A stretch of DNA of 64,000 bases from positions 39,721 to 103,720 of the forward strand of contig CAMAUL010000003.1 in NCBI GenBank assembly GCA_945861405.1, read 5' to 3'. The position numbers were made by a program, and so were the translations under genes. The notes beneath the pieces are model-generated. The model was not told the DNA's origin. It ran no database searches and was given only the letters and a program-made list of their open reading frames with translations. This DNA comes from Candidatus Methylobacter oryzae. GTDB taxonomy: Bacteria; Pseudomonadota; Gammaproteobacteria; Methylococcales; Methylomonadaceae. The number at the start of each line of letters is the position of its first letter. The stretch's first letter is position 1. Positions 1-64,000 of the stretch are shown here, piece by piece.

Positions 1-119
1 CATTTTTCATTAAGATATTGAATAACATCCTTATCTAAATAAATGGGCAATTGAATGTCTTCAACAGGCACATAAAATTTACCTTGCTCGGCATTAGAAA
101 AATCATATTCTTCTTTCAT
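1..119 (-). CDS. BrnA-like antitoxin, N-terminal part, truncated by the window edge
   Basis: Reverse strand reads MKEEYDFSNAEQGKFYVPVEDIQLPIYLDKDVIQYLNEK; its ATG overlaps the brnT stop (ATGA). Confidence 0.6.
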   Translation of the reverse strand, partial: MKEEYDFSNAEQGKFYVPVEDIQLPIYLDKDVIQYLNEK

Positions 120-400
120 TTTGTAAGCCTCTTCATATAAGTAGCTGTCTCGGTAGCCGTTGCTTTTCTGGCGGAAATAATTCTAATAACGTCATCATAT
201 CGAAATGTATGAACAACTAACAGCACTTGTTCACTCAAATTTTTGCCCAATAACAGCCAACGTTCTTCCGTTTCCGAATGCTCATCGTCCGGTATGCTTA
301 AAGCAAAAGGGTCGGCAAACACATAAGCGGCATCGCCAAAATCAATACCGTGCTTACGAACATTCAGCTGGTTTTTGTTTTCATCCCATGTGAATTTCAT
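116..400 (-). CDS. brnT: BrnT family type II toxin
   Basis: 94 aa with the typical BrnT start MKFTWDENKNQLNVRKHGIDF and a C-terminal IRIISARKAT motif. Confidence 0.85.
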   Translation of the reverse strand: MKFTWDENKNQLNVRKHGIDFGDAAYVFADPFALSIPDDEHSETEERWLLLGKNLSEQVLLVVHTFRYDDVIRIISARKATATETATYMKRLTK

Positions 401-528
401 TAATTACCTGGGTTTGGTTTAAAAGTCACTAGAAAGTTGCGTTCTGCCACTTTCTCAGCTATCGGTCGCGGCAGTTGCGCCAATTCTTTTTTGGCGCTCT
501 GTTTAAACTCAATGCGGTAATGTGTCAT
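400..528 (-). pseudogene. Truncated RelE/ParE-like toxin remnant
   Basis: Reads MTHYRIEFKQSAKKELAQLPRPIAEKVAERNFLVTFKPNPGN*. RelE/ParE-like N-terminus only (42 aa), running into the brnT start. Confidence 0.5.
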
Positions 529-531
529 AGA

Positions 532-699
532 TTAAGTTCTTTTAGAACGTCCAAGCGGAATAGTGCCTTCGTCTTTACGCTCTGCAATGGTTGCCAAGTC
601 TTCAAGGTCTTCTAACAACTCCAGATAGTCTGCCATTGGCAGAATAACTGACAACTTTTGTCCCTTTGAATCGGTTATATATTGTGGTTGTGCGCTCAT
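532..699 (-). CDS. Type II toxin-antitoxin antitoxin (Phd/RelB-like)
   Basis: 55 aa MSAQPQYITDSKGQKLSVILPMADYLELLEDLEDLATIAERKDEGTIPLGRSKRT*, directly upstream of the relE remnant. Confidence 0.6.
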   Translation of the reverse strand: MSAQPQYITDSKGQKLSVILPMADYLELLEDLEDLATIAERKDEGTIPLGRSKRT

Positions 700-838
700 T
701 GTCTTGACTCCTGTTTTCTGTCACTTCGGATTATACCGCTTTGGGCGTAGATGGACATCAGCCTTGTTTCCACACCATTGGCCTATACACATCATCATTG
801 CTCCAATAAGCCTGCTTGTAATATCACCCCTCCAGTTT

Positions 839-854
839 TGTAAGCTTTGCTACA
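839..854 (+). promoter_or_regulatory. NifA upstream activator sequence
   Basis: TGTAAGCTTTGCTACA matches TGT-N4-T-N5-ACA exactly, 45 bp upstream of a sigma54 -24 element. Confidence 0.75.
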
Positions 855-898
855 AATAAAACTCCAATAAACCCCAATAATTTCAATGCCATACAAAA

Positions 899-914
899 TG
901 GCACAACGATTGCT
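899..914 (+). promoter_or_regulatory. Sigma54 (-24/-12) promoter of nifE
   Basis: TGGCACaacgaTTGCT, with canonical GG-N10-GC spacing, ~35 bp upstream of the nifE ATG. Confidence 0.85.
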
Positions 915-948
915 TTAGCTTAAACAAACAAAGCTATTGGTTAAGCCG

Positions 949-2358
949 ATGAAATCAACTAAAGACATTGCCGCGCTGTTGGACGAACCTGCCTGCGAGC
1001 ATAACAAGAAGGAAAAGTCCGGTTGCGCCAAACCCAAACCCGGCGCTTCGGCGGGCGGTTGCGCTTTTGACGGGGCGCAAATTGCGTTGCTGCCGATTGC
1101 CGATGTCGCGCATATCGTTCACGGGCCTATTGCTTGTGCGGGTAGTTCCTGGGATAACCGGGGCACGCGATCTTCCGGGGCGGATTTATACCGCATCGGC
1201 ATGACCACCGACTTGACTGAACAGGACATTATTATGGGACGCGCGGAAAAGCGTTTGTTCCATGCCATCAAACAGGCGATTGACAGCTACCATCCGCCCG
1301 CCGTGTTTGTTTATAACACCTGCGTTCCGGCCTTGATTGGTGATGACATTAATGCCGTGTGCAAGTCCGCCCAGGAGCGCTGGGGCGTTCCTGTGGTGCC
1401 GATTGATTGCGCCGGATTTTACGGCACCAAGAATCTCGGCAACCGCATTGCCGGTGATGCGATGGTCAATCATGTGATCGGCACCCGCGACCCCGACCCC
1501 TTGCCTTTAACCGTTCAACGCGCGGAAATTATCATCCATGACGTTAACCTGATCGGCGAATACAACATCGCCGGTGAATTCTGGCATGTGTTGCCGCTGC
1601 TGGATGAACTGGGCTTGCGCGTGTTATGCACCCTGTCCGGCGATGCGCGGTTCCGCGAAGTGCAAACCATGCATAAGGCGGAAGTCAATATGATGGTGTG
1701 TTCCAAAGCGATGGTCAATGTCGCCCGCAAGTTACAGCAACAGTACGGCACGCCGTGGTTTGAAGGCAGTTATTACGGCATTACCGACACCAGCCAGGCG
1801 TTAAGGGATTTCGCCAAGGCACTGCACGATCCGGATTTAACGGAACGCACCGAAGCGCTGATACTGCGGGAAGAAACCCGGATCAGGAAAGAACTGGAGC
1901 CGTGGAAAGTACGCCTAAAAGGCAAGCGGGTGCTGTTGTTTACCGGCGGCGTAAAAAGCTGGTCGGTGATTTCCGCGTTGCAGGATTTGGGTATGGTGGT
2001 GGTTGCGACCGGCACCAAGAAATCGACCGAAGAGGACAAGGCCAGAATCCGTGAGCTAATGGGCGAAGATACGGTAATGATCGACGACGGCAGCCCGAGG
2101 GCATTGTTGAAAATCGTCCATGATTACAAGGCCGACATTTTGATCGCCGGTGGCCGCAATATGTACACCGCGTTAAAAGCCAAAGTTCCGTTTTTGGATA
2201 TTAACCAGGAACGCGAATTCGGTTATGAAGGTTATCAAGGCATGCTGGAGCTGGTGCGCCAACTGGCGTTGACGATTGAAAGCCCGGTATGGGAGGCGGT
2301 TAGAGCGCCTGCGCCGTGGAGAGATCAAGGTAAAAACAGGCTGGTGAACAATGGCTGA
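949..2358 (+). CDS. nifE: Nitrogenase FeMo-cofactor scaffold protein NifE
   Basis: ~469 aa with NifE motifs ([54 protein letters not shown]), followed by nifN. Confidence 0.97.
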
Positions 2359-3748
2359 CATCCTGAAAAGAAACAAAGCGCTATCGGTCAATCCGCTGAA
2401 AGCCAGCCAGCCGATAGGCGGCTCCCTGGCGACATTGGGTTTTAACCGCGCGATGCCGATGCTGCACGGTTCGCAAGGCTGCACCGCATTCGCCAAGGTG
2501 TTTTTCGTGCGCCACTTCCGGGAACCTATTCCGTTGCAAAGCACCGCAATGGATCAAGGCAGCTCGGTAATGGGCGCAGACGAAAATGTTGTTGAAGGCA
2601 TTCTTACCATTGCCGAAAAATCCCGCCCATCCCTGATTACTATTTTGACTACGGGGCTTGCGGAAACACAGGGCGCCGATGTACACAGGAATGTCAGGGA
2701 GTTCAGGGAAGCCAATCCGGAATTTGCCGATGTTGCAGTCGTCGCGGTCAATACCCCCGATTTTACCGGCAGTGTTGAAACCGGTTTTGCGGCAACCCTC
2801 ACCGAAATTATTCGTGCGTTGGTGCCGGATGCCAAGGAGGCAGGCACTTATCCCGGCAAACGCAAGCGCCAAGTCAATGTCTTGGTCAATTACATGCTGA
2901 CCCCCGGCGACCTGGAAGCGCTTCGGGATATTTTCGAGCAATTCCAACTCAGACCCGTTTTTGTGCCCGATATTTCAGATTCGCTGAACGGCTGCTTGAC
3001 TGATGAAGACTTCAGCCCTGTGACCATCGGCGGCACCCCGCTGTCAGAAATGGCAACGCTGGGCGATGCATTGGCAACGGTGGTTATAGGCCCGTCGCTT
3101 AGCAAAGCGGCGGAATTGCTGGCAGAAAAAACCGGCGTGCCAACCTATGCCATCGACCATCTTTACGGCTTAAAAGCCAATGATGCGCTGATGTGTGCAT
3201 TGGCTGAAATCAGCGGTAACGACGTGCCAGAACGCATTGAACGGCAGCGCTCACAGTTGCAGGACGCGATGCTGGATACGCATTTTATGCTCGGCCAATT
3301 GCGTATCGCCATTGCTGCCGATGCGGATTTGCTGAATGCGTTTGTCGAGCTGGTTCAGGAAATGGGCGCGGAAGTCGTTGCCGCCGTCACCTCCTGCAAC
3401 GTGCCGCTGTTGTCGCGAATCCCCGTCGCCAGCATCAAAATCGGCGACCTTGAAGATATGGAACTGATCGGCAAGGCCAACAAGGTGCAACTGGTTATCG
3501 GCAACTCCCATGCGGTCGATACCGCCGAACGACTGGGCACACCCATTTTGAGAGCCGGATTTCCGTTATACGACATTATTGGCGGCTATCAGAAAACCTG
3601 GATCGGTTATCGCGGCTCCCGGCAAACATTGTTTGATCTGGCCAATTTGGTCATCAATTATTCGCATGAAGAAATTCCGGTCTACCGCTCGATTTACGGC
3701 CAAAAACCGGCCAGCGAAATAACTAACTACCCGCAGACATGTCATTAA
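2351..3748 (+). CDS. nifN: Nitrogenase FeMo-cofactor scaffold protein NifN
   Basis: 465 aa with NifN motifs ([59 protein letters not shown]); overlaps the nifE end. Confidence 0.97.
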
Positions 3749-3792
3749 CAAGACGCATGCAAATAGTGCAAGGCACTGATGAGAGGAAGTTT

Positions 3793-4224
3793 ATGGAAAC
3801 CGCATTAAAAATAGCATTTGCCACCACCGATATGGAAACGGTCAACCAGCATTTCGGCTCGGCCAAGTCCTTCGCCATTTACGCTGTGGATATGGACGAT
3901 GCACAAATGCTGGAAGCCGCCGAGTTTGGCGAGCTCAGCCAGGACGGCAATGAAGACAAGCTGTCGGTCAAGATTGACTTGCTGGACGGCTGTGCGGCGG
4001 TGTATTGCCAAGCCGTTGGCGGCTCGGCCATTAACCAGCTGATCGCCAAAAACATACAGCCGGTCAAGGTGCATGAAGGCGGCAAGATTAAAGACCTGAT
4101 CGTTGACCTGCAAAATGAGATGAAAGCCGGGCCATCCAATTGGTTGGCAAAAGCGATTAATCAACATAAGTCCCCCGACCCGGAACGCTTTAATCAAATG
4201 GAAGATGAGGGTTGGGACGAATAA
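3793..4224 (+). CDS. nifX: Nitrogen fixation protein NifX
   Basis: IAFATTDMETVNQHFGSAKSFAIYAVD, NifX/NifB-type FeMo-co binding domain; follows nifN. Confidence 0.93.
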   Translation: METALKIAFATTDMETVNQHFGSAKSFAIYAVDMDDAQMLEAAEFGELSQDGNEDKLSVKIDLLDGCAAVYCQAVGGSAINQLIAKNIQPVKVHEGGKIKDLIVDLQNEMKAGPSNWLAKAINQHKSPDPERFNQMEDEGWDE

Positions 4225-4230
4225 CATTAG

Positions 4231-4260
4231 CTCGTTCCCAAGCTGGAGCTTGGGAACGAG
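4231..4260. repeat. Perfect hairpin palindrome between nifX and the DUF269 gene
   Basis: CTCGTTCCCAAGCT-GG-AGCTTGGGAACGAG, 14-bp arms with a 2-nt loop. Confidence 0.9.
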
Positions 4261-4296
4261 TAAACTAACAAATTTATTACCAACGGAGAAAAAAAC

Positions 4297-4770
4297 ATGG
4301 CCACCGCTGCATTAGTCGTACAAGAAGACGACGCCAATCTGGGTTCCGATATTGTCAAAGATATGATCAAACAATTACGCGCAATTGACACTTACGATAC
4401 CTACGAGGGTTGGTCGGAAGCAAAAATTATCGACCCTATCGTGTTAACTAAAGAACGGAAAAAGAACATTCCGGTAATCGGCGATCCCGATGAAATCACC
4501 ATTGCCCGCTTAAAAGCCTATTACAACTCGTTGGCTACGCTGATTGAGAAAAAAACCGGCCTGATGGCGGCACCGATGGTTCATATCAGCCATGAAGGTT
4601 TCGGTCGTGCATTAATCATGGTCGGCAAACTGATTGTGGTCGATAAAATTTTGCGCGACACCCACCGCTTCGGCTTCTCAAGTCTGGAAGATCTGCGTGA
4701 AAAAAGCGATAGCCTAATCGAGAAGGCGTTGGGCTTAATTGAAAAATACAATGCGGCTGCAACTGATTGA
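4297..4770 (+). CDS. NifX-associated nitrogen fixation protein (DUF269)
   Basis: 157 aa with typical DUF269 sequence and position (nifX neighbour). Confidence 0.9.
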   Translation: MATAALVVQEDDANLGSDIVKDMIKQLRAIDTYDTYEGWSEAKIIDPIVLTKERKKNIPVIGDPDEITIARLKAYYNSLATLIEKKTGLMAAPMVHISHEGFGRALIMVGKLIVVDKILRDTHRFGFSSLEDLREKSDSLIEKALGLIEKYNAAATD

Positions 4771-4781
4771 GGAATGCCTAA

Positions 4782-4997
4782 ATGACTGAAGAAGAGTTGA
4801 AAAAACTGGAAAAAGAAGTCAAAAAGAACAAGCGCTTGGCCAGCGAACAGGCGATGGAATTACATGACCTGATTGAAGACCGCCTGCCTGAAGCTTACGG
4901 TGAATTGTTGGGTATTGCGCAAGCCACTTACGTTGCTTGCAAAGCCTGGGATGAAGCCAACCAGAAACTAATTGCCGCTCAAGCTGAAGCGGCCTGA
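4782..4997 (+). CDS. DUF683 / CCE_0567-family nif-associated small protein
   Basis: 71 aa helical [53 protein letters not shown], next to DUF269. Confidence 0.85.
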
Positions 4998-5010
4998 GCA
5001 GGGGAACAAC

Positions 5011-5328
5011 ATGTCTGAATTTGTAACCGGCGTTACCTTTGGCGGCACGGAATGGACGCCAGCCTATGTAACCGACATTAATCAAAAGACCTGCATCGGT
5101 TGCGGTCGTTGCTTTAAAGTCTGCCCGCGCGATGTGTTCGATCTGGTGGAAAAAGACGAAGCGCTCGATCCCGATGACTTTGATGATGATTACGGCGATT
5201 TTGAAGACGACGATGACAACAGCATGGTCATGAGTTTAAAAAATAAGCTCGATTGCATCGGTTGCGAGGCTTGCTCAAAAGTATGCCCGAAGATCTGTTT
5301 TACCCACGAACATAAACAAGCTGCTTAA
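5011..5328 (+). CDS. fdxB: nif-specific ferredoxin III (FdxB-like, two 4Fe-4S motifs)
   Basis: Motifs [16 protein letters not shown] and [16 protein letters not shown]; nif cluster context. Confidence 0.9.
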
Positions 5329-5346
5329 CTCAAATACAGATTAATA

Positions 5347-5536
5347 GTTCCCATGCCGGAGTGCTCATCGTTATACATAAGTTCCCAAATAACGTCATAC
5401 CCGCCGGGAAGCGGGTATCCAGTGCCATGGATGGTAATTTTAAATACGTCCATGTAGTCTGGATTCCGGCAATCCCTGCCGGAATGACGTGCTTTTAAAT
5501 ATTTGTGTATAACAATGAGCACTCCGGCATGGGAAC
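5347..5536. repeat. Composite REPIN/MITE-like element with 33-bp terminal inverted repeats
   Basis: 5347-5379 GTTCCCATGCCGGAGTGCTCATCGTTATACATA pairs with 5504-5536 (2 mismatches in 33). An inner inverted REP pair is present at ~5393-5423 and ~5459-5490. Confidence 0.85.
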
Positions 5537-5565
5537 GATAAACAATTTTTAAAAGGATCACGATC

Positions 5566-5889
5566 ATGCCCAGACCCGAAAAACACGTATTCGTATGCAC
5601 CCAAAACCGTCCGCAGGGACATCCCAGAGGTTCCTGCGCCAGCAGCGGTTGCGCTGAAATCATGGATGCATTCATGGATGAAATACAAGTCCGCAACCTG
5701 TTTGAAAAAATCGCCCTGACCAACACCGGCTGCATGGGGCCGTGCGGAATGGGGCCCAGCGTTCTGGTTTATCCTGAAGGTGTTATGTACGGCAAACTGA
5801 AAAAGGACGACGTCAAAACTATCATTGAGCAGCACCTGCTCGGCGGCGAACCGGTTGCCAACCTGATGGTTCCAGCCGAAGTTTGGTAA
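5566..5889 (+). CDS. Thioredoxin-like 2Fe-2S ferredoxin
   Basis: 107 aa, HVFVCTQNRPQGHPRGSCASSGC ... NTGCMGPCGMGPSVLVYPEGVMYG. Confidence 0.9.
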   Translation: MPRPEKHVFVCTQNRPQGHPRGSCASSGCAEIMDAFMDEIQVRNLFEKIALTNTGCMGPCGMGPSVLVYPEGVMYGKLKKDDVKTIIEQHLLGGEPVANLMVPAEVW

Positions 5890-5903
5890 CCTGAGGAACC
5901 CTT

Positions 5904-6278
5904 GTGGATTTGTCCGAGCAAATCAAAACCAACCGCGATCTGGGGACATCTGTTTGCCAGCGACTGACGGAAGAAATCAACGAACTGGGTTTTGCCTCAG
6001 CGGAAATCCAACACTATCCGATTTACGATAATGCCGTCTTTATACTGATCAAAGACCCTTATACCGGCGGGCATAACTTGACCGGCTACTGGTACAATGA
6101 GGCTAACAAACAGCGTATCGGTAGGCTTCAGTTTAATAGCGACGGCACTTTTTATGCAGACTATGATGTCGTTAAACCGCATCCAACCAAAACCAACCGC
6201 TTTGTTGAAGGCGTTACCGCTTGGGGCAAAGCTGAACAGATTAAATCTGAAGCCAAGTTATTGGAAATGGCTGAATAG
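5904..6278 (+). CDS. Conserved hypothetical protein within nif operon
   Basis: 124-aa ORF tightly spaced between the 2Fe-2S ferredoxin and the DUF364 gene. Confidence 0.75.
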   Translation: MDLSEQIKTNRDLGTSVCQRLTEEINELGFASAEIQHYPIYDNAVFILIKDPYTGGHNLTGYWYNEANKQRIGRLQFNSDGTFYADYDVVKPHPTKTNRFVEGVTAWGKAEQIKSEAKLLEMAE

Positions 6279-6283
6279 CCGAT

Positions 6284-7234
6284 ATGGAAAATCCGGCGCG
6301 AATTTATGAACTGTTGCTGGATTATGCCGACAGCGATACGCAAGTCACCGAATTAAACATCGGCCTGGTTTGGACGGTGTGCAAAGCTCGGCACATAGGT
6401 CTGGCAATGAGCCCCGGCATTCCCACCCGCACCCTGTCGTGGCCGGGTACCTTAGCCGGTAAAACCTTGGCGGAATTGGCCGGATGGATTACCGACTGGG
6501 AGCCATACAAGGCAACGGTTGCGATGGCTGCGATTAATTGCAGCTTAAACCGCTATGAGCTGCCATCAGGAATAACCCTGCTGCCTACTCAGGGCAACGC
6601 CAATCTGGCGGTTTTCGAACACTTCATGCCCCGGCTGCAAGGTAAAAAAGTCGTTGTTGTCGGGCGTTATCCGGGCATTGAACGTTATGCCGAGCAAATC
6701 AATCTCAGCATCATCGAGCGGCAACCCACCGCTTCCGACTATCCCGACCCCGCCTGCGAATTTTTACTGCCCAATGCCGACTGGGTATTTTTAACGGCCA
6801 GTTCCATTACCAATAAAACCTTCCCGCGCTTGGCTGAGCTTGCCCAACACGCCACCACCGTGTTGATGGGGCCGACGGTGCCCTGGCTGCCCGAACTGCA
6901 CGAATTCGCCATTGATTATCTGGCTGGCGTTGAAGTAATCGATCCGATAAAACTGTATCAAACAGCGGCTGAAGGCGGCGGCGTGCGCATTTTTGAAGAT
7001 GCCGTGCGTTACCGGATAGTCGACCTGACGCCAAGCAATAGCATGACGTGGCTGAAGAACCAGATAGCTCAGGACTATGAAGACAAACAACGACTAAGCC
7101 TGGCAATGGAGCAATGGTACGGCACAGGCAAGCAAGGCCGGTTTCCTGAATTTGACCGGCTCAATCAGGTAACGACCAAGCTTTCTCGCATGGACAGCAG
7201 TTATAAGCGTCTGTGGGACGCACAACCGAATTAA
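6284..7234 (+). CDS. DUF364/DUF4213 domain protein (Rossmann-like, putative heavy-metal chelation)
   Basis: 316 aa; AMSPGIPTRTLSWPGTLAGKTLAELAGWI and KVVVVGRYPGIERYA; family assigned from memory of the motif. Confidence 0.7.
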   Translation: MENPARIYELLLDYADSDTQVTELNIGLVWTVCKARHIGLAMSPGIPTRTLSWPGTLAGKTLAELAGWITDWEPYKATVAMAAINCSLNRYELPSGITLLPTQGNANLAVFEHFMPRLQGKKVVVVGRYPGIERYAEQINLSIIERQPTASDYPDPACEFLLPNADWVFLTASSITNKTFPRLAELAQHATTVLMGPTVPWLPELHEFAIDYLAGVEVIDPIKLYQTAAEGGGVRIFEDAVRYRIVDLTPSNSMTWLKNQIAQDYEDKQRLSLAMEQWYGTGKQGRFPEFDRLNQVTTKLSRMDSSYKRLWDAQPN

Positions 7235-7250
7235 GTCCTGCGCTTTTGTT

Positions 7251-7266
7251 TGTAAGGTTCCCGACA
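7251..7266 (+). promoter_or_regulatory. NifA upstream activator sequence (second)
   Basis: TGTAAGGTTCCCGACA matches TGT-N4-T-N5-ACA; ~117 bp upstream of a sigma54-like site. Confidence 0.7.
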
Positions 7267-7381
7267 ATCAATTACAAAATAACCTGCATTGTTGGTTAAG
7301 ACATCAAACGCCACGACAACCGAACCGACAAAACAGATTTATCTATCTGTTTTAAAATCAAAATTCACAAATAACACAACA

Positions 7382-7397
7382 TGGCATAAAGCATGCT
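7382..7397 (+). promoter_or_regulatory. Sigma54-like promoter (second)
   Basis: TGGCATaaagcATGCT with GG-N10-GC spacing, 43 bp upstream of the Mop-like ORF. Confidence 0.6.
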
Positions 7398-7439
7398 AAA
7401 TCAAAAGTTATTACTTAAAAAACAGGCAAGGATAATGTC

Positions 7440-7610
7440 ATGAAACCCAGTATTCATAACCAATGGCACGGTATCATCAAAGTCAATAACGGCAATATCG
7501 TATCGGAAGTCAGGCTGGAAATAGCCCCCAATGTCTCAGTGCTTGTTACGGTTTCTACAGGCTCTGATGAAGCACATGGGATTAATGAGCCAAGCACCCA
7601 GCGCCGCTGA
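7440..7610 (+). CDS. Short Mop/molbindin-like protein (truncated TOBE-type fold)
   Basis: 56 aa MKPSIHNQWHGIIKVNNGNIVSEVRLEIAPNVSVLVTVSTGSDEAHGINEPSTQRR*. The xxGxIxxVxxGxVxxEVxLEIAxxVxV pattern resembles Mop domains. Confidence 0.5.
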   Translation: MKPSIHNQWHGIIKVNNGNIVSEVRLEIAPNVSVLVTVSTGSDEAHGINEPSTQRR

Positions 7611-7685
7611 TTTCCCTGCTCAGTATTTATGTCCGCAGAACAACTTGCACTCGCACTATTTATTTAATTATCTGGAGAAAAAACA

Positions 7686-8255
7686 ATGCTACTAGAAACC
7701 TACCAAGACAAAGGATTATTAACGGTCACTTTAGTCAACGGTCAAACCGGCACTGCCGGTGTTTACGCCTATCGCGGCGACTTGGTTATCAAAGAGGGAT
7801 CGCTGCGCGAAGGCTCAACAACCGACCGTAGACCGCCCGAAGCCCTGCTGATCCATTCCGCCCTGATCATTGAAAACGACAAGATTAAGTTCATCAACGG
7901 CCTGTTGCCTACCCTCGATTTACTGCCCGTTTTTGTTGAAAAATACAAAGCCGATATTGCACAAGACTGCCTTGCTTTAATCTATGTTGAGAATATCGGC
8001 AAAGGCATGCAGGTTGAATTGGAAAGCGTCACCTATAAATTAATCCCTTTCAAGCAAGGCCTGGTTTGGAATGAATTGCTCGAAGAATTGTATATTGAAA
8101 AAAGCGAGCTAAAGAACCAATCTGCCGAAGATAAAGTAGCCATCGCTTACGAAGCGGCCAAATCGTATACCCCAAAAACGCCGCTCGTTTCATTTGCCGA
8201 AGCGGAAGACAATACCATCGAGGTGGTTAAAGAAGCCGCTGTGGGTGCCATTTAA
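7686..8255 (+). CDS. Hypothetical protein, putatively nif-regulated
   Basis: 189-aa ORF with an upstream purine-rich RBS (tctggagaaaaaac), downstream of a NifA/sigma54 promoter and followed by a strong terminator. Confidence 0.75.
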   Translation: MLLETYQDKGLLTVTLVNGQTGTAGVYAYRGDLVIKEGSLREGSTTDRRPPEALLIHSALIIENDKIKFINGLLPTLDLLPVFVEKYKADIAQDCLALIYVENIGKGMQVELESVTYKLIPFKQGLVWNELLEELYIEKSELKNQSAEDKVAIAYEAAKSYTPKTPLVSFAEAEDNTIEVVKEAAVGAI

Positions 8256-8367
8256 AATCCACACAATTTCATAAAATTCAGGGTTACAAATTTTGGCATT
8301 ATTAATGCTTAAATATTTACAAGCTTAACTGCTTTCGATCAACCCTTTCCTGAGCGTTGTACCTTCC

Positions 8368-8402
8368 GCGCCCTATTTTCTCGACTAGGGCGCTTTTTTT
8401 CT
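8368..8402 (+). terminator. Intrinsic terminator
   Basis: GCGCCCTA ttttctcgac TAGGGCGC followed by TTTTTTT. Confidence 0.9.
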
Positions 8403-8443
8403 GCGAATACCCCGCAGCCCATAAAGCACAACGCGTACGATTA

Positions 8444-8459
8444 TGGCAGACGACTTGCT
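8444..8459 (+). promoter_or_regulatory. Sigma54-like promoter (third)
   Basis: TGGCAGacgacTTGCT with GG-N10-GC spacing, upstream of the rhodanese/nafY unit. Confidence 0.7.
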
Positions 8460-8557
8460 TAGTTAATCTGTAGGGCTATCTGCATAGACCTTAATCCAAA
8501 GCAACAGCACCACTGGATATCCGATAACCATATTTACAACAACAAAATCCATTTTAT

Positions 8558-8573
8558 TGTTGGCTTTACTACA
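8558..8573 (+). promoter_or_regulatory. Sequence matching the NifA box, just upstream of the rhodanese ORF
   Basis: TGTTGGCTTTACTACA fits TGT-N4-T-N5-ACA but lies downstream of the 8444 sigma54 site. Confidence 0.35.
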
Positions 8574-8586
8574 ACCGAACCTTCAT

Positions 8587-8966
8587 ATGACGATGAAATA
8601 CAAAACCATTTCCGTAGCCGATTCTAAAAAACTGATTAAAGAATCCAAACCTATGATTCTGGATTGTCGGGCCATGAAAGATTACAGGGCAGGACATTTG
8701 GAAGACGCCCTGCACGTTCATGAAGACCTGAAACTATCATTAGCCAAACGCGGCGACAAGCAGCGCAGTTTGCTGATCTATTGTTATTACGGCCATGCAA
8801 CCGCAAGGGGTGTCCCCGCTATTCGTAAGAAATGCATTAGCATTTCAACGATAGCGTGACCAGCGAGCACCTTGCCGAATTTTTCAGCGATTTCGGCTTT
8901 CAGGATGTTTACAGCCTGGAAGGCGGTTACTCCAACTGGAAAGAACATCATTTACCAGGAGATTAA
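8587..8966 (+). pseudogene. Rhodanese-like protein, disrupted by a palindrome-containing insertion and frameshift
   Basis: First part MTMKYKTISVADSKKLIKESKPMILDCRAMKDYRAGHL...LLIYCYYGHA. The C-terminal part SEHLAEFFSDFGFQDVYSLEGGYSNWKEHHLPGD* continues in another frame after ~62 extra nt. Confidence 0.75.
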
Positions 8967-8967
8967 A

Positions 8968-9681
8968 ATGGAAGCATTGCCCCGAGAACTAGCCTTACGC
9001 ATTGCCTTAGCATCGCGCATCCTGCCGGGAATCGATATACCCAGGCTGCTGGAAATATTACATGAGCGCGTCGGCTCGCCGCTGGATGATGAAAAGTTAA
9101 AAGCCGTCACCGTCACCAATCTCAAAACCGGCTTAGGCAGCCTGGATGGCGAAGAAGACGGCGAGGACATCGGCATCGGTCTTGCCAATATCAAATTGGC
9201 GGTGCGTTACCTGTGGGGTGACGAGGCTGAAGATGAAGATCTGCCGGAAATCATGCCTTATAAGGACGGCGACATGCCCGACTCTATCCGCGTCGCAATC
9301 GGCTCAAACAGCGGCGCGCTGATTAACGGGCACTTCGGTTCCTGCATCCGTTTTCTGGTTTACCAGTTATCGCAGCACGATTACCGGCTGGTTGATATAC
9401 GCTCGACCATTGAAGCCGACAGCAGCGACGACAGAAACCTGTTTCGCGCCAATTTGATTAAAGACTGTCATGTGATGTTCGTGCAATCCATCGGCGGCCC
9501 GGCGGCGGCCAAAGTGATACGCGCCGATATTTACCCGATCAAAATTCCCGATGTAACCGAGGCCATAGACCAATTGAAGGAATTCCAGAAAGTATTCGAT
9601 GCGCCGCCGCCGTGGTTTGCCAAAGCCTTGGGGCGTTCGGCGGAGGAACGGGTCAGGTTTGCTCATGATGAGGTTTGTTAA
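8968..9681 (+). CDS. nafY: NafY-like dinitrogenase FeMo-cofactor binding protein
   Basis: N-terminal helical NafY-type domain (MEALPRELALRIALASRILPGIDIPRLLEILHERVG) plus a NifX-like domain (IRVAIGSNSGALINGHFGSCIRFLVYQLS ... VQSIGGPAAAKVIRADIYPIK). Confidence 0.8.
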   Translation: MEALPRELALRIALASRILPGIDIPRLLEILHERVGSPLDDEKLKAVTVTNLKTGLGSLDGEEDGEDIGIGLANIKLAVRYLWGDEAEDEDLPEIMPYKDGDMPDSIRVAIGSNSGALINGHFGSCIRFLVYQLSQHDYRLVDIRSTIEADSSDDRNLFRANLIKDCHVMFVQSIGGPAAAKVIRADIYPIKIPDVTEAIDQLKEFQKVFDAPPPWFAKALGRSAEERVRFAHDEVC

Positions 9682-9713
9682 GGCACACTGATACAATAGG
9701 GCATTCTGAATCC

Positions 9714-9752
9714 CGTTCGCCCTGAGCCTGTCGAAGGGCTCAACACGAACGG
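9714..9752. repeat. Dispersed repeat of the TTCGACAGGCTCAGGGCGAAC type
   Basis: CGTTCGCCCTGAGCCTGTCGAAGGGCTCAACACGAACGG; imperfect palindrome widespread in proteobacteria. Confidence 0.7.
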
Positions 9753-9880
9753 TTTCCATACGCTCCAACTGATTTCTTTAGAATAAAGCAAGTTGTGGGA
9801 GGCAAAAGCCTGCCCGCCCGCTTTACCCCTTCCCTCCAATCCATCAGAGGGCCGATATGTAATTCGCTTAGGCCCTTAAA

Positions 9881-10321
9881 ATGACAGATTGGACTGTAGA
9901 CCGGAAGGCACAACTTGCCTATTCCTACGAACGTTTCGCGCAAGCCAAAGTCTTTGTGTTTCGTAAGTGGTGCGAGCAGGCTGCCGAGCGGCATACGCTC
10001 CCTCCTGTCGATCTTTCGGGATCGTGCAAATATGGCAGCCTGTTCATGAACCAGGTCTTCGGCGGGTCGATCTGCGGCCACTATGAACATCAATACAATA
10101 TCATCGGCGGGCGAATCGTCGATCTCAGTCACGATGCCATAGATGTCGGCAGGATCAAAAATCCCTACCGACATGAACCCGACTTCTTCGCCATCCCGGA
10201 AAAGCAAGCCTCGCTGAATGGCTGCCTGCCGCGCGTCGAACGCTGGGCCGTCCAATTCCTTGAGGAAATCGAAGGTTCCGAAGCTCCATTTTCACATGGA
10301 AGCGCGGTAGGATGGGTATAG
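9881..10321 (+). CDS. Hypothetical protein (YunG-like)
   Basis: 146-aa ORF; GHYEHQYNIIGGRIVDLSHDAIDVG resembles YunG-type proteins; weak family assignment. Confidence 0.5.
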   Translation: MTDWTVDRKAQLAYSYERFAQAKVFVFRKWCEQAAERHTLPPVDLSGSCKYGSLFMNQVFGGSICGHYEHQYNIIGGRIVDLSHDAIDVGRIKNPYRHEPDFFAIPEKQASLNGCLPRVERWAVQFLEEIEGSEAPFSHGSAVGWV

Positions 10322-10375
10322 CAACGCAAAACCTATCGCATAGGTGCTTGATTATGATGGGTTTCGGCTGCCGCC

Positions 10376-10425
10376 TCCCGGCAACTGCTCCATGCGTTGC
10401 TCTACCTCCTGCATCCATGCAAGTC
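10376..10425. repeat. Copy of the CGACTGCATGGATGCAGGAGGTAGAGC repeat family (reverse orientation)
   Basis: CTCCATGCGTTGCTCTACCTCCTGCATCCATGCAAGTCG; other copies near 48632, 49036 and 52541. Confidence 0.75.
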
Positions 10426-10441
10426 GTACCCATCCTACAAC

Positions 10442-11182
10442 CTAATGTATCACTCCATGATTAACGGTTTCCAGAACGTCGATAATTTCATTACACCCTA
10501 CGACGCTTTTATCTTCATTGACAATATAGTCCGCCAAGGCTGTAATTGCTCGCCAATTTGATCTTTCATTAACGAAGCTGAATGCCGCTAAAAATAGCTC
10601 TGTGATTTTTTGTTTTCTAAGCTCTGAATTTGCAATAAAGCAGTCAAGATACTCGTTGACTGCCTCTAATTCGGAAGTAGCACCAAAGTAATACACGGCA
10701 TTTAAATAGATGAGACGAGGGTTAATCAGCTCTCCGTCTCGTTCTGCAATATATTTTGCTTCTGCCAAAGATCCGACCAGCATGTTGATCATATCCGCTT
10801 CAAAAGCGCGCCGATAAGCAATGTTCTGCGCTGAGGAAAAACCGTTTGTTGCCTCTTCAATTGAGGAAGGCAGCGTATGAATTAAGCGGCCACCGTCTAT
10901 GTTTGCAATATATTTAGTCCCAGGCTTAGTTAAAAACGGGGATGATTGAAAGTCAGCATTCACCGGCGTTATAAAAATCTGAAAAAAAACCGGTGGCAGT
11001 CTTTTTCGTTTGTTGCCGAGATAAATAGCCGCTGCGTGCCCAGCTTCATGAATAGCAACTTTCCTGTATATTTCTTGATGAGCCAGTTTTAACGCTTTAT
11101 TAAAAATGCGCTTATGATTCATAATATTGATCCTGCAACATGATGTATTGAATTGTTTCGAGTTGAGCTTTTTATTGGCCAT
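10442..11182 (-). CDS. Putative zinc metallopeptidase-like protein with HEAGH motif
   Basis: 246 aa with IYRKVAIHEAGHAAAIYLG (HExxH); the start may be internal, near 11121. Confidence 0.6.
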   Translation of the reverse strand: MANKKLNSKQFNTSCCRINIMNHKRIFNKALKLAHQEIYRKVAIHEAGHAAAIYLGNKRKRLPPVFFQIFITPVNADFQSSPFLTKPGTKYIANIDGGRLIHTLPSSIEEATNGFSSAQNIAYRRAFEADMINMLVGSLAEAKYIAERDGELINPRLIYLNAVYYFGATSELEAVNEYLDCFIANSELRKQKITELFLAAFSFVNERSNWRAITALADYIVNEDKSVVGCNEIIDVLETVNHGVIH

Positions 11183-11716
11183 TCATTGGCGACAGCTTCA
11201 AACGAGCGGATTCAATCTTAGAAGTGTTTTATTAATGGCCTCTTAAAAGCCCTGCCGGACAACAGCTTTATCGTTGCCCGACCATCAAGGCTTCGCCGAT
11301 TTATAACCCACTAATTGTTATTAGCGCATGTGCTTGGATTTATACAAAAATGGCCTTTTTCAGTATCCTGCTAAATCTCTCCACCTCACACCCGTACGGA
11401 AAAAGCCGGTCATGAACGACGATAAACGATCACACGAAGCCTCAAGTCTTAGAACGTTTTTCGACGAGCAATTAGCAAAAAACAGGTGTCAATGCGCAAC
11501 TGGGAGCAAGCAATTTTGAGATGACTGGTGCTTTTGTACTCAGCTGCCGGACTAACCGACAAATAACTTTAAAAATCAGCCGATATGTGTATAACGCCAC
11601 CAAACAGCCTGAATCCTGTCGCTATCTTTTGCTAAAAATAGAATATCTGGACAAAACTCGATAAATTGGGCAAAATTAGCCTCTAATAATGCTTTTTAAC
11701 CCTAACTGATAACAGA

Positions 11717-12166
11717 TTGATGGCGACTATTACCGTTTTAAATGGGCCGAATTTAAACCTGTTGGGCATCCGCGAACCCGGTCTTTACGGCAATCAAACC
11801 CTCGCCGACATTAAGCAACATCTTGAACAAAAAGCTGCCGACCTCAATCATCAGCTTAACTTTCATCAAAGCAACGCAGAACACGAGATTGTAGAATTGA
11901 TACACGAGGCTTACCAAGCCCAGATTGATTTTATCATTATTAATCCAGCAGCCTTTACCCATACCAGCGTCGCTATTCGTGACGCACTGCTGGCAACAAA
12001 AATCCCATTCATAGAGGTTCATTTATCAAACGTCCATGCACGTGAACCTTTTAGAAAACATTCCTATTTCTCGGATATTGCCAAAGGCATTATCTGCGGA
12101 CTAGGCGCAACAGGGTACGAATTGGCCTTACTGGCCGCTCATCAGATATTAGCCGAGAGACACTAA
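11717..12166 (+). CDS. aroQ: Type II 3-dehydroquinate dehydratase
   Basis: [21 protein letters not shown] ... [17 protein letters not shown]; followed by accB-accC. Confidence 0.97.
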
Positions 12167-12169
12167 ACC

Positions 12170-12610
12170 ATGGATATTAGAAAAATTAAAAAACTCATCG
12201 AGATTATCGAAGAGTCCGACATTGCCGAACTGGAAATCAAAGAAGGCGAAGAATCCATTCGCATCAGCCGTTATTCCGCCGCGCCTGCGCCTGCTGCTGT
12301 CGCCTATGCGCCCGCACCGGTTGCTGCAACGCCTGCCGTAGCCGCTCTGACAGCACCGGCCGAAGAAAAAATCATCGGGCATGCCGTGAAATCGCCGATG
12401 GTCGGCACTTTTTACCGCTCCGCCTCACCGGGCACCAAGGTTTTCGCCGAAGTCGGCCAATCCGTCCAAGTCGGCGACACCTTGTGCATCATTGAGGCGA
12501 TGAAAATCCTTAACCAGATCGAGTCGGATAAAAGCGGCACCATCACTAAAATTCTGGTTGAAAACGCAGAACCTGTCGAATATGGCCAACCATTATTCAT
12601 CATTGAATAA
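12170..12610 (+). CDS. accB: Acetyl-CoA carboxylase biotin carboxyl carrier protein
   Basis: [32 protein letters not shown] and the biotinylation motif [11 protein letters not shown]. Confidence 0.97.
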
Positions 12611-12629
12611 CATCAGGGACGGAAATCTC

Positions 12630-13973
12630 ATGTTCGATAAAATCGTTATCGCCAATCGCGGCGAAATAGCATTGCGCATTTTACGCGCCTGCCGGGAATT
12701 AGGCGTCAAGGTCGTTGCCGTGCATTCCGAAGCGGATCGGGATCTGAAACACGTGCGCCTGGCCGATGAATCGGTCTGCATCGGCCCTGCGGCATCCGTT
12801 GACAGCTATTTGAATATTCCGGCCATTATCAGCGCCGCCGAAGTGACCGATGCGGAAGCCATTCATCCCGGCTACGGCTTTTTGTCTGAAAATGCCGATT
12901 TTTCCGAAAAGGTAAAACAAAGCGGCTTTGTTTTCATTGGCCCGAATGCGGAAACCATTCGCATGATGGGCGACAAGATTTCCGCTAAAAATGCGATGCT
13001 GGCCGCCGGAATTCCCTGCGTTCCCGGCAACAACGACCCGCTGTCGGACGACAGTAAAAAGAACATGAAGCTGGCCCATGAGATCGGCTATCCGGTTATC
13101 ATCAAGGCCGCTGGCGGCGGCGGTGGACGGGGCATGCGCACGGTACATACCGAAGCGGCATTAATCAATGCGATAGCGATGACCAAGGCCGAAGCGGGCA
13201 CGGCTTTTGGCAACCCCACGGTGTACATGGAAAAATTTCTGGAAGATCCCCGGCACATCGAGTTTCAAGTCATGGCCGATTCGCACGGCAACGCAATTCA
13301 TTTAGGCGAACGCGACTGCTCAATGCAGCGCCGCCATCAAAAAGTGGTTGAAGAAGCCCCCGCGCCGGGCATCACCGAATTACAACGCAAAACCATAGGC
13401 GAGCGCTGCGCCAAAGCCTGTGTCGACATCGGCTATCTGGGCGCAGGCACTTTCGAGTTCTTGTATGAAAAAGGCGAGTTCTATTTCATTGAAATGAACA
13501 CCCGCGTACAGGTCGAGCATCCTGTCACCGAAATGGTGACCGGTTTTGACATCGTCAAGGAACAGCTGCGCATTGCGGCAGGCGAACGGCTATCCATGAC
13601 CCAGGATCAGGTTAAAATCCAGGGCCATGCAATTGAGTGCCGGTTAAATGCCGAAGACCCCAGAACTTTCATGCCCTGCCCCGGCACCATAGACCAGTTC
13701 CATATGCCCGGTGGCCCCGGCATCCGTTGCGAAACCCATATCTACAACGGCTACAAAGTGCCGCCTTATTACGACTCGATGATCGGCAAGCTGATTGCCC
13801 ACGGCGAAGACCGCAAGAGCGCGATTGCCCGGATGAACACCGCGTTAAGCGAAATCATCATCGACGGCATTAAAACCAATATCCCTTTGCAGCACGACAT
13901 CATGAATGACAGCGCCTTTGCAGCCGGTGGACAAAATATTCATTATCTGGAAAAGAAGCTGGGGATTTATTAG
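12630..13973 (+). CDS. accC: Acetyl-CoA carboxylase biotin carboxylase subunit
   Basis: [46 protein letters not shown]. Confidence 0.98.
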
Positions 13974-14394
13974 ATCTAATCAGAACACGGATGCCAAAAG
14001 TAGGCGCTTCTAAGCGACGCGGATTAGGACGGATTTACACGGATTTTATTTTCTGTATTTCCCGCAATCTGCCTCGTTCAGTGATTACCGTTACATGCCC
14101 AAGGCGCACACAGCGTACCCTACAATGGTTTTGGGTATGCAAACTTTTTACTTAAGTTTGATGCGCATAAGGTAATACCATGTCCGGCATGAAGCGTCCA
14201 AAGCCAGCTTTGGACTCCAGAAAACGCAAATATTGGAGTTCAAAGCTGGCTTTGAACATCATGATTCTAAACAGCATGATTTATGGCGTTCGGAATCCAA
14301 TGTCAACCGGGTGATTAGTTACAAACACAAAAAATAAAATCGGTGTAAATCCGTATCATCCTTGTTTCGCCTTTTCTTTTGTAAAATTTCTCAC

Positions 14395-15273
14395 ATGCCC
14401 TGGCACCAAATTTCCGTTATCACCACTGAAAACCTTGCACCCCGGCTTGCAGATTTTTTCGACAATCTTGGCGCGGTGTCAGTCACTTACATGGATGCAG
14501 AAGACGAGCCGGTGTACGAACCGGCTATCGGCGAGACCAAAATATGGACCAATACCGAAGTCATTGCACTGTATGAACTGGACGCAGAACCCGAACTGAT
14601 CAAGACTCTGGTTTATGCCCGGTTTAAGGCCGAGCAATTGCACAACTGGCGGTATGAACATGTAGAAGATCAGGAGTGGGAACGCGCCTGGATGGAATAT
14701 TACCAGCCGATGAAGTTTGCCGATAAACTCTGGGTTTGTCCGACCGACCAGGAACAGTACGAGTCCGGTACGGTCTGCCTTACTCTCGATCCGGGACTGG
14801 CTTTCGGCACCGGCACCCATCCGACCACTGCTTTATGCCTGGAATGGCTGGCCAGCCACGACCTGACCGGCAAAACCGTGATTGATTACGGTTGCGGCTC
14901 CGGCATCCTGGCCGTTGCGGCTATTTTGTTAGGCGCTAAAGAAGCTCATGCAGTGGATATTGATCCGCAGGCAATAACCGCAACCCAGAGCAACGCGCTG
15001 AAAAACAAGGTGCAGGATAAAATCGCCTGTTACCTGCCCGAACAATTTGCCCCATTCCAGGCAGACATCGTGCTGGCAAATATTCTGGCGAAACCCTTGA
15101 TCGACATGGTTGAACAGATTTCGAGCCTAGTTGCGCCCGGCGGCCAGCTGGTTTTATCCGGCATCCTGCATGAACAGGCCGAGTCGGTGATGAATGCTTA
15201 TCGGCCATTTATAACGTTCAACGCGCCGGTACAACAGGAAGACTGGATCAGGCTTGAAGGCATCAAGCGCTAA
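14395..15273 (+). CDS. prmA: Ribosomal protein L11 methyltransferase
   Basis: MPWHQISVITTENLAPRLADFFDNLGAVSVTY; DPGLAFGTGTHPTTALCLEWL. Confidence 0.96.
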   Translation: MPWHQISVITTENLAPRLADFFDNLGAVSVTYMDAEDEPVYEPAIGETKIWTNTEVIALYELDAEPELIKTLVYARFKAEQLHNWRYEHVEDQEWERAWMEYYQPMKFADKLWVCPTDQEQYESGTVCLTLDPGLAFGTGTHPTTALCLEWLASHDLTGKTVIDYGCGSGILAVAAILLGAKEAHAVDIDPQAITATQSNALKNKVQDKIACYLPEQFAPFQADIVLANILAKPLIDMVEQISSLVAPGGQLVLSGILHEQAESVMNAYRPFITFNAPVQQEDWIRLEGIKR

Positions 15274-15760
15274 CCCATTTGATCGCAAGATCGTACCCGG
15301 CAGCGCTTTTTGGCGCTCGGGGTTGGCGATTGCTTCTCTGCTGTTGCTTGGGCAACTAGCGTACTTCGAAGGCTTGGCGTTCTGCCGGAACCCGACATTT
15401 CGGCCTAGCCTGGAAAAGCTCTGCGGGCAATTAAACTGCCAGCTGCCCGTCTACAAAAATCCTGCTGAGTTCGCAGTATTACAAGGCGCATTATCCGCAT
15501 TACCGGATCGCAGCCAGCAGTTCAGGGCGGTGATCCGCAATCGGGCGGCTTTTGCGCAACCTTACCCGAACTTGGAACTGACCTTGCTCGACTATGCAGA
15601 AAACCCGTTCGCTAGGCGGATTTTTAAACCGCAAGACTACTTAGCTAAAACTCAGGCTACAACATCAGCCATGCGCCCTGATGCGACTGCCGCTATCAGC
15701 CTGAACATCGCCGCACCAAAAACCAAGGTCGGCGGTTATACTTTTAAACTTATTGATTAA
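15254..15760 (+). CDS. DUF3426-type protein (single TM helix), no zinc ribbon seen
   Basis: TM segment followed by PSLEKLCGQLNCQLPVYKNPAEFAVL...VIRNRAAFAQPYPNLELTLLD; between prmA and rlmI. Confidence 0.75.
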   Translation: MKASSANPFDRKIVPGSAFWRSGLAIASLLLLGQLAYFEGLAFCRNPTFRPSLEKLCGQLNCQLPVYKNPAEFAVLQGALSALPDRSQQFRAVIRNRAAFAQPYPNLELTLLDYAENPFARRIFKPQDYLAKTQATTSAMRPDATAAISLNIAAPKTKVGGYTFKLID

Positions 15761-15761
15761 C

Positions 15762-16958
15762 ATGGCTCATCCTGAAATTTATCTAAAAAAGAACGAAGAC
15801 AAGCGTCTGCGCAAAGGCCATTTATGGGTGTTCAGCAACGAAGTCGATACCAAGCGTTCGCCGCTTGAGTCGTTCAAGGCTGGCGATCTGGTGCAGGTAA
15901 AAAGCGACGACGGCAAGGCGCTGGGCACCGCCTACATCAACCCCCAAGCACTGATCTGCGCGAGGCTTTTGTCCAGAAAACCCAACCTGAAATGCGGCGT
16001 CAATTTCTTCAAAGAACGTCTGAGCACCGCGCTGGCATTGCGGGAAAAACTGTTCGACAAACCCTACTACCGACTGGTGTTTGGTGAAAGCGACGGCTTG
16101 CCCGGTCTGGTCATCGACCGTTTCGGCCCGGTATTGTCGGTGCAAATCACCACCGCCGGTATCGATCAGCGCAAAGAAGCGCTGTTTGCCGCGCTGACTG
16201 AATTGCTCAGTCCCGAAGCCATTATCCTGAAAAACGATAACAGCCAACGCCAGCAGGAAGGCTTAAGCCTGGAATCGGAGCTGGCCTACGGCAAGCTGCC
16301 AGAGCCGCTGATTATTGAAGAAAACGGCGCCCGATTTAAAATCGACATTCTCGAAGGACAAAAAACCGGCTGGTTTTACGATCACCGTAGCAGCCGCGCC
16401 CAGCTGGCGGGCATTGCCAAAGGCCAGCGGGTACTGGATTTGTTTTCCTATACCGGGGCCTGGGGCATTCCTGCCGCTATGGCCGGAGCCTTGGAAGTCA
16501 CCTGTGTCGATGCCTCGGAAAGTGCTTTGGCATTGGCCGCAGAAAACGCGGCGCTCAATCAGGTACAGGATAAAATGCACTTTGTACGTAGCGATGTGTT
16601 CGAGTTTTTGAAGCAGGCTCGTCTGGAAAACCAGCTCTATGATATTATCGTGCTGGATCCTCCTGCTTTGATTAAACGCAAAAAAGATTTCAAACAGGGT
16701 TATGAAGCCTATCGCCGTTTGAATCACTTGGCTTTGCAGGTATTGTCCAAGAACGGCATATTGGTCTCGGCGTCTTGCTCACATCACCTGAGTCGTGAAA
16801 ACCTGCATGAGATTTTGCGCTCGTCAGGACGACATATCGACCGTCATCTGGTATTTTTTGCCGCAGGCGGCCAGGGGCCGGATCATCCGATAGATCCGGC
16901 CGCTCCCGAGACCGAATATTTGAAAACTTTTTTTTGTTCCGTCGCTTCAAGCTTGTAA
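15762..16958 (+). CDS. rlmI: Class I SAM-dependent 23S rRNA methyltransferase, RlmI family
   Basis: N-terminal PUA-like KKNEDKRLRKGHLWVFSNEV; VLDLFSYTGAWGIPAAMAGA; DIIVLDPPALIKRKKDF. Confidence 0.92.
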   Translation: MAHPEIYLKKNEDKRLRKGHLWVFSNEVDTKRSPLESFKAGDLVQVKSDDGKALGTAYINPQALICARLLSRKPNLKCGVNFFKERLSTALALREKLFDKPYYRLVFGESDGLPGLVIDRFGPVLSVQITTAGIDQRKEALFAALTELLSPEAIILKNDNSQRQQEGLSLESELAYGKLPEPLIIEENGARFKIDILEGQKTGWFYDHRSSRAQLAGIAKGQRVLDLFSYTGAWGIPAAMAGALEVTCVDASESALALAAENAALNQVQDKMHFVRSDVFEFLKQARLENQLYDIIVLDPPALIKRKKDFKQGYEAYRRLNHLALQVLSKNGILVSASCSHHLSRENLHEILRSSGRHIDRHLVFFAAGGQGPDHPIDPAAPETEYLKTFFCSVASSL

Positions 16959-16974
16959 AATGCGAGGCATTATT

Positions 16975-17166
16975 ATGGTCGATGCTAAAGAAAATGAACC
17001 CTGCGTACTTTGCGGCCAACCGGTAGAAATCACCGGGTTTTCGCTGACCACCGGCGACGGTCTGCAACAGTTTTGTTGCGCCGGGTGTCTAAGCATTTAT
17101 CAGTTACTGAATGAAAACAATACCAAACCGACTATAACCCCCCTAATTAATTCTAAAAAGAAATGA
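16975..17166 (+). CDS. Stand-alone heavy-metal-binding (P-type ATPase N-terminal, HMBD-like) protein
   Basis: CVLCGQPVEITGFSLTTGDGLQQFCCAGCLSIYQLLNE, with no ATPase domain following. Confidence 0.6.
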   Translation: MVDAKENEPCVLCGQPVEITGFSLTTGDGLQQFCCAGCLSIYQLLNENNTKPTITPLINSKKK

Positions 17167-17179
17167 GGATAAAAAAATA

Positions 17180-17713
17180 ATGAAAGCTTGTGAGTCCTGT
17201 TCCGGTTCCGGTCGCGTTGACATCGGCAAAAACCATCAAAAAGTCCCGGTATTGCAAAGAGCCATTGGCATGTTCCTGGTCTACATGCCCATAGCAACCC
17301 TTCCGTTTGTGTTTGCCAGCGCCTATATGACTTATTGGCACTTGCTGATGATTGGTGCCAAGAATCTTAAGAGCTATTCCGACTTCCTGCCTGACCGGGC
17401 CAGCCATCGTTATACCTTAAAGAATCAAATCACCATGGACGGCTCGTTCAAAGCCAGCACCTCCCAGTCGAAACTGTTCTGGATCCTGAACTGCACCTGG
17501 TACTGCCCTTACAGCGTCGCGCTGTTCGAATGGCATGCTTATATGGTCAAGATCGTTGAAAACTGGTGGTGCCCGTTCGGCCATGACAAAAAAGAAGGCT
17601 ATAACAACGCCAAGATCGATAAATCTTTCTGGCATATTTATGCTGAAGATATTGCCAAACTGGAACCGGAAGACCGCGACAATCCGATTTGGAACGAAGA
17701 CGGCGACAAATAA
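17180..17713 (+). CDS. Conserved hypothetical membrane protein with CxxC zinc-ribbon-like N-terminus
   Basis: 177-aa ORF MKACESCSGSGRVDIGKNHQKVPVLQRAIGMFLVYMPIATLPFVFASAYMTYWHLL...; no family recognised. Confidence 0.7.
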   Translation: MKACESCSGSGRVDIGKNHQKVPVLQRAIGMFLVYMPIATLPFVFASAYMTYWHLLMIGAKNLKSYSDFLPDRASHRYTLKNQITMDGSFKASTSQSKLFWILNCTWYCPYSVALFEWHAYMVKIVENWWCPFGHDKKEGYNNAKIDKSFWHIYAEDIAKLEPEDRDNPIWNEDGDK

Positions 17714-17731
17714 ACTCAGCCGTCAAAAGCG

Positions 17732-17825
17732 ATAGAACGCAGATGACGCAGATAGTTATGATATGCGCTGATAATTCAGAAAAATCTTATTAAATCATAA
17801 TCATCTGCGTCATCTGCGTTCTATT
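17732..17825. repeat. Imperfect palindrome of the AGAACGCAGATGACGCAGAT family
   Basis: ATAGAACGCAGATGACGCAGAT ... ATCTGCGTCATCTGCGTTCTAT; related copies near 27385, 52586, 57634 and 63788. Confidence 0.9.
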
Positions 17826-17858
17826 ATTTAACTATTTGAGTAGTTCACGCCTTCCCCC

Positions 17859-18842
17859 ATGCAAATCGGCCCTTACCAACTTGAAAACAACCTGATTCTG
17901 GCACCCATGGCCGGTATCACTGATCGCCCGTTCAGGGAATTGTGCAAGCAATTCGGAGCAGGCTTGGCGGTGTCCGAAATGGTGGCTTCCAATCCAGCGT
18001 TACGCCAGCATAAACGGACGCTGCTAAAGGCCGATCATAGCGGCGAGACCGGTATACGTTCCGTGCAAATTCTGGGCACCGACCCCCAACAAATGGCTGA
18101 GGCGGCAAAACTCAATGCCCGGCGGGGCGCCCAGATCATCGATATTAATATGGGCTGTCCGGCAAAAAAAGTGTGTTCGGTCGCCGCAGGCTCCGCGTTG
18201 ATGAGGGACGAAGCTCTGGTAAAACGAATACTTGATGCAGTCGTTAATGCGGTCGACATTCCGGTCACCTTAAAAATCCGTACCGGCTGGGATATGCATA
18301 ACCGCAATGCCCTTGAAATAGCCCAAATAGCCGAAAACTCAGGCATTGCCGCGTTGACTGTTCATGGACGAACCCGTGCCTGCAAATTTGCAGGTCAGGC
18401 CGAACATGAAACTGTTAAACAAGTGAAGCAATCGGTCAGTATTCCGGTTATCGCCAATGGCGATATTGATACCTCCGAACAGGCTCAGTTTGTGCTGCAT
18501 TTAACCGGTGCCGATGCAATTATGATCGGTCGGGGTGCTCAAGGAAATCCATGGTTATTTAGTCAAATAAATCACTTTATCAAACACGGCAAACATCTTG
18601 AAAAACCAACAGTTACAGACATACACAGCACAATTATCACCCATTTGGACAAACTATATAGCTTCTACGGCAATGCAAGCGGTGTTAGAATAGCCCGAAA
18701 ACACATAGCTTGGTATTTAAAGCATTTTGCGTCCGTAACTCAAGAGAGCAAAAGCAATATCAACTTGGCACAATGCCCATCCCAACAAATTTCGCTGATT
18801 AATTCAGCATTTAATTTTTTAACCACCGACAGTGCTGCATAG
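17859..18842 (+). CDS. dusB: tRNA dihydrouridine synthase DusB
   Basis: LAPMAGITDRPFRELCKQFGAGLAVSEMV; INMGCPAKKVCSVAAGSALMR; upstream of fis. Confidence 0.96.
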   Translation: MQIGPYQLENNLILAPMAGITDRPFRELCKQFGAGLAVSEMVASNPALRQHKRTLLKADHSGETGIRSVQILGTDPQQMAEAAKLNARRGAQIIDINMGCPAKKVCSVAAGSALMRDEALVKRILDAVVNAVDIPVTLKIRTGWDMHNRNALEIAQIAENSGIAALTVHGRTRACKFAGQAEHETVKQVKQSVSIPVIANGDIDTSEQAQFVLHLTGADAIMIGRGAQGNPWLFSQINHFIKHGKHLEKPTVTDIHSTIITHLDKLYSFYGNASGVRIARKHIAWYLKHFASVTQESKSNINLAQCPSQQISLINSAFNFLTTDSAA

Positions 18843-19134
18843 TATGAACATCAACGCATCCCAAAAAAGTGCCGAAATAATCAACATAGACAGTAAAAAA
18901 GCCGCAATTATTCCGTTGTGCGCTCATGTTAAACAAACGGTGGAGCAATATTTATTGCACCTGAACGGCCATGATCCGGTCGGTCTGCATGCGATGGTCA
19001 TTGCCGAGGTCGAAAAACCTTTATTGCAAGCGACGCTGGAGCATTCCGGCCAGAACCAAACCAAAGCCGCCAAAGCGCTGGGCTTGAGTCGCAGCACCTT
19101 ACGCAAAAAACTGGAGTTCTACGGCTTATCCTAA
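18832..19134 (+). CDS. fis: DNA-binding protein Fis
   Basis: C-terminal HTH KPLLQATLEHSGQNQTKAAKALGLSRSTLRKKLEFYGL; dusB-fis order. Confidence 0.94.
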   Translation: MLHSMNINASQKSAEIINIDSKKAAIIPLCAHVKQTVEQYLLHLNGHDPVGLHAMVIAEVEKPLLQATLEHSGQNQTKAAKALGLSRSTLRKKLEFYGLS

Positions 19135-19179
19135 TCCCCACCCAAGTCCAGCTTTACCCCCTCCCATTTTGAGATCTGC

Positions 19180-20790
19180 ATGAACAAAAAAATTACCCGC
19201 GCGCTAATCAGCGTATCCGATAAATCCGGTATCGTGGATTTTTGTCGGGAGCTCAATCAGTTGGGCATCGAAATCCTGTCTACCGGCGGCACTGCCAAAA
19301 CGCTGGCCGAACACAACATTCCGGCAACCGAGGTGTCCGATTACACCGGTTTCCCGGAAATGATGGACGGCCGGGTTAAAACCTTGCACCCCAAAGTCCA
19401 CGGCGGCATTTTGGCGCGTCGGGGCATTGATGATGCGGTGATGGCAGCGAACGGCATTAAGCCGATCGATATGGTGGTGGTCAACCTGTACCCATTCGAA
19501 CAAACTATCGCTAACCCGGACTGCGATTTAGATACCGCTATTGAAAATATCGACATCGGCGGCCCAACCATGATCCGCGCCGCGGCTAAAAATCATGCCG
19601 ATGTCGCGGTGATCGTCGATCCTGCCGATTACGCATCGGTTATCGCCGAACTGAAAGGCAATAACACTGGACTATCCCAGCAAACCCGCTTCAATCTGGC
19701 GCTAAAAAGTTTCGAACACACGGCGCGTTACGACACCGCGATTTCAGCCTACCTCGGCAACATTCGCCGCGCCAGTTCCCGACAGGCTTGCGGCATACAC
19801 ACCATCCCTGGCGATAATGGCGTCCAGTTTCCCGAAACGCTGAACTTGCAGTTTTATCATAACCAGAGCATGCGTTATGGCGAAAATCCGCATCAAAACG
19901 CGGCGTTTTACCGGGAAAAATCACCGGCCAGCGGCACTATTGCCGCCGCCAAGCAACTGCAAGGCAAGGAACTGTCTTACAACAACATTGCCGATGCCGA
20001 TGCCGCGCTGGAATGCGTCAAATCGTTTGGCGAGCTGCCAACCTGCGTCATCGTCAAACACGCCAACCCCTGCGGCGTAGCCCAAGCTGGCAACCTGCTT
20101 GCCGCTTACGACAAGGCTTATGCAACCGACCCGACCTCGGCATTCGGCGGCATTATCGCGTTTAACCGGGAACTGGACGAACAAACCGCCGCTGAAATCG
20201 TCAAGCGTCAATTTGTCGAAGTCATTATTGCGCCGTCCATCAGCGCAGCCGCGCAAGCTGTTTTGGCTGAAAAGCAAAATGTCCGGGTGCTGGAATGCAG
20301 CCAATGGAGCAATGTTACCCAGCCGTCGCTGGATTTCAAACGCGTCGCCGGAGGCTTGCTGGTTCAGGACAAGGATCTAGGCGAAATAACCGCCGCCGAC
20401 ATCAAAATAGTCAGCAAACGCGCTCCAACCGAACAGGAGATGGCCGATTTGCTGTTCGCCTGGAAAGTCGCCAAATTCGTCAAATCCAATGCGATTGTGT
20501 ACTGCAAAAACGGCCAGACTATCGGCGTCGGCGCAGGACAAATGAGCCGGGTTTATTCGGCCAGAATCGCCGGTATCAAAGCCGCCGATGCAGGATTGGA
20601 TGTTCCGGGTTCCGCGATGGCTTCCGACGCCTTTTTCCCGTTCAGGGACGGCATCGATTCCGCTGCCGAAGCGGGCATCACCGCCGTCATTCAGCCCGGC
20701 GGCTCGATGCGCGACAATGAAGTCATAGCCGCAGCCGACGAGCACAATATCGCGATGGTCTTTACCGGCATGCGTCATTTCAGGCATTAA
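19180..20790 (+). CDS. purH: Bifunctional AICAR transformylase / IMP cyclohydrolase
   Basis: [49 protein letters not shown]. Carries an in-frame 17-codon repeat at 19765-19815. Confidence 0.98.
19765..19815 (+). repeat. 17-codon intragenic repeat, copy 1 (in purH)
   Basis: cgccgcgccagttcccgacaggcttgcggcatacacaccatccctggcgat ([17 protein letters not shown]); 48/51 identical to the reverse complement of 60736-60786. Confidence 0.9.
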
Positions 20791-20808
20791 TTAAAGAACA
20801 ACGTCCAC

Positions 20809-20881
20809 GAAAGGCACGAAAGGCACGAAAAACTTTTTATAGCTCACTCTTTTCGTGCCTTTCGTGTTTTTCGTGGAAAAC
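20809..20881. repeat. Imperfect palindrome of the CGTCCACGAAAGGCACGAAA family
   Basis: CGTCCACGAAAGGCACGAAAGGCACGAAAAAC ... TTTTCGTGCCTTTCGTGTTTTTCGTGGA; related copy at 49121-49261. Confidence 0.85.
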
Positions 20882-20927
20882 TAATCACGGGGCAATCAAG
20901 CCGCCCCTAGCACACACGAGAACCATC

Positions 20928-22208
20928 ATGAAAATCCTCATCGTCGGTAGCGGCGGCCGTGAACACGCCCTCGCCTGGAAAGCCCAGCAATCCCCCAAAG
21001 TCGAAAAAGTCTTTGTCGCGCCCGGCAATGCCGGTACCGCGCTGGAACCGTCTGTTGAAAACATCGCCATTGCCGTCGACGATATTGACGCACTGCTGGC
21101 ATTCGCCCAGAAAGACGCGATAGACCTGACCATCATCGGCCCCGAAGTGCCTCTGGTTTTAGGCATCGTCGATCGTTTCCATGAGGCAGGTTTGAAGTGC
21201 TTCGGCCCAACCGCAAAAGCCGCGCAACTGGAAGGCTCGAAGACTTTCTGCAAAGACTTCATGATCCGCCACCACATCCCGACCGCCGCTTTCCAATCCT
21301 TTACCGACCAACAGCAGGCCATCACCTATATCCGGCAGCAAGGCGCGCCGATCGTGGTTAAGGCCGACGGTTTGGCCGCAGGTAAAGGCGTAATCGTCGC
21401 CCAGTCCGAACAGGAAGCGATAGCCGCTGTCGAAGACATGTTGTCTGGCAATGTATTCGGCGAGGCAGGCAATCGCGTCGTGATCGAAGAGTTTTTAACC
21501 GGCGAGGAAGCCAGCTTTATAGTCATCGCCGACGGCAAACACGCATTGCCAATGGCGACCTCCCAGGATCACAAAGCCCGCGATAATGGCGACCAAGGCC
21601 CCAACACCGGCGGCATGGGCGCTTATTCCCCGGCTCCCGTCGTCACCCCTGAAATCCACGACAAGGTCATGCGCGATGTGATCGCGCCGACCTTGAAAGG
21701 CATGGCTGAAGACGGATTGCCGTATACCGGCTTTCTGTACGCCGGTTTAATGATCAGCGCCGATGGCACGATTAAAGTGCTGGAATACAACTGCCGTTTC
21801 GGCGACCCTGAAACCCAGCCGATCATGATGCGTTTGAACAGCGATCTGGTAGAGCTTATCGAAGCCGCCTTGGCTGGCAATCTCGACAAAACCAGCAGCG
21901 ACTGGGACGAACGCGCCGCATTAGGCGTAGTCTTGGCAGCAGGCGGTTATCCCGACTCCTATCAAAGCGGCGCTGTCATTTCCGGTTTGCCTGGCGAGGA
22001 GCACAAAGACAGCAAAGTGTTTCATGCCGCCACCAAACAAGTCGGCAACGATTTGGTCACGGCTGGCGGACGGGTTTTATGCGCTTGCGCCTTGGGTCAT
22101 GACATTAAGGAAGCCCAAAGCAAAGCCTATGCGCTGGCTAACGGCATCCACTGGGATAATGTCTATTACCGTACCGATATTGGTTTTAAGGCTATAAAAT
22201 CCTCGTAG
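20928..22208 (+). CDS. purD: Phosphoribosylamine-glycine ligase
   Basis: [38 protein letters not shown]; downstream of purH. Confidence 0.98.
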
Positions 22209-22261
22209 GGTACGCTGTGCGTACCTTTCGGTATTCAATGGTACGCACAGCGTACCCTACA
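22206..22261. repeat. Imperfect palindrome of the GTAGGGTACGCTGTGCGTACC family
   Basis: GTAGGGTACGCTGTGCGTACC...GGTACGCACAGCGTACCCTAC; related copies at 43242-43266 and ~14104-14124. Confidence 0.88.
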
Positions 22262-22263
22262 TG

Positions 22264-22350
22264 GCTAACATTTCAATCAACGGGAACGCGGACATACTCC
22301 ATGCTTAATCTTCATTTTCTGCACCGCGTCCCGTTATTTCTACGTTAGGG
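22264..22350 (-). other. attC-like recombination site (integron cassette) at the 3' end of the DUF3800 gene
   Basis: Arms GCTAACATTTCAATCAACGGGAACGCGG and CCGCGTCCCGTTATTTCTACGTTAGGG pair imperfectly, with one extra A in one arm. The DUF3800 stop lies inside. Confidence 0.6.
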
Positions 22351-23123
22351 GTTTTACTTCCATCGTTCTTTAGTTCTCGTAACCACATCCCTATCGTTTC
22401 TTTATCGTAATGATGCGCGTCAACCCGACATTCGATAAGGCTCTTAAAGTCTTTGCGTATCTTTTCCCCTTTCTGAATTCTCTTATTATGCGTCAGCCAA
22501 TGCCATGCCAATAGATCGGCACACTGCAATGGGATCGCCCGTTCTTTTTCTATGAAGGTGTGTGAAACCCACCTAAAATCGGAACGCAGTTTTGGCTCGT
22601 TATACATTCTATGCATTGCTGAGTTTGCATTACCAAAACCATTGGCACCGGATTCAAAAAAGTAGGCAACATCTCCGTTAAATCCGGTTTCGTTCGCCCA
22701 GTCACGAACACCAAAAAACACTTGCCCGCAAACTAATGCGTAAGGATTGTCAAAAAGACCGTCCTTCGGTATAAGAGCGTAAGCTTGTTTATCCAATGAA
22801 ACTGCTATCCCTTTCGAAGCATATAATTTGGTAAGCCGTATTGCTTCTCTGGCGGCATTGTCGCAATCGTCTTTTGTGAGATGCTGGTATATTCCAACTC
22901 GGTGAGCACACTCAGACATATGGAAGTACGGCAAGTCATATTTACCAAGCATCTTGCGCCATTCAATACCCAGTTTCAGCGCATTTTCTTTTTTAAATAC
23001 ATAGCCTGCAACACAGAGAAACTGATTCCCCTCATCCGTGCCACTCTCATCAAAATATGCCTCTGCTAACGCCTCCACGAATCCCCCATCAGGTAGAACA
23101 ATGTCAAGTAATCTTACAATCAT
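22305..23123 (-). CDS. DUF3800 domain-containing protein
   Basis: 272 aa; AEAYFDESGTDEGNQFLCVAGYVF...; C-terminal tail TPNVEITGRGAENED is encoded inside the attC-like arm. Confidence 0.85.
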   Translation of the reverse strand: MIVRLLDIVLPDGGFVEALAEAYFDESGTDEGNQFLCVAGYVFKKENALKLGIEWRKMLGKYDLPYFHMSECAHRVGIYQHLTKDDCDNAAREAIRLTKLYASKGIAVSLDKQAYALIPKDGLFDNPYALVCGQVFFGVRDWANETGFNGDVAYFFESGANGFGNANSAMHRMYNEPKLRSDFRWVSHTFIEKERAIPLQCADLLAWHWLTHNKRIQKGEKIRKDFKSLIECRVDAHHYDKETIGMWLRELKNDGSKTPNVEITGRGAENED

Positions 23124-23133
23124 TCTACACCTC

Positions 23134-23178
23134 CTAACCCTACAATCAACGGGAACCCATAAGATGGTTTCGCGTTAG
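23134..23178 (-). other. Second attC-like site, between hicA and the DUF3800 gene (degenerate)
   Basis: CTAACCCTACAATCAACGGGAAC shares 19/23 positions with 22265-22287 (CTAACATTTCAATCAACGGGAAC). It ends GCGTTAGC, next to the hicA 3' end. Confidence 0.45.
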
Positions 23179-23185
23179 CAAACCG

Positions 23186-23335
23186 TCATAGACGGAGCGG
23201 GATGGTGATGTGATGTTCGCCGTTTGCAAAGGTTGTCAGGCGTATGTGGCTGCCGGTCTGACGGGTGATATGGTATCCGAGTTCGGCAAGCGCTTTTGCA
23301 AGCTCGATTCCGTCGATGTCGCGGGGGAGTTTCAA
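23186..23335 (-). CDS. hicA: HicA-like toxin, short or truncated C-terminus
   Basis: Reverse strand from TTG: (M)KLPRDIDGIELAKALAELGYHITRQTGSHIRLTTFANGEHHITIPLRL*; overlaps the end of hicB. Confidence 0.65.
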   Translation of the reverse strand: MKLPRDIDGIELAKALAELGYHITRQTGSHIRLTTFANGEHHITIPLRL

Positions 23336-23538
23336 ACTGCGATGACTTCTTCGTGGACGAAATGCAGGCGGATCATCTTTGGCTTTTTGTCTTCATCGAA
23401 ATGGCAGCGAACTGCGTCCTGGACGTTGGCGTGGAGCTCTTCAAGATTGTCCGCATCAGTGTAAATCGATTCGCCGAGCGCCTTGGCCGTATAACCGCCT
23501 TCCGGGGCATCTTCTACAATAAAGAAAATTTCGTTCAT
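23332..23538 (-). CDS. hicB: HicB-like antitoxin (2-component partner of 23186-23335)
   Basis: MNEIFFIVEDAPEGGYTAKALGESIYTDADNLEELHANVQDAVRCHFDEDKKPKMIRLHFVHEEVIAV. Confidence 0.65.
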   Translation of the reverse strand: MNEIFFIVEDAPEGGYTAKALGESIYTDADNLEELHANVQDAVRCHFDEDKKPKMIRLHFVHEEVIAV

Positions 23539-23677
23539 ATTTGCTCCTTTGTCTGCAACGGATACTAACAAAGTATCGGCAATCATGCAAAAACCAACCA
23601 GAATCGCAATTTTATTCTCAGTCCTGTAGTCCAGAATAAGCCTGTTTGAGCAACAGCGAAAACGAGCAATGACTATT

Positions 23678-23776
23678 GGGGATCTCTAATAATTCAATTT
23701 TGAAAGAATAGTGTTATTTAGTTTCAATGACTTACACTCATAAATATCATGGAAAAAGCAATTATTAGAGGCCCCC
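23678..23776. mobile_element. MITE-like element (~98 bp) with TIRs and 4-5 bp target duplication
   Basis: GGGGATCTCTAATAATT ... AATTATTAGAGGCCCC(C), flanked by CTATT/TATT on both sides. Confidence 0.75.
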
Positions 23777-24111
23777 TATTGATTAGCCGCCTGTTTCAGC
23801 GCATCAACCGCCCATTGATTCAAACTTTTCCCGGACGCAATGGCGGCTCGGGTAACTGCCGCATGGTCTTCGGGCGGAATTCGCAAAACAAACTTCCCGG
23901 AAAATGCTTTAAACGGCCCAACGCCTTCTTCCTGGCAAGCATCCATAAACACTTTAAGCGAAATCGCTCCTTCGCGTCTTAAACCTTCCGCATCGGCGGC
24001 ATAAAAATCAGCGCCTCCGTTAAGCCCGACAAATTCGCCGCGAAACAGATCAATATCCGAATCGTAAGTAATTACGGCCTTAACACCGTTAATGGTCATT
24101 TGATTAATCAT
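23776..24111 (-). CDS. HicB-family antitoxin (RHH C-terminus)
   Basis: MINQMTINGVKAVITYDSDIDLFRGEFVGLNGGADFYAADAEGLRREG...IPPEDHAAVTRAAIASGKSLNQWAVDAL. Confidence 0.85.
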   Translation of the reverse strand: MINQMTINGVKAVITYDSDIDLFRGEFVGLNGGADFYAADAEGLRREGAISLKVFMDACQEEGVGPFKAFSGKFVLRIPPEDHAAVTRAAIASGKSLNQWAVDALKQAANQ

Positions 24112-24362
24112 GGTTTTACCCCGTTGTCATTCAGCCAGTCGCGCAAGCTGACGACCGCGCCTTTATCGGTCATAGGTGAAGGATGCGGCCTATGAAAGAC
24201 CCGCCTCTCTCCGAACAGCCGGATTAACACCCGTGAACCCTCGCGCTCTTCAATTCGCGCACCCAATTCCAACAACAAGGCTTCAACTTCAAACCAGCGC
24301 ACATTGGCTGAAGCCGGTCTGGAAAAAATCAGCTCAAGGGTTTTAAGATATTTCCGCTTCAC
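24108..24362 (-). CDS. HicA-family toxin
   Basis: 84 aa MKRKYLKTLELIFSRPASANVRWFEVEALLLELGARIEEREGSRVLIRLFGERRVFHRPHP; overlaps the downstream hicB. Confidence 0.8.
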   Translation of the reverse strand: MKRKYLKTLELIFSRPASANVRWFEVEALLLELGARIEEREGSRVLIRLFGERRVFHRPHPSPMTDKGAVVSLRDWLNDNGVKP

Positions 24363-24470
24363 AATTATATAGTATCATTATTTAGTATCAAAATAACTAC
24401 TCCATCGACACATTGGGAGCGATTTTTAAACGCCAGTTAAACGTTCATTCTTCCGCTTGATACAAGTTGC

Positions 24471-24523
24471 CATCCATGGCGTCTGGATCCCGGCATTCCC
24501 TGCCGGAATGACGTGCTGTGTTG
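24471..24523. repeat. REP copy CTGGATCCCGGCATTCCCTGCCGGAATGACG
   Basis: Shares its core with repeats at 5459-5490 and 60097-60245. Confidence 0.85.
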
Positions 24524-24609
24524 ATGCCTTTGCTTTTTGGAAAAAAACCGCATTTTTAAACACACCCCGACACATTCGTTCAATTCTTTGTGTCTTCGTG
24601 ATGTATTAA

Positions 24610-25194
24610 TCAATTCGCCTTAATCTTCCGAAACGTCAAGTTGATCCGCAGCGTTTTCGGTTTTTTGGTTTTCGGCACCGAGTGCATCCAATGGTGCTGC
24701 AAGGTTCCGGCCATTACCAGCAAATCGCCGTGTCCTAAGACTATATCCAGTTTGTCTTTGGTTTTTTTATGGTGCAGCTTGAATAAGCGCTCGTCGCCGA
24801 GGCTCAATGATGCAATCACCGGATTTGCCCCCAGCTCTTTTTCATCGTCTGCATGACAACCCATAGAGTCGTTACCATCACGGTACAAATTGGCTAATAC
24901 GCTGTTAAAGACGCATTGGCATTGTTGCTCCACCTTCTCCCTGATTGCCTGTAACGCCGGTGTCCACGGCATCGGCTGATGATTAACGCCCGAATAGCGA
25001 TACCAAGCTTCGGGATCGCCGTACCAGCACATCAGGCGGGGCACTTTAACCCATCTGCCGTAGATAAAAATAGCCTCTTCCTGCCAGGCCAGATCGGCTA
25101 ACAACTGCGCAAGCAGCAGATCGGCCTCCGGCAAGCTGTAAAATTGTTTGATTAAATAAAGCTCGCCGTCAAAGGGGACTAAGTTGGGTGTCAT
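24610..25194 (-). CDS. alkB: AlkB-like 2-oxoglutarate/Fe(II) dioxygenase
   Basis: WYGDPEAWYRYSGVNHQPMPWTPAL; LYRDGNDSMGCHADDEKELGANPVIASLSLGDERLFKLHHK; ATGA overlap with the aminopeptidase gene. Confidence 0.88.
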   Translation of the reverse strand: MTPNLVPFDGELYLIKQFYSLPEADLLLAQLLADLAWQEEAIFIYGRWVKVPRLMCWYGDPEAWYRYSGVNHQPMPWTPALQAIREKVEQQCQCVFNSVLANLYRDGNDSMGCHADDEKELGANPVIASLSLGDERLFKLHHKKTKDKLDIVLGHGDLLVMAGTLQHHWMHSVPKTKKPKTLRINLTFRKIKAN

Positions 25195-26504
25195 CAATGC
25201 GCAGCAAAAAACCGTTTCATCACTCTGATCATGTAATCGTGATCCAGCACGCCAGCACTTTCCCTGATGCTGTGCATCGCCCACATTGGGTTGCCGACAT
25301 CGATTGAACGTATGCCCAGCTTGGCAGAGGTGATCGGCCCGATGGTGCTGCCGCAGGGCAGATCGCAGCGGTGCGAATATTTCTGGTACGGCACTCCGGC
25401 CTGTTCGCACCAGTCGGCGAACATCGCCGCCGACACACTTTCCGAGCTGTAGTTATGATTGGCGTTGACTTTAATCACAGGGCCTTTGTTGACGTTGACT
25501 TTATGGCCGGGATCGTAGGCATTGGGAAAATTGGGCTGGTAGGCATGCGCCATGTCCGCGCTGATTAGGAAGCTTTTTGCCAGCGCCCTGGCATAGTCTT
25601 CGCTGCCGGTTGCTGTCGCCGAAGCGATGCGGCCAAGTACATCGGGCAGGAAACTGCCGTCGGCGCCTTTGTTGCTTTGGCTGCCGATTTCTTCATGGTC
25701 GAACAATGCACACACCCGCGTGGCGTCCGACTGCAAAGCGGCATCATCAAGCAGCGCCTGCAATGCCGCATGACAAGAAGCCAAATTATCCAGCTGGCTG
25801 TCCGCATAAAACTCGCTTGCCTTACCCCAGAAGGCGCCTTTTTGCGTGTCGTACACGGCCAAATCCCAGGACAAGATTCGCGTAGCGGAGATGCCCGATT
25901 GCTGTTGCAGCAACGCGGAAAAATAGGCTGGCGGCAGCTGTTCTTCGGTCGATGCCGACAAGATCAACGGTAATTCGGTCTGTTTTTGCAGCTTTAGGCC
26001 TTCTTCATTAACCGTCCGATTCATGTGAATGGCCAGATTAGGTAAGCGCAGTAATGGCTGATCGAATTTGATCAGCATGCTGGCGATCTCGTCCTGGTCG
26101 TTTTTATATGCGATTCGTCCGGCAAGGCTTAAATCCCTGTCGGTAAAGGTCGCCAAAATGGGCCCACCGTAAACCTCGACGCCCAGCCTTACCAAGCCGT
26201 CCGCGCTGCTGGCCGCATTCGGCTTTATTCTCAAGCCTGGGGAATCAGTATGTGCGCCGATAATTTTAAAGCCGGTTTCGGCCAGCGGTTTTTGCCCCTG
26301 CACAAACAGGATGATAGACGAATCGTCGCGCACCACGTAATAACGTCCGCCCGGCTGTAATATCCATTTGGCGGTTTCATCGAGACGCTGCCACGCAGGA
26401 GTTTGCGCCGCAAGCTGAGCCTCAATGGTGCTTACGACATGCCAAGGGCTGGGACTGGCATCGATAAAATCCAGTAAGTTTTGAACCTGCTGCCTCGCGC
26501 TCAT
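25194..26504 (-). CDS. apeB: M18 family aminopeptidase
   Basis: [84 protein letters not shown]. Confidence 0.93.
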
Positions 26505-26920
26505 GCTCTTTCCTTCAAGTCCAATGCCGCGGAATTAATGCAGTAGCGCAAGCCTGTCGGCTGCGGGCCGTCCTCGAATACATGGCCTAAATGCGCATCG
26601 CAGGACTTGCAAGTCACTTCAACCCGGCGCATGCCGTGATTCACGTCAACATGCTCTGCCACGCTGTGTTCGGACAACACAGCCCAAAAACTCGGCCAGC
26701 CGGAACCTGAATCGTATTTGCTCGCCGAGTCGAACAGCGGATTGCCGCAGCAGATGCACTGGTAAATACCGTCCTGTTTGCAATCGGCATATTTGCCGGT
26801 AAACGGCGGTTCAGTGGCCTTCAAGCGGCAAATGTTAAACTGCTCGGGCGTTAATTTTTGTTGCCACTGTTCATTGCTGTCGCGTTCTTTATCTGTCATT
26901 TTTTCACCCATAACAACCAT
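26501..26920 (-). CDS. msrB: Peptide-methionine (R)-S-oxide reductase
   Basis: [52 protein letters not shown]. Confidence 0.96.
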
Positions 26921-26926
26921 TTATAA

Positions 26927-26997
26927 TGTGGGCGCGAATTTATTCGCGCTTTTAAACCCACCGCTTAACCCACCACGCGAATAAATTCGCGCCCACA
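26927..26997. repeat. Inverted repeat pair GTGGGCGCGAATTTATTCGCG / GCGAATAAATTCGCGCCCAC
   Basis: Directly visible palindromic arms separated by ~30 nt. Confidence 0.88.
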
Positions 26998-27099
26998 ACC
27001 GCATAGCCAAAAGACTGAGCATCTGAAAAACATCGATTAGTTATGAATTTTGCCTATGATACAATGCAATAGTTAAAAATTTTAAATACGTGATCAATC

Positions 27100-27333
27100 A
27101 TGACTGAACAAATGACTAGCGGAATCGAATTAATGTTTGCCGGAATGGGCATCGTGTTCCTGTTTTTGACCATGCTGGTCGTCGCTATCAACATCATGTC
27201 AGCCTTGGTGCAACGCTATTTCCCGGAAGTGCCGATGTCAAAATCAGTCCCCGGCATTACCACTGACATTGACAAAAGCGTGGTTGCGGCGATAACCGCC
27301 GCCGTGCATATGTACCGCAAAAAACATAACTAA
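27100..27333 (+). CDS. oadG: Oxaloacetate decarboxylase gamma subunit (OadG family)
   Basis: 77 aa, one TM helix, upstream of the alpha and beta subunits. Confidence 0.85.
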   Translation: MTEQMTSGIELMFAGMGIVFLFLTMLVVAINIMSALVQRYFPEVPMSKSVPGITTDIDKSVVAAITAAVHMYRKKHN

Positions 27334-27526
27334 CGACTCTACAGGTCAATGATTAAGAAATTGTAACTATCCAGTACATGATAAATGGAACACGGATAGG
27401 ACGGATTTAGACAGATTTTTAAAGCTTGTTTTTAATCCGTGATTATCCGTTTAATCCGTGTCATCAGTGTTCTATTTTTTAACTCAGTCATTACAATCTA
27501 CAAAGGTTTCAGGAGAAACAACAAGC

Positions 27527-29332
27527 ATGTCCACTGTTAAAAAGCAGCCCTTAGGTATCACCGAAGTCGTTCTGCGTGATGCCCATCAATCTATTTTGGC
27601 AACCCGGTTGCGCATTGAAGACATGCTGCCGATTTGCGAAAAGCTCGACCGGATCGGTTACTGGTCTATCGAGTCTTGGGGCGGTGCCACTTTTGATGCC
27701 TGTATCCGTTATCTGGGCGAAGACCCCTGGGAAAGACTGCGCCTGCTGAAAGCCGCAATGCCCAATACGCCGCAGCAAATGCTGTTTCGCGGTCAGAATA
27801 TCCTAGGCTACCGGCATTATGCCGATGACGTGGTGGACAAATTCGTCGAGCGCTGCGTAATCAACGGCATCGACGTGTTCCGCGTTTTTGATGCGATGAA
27901 TGACATGCGTAATATTGAGCATGCGATCAAAGCCGTGCTCCGCACCGATGCCCATGCGCAAGGCACCATCTCCTTTACCACCAGCCCCGTGCACACCATG
28001 GATTTATGGGTGGATCTGGGCAAGCAGATTGAAGACATGGGTGCGCATTCGATTTGCATCAAAGACATGGCCGGGTTGCTGAAACCTTACGATGCGTTTG
28101 AGCTGGTCAAACGGCTGAAAAAAAGCACCAAAATTCCAATCCATCTGCATTGCCATGCGACCACCGGTTTGAGTGTCGGCACGCTGATCAAGGCCGCCGA
28201 AGCGGGCGTGGACAATGTCGACACCGCCATTTCATCAATGAGCATGACTTACGGTCACAGTCCCACCGAGGCCATCGTCGCCAGCCTGGAAGGTACCGAG
28301 CGCGATACCGGCCTGGATCTGGTTGAACTGGAACACATCGCCACCTATTTCAGGGATATACGTAAAAAATATGCGCAATATGAAGGTAGCCTGAAAGGCG
28401 TCGACAGTCGCATCCTGATTTCCCAAGTGCCGGGCGGTATGCTGACCAATATGGAAAGTCAGCTGAAAGAACAAGGCGCGGCCGACAAGTTCGACGAGGT
28501 CATGCTGGAAATCCCCCGCGTTCGCGAAGACCTGGGCTTTATTCCGCTGGTTACGCCGACGTCACAAATCGTCGGCACCCAAGCCGTAATTAACGTGATG
28601 AACGGCGAACGCTACAAGAACATCACCAAGGAAACCGCCGGTGTTTTAAAAGGCGAATACGGTGCAACGCCCGCACCGGTCAACAAGGCTCTGCAAGAAA
28701 AAGTGCTGAATGGCGCACAGGCGATTACCTGCCGCCCGGCCGATCTGATCGCACCGGAAATGGACAAGCTGATTGCCGAAGTACGGGAAAAAGCTCAGGC
28801 CGAAGGCGTAACCCTCTCCGATCACATCGAAGAAGACGCATTGATCAACGGCTTGTTTGCGCAAGTCGGCTGGAAGTTCCTGGCTAACCGGGGCAATCCG
28901 GCTGCCTTTGAAGCCGCACCGGATGCACAGGCTATTGCTGCCGCCAATGCGTCTCAAGCAAGCTCGGCCAATGCCAACAACCCAAGCACCCGACCGCAGT
29001 CGGAAACCTATACGGTCAACGTCGATGGCAGGAATTTCAGCGTCATTGTCGGAGCAAATAACGCAGCTCTGGACATTCAACCTGTCGCCAGCGCGACTCA
29101 TGCCGCACTGATAGCCAGCAGCGGTGCGGTAGTTGAATCACCGATGGCCGGTAATATTTTGAAAGTTTTGGTCGACGTGGGCAGCATCGTTGCCGAAGGG
29201 GATGTCGTGGTAATCATGGAAGCAATGAAAATGGAAACCGAAGTCCGTTCCAAAACGGCCGGTATTGTCAGTACGGTCAATGTTAAAGAAGGCAGTGCTA
29301 TTGCCGGTGGCGATGTGTTGATATCCTTATAA
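27527..29332 (+). CDS. oadA: Oxaloacetate decarboxylase alpha subunit
   Basis: [62 protein letters not shown]; biotinyl motif [13 protein letters not shown]. Confidence 0.97.
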
Positions 29333-29350
29333 AGGTCATTACGAAGAACT

Positions 29351-29420
29351 GTAGTGGCGACCGGCTGGTCGCCTTGTCCTTCGTAAAGCTGAACAAGGGC
29401 GACCAACCGGTCGCCCCTAC
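29351..29420. repeat. Imperfect palindrome GTAGTGGCGACCGGCTGGTCGCC ... GGCGACCAACCGGTCGCCCCTAC between oadA and oadB
   Basis: Directly visible, two paired arms. Confidence 0.85.
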
Positions 29421-29443
29421 ATGATTTAATTAAGAGACATCCC

Positions 29444-30571
29444 ATGGAAAATCTCATTTCACTCTGGCATAGCACTGGCATTTACAACTTCACCGCCGGT
29501 CAGGCCTTTATGATGCTGGTCGGCTTCTTGCTGCTGTTTCTGGCTATCAAAAAAGGCTTTGAACCCTTGCTGTTATTGCCGATTGGTTTTGGCGCGATAC
29601 TCAGCAATATTCCGATTGCCGGTATCGCCGAAGAAAGCGGTATTTTGTACTACTTGTATTACGGCATTAAAACCGGCCTATTCCCGTTGATTATATTCAT
29701 GGGAGTCGGCGCGATGACCGATTTCGGTCCGATGCTGGCTAACCCTAAAACCTTGTTGCTGGGCGCTGCGGCGCAGTTCGGTATCTTTGCCTCTCTGCTG
29801 GGAGCGCTGGCACTCAACGCTATCCCAGGGCTGGAATTCAGCTTAAGAGATGCCGCCGCCATCGGTATTATTGGCGGTGCCGATGGCCCGACCGCCATTT
29901 ATGTGGCCTCGAAACTGGCACCTGACTTGTTGGGAGCCATTGCGGTCGCGGCCTACTCCTACATGGCTTTAGTGCCGCTGATTCAGCCGCCGATCATGCG
30001 CGCCTTAACTACTGAGGATGAACGCAAAATTGAAATGCAGCAGATGCGCGTAGTAGGCAAGACCGAAAAAATCGTCTTTCCGTTGATGTTGCTGGTTATC
30101 TGCACCTTGCTATTGCCGTCAGCCGCGCCTTTAATCGGTATGTTTGCACTGGGTAACCTGATGAACGCCTGCGGCGTGGTTGAACGCTTAAGCCAAACCG
30201 CACAAAATGAATTGATCAATATCGTCACTATTTTCTTAGGGCTAGCAGTAGGCTCAAAGCTCAGCGCCGACGCTTTTTTGCAAATCAAAACACTGGGTAT
30301 CTTAGCTCTGGGCGCGATTGCCTTCAGCATCGGCACAGCAGCCGGGGTGATCATGGCGAAAATCATGAATAAATTCAGCAGCACCCCGATTAACCCGCTA
30401 ATCGGTGCTGCCGGTGTCTCCGCAGTGCCAATGGCGGCGCGGGTAGTCAACAAGCTGGGATTGGAGAGCAACCCGCATAACTTCCTGCTGATGCATGCCA
30501 TGGGGCCAAATGTTGCCGGGGTGATTGGTTCTGCGGTAGCGGCGGGAGTTTTATTGAGTTTAGTTAAGTAA
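29444..30571 (+). CDS. oadB: Oxaloacetate decarboxylase beta subunit (Na+-translocating)
   Basis: [65 protein letters not shown]. Confidence 0.97.
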
Positions 30572-30611
30572 GTGTAGGCAGGCGACCAATCCGGCCGCCT
30601 CGCCTGTCACT

Positions 30612-31493
30612 TTAAGCCACTCCTGTCTTGCGCTTCCCATCCCAAAATTGCGACTTTTTTATCGCATCGATTGCATTGTTCATTCCCTGTTCCGCGCCGG
30701 TTTTTAACTGACCTACCAAACCCTTTAGCAATACTTCTGCATTGGCACCCAGCCCCTTTCCGATGCCGGGTAAAGTCTCTACTTTGTGCATGACCGGCTC
30801 TTCTACCCACACTTGAAAAAGAACCTTACCCTGAGTTGGCAAGGCCCGTGTAAACACAACGATTTTGTCGTACCACACTTTGCCTGGATAGATGATCTCA
30901 TGCTCGACGATATCCCGACCGCTTCTTACATTATTGTCGATTACGTCTACAACCTCATTAACTAATGACCTCGCAGGCTCGACGACCGATTTTTCAAAAT
31001 ATCTTATCGCTTGGTCGGGGCATTGATGCACCAAGCTTGAAGTCGCATTAATGTTTTCGTGAATCAGGATTTTTTTCTTGCTGATCAAATCCTTGGCTTC
31101 ATGGACAATGCCATGAATGACTTCAATCTGCTGCTCGATTTGCGCTAAAGTGGGATTGATGATTTTTTCGTCAATGCCGATCAGGATTTGGTTCCTGCAT
31201 TGGTGAATGTTATGTATCGCTTTCTCCAACAACGATTGTTGAGCGTAAGCCAGTTTCGATTCTAATTCATGTATTTTTAAATCGCGCTCAGTTAACTTTT
31301 GCTTCAGCATAAGGATAGTTTTCTTACTTGCTGCCAGCTGCTCGGAAAGCTTGGTTACCATCGCTTCCATCTGAGTTAATTTGGATAACTTACTCGTTTT
31401 GGTGCCACTATCAGATACCATGCCCATCCCCCTCTTGCGTAATTGTTTATATTTATTATTATTTCTTACTTTCAACCGGATCATAAATAACAA
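30612..31493 (-). CDS. Coiled-coil hypothetical protein
   Basis: 293 aa with coiled-coil N-terminal half (KLSEQLAASKKTILMLKQKLTERDLKIHELESKLAYAQ); no family recognised. Confidence 0.7.
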   Translation of the reverse strand: MLFMIRLKVRNNNKYKQLRKRGMGMVSDSGTKTSKLSKLTQMEAMVTKLSEQLAASKKTILMLKQKLTERDLKIHELESKLAYAQQSLLEKAIHNIHQCRNQILIGIDEKIINPTLAQIEQQIEVIHGIVHEAKDLISKKKILIHENINATSSLVHQCPDQAIRYFEKSVVEPARSLVNEVVDVIDNNVRSGRDIVEHEIIYPGKVWYDKIVVFTRALPTQGKVLFQVWVEEPVMHKVETLPGIGKGLGANAEVLLKGLVGQLKTGAEQGMNNAIDAIKKSQFWDGKRKTGVA

Positions 31494-31642
31494 ACAAGCG
31501 CCTTAAAGTCAATAAAATAGGCCAAAATTGCTTACGACTAGGGCTGTACCGGTTCTTTTTTTAGCCACAGGCGGCAATGAGTGACAGCCTAAATTGGATG
31601 CACTTTTGCGGCTTATTGCGTTTCCTGCTCTATTTTTTGACG

Positions 31643-31816
31643 CTATAGCTCCGCCGCATCCTGAGTCATTTGCTCGGCCTGTTTGGACTGTTCCAACATT
31701 TTCAGCTGGGCATTGAACGGTCTTGTATCGGCCGCCTTATCGGGCTTGTCGCCTTTGTCGCAGCCAGTACTGGAAGCCAGCATCAAGATCATCGCCACTC
31801 TAATTATTAATTTCAT
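31643..31816 (-). CDS. Small putative lipoprotein
   Basis: MKLIIRVAMILMLASSTGCDKGDKPDKAADTRPFNAQLKMLEQSKQAEQMTQDAAEL*; lipobox-like SSTGC. Confidence 0.6.
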   Translation of the reverse strand: MKLIIRVAMILMLASSTGCDKGDKPDKAADTRPFNAQLKMLEQSKQAEQMTQDAAEL

Positions 31817-31851
31817 CTTTGCTTCATCAAAAACTAGACATCTACAATTAA

Positions 31852-32448
31852 TCAGGCTCCCGGCAACTTACTCATTTCCGAAACCTTGTTGTAATCAACC
31901 CCGACACTGATCACAAAACTGCTGGCCTCTTCGATATTCATGGCCGATTTAATAACCTTGGATTTATCGACAATCACCGTAAAACCCGAAGTCGGGTTCG
32001 GCGAGGTAGGAATAAACAACACGTATTTGTCTTCGTGCCGGTTGGTCACGTAAGCGGTCATCCACATGTCATCTTTGGGATACTCGACATAAACCACTTC
32101 CTTCGCGATAGCCCGGTCATGGGAGGAAAACATATTGATGACTTTTTTAAGCACACGGTAAACGGTATTCAATAATGGAATCCGCTCGATAATGCGATCA
32201 AACCCGGCAATAACCCAGGAACGGCCTTCTTGGGCTAATTTATGACCGATATAGATCAAAATGCTAAAACTGACTGCGAATACCAAGCTCGTATAAAGAT
32301 AGCTGTCCGCATAACCGTAAACCATTTGAAACAAATCGGAAACCCGGTCTTTTACAAAAATCATAATCTGCAAGATAACCACAATCGGTATAACCGCAAG
32401 AATACCGATCAGAAAATAATTCAACAGTTTTTTAATCAACTCTTTCAT
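31852..32448 (-). CDS. DUF502 family membrane protein
   Basis: IPIVVILQIMIF...RIPLLNTVYRVLKKVINMFSS...VLFIPTSPNPTSGFTVIVDKSKV, typical DUF502. Confidence 0.9.
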   Translation of the reverse strand: MKELIKKLLNYFLIGILAVIPIVVILQIMIFVKDRVSDLFQMVYGYADSYLYTSLVFAVSFSILIYIGHKLAQEGRSWVIAGFDRIIERIPLLNTVYRVLKKVINMFSSHDRAIAKEVVYVEYPKDDMWMTAYVTNRHEDKYVLFIPTSPNPTSGFTVIVDKSKVIKSAMNIEEASSFVISVGVDYNKVSEMSKLPGA

Positions 32449-32462
32449 GTTTTTCTCCAGTG

Positions 32463-33185
32463 TTATAAGGATTTCGTTATTAGCAGGATGCCGGATGCAA
32501 ACAAAAACATTGCAAAAATCTTGCTGTATTTTTCATTGTCGATCCCGTTATAAAGCATTTCTTCGGTCAATAAAAACATCACCACAGCGACCTGGATAAA
32601 GCTTATTTTGTCGGCAAACGACACCGTAAACTCGCTGCCGATCAACAATAACGTTGCCAACTGACACGAAGCCACCGTCGCATAGCTTGCCGCAGCCGTC
32701 ACCCGCGTTTTGTTTTTCGGATAGTGCTTGCTGTAAATTATCACAGTCAACATCGAACCGCCTAGATTGCTGATGCCATGAACCAGCCCCATCGCCATCA
32801 GGTAAATTCTTTCATATTTGACGACAGCTTGCAGTGCTCTATCAATAGCCGTTGAAAAATTTTTTAACGCGACAAAGATCAGCAACGGGCCAATCACTAG
32901 GCTGATATTGATTTTGACCGAAGTCACCACCATTAAAAACAGCACCACCAGCGGAATGCTGTAAACCAGCACATTCTTATAAAACTTGGCATCGACATCT
33001 TCGTAATGTCTTAGCACCTGCAAAGCGCTAATCGCGACAGAAACCGGCAGCAACACACCCAGTGCATCGACAAACCCATAACCGAGTAAAAGCAGCAGCG
33101 GCGTGCCAAACAATAAGACGCCTACCCCAAAAATGGACTGAATAACGGATGTTGCAACAACCGTCAATAAAATATCGACCGGCAT
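32463..33185 (-). CDS. Sulfite exporter TauE/SafE family protein
   Basis: 240 aa polytopic; IQSIFGVGVLLFGTPLLLLLGYGF; MGLVHGISNLGGSMLTVI. Confidence 0.85.
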   Translation of the reverse strand: MPVDILLTVVATSVIQSIFGVGVLLFGTPLLLLLGYGFVDALGVLLPVSVAISALQVLRHYEDVDAKFYKNVLVYSIPLVVLFLMVVTSVKINISLVIGPLLIFVALKNFSTAIDRALQAVVKYERIYLMAMGLVHGISNLGGSMLTVIIYSKHYPKNKTRVTAAASYATVASCQLATLLLIGSEFTVSFADKISFIQVAVVMFLLTEEMLYNGIDNEKYSKIFAMFLFASGILLITKSL

Positions 33186-33489
33186 GGCGTTCCTCTTTAT
33201 TGTTGTTATTTATTATACCCGAGGCCGGAAATAAGCGAGATTATGATTGCTTCCGGATCTATGACGACCCAGGAAGTCTATGCTGAGAGCATTTTATGGA
33301 AATACCCCCCGCTAGAAGCGACGGCAGCCTTTTGCCATTCTATTTTGGGCCGACGGGGATGGTATGTATGCATCGCATACCTTATATAAAGCTTGGCGCG
33401 GAGTTTTGGGAATGGCATGCAATGCCTACATGACTAAAATGAAATATTTGATGATGCCGTTCGCTTTCATCCCGCTTACTGCATATGCG

Positions 33490-34803
33490 TCAAACTCGCA
33501 GCTCCGTACTATTTAACAGCTCACGATAAATCAACCCCAATTGACTGAATACTTTAGCATCAAATATTTTGTACAAAACAATCTGATTTTCTGTATTTAA
33601 TTTCAGAGGCTTAACAACCTCAACCAAGGCGCGAATCAACTTTTCCGGAAATATCGGATTTTGACTGCCAACAATCGTTTGCTTTCCAGGCTGAATTGGA
33701 AACTGCTTATTAAGGCTAAATAATTCGTCATTAAACAGATGCTCACACTGGCGGATAATCCGGGCAATCGTCTGGCTTTCTTTTACCGCATCATCATTGG
33801 TTAGCGCGACTTTAGAAAAGTCCACTTGTCCAACCTGCTTATTTGCAGCTATCTGATAACTGCCGTCGAAAATATCGTTAACTTTGAGCAAATAGTTTCG
33901 CTTAATATCATGCCGAACCGAACGAAGGTATTCCAGTAACTTTGTATATTGATCCTTGCTCATTTTTTCGCGATCGTTGCCCAACTGCAAGCCAAACTCA
34001 AAATCAATCCGCGTACAACAATCATCAACTAACTGTTCAAAATGCTGAAAAAAAACCGTCTTAAAGGCAGTGTCGAAAACAATAGCCCCAGCATCATCAC
34101 CCGTACTGGAAAGGGCGTTTCCATTTTCCGGTTCCGGCGCAATGCTTGCCATACCGCCTTTCAATACCGTCACCTCAAATTTTTTATTGAGCAACACAAA
34201 GGCCGCCGTTTCGCTGGTTTTACCATTGTCACAAACCACAATGTACGGCTTTTCACGATTTAATGTTTTAAGCTGCATTCTTAACGAGAAGAAAGGCTCA
34301 TTGATACTGCCATCAAGATGGCCGCCTACGTATTCGTCCGGCGTACGCACATCCAATAATACAGCGCCCTGCCTCATCGCCTCTTGCATCTCTATATAAT
34401 TAACAAACTTTAAAGAAGGCTCCTTTATTAAGGATAAAAATAGTTGCATATCCAAGCGTAATAAAGAAATATCTGTCAATGCTGTAACCGTTAAGCTCCT
34501 ACCCGCACCGGAAATCAGCGCATCCTCTCCAAAGGTGTCGCCGGTTGACATTTGAGCTAATTTAATTTCTTTTGCTTTTGGCGATGGCTTACGGGCTAAC
34601 AGGCATTCCCCGTGTTTAATCAGGTAAAAATAATCGCCCTCACTGCCTTGAACGAGAATGACTTCACCCTTCTTAAAATGAACATCTTCTAATGCCATTA
34701 AGATTTTTTGCAAATTAACGGGAGGAAGACGTTGAAAAATCGGCGACCTTAATAAAGATGTCATCCAGTCATCTGGATTGCCCTTAATCTCTTCTATAGC
34801 CAT
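33490..34803 (-). CDS. Cyclic nucleotide-binding domain + rhodanese domain fusion protein
   Basis: cNMP fold (HFKKGEVILVQGSEGDYFYLIKHGECLLARK...TGDTFGEDALISGAGRSLTVTALTD), then rhodanese (GAVLLDVRTPDEYVGGHLDGSINEPFFSLR), then an unassigned C-terminal region. Confidence 0.88.
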   Translation of the reverse strand: MAIEEIKGNPDDWMTSLLRSPIFQRLPPVNLQKILMALEDVHFKKGEVILVQGSEGDYFYLIKHGECLLARKPSPKAKEIKLAQMSTGDTFGEDALISGAGRSLTVTALTDISLLRLDMQLFLSLIKEPSLKFVNYIEMQEAMRQGAVLLDVRTPDEYVGGHLDGSINEPFFSLRMQLKTLNREKPYIVVCDNGKTSETAAFVLLNKKFEVTVLKGGMASIAPEPENGNALSSTGDDAGAIVFDTAFKTVFFQHFEQLVDDCCTRIDFEFGLQLGNDREKMSKDQYTKLLEYLRSVRHDIKRNYLLKVNDIFDGSYQIAANKQVGQVDFSKVALTNDDAVKESQTIARIIRQCEHLFNDELFSLNKQFPIQPGKQTIVGSQNPIFPEKLIRALVEVVKPLKLNTENQIVLYKIFDAKVFSQLGLIYRELLNSTELRV

Positions 34804-34943
34804 TTAATAAATATATCCCTTATAAAACTTGGTAGGTTGAGGTAAAAAAAGTCCCGACAAAAGCAAAATATAGACATAGACGACCGAGTTCACAAGTCCA
34901 CTCCCTACCCTGCAAATTAAATTCAATCCGAGAAACAGAGTTT

Positions 34944-35038
34944 GTAACTATTCAGCGCGAAGCACAATATCCCTCTCCAGCGGGAGAGGGAGTAAGCTCT
35001 CAACGATTTGCGAGCTTTCCGATTCGCTGAATAGTTAC
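34944..35038. repeat. Inverted repeat element GTAACTATTCAGCG ... CGCTGAATAGTTAC with internal palindrome
   Basis: 14-bp perfect terminal arms around a CCCTCTCCAGCGGGAGAGGG palindrome. Confidence 0.88.
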
Positions 35039-35073
35039 CAAAGTTTTTCTAAACTGCTATAACGTAAACCAAT

Positions 35074-35457
35074 TTATTGCACAATCATTAGCTGATAAGC
35101 ATCCGCATTCATCAAGGCAGCCAGCTCAGCCGGATTATCCGCCTTGATACAAAACAGCCAAGTTCCATAAGCGTCATCATTGACTTGCTCAGGCTCATCT
35201 ACCACGGCTTCGTTGACGGCAACCACCTCGCCAGAAACAGGACTAAACAAATCGGACGCCGTTTTAACCGATTCGACGACGGCGCATTGCTCTTTAGCCT
35301 TGACTTTGCGCCCCAGCTCCGGCAGCTCGATAAAAACCAAATCGCCCAATTCTTCCTGCGCAAAATCGGTAATGCCGACCCGAACGATGTTGCCATCTTC
35401 CACCTTTGCCCATTCGTGACTGGTTGCGTATTTTAAGTTAGCCGGTAGGTCGTTCAT
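35074..35457 (-). CDS. gcvH: Glycine cleavage system H protein
   Basis: LKYATSHEWAKVEDGNIVRVGITDFAQEELGDLVFIELPELGRKVKAKEQCAVVESVKTASDLFSPVSGEV. Confidence 0.96.
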   Translation of the reverse strand: MNDLPANLKYATSHEWAKVEDGNIVRVGITDFAQEELGDLVFIELPELGRKVKAKEQCAVVESVKTASDLFSPVSGEVVAVNEAVVDEPEQVNDDAYGTWLFCIKADNPAELAALMNADAYQLMIVQ

Positions 35458-35557
35458 AATTATCTCTCAATAGTGTTAGTTACTTTGTCTTCGAAGGATA
35501 ACGCGCAATTTTTTAAAAACAACAAAAAAATGCATTTAACACTGGAAATCTTATACC

Positions 35558-36640
35558 ATGACCACATCCACACACGCCTTTACTATCCACATGAATGCTT
35601 TTTCAATAGCCTGTCTTTTTATACTCAGCGTTACTTTAAGTTTCGCCGATGATGACGACAAACCCGTTACCAAGCCGCCCGAATCCGCTGGGCCGGGGAC
35701 TGTTTTCCTATCCACCAAATCCCAATCCTTATCGGGCTTGCAAACGATAACGCTAACTCCCGCCAGCCATCATGCCGAATTTACGGCTTACGGCAAAGCG
35801 GTCAACATACAACCCTTGATCGAGTTACGGCATCGGTATTTGGTTACGTTATCCGAGCGTGGCGGCGCTACGGCAAGGTTTAAGGAGGCTGAGCAGAACA
35901 TCCAGCGCCAACAAGACTTGTATCATGAGGGCGCGACATCGAAACGCAACTTGCAAGTCCAACAAGCGCAATGGCAAACCGATAAAGCCCAGGTCGATGC
36001 CAGCAGCGTTCAAGGCAAGGCTATCGCTGCTGAAGCCAGGCTCAACTGGGGCGAAAAACTTACCGAATGGGCATTAGCCACGGATTCCGACAAACTGAGT
36101 GCTTTTTTATCCGGCCAAAAAACGCTGCTGCAAATTACCTTGCCGGTTAACAAACAGCTGGTGAACGATATTTCGAGCATTGATGTTGAAGCCTCCGGCA
36201 ACCGCAGTGCGGCCAGCAAAGCCGAGCTGATTTCAGCAGCTCCGCAAACCGATACCACCGTGCAAGGCGAAAGCTATTTTTTCCAGACCGATGGCCGCCG
36301 CAACTGCTCCGGGCAGTCTTGCGGCAACCACACCATCCCTGGCGACAACCATATCAGAACCGGCATGCGCGTTGCGGCCTGGATACCCGAACAAGGCGAA
36401 AACCAGTCCGGCGTTGTTATCCCAAAATCCGCTTTAGTCTGGCACCTGGATCAGGCTTTTGTTTACATTAAAACGGCGGAAGAACAATTCAGCCGCCGCA
36501 CGATAGATCAGTATTCGCCAACGTCCGGCGGCTATTTTGTCGGCAGCGGCATCAAGGCAGGCGAGCAACTGGTTGTCACGGGCGGACAAATGCTGCTGTC
36601 GGAAGAATTTCGGGGGCAAATTCCGAATGAGGATGATTAA
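35558..36640 (+). CDS. HlyD/RND periplasmic adaptor-like protein
   Basis: Signal peptide; NIQRQQDLYHEGATSKRNLQVQQAQWQTDKAQVDAS; RTGMRVAAWIPEQGENQSGVVIPKSALVW. Carries the 17-codon repeat. Confidence 0.75.
   Translation: MTTSTHAFTIHMNAFSIACLFILSVTLSFADDDDKPVTKPPESAGPGTVFLSTKSQSLSGLQTITLTPASHHAEFTAYGKAVNIQPLIELRHRYLVTLSERGGATARFKEAEQNIQRQQDLYHEGATSKRNLQVQQAQWQTDKAQVDASSVQGKAIAAEARLNWGEKLTEWALATDSDKLSAFLSGQKTLLQITLPVNKQLVNDISSIDVEASGNRSAASKAELISAAPQTDTTVQGESYFFQTDGRRNCSGQSCGNHTIPGDNHIRTGMRVAAWIPEQGENQSGVVIPKSALVWHLDQAFVYIKTAEEQFSRRTIDQYSPTSGGYFVGSGIKAGEQLVVTGGQMLLSEEFRGQIPNEDD
36296..36346 (+). repeat. 17-codon intragenic repeat, copy 2 (diverged; in HlyD-like gene)
   Basis: cgccgcaactgctccgggcagtcttgcggcaaccacaccatccctggcgac (RRNCSGQSCGNHTIPGD); ~41/51 identical to the purH copy. 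Confidence 0.75.
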
Positions 36641-36890
36641 TTGTATGGTGAGACGGGATAAGTATAAGAATCCAATCTCTATTTTGAAGTAGAGGCTGAC
36701 TGGGAATAGGCGGCTTTCGACCCAGATCTGGTGTCACATCCTTAACCGTTATTGATTTTGATATTGTGCAGGTGGGTAATTTGCCACGCTGGTTACTTGG
36801 TTTTTGGAAGGAATATCCCGGATTCCGTAAACTCCATCCGGGCTATTTGTTGTATCGATGTATCTATCAGCCTTCTTCAGGTCTGCGTTT

Positions 36891-37379
36891 TTATTCATTC
36901 ACGCTAACCAATACCTGATTTATAACCGCCGCTGCAATACGAAAATCAGAGCGGTGCAAAACCTCAAAAACCGCCCGTGCCGATGCAATCAGGCCTTGCT
37001 TTTTGGCTTGGCCGATAATTGCCGCAGTTCCGATAATACGCAGCCCTTTCTCCTTCGCCACGGCACGACCTGCGCGCTCATCCATAATCAGCAAGACTTC
37101 GTCAGCATGGCTCAAGCCTAGGTTGATACAGTCCGTTTCGCCTCTATCCAGATCAATATCCAACAGCGGTTCTATAGCTTCAGGCCAGACTTTTAACCAG
37201 CCTGCGTCGAGGGCGTGAGCAATAGCCTCCTCACCTCGCGCCGCTTTGCCCGGCAACACTTCCTGTTTGACGGACTCGGGCAGAAAGACTGTCGAAAAGA
37301 GTTCCGGCAGCCATTTTAAGCCGTCCACTATTGCCAGTCCGATCAAGGGACTGGAATCAATAACAACGATACGCGCCAT
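36891..37379 (-). CDS. DUF3368 (PIN-like) putative toxin
   Basis: MARIVVIDSSPLIGLAIVDGLKWLPELFSTVFLPESVKQEV ... LDLDRGETDCINLGLSHADEVLLIMDERAGR. Confidence 0.85.
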   Translation of the reverse strand: MARIVVIDSSPLIGLAIVDGLKWLPELFSTVFLPESVKQEVLPGKAARGEEAIAHALDAGWLKVWPEAIEPLLDIDLDRGETDCINLGLSHADEVLLIMDERAGRAVAKEKGLRIIGTAAIIGQAKKQGLIASARAVFEVLHRSDFRIAAAVINQVLVSVNE

Positions 37380-37385
37380 ACCGCT

Positions 37386-37730
37386 TTACGCTTGTTTCAA
37401 CCATTGTTCCAGGGTATCCATATCCTGCTGCACTTCCTCAGCGGTTTGATTGATGACCGGTATACCCAAACGCGAGACATGGGCGATAAAGTCGGCCAAG
37501 GGCATATCGGCCAACTTGGCGGAGCGGGCCAATGATAGCTCGCCGTCTTTGAACAATGCGGTTGCCAAGGCGTTACGCACACCCGGCATACCGATAATTT
37601 TGGAGGATTTGAGCCCGACCATTAAGGCGTCCGGTTCGTTTCTGTTCATGACCAACACCAAATCATCATGCGCCATCCGCAACGCCTCGCTGGGATTATT
37701 CTTTAAACCGCTGACATTCACTGTTTTCAT
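37386..37730 (-). CDS. UPF0175 family protein (putative antitoxin)
   Basis: MKTVNVSGLKNNPSEALRMAHDDLVLVMNRNEPDALMVGL...; upstream of the DUF3368 gene. Confidence 0.85.
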   Translation of the reverse strand: MKTVNVSGLKNNPSEALRMAHDDLVLVMNRNEPDALMVGLKSSKIIGMPGVRNALATALFKDGELSLARSAKLADMPLADFIAHVSRLGIPVINQTAEEVQQDMDTLEQWLKQA

Positions 37731-37786
37731 GGCCTTGCCTCATAGGAAGATTGTACAGGCGTATTATAGGCGTAATTGCTGCTTTT

Positions 37787-39730
37787 CTAGCAACCTAGTT
37801 TTTTCTGCTGCATACTTTCGGAATAGAAGAAAATCCCAAGTTTTTCCTGCTTTGCGTGATACATTGCGGTATCGGCAAGATGAAGTAGGCCCTCGCCATT
37901 ATTGGCATCCCGTGGATAAACGGCAATGCCGATACTGCCGCCCAAGGTAAATTCCATTTCCTGAATAATATAAGGTTCGCGTAATTTACTCAGTATTTTT
38001 TCAGCGACCGGCGAGGCTCCATCAGTATCGGTTTCCGGTAGTAATAGAGCAAATTCATCTCCGCCCAGACGAGCGGCAATATCGGAATCGCGAAGAGTAG
38101 AGGAAATTCTTCTGGCTGTTTCTTTGAGCACCTCGTCGCCAACAGCGTGTCCCATACTATCGTTTACAAATTTGAAGCGATCCAGATCCAGGTAAAAAAG
38201 TGAAACCGACAGTTTGGTGCGATGCGCCATAGTGATGGTGTGCTGAAGCTGGTCGGCAAATAACCGGCGATTTGCCAGCCCGGTTAACTCGTCGTAATAA
38301 GACAGCCAGATTAAGCGATCATCGGCTTGTTTGCGTAAAGTGATGTCGTGCACAATGGTATTGACGCCTATGCATTGGCTGGATTCATCGTAAACAGGGG
38401 TGTCTGTTACCTCAAGCCAATGGATATTTTTTTGCGCATCGTATATTTCTAACTGATACGATGAATTGGGAATGCCTTGGATAGACCATTGGGGATGCTC
38501 ATCTATTTTAAGGTTAATCGGATTATCAGTGAGGTACTCCTGGTAATGGGCCGTAAACTCATCCACGGTGTATCCGAGTATGTTGGTTATTGAAGGGCTA
38601 GCGTAAGAGAATATGCCTTCGCAATCGCGCTGATAAAAAAAGTATTCATTACGCAGATTTTCAACCAGACTCCGAAATTTATGTTCGCTGGAATTCAGTT
38701 CGGCGGTGCGTTTTATGACCAGATGCTCAAGGTCGGTTTTTAATGTTTGCAGGATTTTGTTGGTCGTCAGAACTTCGGCTTTCGACAGTTTCATTTTCTT
38801 GTTTTGTCTACGAACTCGGGCAATCCATAGCAGCAATAAGACCAATACGCTTATGAACGCCGCTGCCATTTTCCAAATCAGTTCATAGTCGATTGACGGC
38901 TTAATGCTGGGAACCCATTTAGCCTGGATAGCCTGCATTTCTTCCGCACTGATCGTAGCCAGCGCTTTTTGTAAAATAGCCGCCAGAACCGGCCAGTCTT
39001 TACGGATGGCAATGCTGTCATTAATGCTTTTATTGGCGCTGTCGCCATCATAGATAGCAGCAAATTTCAGATCAGTTAGTAAATATTTTGTTTGCAGATA
39101 ACTGGCTGTAGCCATAAAAGTAATGGCTGCATCGGCTTTTTCTGTGCTGACTGCATTTAGCCCGTCCAGCATGGAACTTCCAAAATGGGGCCTGACTGAA
39201 GGCAGCTCCTTGATGACCTGGTCGGCATACTGATAACCCTTAACCAACGCGACCCTTTTCCCGGCAAGGTCGTTGCGATTTTTGATCGTGTCATTTTCTC
39301 TTTTGGTTACGATAACCAGGGATTTCATTAAATAAGGTTGCGTGAAGATAAACCACTGCGCACGATCCGGTCGATTGACCATCGTAGCGACTACATCAAC
39401 TTTCTGTGTTGTAGCGGCTTCGTATAATTTGTTCCAGTTAGTGCTGGGGTAAGTTTCAAATTTAATGCCTAACCGTTTGCTCAGCTTGTTCATGACTTCG
39501 ATGGCAATACCTTCAAGCTCCCCCGAATCGTTGACAAAACTATAGGGCGGCACCGAACCGTCAAAAGCAATCCGTATCCTTTTATGATGCGATAACCACT
39601 CCTGCTCTTTAACAGTCAACTGCACGACGGGATCGAGATTATTCCTGTTTGAAATAATGTCATTAGCGTCATCCGCTGCCGCTGCATTCAACAGGAAAAT
39701 GAACAAAAACAATGAAATTAAATAAGGCAT
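37787..39730 (-). CDS. Diguanylate cyclase with periplasmic substrate-binding (SBP3), PAS and GGDEF domains
   Basis: SBP_bac_3 motifs (IRIAFDGSVPPYSFVNDSGELEGIAIEVMNKL), one TM, PAS/PAC, then DELTGLANRRLF and RLGGDEFALLLPE. Confidence 0.92.
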   Translation of the reverse strand: MPYLISLFLFIFLLNAAAADDANDIISNRNNLDPVVQLTVKEQEWLSHHKRIRIAFDGSVPPYSFVNDSGELEGIAIEVMNKLSKRLGIKFETYPSTNWNKLYEAATTQKVDVVATMVNRPDRAQWFIFTQPYLMKSLVIVTKRENDTIKNRNDLAGKRVALVKGYQYADQVIKELPSVRPHFGSSMLDGLNAVSTEKADAAITFMATASYLQTKYLLTDLKFAAIYDGDSANKSINDSIAIRKDWPVLAAILQKALATISAEEMQAIQAKWVPSIKPSIDYELIWKMAAAFISVLVLLLLWIARVRRQNKKMKLSKAEVLTTNKILQTLKTDLEHLVIKRTAELNSSEHKFRSLVENLRNEYFFYQRDCEGIFSYASPSITNILGYTVDEFTAHYQEYLTDNPINLKIDEHPQWSIQGIPNSSYQLEIYDAQKNIHWLEVTDTPVYDESSQCIGVNTIVHDITLRKQADDRLIWLSYYDELTGLANRRLFADQLQHTITMAHRTKLSVSLFYLDLDRFKFVNDSMGHAVGDEVLKETARRISSTLRDSDIAARLGGDEFALLLPETDTDGASPVAEKILSKLREPYIIQEMEFTLGGSIGIAVYPRDANNGEGLLHLADTAMYHAKQEKLGIFFYSESMQQKKLGC

Positions 39731-40158
39731 CGTTTGGGAACGGGATTAACTTTCAATGCAAGGCATAAGACGGGAGCCATGCATTTTATGGTCTCCTCCG
39801 CCTCGATTTAAGTCATTCATATCTGACCTGATTCTCTGAGACAAGCTAATCAGGGCAGCATTCAAAAAATGCTGGGTAAGGGCAAAAATAAACATACCAA
39901 TACAGTGATTTTTCACACCATCACCTCCACTACATAAAGCTGTTACTTTATGAAACACTTGATGTCGCTATTCTTATGCCACGCTAAAATTATAGGTAAT
40001 ATTCATATAAATATTGTGCAGTCGCTTCCATTTAATCCATGAAGAATTGTTTCTATATTAATTGCGCGTCAAAACTCGGTATCCATGCTCCCTCTCCTGC
40101 TGGACAATGCTGTTAAGTTAAGCGATTTTTTAGTTCACATGAGAATGTAGTGATCGCT

Positions 40159-40202
40159 GGAGTGCAAGCTCTGCTTGCGTTAACAGGCGGATCCTGCACT
40201 CC
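40159..40202. repeat. Imperfect palindrome GGAGTGCAAGCTCTGCTTGCG...CCTGCACTCC
   Basis: 44 bp; second copy of the same length at 53706-53749. Confidence 0.88.
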
Positions 40203-40613
40203 AAATGCTTTTCTTAACTTAACGACATTGTCTTGCTGAAGTGCACATAAAAAACGTGACTATCCAAAAGTTTACCCCCTGATTACGGAAAAAATACAAA
40301 AGCCGCGAAGAAATCACGATTTAATTGGTACGAAATTTTTTCCAAACAATTCGCGAAAAAACAAAGCGAAATGCATGCCATTTTTTAAAATAGCAATAAT
40401 AATCACAGGCTAAGACTTTAATTCAGATTTTGATTTGATTGATGCCATGATATTGACATCACAATGCGGCAAGGAATTGCTGGTGAGCGGCAATTCTGTT
40501 CTGGTATGTTTAATTTTTGATCACTGGAATCCTGTGGATAAATTTCAATTGCTATGATTCTGTGTCAAAAAAAGCGTGAGCAAAAGACGCATCCCTTGCT
40601 CACGCGACTGGCA

Positions 40614-40976
40614 TTAACTTTTTCCTGGCAACATGCCGACCGAACCGGGTTTGATGCGTTTGCAGGTAACAACCACATCTTCCAGGTGACACTGGTTTTT
40701 GCCTTGATTGGCGCCGGTGCATGGCTTGCAGGCGGCCTTGCCCCCGTCCTTTACTTTTTCAACATGCCAACCGTAGCCTTGCGACTGACAAAATGTCTTG
40801 CTGTATCGAGTAATGTTATAAGGTTTTGATGCCGTTGCAATGGCTTCGGATTCTGCTTCACACGCCGCCGAGGGCAGCGTGTTAGCCATAAGATCGCGGT
40901 AAATATATTCTGTTGCCGATGCTGTTCCTGAAAAAAAAGCTAACACCGCACACAGGCATATCAAATTAAGTTTCAT
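40614..40976 (-). CDS. Hypothetical secreted Cys-containing protein
   Basis: 120 aa with signal peptide MKLNLICLCAVLAFFSGTASA and 6 Cys in the mature region. Confidence 0.65.
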   Translation of the reverse strand: MKLNLICLCAVLAFFSGTASATEYIYRDLMANTLPSAACEAESEAIATASKPYNITRYSKTFCQSQGYGWHVEKVKDGGKAACKPCTGANQGKNQCHLEDVVVTCKRIKPGSVGMLPGKS

Positions 40977-41075
40977 GTTCTCTCCTGATTATTTTAAGGG
41001 ATTGGACAAAAGCGATCACTTGTCCATAAAGCAAGTGCGCGGCTATCTATAAGACTGCTTGTCATGATGTTGATT

Positions 41076-41249
41076 TCAATTCAAAACGCGGATATTCATC
41101 TGCGCCGTTTCCTCTTCCAATTGCTGTTTGATCGGCGCAAATTTTTCGTTTTCGCTTTGCTTGACCATTGCAATGGTCACCAATAAAGTAAAGACCGTGC
41201 AACCCACATACAGCCAGAACTTGTCTTTTGTTTGCTCTTCTTCGCTCAT
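41076..41249 (-). CDS. Small single-TM protein
   Basis: MSEEEQTKDKFWLYVGCTVFTLLVTIAMVKQSENEKFAPIKQQLEEETAQMNIRVLN*. Confidence 0.5.
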   Translation of the reverse strand: MSEEEQTKDKFWLYVGCTVFTLLVTIAMVKQSENEKFAPIKQQLEEETAQMNIRVLN

Positions 41250-41683
41250 TTTTCACACCTTTTGTTATTTTAAATCATCAATGAAAGTACTCAGGTTGAT
41301 AAGAAATCAACATGGGGACTCATTTTCCCTGAGGCTTACGCTTCCTCCGGTTCAACTACTTCACCTTGATAACTTGAGCGCTCAACAATGTCGGCAGCCA
41401 AGTTGGCGTACATATTGGCAGTCGCATGACGCATAAAATATCTTCTTTCATGATAGTAGCGTATCAATACTATAAAAGATGCTTGAGAATCCTGTCAACT
41501 AAATATCGATTCGATACAAGCTGCATCCGGTTAGCCGTTTTCTGTCAAATAATTCACTTCGTGTTAAGGCAATGCAACCAGGACTGCACCCTGCGGCAAA
41601 TTCTGCGATAATAAAACATAATAAACAGCTTATAAATTGCCGGGCTGATGTCGGTTACAATTTTTATTCACCAACCTAATTCT

Positions 41684-43168
41684 ATGAACCAAAACACTGC
41701 ATTTAAACCTTGTGACTTAGTTATCTTTGGCGCTTTGGGCGATTTATCCCGCCGCAAGCTGCTTATTTCTCTGTACCGGCTTGAAAAAGCCAATCTGATT
41801 GAAGCCGACACCCGCATCATCGGCATAGACCTACACGAGGCCGATAATTCAGCGTTTATCGGGATTATCCATAAAAGTTTACAAGAGTTTTTAAATGACA
41901 TTATTGACGAACAAGTGTGGGCCAGTTTTTCGTCACGGCTGTCCTATCTGAAAATAGATTTAACCCAGCCGGATCAATATCGACAACTGAATAGCGTCAT
42001 TGACGGCAAATCCAGGGTTATGGTCAATTATTTTGCCGTTGCCCCATTTTTATTCACTAATATTTGTCAGGGACTGAACAGCTGCGGAGTTTTGAATAAG
42101 GAATCGCGGATGGTGATGGAAAAACCGATCGGCCATGATCTTCAATCCTCAAAAGATATTAATGATGCGGTTGCCGAGGTGTTCAACGAAGATCAGGTTT
42201 ACCGGATTGATCATTATCTGGGCAAGGAAACGGTGCTGAATTTGTTGGCTTTGCGCTTTGCCAATTCCATTTTCACCACCAACTGGGATCACAATACCAT
42301 CGACCATATCCAGATTACCGTCGCTGAAGAGGTCGGTATTGAAGGGCGCTGGGATTATTTCGACAAAACCGGCCAGTTGCGCGACATGCTGCAAAATCAC
42401 CTGTTGCAGATCCTGACCTTTGTGGCGATGGAGCCGCCGGTCAATCTGGAGGCGCAAAGCATCCACAACGAAAAAATAAAAGTGCTGTCCGCGCTACGAC
42501 CGATTACCCAGGAAAATGTTGCTAGAAAAACCGTGCGTGGGCAATACACGACGGGGGAGCTTAAGAGCAAGCCGATGCCGGGCTATCTTGAAGAAGAAGG
42601 AGCCAATACCCAAAGCATCACGGAAAGTTTTGTCGCGTTGAAAGTGGATATTGATAACTGGCGCTGGGCGGGTGTACCGTTTTACTTGCGTACCGGTAAA
42701 CGCATGAAATATAAACGCACTGAAATCGTCGTTAATTTTAAGCAATTGCCGCACAACATTTTTAAAGAGAGTTTTAAGGATTTGCCACAAAATAAACTGA
42801 TCATTCACTTGCAGCCGAATGAGGGTGTGGAAATCCAGATGCTCAATAAAATACCGGGTATCGATGAGAATATTCTGCTGAAAAAAAACAAGCTGGATTT
42901 GAGTTTTTCCGAGATTAAAAAAAGCAAAATTTTCGGCGGCTATGAGAAACTGGTGCTGGAAGCAATGCGGGGTAACCCGACCTTGTTTCTTAGCCGCGAA
43001 GAGATTGAGCAGGCCTGGACATGGATAGACTCGATACAGGATGCCTGGGCGCATGCCGATGTTACGCCACAACCTTATCCGGCCGGTACTTGGGGGCCTG
43101 ACGCAGCCAATGACTTAATTGCCAGGGACGAAAGAGCCTGGGAAGATGAAGCGGATAAATTAATGTAA
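41684..43168 (+). CDS. zwf: Glucose-6-phosphate 1-dehydrogenase
   Basis: VIFGALGDLSRRKLLISLYRL; YRIDHYLGKETVLNLLALRFANSIF. Confidence 0.97.
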   Translation: MNQNTAFKPCDLVIFGALGDLSRRKLLISLYRLEKANLIEADTRIIGIDLHEADNSAFIGIIHKSLQEFLNDIIDEQVWASFSSRLSYLKIDLTQPDQYRQLNSVIDGKSRVMVNYFAVAPFLFTNICQGLNSCGVLNKESRMVMEKPIGHDLQSSKDINDAVAEVFNEDQVYRIDHYLGKETVLNLLALRFANSIFTTNWDHNTIDHIQITVAEEVGIEGRWDYFDKTGQLRDMLQNHLLQILTFVAMEPPVNLEAQSIHNEKIKVLSALRPITQENVARKTVRGQYTTGELKSKPMPGYLEEEGANTQSITESFVALKVDIDNWRWAGVPFYLRTGKRMKYKRTEIVVNFKQLPHNIFKESFKDLPQNKLIIHLQPNEGVEIQMLNKIPGIDENILLKKNKLDLSFSEIKKSKIFGGYEKLVLEAMRGNPTLFLSREEIEQAWTWIDSIQDAWAHADVTPQPYPAGTWGPDAANDLIARDERAWEDEADKLM

Positions 43169-43241
43169 GGCGTTTTCAATGTAATGCCTTAATTTGGCGC
43201 AGATTAACCGTAGATATACGGCCATATTTTCGATTTTTTAT

Positions 43242-43266
43242 GTAGGGTACGCTGTGCGTACCCTAC
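43242..43266. repeat. Palindrome GTAGGGTACGCTGTGCGTACCCTAC
   Basis: Same family as 22206-22261. Confidence 0.88.
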
Positions 43267-43318
43267 GATGAATTGCAAAACCGAAAACTTGACCGTTCAG
43301 ATTATAAAAGGAACAACT

Positions 43319-45139
43319 ATGCACGCCGTATTAGAAAAAGTGACTAACGAAGTTACCCTGCGCAGCCTTGAAACGCGCTCAGCCTATCTGGCACGTGTTG
43401 ACGCGGCTGCTAAAAAAGAGCCGCATCGTGCCGAACTGGCTTGCGGCAATCTGGCTCACGCCTTTGCCGCTTGCGGAGCCGGAGAAAAAATCGATTTGAC
43501 CGGGCAGAAAAAAGCCAATATTGCGATTATCTCTGCTTATAACGATATGCTGTCGGCGCATGAACCTTATAAAGATGCGCCTGCATTGATTAAAGCTGCC
43601 ATCAAGGAAGCGGGCGGTGTGGCCCAGTTCGCAGGCGGCGTACCGGCCATGTGCGACGGCGTCACCCAAGGTCGCCCCGGCATGGAGCTGTCGTTGTTCA
43701 GCCGCGATGTGATTGCGATGGCTACGGCCGTGAGTTTAAGCCACAACATGTTTGACGGCGCGCTGTATTTAGGAGTTTGCGACAAGATTGTGCCGGGACT
43801 GCTGATCGGCGCTTTGAGTTTCGGCCATTTGCCCGCCGTGTTCGTACCGGCAGGTCCGATGCCCAGCGGCCTGCCCAATAAAGAAAAAGTGCGTATCCGC
43901 CAGCTTTACGCCGAAGGCAAAATCGACCGTAAAGAACTGCTGGAATCTGAGGCGGCATCCTATCACAGCGCGGGCACCTGCACGTTTTACGGCACCGCAA
44001 ACAGCAACCAGATGATGGTCGAGATTATGGGCTTGCATCTGCCGGGCAGTTCGTTCATCAACCCTTATACACCATTGCGCGATGAACTGACCAAAGCCGC
44101 AGCCAGACAGGTTTTAAAATTTACCGCGCTGGGCGATGATTTCCGCCCCATCGGGCATGTGATCGACGAAAAAGCGATTGTGAATGCAATCGTCGGCTTA
44201 TTGGCGACGGGCGGTTCCACCAATCACACCATCCATCTGGTCGCTATTGCACGGACTGCGGGCATCATCATCAACTGGGACGATTTCGACAAGCTTTCCA
44301 GGGCGGTGCCGTTGCTGACCCGCATTTACCCGAACGGACAGGCGGATATTAATCACTTTCAGGCCGCAGGCGGCATGGGCGTGTTGATTGCCGAACTGTT
44401 AAAAAACGGCCTTCTGCATGAAGATATTCTGACGATTGCAGATCAACGCGGCATGAAGAATTATGTACAAGAACCAAAATTGATTGACGGCAAGTTAACC
44501 TGGGAGCCTTGCCCGAAAGCCTCTTTGGATGCGGAAGTTATCAGCACCGTCGCCCAACCCTTTGCAGCCAGTGGCGGCTTGCATGTGATGCACGGCAATT
44601 TGGGGCGCGGCGTATCCAAAGTTTCCGCTGTAGCGGAAATACATCAGATCGTTGAAGCGCCTGCGATGGTGTTCGATGATCAGGATGACGTGGTTGCGGC
44701 CTTTAGACGCGGCGAAATGGAAAAAGATGTTATCGTGGTGCTGCGCTTCCAGGGGCCGAAATCCAACGGTATGCCCGAATTGCACAAATTAACGCCGCCG
44801 CTGGGCGTGTTGCAGGACAAGGGCTTCAAGGTCGCACTGGTGACCGATGGCCGGATGTCCGGCGCGTCGGGCAAGGTACCCTCAGCCATCCACATGTGCC
44901 CCGAGTGCGAAGAGGGCGGGCCGCTGGCGAAAGTACATACCGGCGACATCATCCGACTGAATACCCAAACCGGCGAAGTGAATGTGCTGGTAGACGCCGC
45001 TGAATTTGCCGCACGTATTCCGGTCGTCAATAGCGCCAAAGGCCACCATTTCGGCATGGGCCGCGAATTGTTCGGCGGTTTCCGTCTGGGTGCATCTTCT
45101 GCCGAAACCGGTGCCTGCAACCTGTTTGTTGCCGATTAA
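43319..45139 (+). CDS. edd: Phosphogluconate dehydratase
   Basis: [50 protein letters not shown]. Confidence 0.97.
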
Positions 45140-45206
45140 TGTAACTGATCACCCTGATAGACACCGGATTTTGAACGTCATAAAACATGCAGTTTAGAGC
45201 GATAAG

Positions 45207-45268
45207 GTTCAAAGCCAGCTTTGAACTCCGACATCCACGTTTTCTGGAGTCCAAAGCTGGCTTTGGAC
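45207..45268. repeat. 62-bp repeat GTTCAAAGCCAGCTTTGAACTCC...GGAGTCCAAAGCTGGCTTTGGAC
   Basis: Same length and architecture as 14196-14257 and 53599-53660. Confidence 0.92.
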
Positions 45269-45344
45269 ATTTCAAAATCGGCTTTGCGATTTAATAAGGT
45301 GTGAGTAGTTGCCGATTAATAACTATAAAAATTAAGGTAAAACA

Positions 45345-45995
45345 ATGACTCAAAATAACTGGAAAATTCAACCCAACATTATTTTAAACACTTGCCCGGT
45401 GATGCCCGTGATGGTCATCCAGGATCTGGACGATGCCGTTCCTCTGGCGCAGGCCTTGGTCGCAGGCGGCATTAAAGTGCTGGAAATAACGCTACGCACC
45501 CCAATAGCGCTGGATGCGATCAGACTTATCAGCAGGAAAGTCAAAGACGCCATCGTCGGCGCAGGCACTATCACCACGCCCGAACAATTAAAGGCGGCGG
45601 AAGATGCGGGCGCTGTGTTTGCGATTAGCCCCGGCTTAACGCCGAGGCTTTTAGCCGCCGCCCAAGCCGGAAATATCGCGCTGATCCCTGGCATAGCCAC
45701 GCTGTCGGAACTGATGCTGGGCATGGAGTATGGGCTGGATCATTTCAAATTCTTCCCGGCCGAAGCGGCGGGCGGCATACCGATGCTAAAATCCATCGCG
45801 GGGCCTGTCCCCCAAGTGACTTTCTGCCCGACCGGCGGCATTTCGCCGGAAAATTACAACAGTTATTTACAGCTAAGCAATGTCGCCTGCGTCGGCGGAT
45901 CATGGCTGGCGCCTGCGGATGTGGTAAAATCAAAAAACTGGGCTAAGGTTACCGAATTGGCAAAACAAGCCATAGACCGTGCTGTTTCGGTTTGA
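45345..45995 (+). CDS. eda: 2-dehydro-3-deoxy-phosphogluconate aldolase
   Basis: GGIKVLEITLRTPIALDAIR; FKFFPAEAAGGIPMLKSI; FCPTGGISPENYNSYL. Confidence 0.97.
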   Translation: MTQNNWKIQPNIILNTCPVMPVMVIQDLDDAVPLAQALVAGGIKVLEITLRTPIALDAIRLISRKVKDAIVGAGTITTPEQLKAAEDAGAVFAISPGLTPRLLAAAQAGNIALIPGIATLSELMLGMEYGLDHFKFFPAEAAGGIPMLKSIAGPVPQVTFCPTGGISPENYNSYLQLSNVACVGGSWLAPADVVKSKNWAKVTELAKQAIDRAVSV

Positions 45996-46145
45996 GTTTA
46001 TTCTTTGCGGAAATGAAAGATATTTTTACTGTATTAAGTGAACACCCTTTAAAATATAACCAAGATTAATTACGCAATCGGCTAGTTAACACTTTAATAG
46101 CCATTTGATGACGCTACAGACCCTGTTACAAAACCGAGAAAACCC

Positions 46146-47447
46146 ATGACTAAACAGCGCAGTGTTACCTTAAATGAGGAAACTCAAGCTTTATGCGAGT
46201 TACCAATTTTATCTGGGACTATTGGCCCCGATGTAGTGGACATTCAAACGCTATATCAAAAAACTGGCATGTTTACCTATGACCCCGGTTTTACCTCAAC
46301 AGCCAGTTGCAGCTCATCGATAACCTATATAGATGGTGAAAAAGGGATACTGCTGTATCGTGGCTACCCTATCGAGCAACTTGCGGAACATTGCACTTTT
46401 TTGGAAGTTTGCTACCTGCTGCTGAATGGCGAATTGCCCAGCCCTGATGAGATGCAGCAGTTCGAAGGCACTATAACCATGCACACAATGGTGCATGATC
46501 AACTGACTAACTTTTTCAAAGGCTTTCGCCGCGATGCCCACCCGATGGCTATTATGGTTGCTGTGGTCGGCGCATTGTCAGCGTTTTATCATGATGCATT
46601 GGACATAAAATCCAAAAAAGATCGCGACCTGAGCGCCATCCGCCTGATTGCCAAAGTGCCGACCATCGTCGCGATGTGTCATAAATACAGCACCGGCTTG
46701 CCGTTTATGTATCCGCAAAACAAGCTCAGTTATGTCGAGAACTTTATGCGCATGATGCTGGGTACGCCTTGCGATGACTTCGTGCCCAACCCTGTATTGG
46801 TTAAAGCGCTGGACAGAATCCTGATCCTTCATGCCGATCACGAACAAAATGCCTCGACCTCGACAGTGCGTTTGGCAGGCTCCAGCGGCGCTAATCCTTA
46901 CGCCTGCATTACTGCCGGGATTGCCTGCCTTTGGGGAGCCGCCCACGGCGGTGCTAATGAAGCCGTGCTCAATATGTTGGAAGAGATTGACGATGTGTCT
47001 AATATCACTAAATTCATCAACAAAGCCAAGGACAAAAACGACTCGTTCAGACTGATGGGCTTCGGTCATCGGGTTTATAAAAATTATGACCCGCGCGCCA
47101 AATTAATGCGTGAAACCTGTCATGAAGTGCTCACAGAACTCGGCCTGCATGATGACAAGATATTTAAACTGGCCCTGGAACTGGAGCGTATTGCTCTTGA
47201 AGATGAGTATTTCATCGAGAAAAAACTCTACCCGAATGTCGATTATTATTCCGGTATCGTACTGCATGCCTTAGGCATACCTACCAATATGTTTACCGCG
47301 ATGTTTGCAATGGGTAGAACCGTCGGCTGGATTTCCCATTGGGATGAAATGATAGCGGATCCTGAGCAAAAAATTGGCCGACCAAGGCAGCTTTATACCG
47401 GCGCGGCAAAGCGCGATATACCGCCGCAGCATATTAAGCGGGGTTAA
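46146..47447 (+). CDS. gltA: Citrate synthase
   Basis: [55 protein letters not shown]. Confidence 0.97.
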
Positions 47448-47517
47448 GACCCATACTCTTGAATCCCGGCAAAGATAGCCGGGATAATTAATGTGCGTTA
47501 AAACCGCAAGCCATACA

Positions 47518-48189
47518 TCATTTAAAAATCGAATTCATAAACGCTGAAATGTGTTCGATTTCTTCGCCGCAAAGGCTATGTTCCATTACATAATCATGCC
47601 ATTCGACTGCATAGTCCATCGACTTTAGCGTATCACACGCGGCCTTGCCGGATTCGACCGCTACGACGGGATCGATGATGCCGTGAGCCATAAATATCGG
47701 CGCGGCATGGTTGGCCGCTGAACGCTCGGTTTTTAACTGCTCAACAGTCGGCAAGTAAGTCGACAGCGCGACAATTCCGGCCAATTGGTGCTGATACTTT
47801 AATCCGGCATGAAGTGCAATCACGCCTCCCTGAGAAAATCCGGCCAACAAGATATGTGTCGATGGAATGCCTGAGTCAATTTCCCGTTGGATCAGCGGTT
47901 CAATCAAGTCGGCTGACTGGTAGATTCCGTCAATATCGACGCGGCGTTCCAGCGCCATCTCCAATATATCGTACCAGGAACGCATCGACATGCCGCCGTT
48001 AATGGTGACCGGCTGAATCGGCGCATTGGGGAAGATGAAATGGATATTGGCTTTGGCGGTTAAATGCAGCTCGGGAACCAGCCCTTCAAAATCATGGCCG
48101 TCCGCGCCTAAGCCGTGCAGCCAAATCACCGAATATTTATGCTCTGCTTCAGGCAGTATTTCGATGGTGCTCAATTGCATGGAATTCAT
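47518..48189 (-). CDS. Carboxylesterase/phospholipase, alpha/beta hydrolase
   Basis: YSVIWLHGLGADGHDFEGLVPEL; LLAGFSQGGVIALHAGLKY; MAHGIIDPVV. Confidence 0.93.
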   Translation of the reverse strand: MNSMQLSTIEILPEAEHKYSVIWLHGLGADGHDFEGLVPELHLTAKANIHFIFPNAPIQPVTINGGMSMRSWYDILEMALERRVDIDGIYQSADLIEPLIQREIDSGIPSTHILLAGFSQGGVIALHAGLKYQHQLAGIVALSTYLPTVEQLKTERSAANHAAPIFMAHGIIDPVVAVESGKAACDTLKSMDYAVEWHDYVMEHSLCGEEIEHISAFMNSIFK

Positions 48190-48205
48190 AAGTTCTCCAA
48201 GAGGG

Positions 48206-48619
48206 TTAATGCCAGGGATTACCGTCAAATTTCGGCAAATCAGGATTCATATAGTCCCACGGCTGGGCATCGGCCACCCATATGTCTTTTTGCGGGTGGA
48301 AGATGCCGGGATCGTCAAGAGTCGCCGCAGCAACCGGTCGTATTTTGGTAAAAGTGCTGTTTCTGCCGAACAGCGAGGTTCCGCACTCAGGGCAAAAACC
48401 GCGATAAACCGTGTTGCCGCTGACCGCAATGGTTGCATATTCCTTATAGTTGCCGGTGATGGCCAGGGTTGATGCCGGAACAAATAGGCCTGCAAAATAG
48501 GGCGCGCCTATCGCTTTCTGGCAGGTTCGGCAATGGCAGTTGAAACCGCCGATGGGTTCGGCCGATATTTCATATCTGACCGAGCCGCAAAGGCAGCCGC
48601 CGGTAATGGGGAATTTCAT
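48206..48619 (-). CDS. GFA family protein (CENP-V/glutathione-dependent formaldehyde-activating fold)
   Basis: GGCLCGSVRYEISAEPIGGFNCHCRTCQKAIGAPYFAGLFV. Confidence 0.92.
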   Translation of the reverse strand: MKFPITGGCLCGSVRYEISAEPIGGFNCHCRTCQKAIGAPYFAGLFVPASTLAITGNYKEYATIAVSGNTVYRGFCPECGTSLFGRNSTFTKIRPVAAATLDDPGIFHPQKDIWVADAQPWDYMNPDLPKFDGNPWH

Positions 48620-48727
48620 ATTTTTCTCCTTCGACTGCATGGATGCAGGAGCAATTGCCGAGAGGGATTTACCGACAAATCTGAGTACAATAGAGCGAAC
48701 CTAGTTTAACAACACCAATCATAGCCT

Positions 48728-49042
48728 ATGCTGGACGATCTTATTTTAATAGCTTTATTGCTGTGCGCATACCTGTATTGGTTTAATGGGCAACAGGCGA
48801 AGGAGATTGCGCTTAAAGCGGTCAGGGCACACTGCCTGAATCTGGACGTGCAAATGCTCGATGAGTATGTCGCCTTAAGCGGCATCCGGCTGAAAAGGGA
48901 GCCGACCGGAAAAATACGCCTGCGCCGGACATTTTTGTTTGAATTTTCTTCAACCGGAAATGAGCGCTATAACGGGGTTTGTATAATGGTGGGGAAGCGG
49001 GTCGAATCCATTCAGATGGAGCCGTACCGGATTGACGACTGA
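48728..49042 (+). CDS. DUF3301 family protein
   Basis: 104 aa N-terminal TM; AVRAHCLNLDVQMLDEYVALSGIRLKREPTGKIRLRRTFLFEFSSTGNERYNG. Confidence 0.85.
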   Translation: MLDDLILIALLLCAYLYWFNGQQAKEIALKAVRAHCLNLDVQMLDEYVALSGIRLKREPTGKIRLRRTFLFEFSSTGNERYNGVCIMVGKRVESIQMEPYRIDD

Positions 49043-49120
49043 AGGGATGCAGGAGGTAGAGCAACGCAGGGAGCAGTTGCCGATGAGTCTTGAAGAAATG
49101 TTTTTATTCTAGAAAAGCAT

Positions 49121-49261
49121 TTCGTCCACGAAAACCACAAAAAGCACGAAAATTTTCAAAAATATACCAAGGCTCTCCTGAGTTTAACGAAGGGCTGTAG
49201 GCTATCACCCAACCGGCCTGCAACATATTGATTTTTTGTGTCTTTCGTGTTTTTCGTGGAT
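49121..49261. repeat. Imperfect palindrome related to the CGTCCACGAAA family, arms split by ~75 nt
   Basis: TCGTCCACGAAAACCACAAAAAGCACGAAAATT ... TGTGTCTTTCGTGTTTTTCGTGGA. Confidence 0.7.
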
Positions 49262-49297
49262 AAATTGCGGCTTTTTTAGGTTTATTGTGGAGGATAT

Positions 49298-49585
49298 ATG
49301 AATAAATGTTCAGTGTGCGGTCATCCGCGTAACGACCAAGATATGAAATGCCCTGAGTGCGGCAGTTTCTACTCAAAAATTGCCGAGATTATTGCCGAAC
49401 AGGAAGCACTGGAGGAAATGCAAACATTGCGTGGGCGATGCAAAAGAATCCTTGCCTCGGATGAGGTTAGGCTGGCATTGCTGGAAGAATTGAAACAGAT
49501 GTGGGCGGGGCTGACTAAAACAGGCGTATTTGCGCTTTTTGTGATTTTCGTCTTCGTGTTTGCGTTGATCGTTTCTGTTTTGTAG
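49298..49585 (+). CDS. Small zinc-ribbon membrane protein
   Basis: MNKCSVCGHPRNDQDMKCPECGSFYSKIAEI...; C-terminal TM. Confidence 0.7.
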   Translation: MNKCSVCGHPRNDQDMKCPECGSFYSKIAEIIAEQEALEEMQTLRGRCKRILASDEVRLALLEELKQMWAGLTKTGVFALFVIFVFVFALIVSVL

Positions 49586-49641
49586 GTCGGGCAACTGCTT
49601 TTCGTTGCCCGACAATACGATTAAAACCAGCCGCAAACGGG

Positions 49642-49965
49642 TTATTTTTCCAGCAACTTGAGCTTGTCTTCTTTCCCGTTCCACTCATCCGCATCGGGCA
49701 AAGCCGGCTTTACGTCCGTAATGACAGGCCATTGCTTGGCCAGTTCGGCATTTAACGCAATGAAGCCTTCCTGTCCTTCCGGCAATTCATCTTCTGCGAA
49801 AATTGCGTTAGCAGGACATTCCGGCTCGCATAACGTGCAGTCAATACACTCATCAGGATCGATAACCAGAAAGTTAGGGCCTTCATGAAAGCAATCGACA
49901 GGGCAAACATCTACACAATCAGTAAATTTGCATTTAATACAGTTTTCAGTGACGACAAAAGCCAT
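49642..49965 (-). CDS. fdxA: 7Fe ferredoxin FdxA
   Basis: [55 protein letters not shown]. Confidence 0.96.
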
Positions 49966-50109
49966 AATTATTACCAGGAAAGTTGATTTTTAATTTAGGG
50001 CGCTATTCTAGCAGAAAGCATTGCACGATTGAATGCCGAGTTTGTTAAAGCCATTATTTAGCTAAGAGGTAATTGTGATTTCGCCAAGGGGACAAGGACT
50101 TGGTGAAAC

Positions 50110-50814
50110 TTAGTTTGCACTTGCCGAATTAAATAAAGACAAAAACAGGCCTTTTTCGCCGCTGATTTTTCGTTTTTGGGTGTTTTTTAAAGCCAGCCTT
50201 GCTTCGGCTTTAAGCTGGTTGTCGGCATAAGGTTGTTCAGTACGCACCGGAGCTGCCGCTGCCCGTTCAAAATAAAGCGCCGCATCTTTGGGCTTGTTAT
50301 GTAGCAACAGAAATTCGCCATAGAAATAGTTGGCATCAATGCCATCAGGATTGATTTTAAGTGCGGTTTCCAACATTTGTTGGGCGGCATTGTCATCGCC
50401 AAATGCGACCGGCCATTTCGGTGCCATGTAATAAAGCGTACCTAAGGTCACATAAGCCGACCCGCTCATGGCTGCCGGATTGATTTTAATGGCTTTGATC
50501 AGCAAATCACGCGCCTCATGAATGGCGCTGAGCGCAGAAAAAGCATCTTGGTGATCGGCGTAAGTCGCCTTGACCACGGCCTGCCAAAAAATAGGTTCGG
50601 CGGCGTTCGGGTATTGCCGAGCTAAACCCGTGGCTTTATCGAGCAGCTGAACCAAAGCAGGCCCCTGTTTGCTTTTGGGCGTATTGTAATAAATAGATGC
50701 CCACTCAGCCTCAATGTTTCTTAAAGAATCATCCAGGCTCTCCGCAAGACATTGAACCGACAGTAGCAATAAAACAACAAAAGTTAATTTTCTCATGCGA
50801 GAAATATAGAACAA
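50110..50814 (-). CDS. Secreted TPR-like protein
   Basis: Signal peptide and AAEPIFWQAVVKATYADHQDAFSALSAIHEARDLLIKAIKINPAAMSGSAYVTLGTLYY. Confidence 0.7.
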   Translation of the reverse strand: MFYISRMRKLTFVVLLLLSVQCLAESLDDSLRNIEAEWASIYYNTPKSKQGPALVQLLDKATGLARQYPNAAEPIFWQAVVKATYADHQDAFSALSAIHEARDLLIKAIKINPAAMSGSAYVTLGTLYYMAPKWPVAFGDDNAAQQMLETALKINPDGIDANYFYGEFLLLHNKPKDAALYFERAAAAPVRTEQPYADNQLKAEARLALKNTQKRKISGEKGLFLSLFNSASAN

Positions 50815-50847
50815 GACTCATAATATTTCAATAGGTGACTGAAATAT

Positions 50848-51324
50848 TTAATCTTCACGCCATTCAGAATACGAATGTATCGCCAGATTGTTGTTGTAAT
50901 AACGCAAATCACCGGTAACTTCCTCACCTAACCAAGGCGGTTTTGAAAAAGCTTGCCCTGTTTCGTCCAGCTCAATTTCAGCGACTATCAAGCCCTGATT
51001 GTCACCCTCAAACTCATCTATTTCCCAAAGATGACCGTCATCAGTGACGAAATGACGGTTTTTTTCGATTAACGGTTTTCGGCAAAGATTGTTTAATATC
51101 TCGTCTGCATCCTCCATCGGAATTTCATATTCATATTCATGCCGGTGGGTACCGATAGTCGCCGTTTTAATATTCAGCCACGCATGGTCATCGCTGATGC
51201 GCACCCTGATTGAGCTGGTTGCCTGGGAGCTTAAATAGCCTTGCCGGTATTTTACCGAGTGACTGATGTGCTTGCGCCAATCGTCGGTGGCGAGCAAAAA
51301 TTTATGTTCTATCTCTATAGCCAT
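50848..51324 (-). CDS. CYTH domain-containing protein
   Basis: MAIEIEHKFLLATDDWRKHISHSVKYRQGYLSS (ExExK); VAEIELDETGQAFSKPPWLGEEVTGDLRYYNNNLA. Confidence 0.93.
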   Translation of the reverse strand: MAIEIEHKFLLATDDWRKHISHSVKYRQGYLSSQATSSIRVRISDDHAWLNIKTATIGTHRHEYEYEIPMEDADEILNNLCRKPLIEKNRHFVTDDGHLWEIDEFEGDNQGLIVAEIELDETGQAFSKPPWLGEEVTGDLRYYNNNLAIHSYSEWRED

Positions 51325-51587
51325 GATTTTGTTCCTTACAGTGGCTGTGGACGCCGCAACAATAGCGGCTAAAATATATGCCATTTTATCAGGCCGAGTC
51401 CTATGCTTTATTCGCAATTCCTGCTTAAATACACGGTCATATCGGGTCGCGTCAATGACATCGGTTCGGCGGCTGTTATAATATCAAAGCTCTGGGATCG
51501 GTAACCTGGACACTAATTCTACTTTAGCCGCGACTGCTCTTGGCAGTCTTGGCATACACATCAACCCTGACGATAAAGAGGAACGCA

Positions 51588-52520
51588 ATGAGTGCATTAA
51601 TATGTGGGTCTATGGCTTACGACACTATCATGGTTTTTCATGATAAATTCAAACATCACATTTTGCCGGAAAAAATCCACATCCTGAATGTCTCGTTCCT
51701 GGTGCCGGTGATGCGGCGCGAATACGGCGGTTGCGCAGGCAACATTGCTTACAATCTGAAACTGCTGGGCGAAGAACCGTTAACCATGGCCACCGTCGGG
51801 CACGATTTTGAACCGTATGCCCAATGGATGGCGCAGAACCAGTTATCCAGCGAGTTTATCAAGATTCTGGACAACAGCTATACCGGCCAAGCCTACATCA
51901 CCACCGACGAAGAAGCCAACCAGATTACCGCTTTCCACCCCGGCGCGATGAATTCGTCGCACTTAAATTCAGTGCCGACCGACCGGAAAATCAGCATAGG
52001 CATCGTGTCTCCTGATGGCAAGGAAGGTATGCAATTGCATGCCGAGCAGTTTGCAGAGCTGGATATACCGTTTATTTTCGATCCGGGCCAGGGCATGCCT
52101 ATGTTTAACGGCGAGGAACTGCTCAAGTTTATCGATCAGGCAACCTGGGTAACCTTGAATGACTATGAGTCCGAGTTAATGCAGGAACGTACCGGCTTAT
52201 CGCTGGAACAAATGGCTGCGCGGGTTGAAGCGCTGATTATTACTTTGGGCGGTAAAGGGTCTCAAATTTACACTCACGGCGAATGCATCACCATTCCTGC
52301 GGCAAAACCTAAAGCGATACTTGATCCGACAGGCTGCGGCGACTCCTATCGTGCAGGACTTTTATACGGCCTGATGAATGAATTGGGCTGGGAAGTGACC
52401 GGCAGGGTTGCCTCGTTGATGGGCGCGATTAAAATCGAAAATAACGGCACCCAGAATCATTCGTTCGATATGGAGTCTTTCAAGCTGCGATACCGCGAGA
52501 ATTTCGGTTCTTCGTTTTAA
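51588..52520 (+). CDS. PfkB family carbohydrate kinase (adenosine/ribokinase-like)
   Basis: MSALICGSMAYDTIMVF; GGCAGNIAYNLKLLGEEP; LDPTGCGDSYRAGLLYG. Confidence 0.93.
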   Translation: MSALICGSMAYDTIMVFHDKFKHHILPEKIHILNVSFLVPVMRREYGGCAGNIAYNLKLLGEEPLTMATVGHDFEPYAQWMAQNQLSSEFIKILDNSYTGQAYITTDEEANQITAFHPGAMNSSHLNSVPTDRKISIGIVSPDGKEGMQLHAEQFAELDIPFIFDPGQGMPMFNGEELLKFIDQATWVTLNDYESELMQERTGLSLEQMAARVEALIITLGGKGSQIYTHGECITIPAAKPKAILDPTGCGDSYRAGLLYGLMNELGWEVTGRVASLMGAIKIENNGTQNHSFDMESFKLRYRENFGSSF

Positions 52521-52540
52521 AAAAGCATGTTAGAAAAATA

Positions 52541-52588
52541 CGACTGCATGGATGCAGGAGGTAGAGCAGCGCAGGAGCAGTTGCCGAG
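52541..52588. repeat. CGACTGCATGGATGCAGGAGGTAGAGCAGCGCAGGAGCAGTTGCCGAG repeat
   Basis: Near-identical to 49036-49084 and the reverse complement at 10376-10425. Confidence 0.85.
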
Positions 52589-52691
52589 AACACGGATGAC
52601 GCAGATTTTGGCTGATAAACGCGGATAAAAAATCCTATAAATCCGTCTAATCTGCGTCATCTGCGTCATCTGCGTCATCTGCGTTCTATTA
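52589..52691. repeat. Imperfect palindrome of the GATGACGCAGAT family with CATCTGCGT tandem
   Basis: GAACACGGATGACGCAGAT ... ATCTGCGTCATCTGCGTCATCTGCGTCATCTGCGTTCTAT. Confidence 0.85.
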
Positions 52692-52725
52692 TTAATAGCC
52701 TACAACTGTTGAGTAACTGATATTC

Positions 52726-53526
52726 ATGCTAAAACACACCCAAAATCTCCTGGACATCATGGCGCGCCTGCGCCACCCCGAACAGGGCTGCGCGTGGGAC
52801 GTCAAGCAGGACTTTTCCAGCCTTATCCCCTACCTGATTGAAGAAGCCTACGAAGTCGTCGATGCGATTGAACGCAATGATTTGGATGATCTGCGCTCGG
52901 AACTGGGCGACCTGTTGTTGCAGGTGGTGTTCCATGCGCAAATCGCCGAGGAACAAGGGCTGTTCACTTTTGAGCAGGTTTCGGAAGGCATATGCGACAA
53001 ACTGATCCGCCGCCATCCGCATGTTTTTTCCGATGCCGTTTTCAACACCGATGAAGAACGCCATCAAGCCTGGGAACAGGAAAAAGCCATCGAACGGCAG
53101 AAGAAAAACAAAACGGCTACGCCGGACAGCGTGTTATCCGGCGTAGCCCGAAATCTTCCGGCATTGATCGAGTGCGAGAAAATACAAGATCGCGCCGCAA
53201 ATCACGGCTTTGACTGGCCTGATGTGTTGCCGGTTTTCGATAAGGTGTTGGAAGAACTGGATGAGGTTAAAGAAGCTTGGCAGTCCGGCGATCAGGCGCA
53301 TATTCAGGAAGAAATCGGCGATTTATTGCTGGTTGCGGTTAATCTGGCTAGGCATTTAAACGTCAACGCCGAAGTCGCTCTCAAGGAAAGCACTAAAAAA
53401 TTCTCCCGGCGCTTCCAGCACATAGAACAACAGGTTGAAGCGGTCGGCCTGAATCTGAAAGACTACGAACTGGCCGAATTGGATGTTTTATGGAATCAGG
53501 CCAAACTGGCTTTAAACAAAAAATAG
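52726..53526 (+). CDS. mazG: Nucleoside triphosphate pyrophosphohydrolase MazG
   Basis: LLDIMARLRHPEQGCAWDVKQDFSSLIPYLIEEAYEVVDAIE; LGDLLLQVVFHAQIAEE. Confidence 0.96.
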   Translation: MLKHTQNLLDIMARLRHPEQGCAWDVKQDFSSLIPYLIEEAYEVVDAIERNDLDDLRSELGDLLLQVVFHAQIAEEQGLFTFEQVSEGICDKLIRRHPHVFSDAVFNTDEERHQAWEQEKAIERQKKNKTATPDSVLSGVARNLPALIECEKIQDRAANHGFDWPDVLPVFDKVLEELDEVKEAWQSGDQAHIQEEIGDLLLVAVNLARHLNVNAEVALKESTKKFSRRFQHIEQQVEAVGLNLKDYELAELDVLWNQAKLALNKK

Positions 53527-53598
53527 ATCATGTCCGGGCGACCTTTCGGTTGTCCAAGCTAAAGCTGTAGTAACTACTCACCCTATTGGATTTCGTAT

Positions 53599-53660
53599 GT
53601 TCAAAGCTAGCTTTGAACTCCGATATTAACGCTTTTTGGAGTCCAAAGCTGGCTTTGGTC
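53599..53660. repeat. 62-bp repeat of the GTTCAAAGC/GTCCAAAGC family
   Basis: GTTCAAAGCTAGCTTTGAACTCCGATATTAACGCTTTTTGGAGTCCAAAGCTGGCTTTGGTC. Confidence 0.9.
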
Positions 53661-53705
53661 GATTTAAAGTTGTGCATGAAATAAATTCACCGGATGTTTG
53701 CCGTG

Positions 53706-53749
53706 GGAGTGCAATCTTTGCTTGCGTTTGCAGGCGAAGCCTGCACTCC
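53706..53749. repeat. 44-bp repeat GGAGTGCAATCTTTGCTTGCGTTTGCAGGCGAAGCCTGCACTCC
   Basis: Second copy of the 40159-40202 family. Confidence 0.9.
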
Positions 53750-53873
53750 GGCTATTGGCACCTTGCTCAAGTGTTAGTTATAAGCTGTATCTACTTTAAA
53801 ATACAGGGAAAACCATAAACGGAACCGCGACTGAAGTCGCGGTTCCAACTGCCCCGAAATTTAAAGCAGATAC

Positions 53874-56800
53874 CTAAAACTCTTCCCACTCATCGCTGGC
53901 AACCGGTTTTGACTGCGGTTTCGGCTTGGCTGGCGTACTTGCCGATGAGCTGAAATCTTTTTTCAAACGCATAATTGCAACCCCGACTGCGGTTGACGCA
54001 GAAACGAACGCAGACCCGGATCCCAGCATTGCTTCCGCCTCGCTGTATTTTTTCGCATTGATCATGGTCGCAACTCGTCCAGCCTCAACATGAAAGGCTG
54101 CATGTTTGGACACGCACTCTGAATAACTTGGCTGATGAGCAAGGCGAGACTTAGCGTCACCGTGCAGCCATTTGCCGAACTCGCAGCAATTGTCTTTTGA
54201 GATAGTGACAACATCCATCTTCTCATGTTTCGATATGGCAGTACGAAGCTTCACTTTCCACTCCGAATGTTTCTCCAGCGCCTTATCCAGGTCTACGCCG
54301 CTTTCATTTAACATAGGAACGTTGTTGTCATAGGACTCGCTCTTGGCAGGTACGCTTTTCCTGCCAACTTGACTGAAAGTGCCTGCCGGTTCAGCATTCG
54401 CAAACCCGGTAAAACCTCGCGAGTTGCCATCCAACTTAAAGTGTCCCACCGTAACCGCGAGGTTTTGCGTCTGCTCTTCAAGGGATTCCGCTGCCGCTGC
54501 CGCCTGCTCTACCAACGCCGCATTTTGCTGTGTCACGTCGTCCATTTGGCCGATGGCCTGATTGACCTGCTCGATGCCGGATGTCTGCTCCATGGAGGCC
54601 GCGCTAATCTCGGACATAATGGCTGTCACACCGCGAATGGCGCCAACAATTTCTTCCATGGTTTTCCCGGCTTGGGCAACCAACTTGGTGCCATCCTCAA
54701 CTTTTTCCACCGAGTCTCCAATCAGGCCTTTGATTTCGGCGGCTGCCGCAGCTGCGCGTTGCGCGAGATTGCGCACCTCGACAGCCACCACTGCAAAGCC
54801 CCGGCCTTGTTCGCCGGCACGAGCCGCTTCTACTGCCGCATTGAGCGCGAGAATATTAGTTTGAAACGCAATGCCGTCTATCACCGAAATGATGTCCACA
54901 ACTTTGCGTGAAGATTCATTAATGCCCTCCATGGTCGATACCACCTGACCGACTACTTGAACCCCCTTGCCCGCGATGTCCGTTGCACCAACCGCAAGCT
55001 GATTGGCATGTTTGGCATTTTGGCTATTGGCCTGCACGGTAGAAGTCAGTTCCTCCATGCTGGCAGCGGTTTCTTCCAAACTGGCAGCCTGCTCTTCGGT
55101 ACGGTGCGACAGATCATTGTTACCGGATGCAATTTCTTTTGCGGCGGTATTAATCGACTCGGAAGCATCCTTGATTTGACCGACAATCTCTTTGAGTTTT
55201 TCCACAGTGGAATTGGAATCGTCTTTAAGTTGACCGAAAGTCCCCGCATAGTCATTGGTAATGGTTTCGGTCAGGTCGCCTCGGGACAGTGCGCCCAATA
55301 CGCGCACCACTTCATTCAGGCCGGTAGAGCTGGTTTCCATCAGCTCATTAACGCCCTGAGCCAATTGCAGAAAGAAGCCTTCTTTATCCCCCTCGTTAAT
55401 GCGCTGGTTGAAATCGCCTAACACTGCACCGCTGACCACCCTGGCGACTTCTTGCTCGATGGCCACTTCTGCGGTTCGGTCTTTCCATTCCACGACCGAG
55501 CCGATACGCTGCCCCTGTTCGTTACTGATGGGATTGGCTATCAAATAAAAAGTACACCCTCCAATGTGAATCTCACTACGAAAAGTCGAACTTAACGCGC
55601 CAAGCAATTGTTGCTGATGCACGGGGTTCTTGTGAAAAACATCCATGCTTGTCCCCAGCAATGTGCTGGTATTAAACTTGGGCAAGGCCTTACGTATCTC
55701 AGACTCGGCGTGCTCCAGCATAGCAAGTACGGCCGGATTGATATAAATAATGTTGCGCTCATTATCAGCCACCATCACGTTAGACGTAATGCCATCCAGG
55801 GCAATTTTGAGGCGCAGGGCTTCATCATGCTCCTTATGTTCCTTGGTTATGCGTGTCAGCAATAATTTCTGCATGGTGCTCATAGAACGGAACAATTCCC
55901 CCAGCTCATCCTTTTGAGAAGTGTCGATGCTGGAGCTCAAATCGCCGCTGGCAATCGCGCTAGCCACCTGCTGTAGCGTGTTAATCGAACGCAAAATCTC
56001 CCGGCTGATAAAAAAGGTCAGTATGGCAGTTATCAGGACGGCCAGAATGGTTAGCACAATGAAGAATATCACCATGCGCTGCGCATCGCTTTTGAACTTG
56101 CCCGCAGCATCGAGCAGATCGCCGGAGAGTTTATTCTCAACTTCCTTGATCAGGTCGATTTTTTCGGTCACAGTTTTAAACCAGTAGGCCGGATCAATGC
56201 CTAGTCCCGGCTCAGTACCTTTGTCCATCGCGAGTTTCTTGATCCTTGCAACTTCATCGACGGCAGAACCAGAGACCTTAGTCTTGTAAAACTCTTTTTG
56301 GCTATCCAGCGCATAAGCCAAAAACATATCGGTATAGACATCCTGAGCGGAGAAGTTTTTCAAAAATCGGCTCTGGGTATCTGGCGTAAACCGGTCAGCG
56401 GCAAACACCGTAGTCAGCAAAGCCCGCTCCATGCCGGCACGTTCCTTGGCTTTAAGTAAACTTGAATATGAAGAAGCCAAACGGGCAATTTCGCTGTGGC
56501 TACTGAGCATGGAGACCTGGGCAGGCACATCAAGCAGGGAACCGATGGTTTTAGTGTAATAGGCGCTCGACTGCGTCCCATCCATGCCGAGCGCACTGAT
56601 GATGCCGCGCTTGGTAGCCAGCTCACCCAAATTGCCAACCGCAACACCCAGCAGAGCCTTAAGTCCCTCACTGTAGCTGGCTGGATCAAAGCTTTTCAGC
56701 GTCGCTTGCAATGTCTCAACAGCCTTATCGGTTTTCACTCGCTGCGCCGGTAACTCGGCGGCAAACTTGACGCCATTACTGCCGATAAAAGAGGCGCTCA

Positions 56801-57008
56801 TGCCGCGCTCTTTCTGCATTTCATGTACCAGAGCGCCAATTTTGACGGACACATCAACCAAGGATTCCAGCTTAGTCATTTCTTTAGAAGTCACCAGCCT
56901 TTCAAGAACCCCAGACCCGGCAAAATACAGCAGAGCGAGGGCCGGGATGGCCGCCATCAGAATTAATCTTAATCTTAGGCTTGATGTAAAAGCGATATTG
57001 TTTGACAT
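53874..57008 (-). CDS. Methyl-accepting chemotaxis protein: NIT sensor, HAMP, PAS-like, MCP signalling and C-terminal CZB zinc-binding domain
   Basis: NIT-like N-terminus ([25 protein letters not shown]); [25 protein letters not shown]-terminal CZB ([31 protein letters not shown]). Confidence 0.93.
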
Positions 57009-57152
57009 GCTGTATCCCTGGATAATATTTCTAAAGTATTTTGGAGCTACTTCAAGCGTCGGATTACGCTATGTTGTTGCATCCTTGGCAAACCCGATCT
57101 ACTCGACTAATTTCAAGAGTCTAACCCTGCAAAAAATTATAGCATCTAACAG

Positions 57153-57596
57153 CTAACCATTCAGCAATCGGATCGCCATCACATCACATCTGGCGTAATG
57201 TAGGACGCTATTTGCCGTTGAACCCAACAATAGCGACAGCCCATGCCGCCCATGCGAACCTACTACAATTAAATCAACCCGTTCCCGCTCGGCAAGCTCG
57301 ACAATCTCCTGCTTAGGCGCGCCCCAGACCATCCAACGATTGACTTGAGCTACACCCAATTGATCGCCAATCTGCATTAGCTTGACTTTCTCCGCTTCAA
57401 GTAGCTCATAACACGAATCTTTATCTAGCGGAATCACCGTTCCATAACCGGTGTCCGGCATCGGAATATTATCCAGCACATGAATAACGCTCAATTTAGC
57501 CTGATATTTCTCGGCTAAATCTTTTGCTCTTTGGGCAACCGTGCCGCCATGCCCGGAAAAATCCACGGCCAGTAAAATATGCTGATAAGCGCCCAT
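57153..57596 (-). CDS. Universal stress protein UspA family
   Basis: MGAYQHILLAVDFSGHGGTVAQRAKDLAEKYQAKLSVIHVLD; VVGSHGRHGLSLLLGSTANSVLHYARCDVMAIR. Confidence 0.95.
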   Translation of the reverse strand: MGAYQHILLAVDFSGHGGTVAQRAKDLAEKYQAKLSVIHVLDNIPMPDTGYGTVIPLDKDSCYELLEAEKVKLMQIGDQLGVAQVNRWMVWGAPKQEIVELAERERVDLIVVGSHGRHGLSLLLGSTANSVLHYARCDVMAIRLLNG

Positions 57597-57633
57597 AGTT
57601 TTTGCCTTATTAGCTACTCACAGGTTAGAAAAA

Positions 57634-57768
57634 TAGAACGCTGATAACGCAGATGATTATGATTAAATAAGATTTAAACGAATTATCCTAAAAAGCCAAA
57701 TGAACGGCTTTCAGGTACTTCAATATTATCCGCGTTTATCATATTCATCTGCGTTATCTGCGTTCCAT
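57634..57768. repeat. Imperfect palindrome of the AGAACGCTGATAACGCAGAT family
   Basis: ATAGAACGCTGATAACGCAGATGATTATGATTAAATAAGATT ... TTCATCTGCGTTATCTGCGTTCCAT. Confidence 0.85.
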
Positions 57769-57787
57769 TGTATTTGATGATTGAGGG

Positions 57788-59806
<2,019 letters not shown>

Positions 59807-60096
59807 CCTTTACGGATGTAAGCTTAAGTTAAAGGATAATGCCGCAGATTGCAAGCTTAGCGCGCAACGCCGACGCCATAAATGCCTTATAAAACAAATT
59901 GTTTTAACGGGCAAGCCTCCTTAATATAGCCTTATTTAAAGTCCGCATCGACCCATCGCCTGCCATCAAGATGAATTACTCGCTCATTTTGAATCATCAT
60001 GAATTACGCAAAATTCAACACCCTTGGGCTAGCGCTTATCTCAGAAGCCTCCGGCTTATATCAAAACAAGGTAAAGATATTGCGCAAGCGTATCAT

Positions 60097-60250
60097 CGTC
60101 ATTCCGGCAGGGATTGCCGGAATCCAGAGCACAGGGATGTGAACGGTTGTGAACTACATAATTCCCCGTAGCAAGACTTGTGTCCAGCTTTGATATTGCA
60201 TCCATGGCTTCTGGATCCCGGCAATCCCTGCCGGGATGACGTGTTGTGTA
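60097..60250. repeat. Inverted REP pair (CGTCATTCCGGCAGGGATTGCCGGAATCCAG ... CTGGATCCCGGCAATCCCTGCCGGGATGACG)
   Basis: Two REPs in opposite orientation ~65 nt apart. Confidence 0.88.
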
Positions 60251-60399
60251 GATACCTATGCACTTCACAAGGATAGGTACGGGGAATAATCTTCTAAAAA
60301 ACCGCACTTTTAATCACATCCTATCCGCCCTGTAAAAATGATTTTTTTTGTCAGCAATGTTAGAATCAGCACCATTATATGACTGACCAGACTTAACGG

Positions 60400-61230
60400 A
60401 TGTCAACAGACTCTCAACAGAACGCTCATCAATCGCCGGTACTGGAATTTAAAAGCAGCACGTTTTCTGTGCCTGTTTTGGTTTTAGCCAGCAATGATGT
60501 CATCACTATCGAGCAGCAATTACAGGAAAAAATCCATCAAGCGCCCGAGTTTTTCAAGAATTCGCCGCTGGTGTTTGATTTGCAAGAACTGAACAAACTC
60601 GATCTCGACATTGATGTTACCGAGCTCACCCATGTCATCCGCAAGCTGGGCTTATTGCCGATAGGGATACGCGGCGGCGGCGCACAACAAAACCAACAAG
60701 CTTTGGAACTTGGCATCCCTATACATTCCGGCCATATCGCCAGGGATGGTGTGTATGCCGCAAACCAGTCGGGAACTGGTGCGGCGAGCACTGCGACATC
60801 TTCCGGAGCGCCAAAACAGCAAGCTCCAGAACCAGAGCCAGAGCTTGAATCTGGGCATGATCATGAATCCGAACAAGAGTCCACAGCTGAACCGCAAGCC
60901 GTTGCTGTAAACACCACCATAATCACCCACCCCGTCCGTTCAGGTCAGCGCATTTATGCAGCGGGTGATTTGGTCATTTTGGCTCAAGTCAGTGCAGGGG
61001 CTGAAATTCTGGCCGAAGGCAATATTCACGTTTACGGCTCGCTAAGAGGCCGGGCACTGGCAGGCGTGCAAGGCAACACCGAAGCACGAATTTTTTGTTC
61101 CGCTTTACAAGCAGAGCTGATTTCGATTGCCGGAAATTACAAGGTCAGCGAAGATTTGAATAGCGCCGCTCATATCCGGCCCGTTCAGATCTATTTACAA
61201 AACCACACTTTAGTTATTAAAGATATTTAA
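60400..61230 (+). CDS. minC: Septum site-determining protein MinC
   Basis: C-terminal VRSGQRIYAAGDLVILAQVSAGAEILAEGNIHVYGSLRGRALAGVQGNTEARIFCSALQAELISIAGNY; followed by minD-minE. The variable linker carries the 17-codon repeat in reverse. Confidence 0.95.
   Translation: MSTDSQQNAHQSPVLEFKSSTFSVPVLVLASNDVITIEQQLQEKIHQAPEFFKNSPLVFDLQELNKLDLDIDVTELTHVIRKLGLLPIGIRGGGAQQNQQALELGIPIHSGHIARDGVYAANQSGTGAASTATSSGAPKQQAPEPEPELESGHDHESEQESTAEPQAVAVNTTIITHPVRSGQRIYAAGDLVILAQVSAGAEILAEGNIHVYGSLRGRALAGVQGNTEARIFCSALQAELISIAGNYKVSEDLNSAAHIRPVQIYLQNHTLVIKDI
60736..60786 (-). repeat. 17-codon intragenic repeat, copy 3 (in minC, opposite orientation)
   Basis: Reverse complement cgccgcaccagttcccgactggtttgcggcatacacaccatccctggcgat; 48/51 identical to the purH copy. 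Sense reading [17 protein letters not shown]. Confidence 0.9.
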
Positions 61231-61258
61231 TTTATAGCGCTTTTTGGAGGAAACATTT

Positions 61259-62068
61259 GTGGCACGAATCATAGTCGTAACATCAGGTAAAGGTGGCGTT
61301 GGTAAAACAACCACCAGCGCCGCCATCGCCATGGGGCTTGCAAAAAAAGGCCACAAAACAGCAGTCATCGATTTTGATGTGGGCTTGCGCAATCTGGATT
61401 TAATCATGGGTTGTGAGCGCCGCGTCGTTTATGATTTTGTCAACGTCATCAACGGTGAGGCCACCCTTAACCAGGCATTGATACGCGATAAAAACTGCAA
61501 TCTGCTGTACATCCTGCCTGCCTCGCAAACCCGGGATAAAGACGCCCTGAGCCAGGAAGGCGTAGGCAAGATTTTAGATGAACTGAAAAAAGACTTTAAA
61601 TACATCGTCTGCGATTCCCCGGCCGGCATTGAAAAAGGCGCGCATTTGGCCATGTATTTTGCCGACGATGCGTTTATCGTCACCAACCCTGAAGTGTCTT
61701 CGGTGCGGGACTCTGACCGTATGCTAGGCATTTTGTCCAGCAAGTCGCGCCGGGCTGAGCAAAACGAAGAACCCATCAAGGAATACCTGCTGCTGTCACG
61801 CTACTCGCCGGATCGGGTCAAATTAGGTGAAATGCTGAGCGTGGATGATGTGCAGGAAATTTTATCGCTACATTTGCTGGGCGTAATCCCGGAATCAAAA
61901 TCGGTACTCAATGCGTCAAACTCCGGCACACCCGTTATCCTTGACGAAAAAAGCGACGCAGGCCAAGCCTATGCGGATATTGTTGCTCGCTATTTGGGTG
62001 AAGACAGACCGCATCGATTTATTGATGACAAACAAGGCCTGTTTGGGAAGTTGTTCGGGAGAAAATAA
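61259..62068 (+). CDS. minD: Septum site-determining protein MinD (GTG start)
   Basis: ARIIVVTSGKGGVGKTTTSAAIAMGLAKKG; DFDVGLRNLDLIMGCERRVVYDFVNVI. Confidence 0.98.
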   Translation: MARIIVVTSGKGGVGKTTTSAAIAMGLAKKGHKTAVIDFDVGLRNLDLIMGCERRVVYDFVNVINGEATLNQALIRDKNCNLLYILPASQTRDKDALSQEGVGKILDELKKDFKYIVCDSPAGIEKGAHLAMYFADDAFIVTNPEVSSVRDSDRMLGILSSKSRRAEQNEEPIKEYLLLSRYSPDRVKLGEMLSVDDVQEILSLHLLGVIPESKSVLNASNSGTPVILDEKSDAGQAYADIVARYLGEDRPHRFIDDKQGLFGKLFGRK

Positions 62069-62331
62069 TGAGTTTACTGGATTATTTTAAAACATCTAAA
62101 GCCAGCTCGGCATCACTAGCCAAGGAAAGACTGCAAATTCTGGTCGCTCACGAACGCAGCTCCAGAAACCAGCCGTCTTACCTGCCCCAATTGCAAAAAG
62201 AATTGCTGGAAGTCATTCGAAAATACATTAACGTTGAACAAGATGCCATATCCGTTAATTTTGAACAAAACGACACTCAGGAAACACTGGAACTCAATAT
62301 CGTGTTGCCTGACCATCAAAAGACTACATAA
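62068..62331 (+). CDS. minE: Cell division topological specificity factor MinE
   Basis: MSLLDYFKTSKASSASLAKERLQILVAHERSSRNQPSYLPQLQKELLEVIRKY; overlaps the minD stop. Confidence 0.97.
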   Translation: MSLLDYFKTSKASSASLAKERLQILVAHERSSRNQPSYLPQLQKELLEVIRKYINVEQDAISVNFEQNDTQETLELNIVLPDHQKTT

Positions 62332-62359
62332 CCCAACCCCCAAGCTAAAGGTGATCACT

Positions 62360-62557
62360 ATGTCTAATACAATCGGCGATGCAGCAGGAATAGTCTGGAA
62401 ATATCTGGATAAGAACGGGCCGTCCAGCGTCAACAAAGTTACCACTGAAACCGGCATCAATAAAAACGATGTGCAACGCGCCATAGGCTGGCTGTGCAAG
62501 GAAGACAAGCTATCCATCGAGATGGTAGGCCGGGCTGAAACGCTGTCGTTGAAATGA
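62360..62557 (+). CDS. Small winged helix-turn-helix protein
   Basis: MSNTIGDAAGIVWKYLDKNGPSSVNKVTTETGINKNDVQRAIGWLCKEDKLSIEMVGRAETLSLK. Confidence 0.8.
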   Translation: MSNTIGDAAGIVWKYLDKNGPSSVNKVTTETGINKNDVQRAIGWLCKEDKLSIEMVGRAETLSLK

Positions 62558-62596
62558 GGTAAATGGTGCGCGATGCGCACCCTTGGCTGTAGCAAA

Positions 62597-63766
62597 TCAC
62601 AGCCAATGTATCAAACTGAAAAAGATCGACGTGTCGACCCGGTCGAAATCGTGCTGCACCCTAAAGCTCGATTCAATGTTATCAATGCGCTTGTGATAGC
62701 CCAGCAGGCCGCTGACGCCGTGCTGCCCCGGATTCGGGCTGGTAACGCCGATTCCCACAAACAGCGCGTCGATCAAGCTGTCGGTTCTGAGCAATTGGCC
62801 GGGGTAGATAGCGGTTTCCAGGGTTTCTTCGCGCCCGGCATTCGGCAAAGTTTTGTGAGTAAAGCGGAAGTTGACAAACTCGCCGATTTCCCAGGCTGTT
62901 AAGCGGCGGTTGAAGTTGGGATTCAGGTAGCCGATCGGGTTGCTAAACTCCACGCCGCTTGGCCCCATGGCGCGGCCCAGCCGCGATTCGTGGCCTAAAA
63001 AACCTTTGCGAAAGCCCAGGCTGCCGCTGACCCACAAATCCTTGGGGCCGTTGACTTTGCCAATCGTGTTATCGACATAAAATACTTCAACCGCCGGGCG
63101 CAGCTGATTTGCACCCTGATCAGGCGCAACATAACCCACGGTACTGCGCCATTGTTCGCCATCGCTGCCCCAGGTCGCCATCAATTGTTTGTTGTACAGG
63201 GCGATGTAGCCGCCGGGATAATCTTGTCCTTGAAAGCTTTGCCATTGCGTGGACACGATGTATTTAACAGACTGCCACTCGTTCCGGTAGGATATTTTGG
63301 CGAATTTAATATCCTGATTGCTGAGGCTTCTGTCGACAAATCCGCCGCCAAAACCCAAGCCGGACGGCAAGCGATATTCCCCCTGCACCTCGGTTTGTTT
63401 GCTATCGCCTTGTAGGATTTCCTGAGCGCCCAGAATCAAGTCGCCGAGTTCGGGGCGGGGCAGCAAAGGGCGCACAAAGCCGCCGAAATAGTTAATGTCC
63501 TGCCCGCCTGTTTCAGAAATCTGCACACCATGACCACCTTTAAAAACCGGACTCCATAAAAGACTGTTGACCTGAAAATCGCCGTTATCCTTGCGGTCGT
63601 AGAAAGCGTCGATTTTGCCGCCTTTGAGGTAGGGAGAATCGGTATTTCCTGCGTAAACGCAAGGCTGGATGAGCAGCAGGGCAAAAAGCAGGATCTTGGG
63701 TGGCACGGTAAAGTTTTCCTTGTCTGGACGGGATAAATAAAATTGAGGGTTGGGGTACGGCTGCAT
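62597..63766 (-). CDS. Hypothetical outer-membrane-associated protein (signal peptide, beta-rich)
   Basis: 389 aa; LLFALLLIQPCVYAGNTDSPYLKGGKIDAFYDRKDNGDFQVNSLLWSPVFKGGHGVQISETGGQD...; last residues FSLIHWL suggest a beta-barrel strand. Confidence 0.65.
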   Translation of the reverse strand: MQPYPNPQFYLSRPDKENFTVPPKILLFALLLIQPCVYAGNTDSPYLKGGKIDAFYDRKDNGDFQVNSLLWSPVFKGGHGVQISETGGQDINYFGGFVRPLLPRPELGDLILGAQEILQGDSKQTEVQGEYRLPSGLGFGGGFVDRSLSNQDIKFAKISYRNEWQSVKYIVSTQWQSFQGQDYPGGYIALYNKQLMATWGSDGEQWRSTVGYVAPDQGANQLRPAVEVFYVDNTIGKVNGPKDLWVSGSLGFRKGFLGHESRLGRAMGPSGVEFSNPIGYLNPNFNRRLTAWEIGEFVNFRFTHKTLPNAGREETLETAIYPGQLLRTDSLIDALFVGIGVTSPNPGQHGVSGLLGYHKRIDNIESSFRVQHDFDRVDTSIFFSLIHWL

Positions 63767-64000
63767 ACATCACTTTCATCAAAGCCAATGGAACGCTGAT
63801 GACGCAGATAATTATGATAAACACAGATAATTCTAAAACGGCGATTAACTGATTTTTTCTAGGAGGCTGTCGGATTAATAGAGCGAACCACCCCGCTTAA
63901 TCACGTTTAAAATTTAAAAAAATGGTTTGTTGGGATTTTTAATGCCCTTGGTTCTGATTTATCACCCCATCAAGGCTCTTTTCCTCCCTATTAGCCTCTC

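Follow-up and report, generated by a model that had tools for sequence, protein, structure and literature searches.

The window, a stretch of 64,000 nucleotides from a contig of Candidatus Methylobacter oryzae, contains minC and purH, each of which carries a copy of the same short repeat within its coding sequence (Table 1). The minC copy is exactly one 51-nt element, ATCGCC...GCGGCG, hereafter family A. It agrees with the reverse complement of the purH block at 48 of 51 positions (53 nt and 94% as a repeat pair), as a sequence-only reading of this DNA had counted; two of the three differences form a single compensatory pair of hairpin 2 (A/T versus G/C, element positions 29 and 45). That reading had also placed the minC copy between the N- and C-terminal domains, which the Pfam boundaries bear out, and had called it the antisense copy. 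The two copies do lie on opposite strands, but the label is a convention: the structured strand is sense in minC and antisense in purH. A third, more diverged copy is added here to the two noted earlier; it lies in a 360-aa ORF that has no Pfam match.

Table 1. Features of the window and loci of related repeats; positions are those of the window unless a contig or locus is named.
Feature	Position	Strand	Remarks
minC host gene	60400..61230	+	276 aa; MinC_N 15-87, MinC_C 174-273 (Pfam); insert residues 113-129
Family A element in minC	60736..60786	+	Inserted at GGCCAT^AGCA; translated as 17 residues in the minC frame
Hairpin 1 of minC copy	60738..60751	+	Stem CGCCA/TGGTG with G-U pair; loop GGGA (ANGGAU core)
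Hairpin 2 of minC copy	60757..60785	+	GCCGC-AA-ACCAGT / ACTGGT-GCGGC; loop CGGGA
purH host gene	19180..20790	+	536 aa; insert residues 196-212
Family A element in purH	19765..19815	-	Antisense to gene; IMPCHase/AICARFT interdomain region; many relatives with empty site
Third family A element	36296..36346	-	More diverged, older; in 360-aa ORF 35558-36640; site empty in G019 (M. tundripaludum SV96)
Degenerate intergenic family A copy	51525..51575	-	Orthologous site of G019 carries a copy too
Family B loci	G000 C48, C41, C11:18707, C20:15116		L063, L075, L076, L078-L080
Family C loci	10379-10421, 49035-49070, 52540-52575; L233 about 2180-2225
Two further palindromic families	14190-14311, 45153-45274, 53597-53668; 5446-5509, 24466-24533, 60097-60261
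TPP riboswitch	59698-59814	-	Rfam RF00059

An 18-nt core of the element has 70 matches in the draft genome (3.58 Mb, 154 contigs), far above the chance expectation given by the reversed control pattern, which matches once. With E<=1 as the cut-off, the covariance model built from 26 copies picks out 88 places, of which about 64 belong to family A and 15 to a related family B. Phages, plasmids and viral contigs were searched for family A and gave no match. The element had been described as open in both orientations, and its consensus indeed contains no stop in any of the six frames, as do 134 of the 224 distinct units; however, when the consensus is shuffled by mononucleotides, 7% of the products are equally open, so that this openness is by itself weak evidence for the element and is not compelling as a designed property.

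Comparison with relatives reveals what the insertion does to its target. The minC site is empty (GGCCAT^AGCACC) in most Methylobacter orthologs and filled (GGCCAT-[ATCGCC...GCG]-AGCACT) in G000, G009, G012 and G006, and in the orientation of the element the purH site passes from GCCATT^AATATT to GCCATT-[51 nt]-AATGTT. Besides minC and purH, 14 other clusters have exact empty sites in relatives. Comparison over 1.94 Mb of G019 (Methylobacter tundripaludum SV96) gave 11 further 51-nt singles and three 102-nt dimers with empty counterparts, while several older insertions of that genome are common to the compared genomes but diverged. In the exact comparisons of empty and filled alleles the target is neither duplicated nor lost. 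Over 89 independent sites drawn from Methylobacter and close relatives it reads W-T^NNN-G, with T at -1 in 97%, A or T at -2 in 89% and G at +4 in 85%, against 30% for G at +4 among comparable sites in the window. Orientation is even, with 39 sense and 38 antisense insertions at the 77 sites that have a clear host gene. The exact empty sites, the fixed target motif and the balance of orientations sustain the earlier argument for mobility at the DNA level rather than convergence of proteins, and the comparison of MinC orthologs that it called for shows exact empty sites at the linker and a fixed 51-nt unit. The alternative, that ordinary peptide or tandem duplications arose in variable linkers by protein-level convergence or slippage without any mobility, could draw on the arrays of 51-nt period, some with identical units, and on the interdomain position of the minC and purH sites. 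It is refuted by the exact empty sites with their fixed DNA target and by the occurrence of the element in unrelated genes, in both orientations and in three main reading frames, and we give it practically no chance.

Since 51 is a multiple of three and the consensus is free of stops in every frame, an insertion adds 17 residues without a frameshift. The frames used (+0, 34; +1, 3; +2, 2; -0, 17; -1, 18; -2, 3) depart from what target availability would give (chi-square p=1.2e-7), and the later indels observed inside the minC and purH inserts have lengths divisible by three (9 nt in minC of G012, 9 nt and 36 nt in purH of G013 and G002, respectively). This skew and these indels indicate that selection treats the insert as coding, and it is thereby shown indirectly that the persisting copies are those in tolerated frames and protein regions. 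The hosts are housekeeping proteins, including ValRS (two sites), RapA, DnaN, PurH, MinC and HolC as well as aspartate carbamoyltransferase, RecO, UvrD, PDH E1, DHPS and AroA; in alignment with solved sliding clamps the insert of DnaN separates two aligned blocks, and solved PurH chains are shorter where PurH has its insert. Translation of the insert into a 17-residue peptide is strongly implied by these patterns, and the added peptide would be a near-neutral loop. Removal of the insert from the product by RNA splicing, by translational bypassing of the kind known from byp elements or by protein splicing would explain its tolerance in essential genes (ValRS, DnaN and PurH are among the hosts) and could make use of a structured element. 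Were the insert removed, neither the frame skew nor the multiple-of-three indels would be needed; in addition, half of the copies are antisense, and 51 nt offer no hallmark of an intein or intron. Removal is accordingly a very improbable reading, and frame selection together with in-frame indels favours plain translation. Taken as a whole, family A is very probably a non-autonomous, coding-compatible mobile element of 51 nt that has expanded across Methylobacter; the core of this claim, that the unit is mobile, 51 nt long and compatible with coding, is secure.

The expansion is evident from the many more copies found in the genus beyond the source genome. Most Methylobacter genomes have at least 24 matches, G004, G014 and G016 have 2-4, G017 has 8, and other genera have 0-11, all of these counts being lower bounds with at most 38 candidates scored per genome. 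The named records with copies belong to Methylobacter, with some in Methylovulum, Methyloglobulus, unclassified Methylococcaceae and one Aeromonadales MAG. On a tree of minC and purH, from which G012 is omitted (its minC is filled and a purH match is lacking), the minC insertion was gained once, in the clade of G000, G009 and G006, and the outgroup is empty. We found no case of relatives that share the linker insert and lack the repeat elsewhere, the insert being confined to a few related, repeat-rich Methylobacter genomes and the outgroup genera being empty. The purH insertion is scattered on the same tree, a pattern that calls either for an old gain with subsequent loss or recombination or for more than one gain at the same site.

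The + strand of the element folds into two hairpins, CGCCA-NGGA-TGGYG (hairpin 1) and GCCGC-AA-GCCAGT-CGGGA-ACTGGC-GCGGC (hairpin 2). Over 26 copies 97.1% of the cells are paired and seven pairs have changed on both sides, a result reached by none of 500 shuffles, and slid controls are only 23-51% paired; the covariation falls on 7 of the 11 pairs of hairpin 2. Folded singly against shuffles, the minC copy does better (z=-2.6) and the purH copy no better (z=-0.3). Read on the opposite strand, the fixed G-U pair of hairpin 1 becomes an A-C mismatch, so the folded + strand is likely the functional form. As a possible terminal inverted repeat the element has only CGCC/GGCG near its ends.

Both loops carry a near-invariant GGA, preceded in hairpin 1 by a variable base, and the two GGA sites are about 28 nt apart. 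The loop of hairpin 1, ANGGAU closed by C-G, has the core of CsrA sites, and TwoAYGGAY RNAs are likewise built of two hairpins with GGA-containing loops. The likeness to these and to the Csr/Rsm RNAs raises the question of whether family A might serve as CsrA/RsmA binding sites scattered over the genome, or as a sponge, and each Methylobacter genome searched has a single csrA gene. However, an Rfam search of two stretches containing family A matched the element to no family, Csr/Rsm and TwoAYGGAY included, the genomes with few copies have csrA too, and the element is dispersed, mobile and present in both orientations in genes. As half of the copies are antisense, their host mRNAs bear the complement, which excludes CsrA control of host mRNAs as a general function. 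Binding of CsrA to the RNA of the element itself is possible, and the reading of family A as a CsrA site or sponge is quite unlikely.

An exact 51-nt unit enters W-T^NNN-G in either orientation without duplication or loss of the target, and we propose that the mover would act in trans, recognising a folded single strand (ssDNA or RNA) and its GGA loops. Because the element starts with ATCG, a target is formed anew at its left junction (T^ATCG), and the head-to-tail arrays of 51-nt units, which reach five units, may arise partly through new insertions at this junction; identical neighbouring units in some arrays indicate that slippage contributes as well. An order with the oldest unit at the 3' end was considered, and the 5' unit is nearer the consensus in 19 of 28 informative arrays, a trend that is not significant (p=0.09). 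In rapA (L010; G000 C18:19088-19191 and 19415-19518) two dimers of opposite orientation lie about 220 nt apart and add 68 residues, and in ValRS (L061; G000 C36:799-902 and 3097 on) the insertions at residue 24 and residue 790 are both two-unit arrays.

Exact insertion without duplication, a preference on the 5' side of the target and conserved single-strand hairpins recall the Y1/HUH-type single-strand transposases, and such an enzyme is our tentative first guess for the mover, held at well below even confidence. The preference for G at +4 is not known to be typical of elements moved by these enzymes. IS200/IS605-derived elements resemble family A in inserting 3' of a preferred sequence (here W-T at -2 and -1) without duplication and in having a folded strand with hairpins at the ends. 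Unlike them, family A prefers G at +4 and has no TnpA element with A-like ends at the Y1 loci scanned. A RAYT or IS200-type partner was sought by reading and scanning the flanks with the model, and no credible family A copy lies near 26 Y1 loci (RAYT or IS200-type TnpA) of the same genome or genus nor near 20 further loci; the RAYT and IS200-type TnpA genes carry other repeats. An autonomous parent with split ends was also considered; the 13 left-only and 22 right-only candidates resemble decayed copies, other families or chance, and no left-only and right-only halves flanking a gene were seen in the DNA examined. Orientation relative to the lagging-strand template of replication in G019 is about 5 versus 3, from few usable copies.

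A more specific proposal would make family A a REP/REPIN mobilised by a RAYT (REP-associated tyrosine transposase) of the genome itself. Both are small, abundant, non-autonomous and hairpin-forming, fold as a single strand and insert without target duplication, and the genome does encode RAYT-type genes. These RAYT/TnpA genes are flanked by other palindromes, however, and none of the loci scanned carries a credible family A copy; the family A consensus (ATCGCCAGGGATGGTGTGTATG...) lacks the GTAG or CGTC tag beside the hairpin, and its copies are mainly intragenic whereas REPs are typically extragenic. We regard this proposal as unlikely.

Among known systems the closest kind, compared by description, would be found in Rickettsia and Wolbachia with their protein-coding palindromic elements, and no report of the family A element was found among the papers searched. 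Rickettsia palindromic elements (RPE) are maintained in frame within conserved genes (PMC2229807, PMC10969869). Like family A, they and the Wolbachia protein-coding palindromes are short hairpin repeats that many unrelated, conserved protein genes carry in frame and that keep their frames open. RPE measure 105-146 nt and occur in Alphaproteobacteria, whereas family A is exactly 51 nt and belongs to a gammaproteobacterial methanotroph genus, and its two GGA-loop hairpins, W-T^NNN-G target, lack of duplication and head-to-tail arrays set it apart. Because of the size mismatch, and with the comparison made by description rather than by sequence, we do not file family A as an RPE. ERIC, RU-2/YPAL and similar MITEs are likewise small and non-autonomous and may become in-frame parts of host genes (PMC2229807), but they are longer and chiefly intergenic, and Table 1 of PMC2229807 gives target duplications for them; the absence of a target site duplication at exact empty sites likewise distinguishes family A from DDE-type MITEs. 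Protein-coding selfish palindromes have so far been reported mainly from intracellular Alphaproteobacteria, and how they move is still open. Family A occurs in free-living methanotrophs with cultured hosts such as M. tundripaludum SV96, and filled and empty alleles in close genomes, a defined target and a defined fold make it possible to test both what the mover is and in what way the sliding clamp, ValRS and other highly conserved proteins cope with, or benefit from, an extra loop.

Other repeats share parts of this plan. Family B (GACCGCCAGGGATGGTGGAAGTGTCGCAATCGGTAGGGAACCGATGCGACC) has about 15 copies, which are also inserts of about 51 nt, often inside ORFs and at times in tandem. Family C (CGACTGCATGGATGCAGGAGGTAGAGCAACGCAGGAGCAGTTGCCG) has the two-hairpin plan with GGA loops, and one of its copies lies about 250 nt downstream of a RAYT-like gene. 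In the Aeromonadales MAG HyVt-500, a non-methanotroph, an element at L387 around 2928 on the minus strand combines an A-like hairpin 1 with a C-like hairpin 2. The two-hairpin, GGA-loop fold is common to families A, B and C and the Aeromonadales element, suggesting a broader superfamily in which the loops serve for recognition. It is conceivable, although we would sooner bet against it, that these four make up an undescribed superfamily with a folded single-strand, possibly RNA, intermediate and a mover distinct from both RAYTs and the known IS200-type transposases, the A branch repeatedly supplying essential proteins with 17-residue loops. A family A copy at another locus, L442 around 814 on the minus strand, has the loop of hairpin 2 swapped for a GTAG-type palindrome, GTAGGGGCGACC...GGTCGCCCCTAC, and is thus one mobile hairpin nested inside another. 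Two more dispersed palindromic repeat families, of the GTCCAAAGC... and CATCCATGGCGTCTGGATCCCGGC...GATGACG types, are present in the window.
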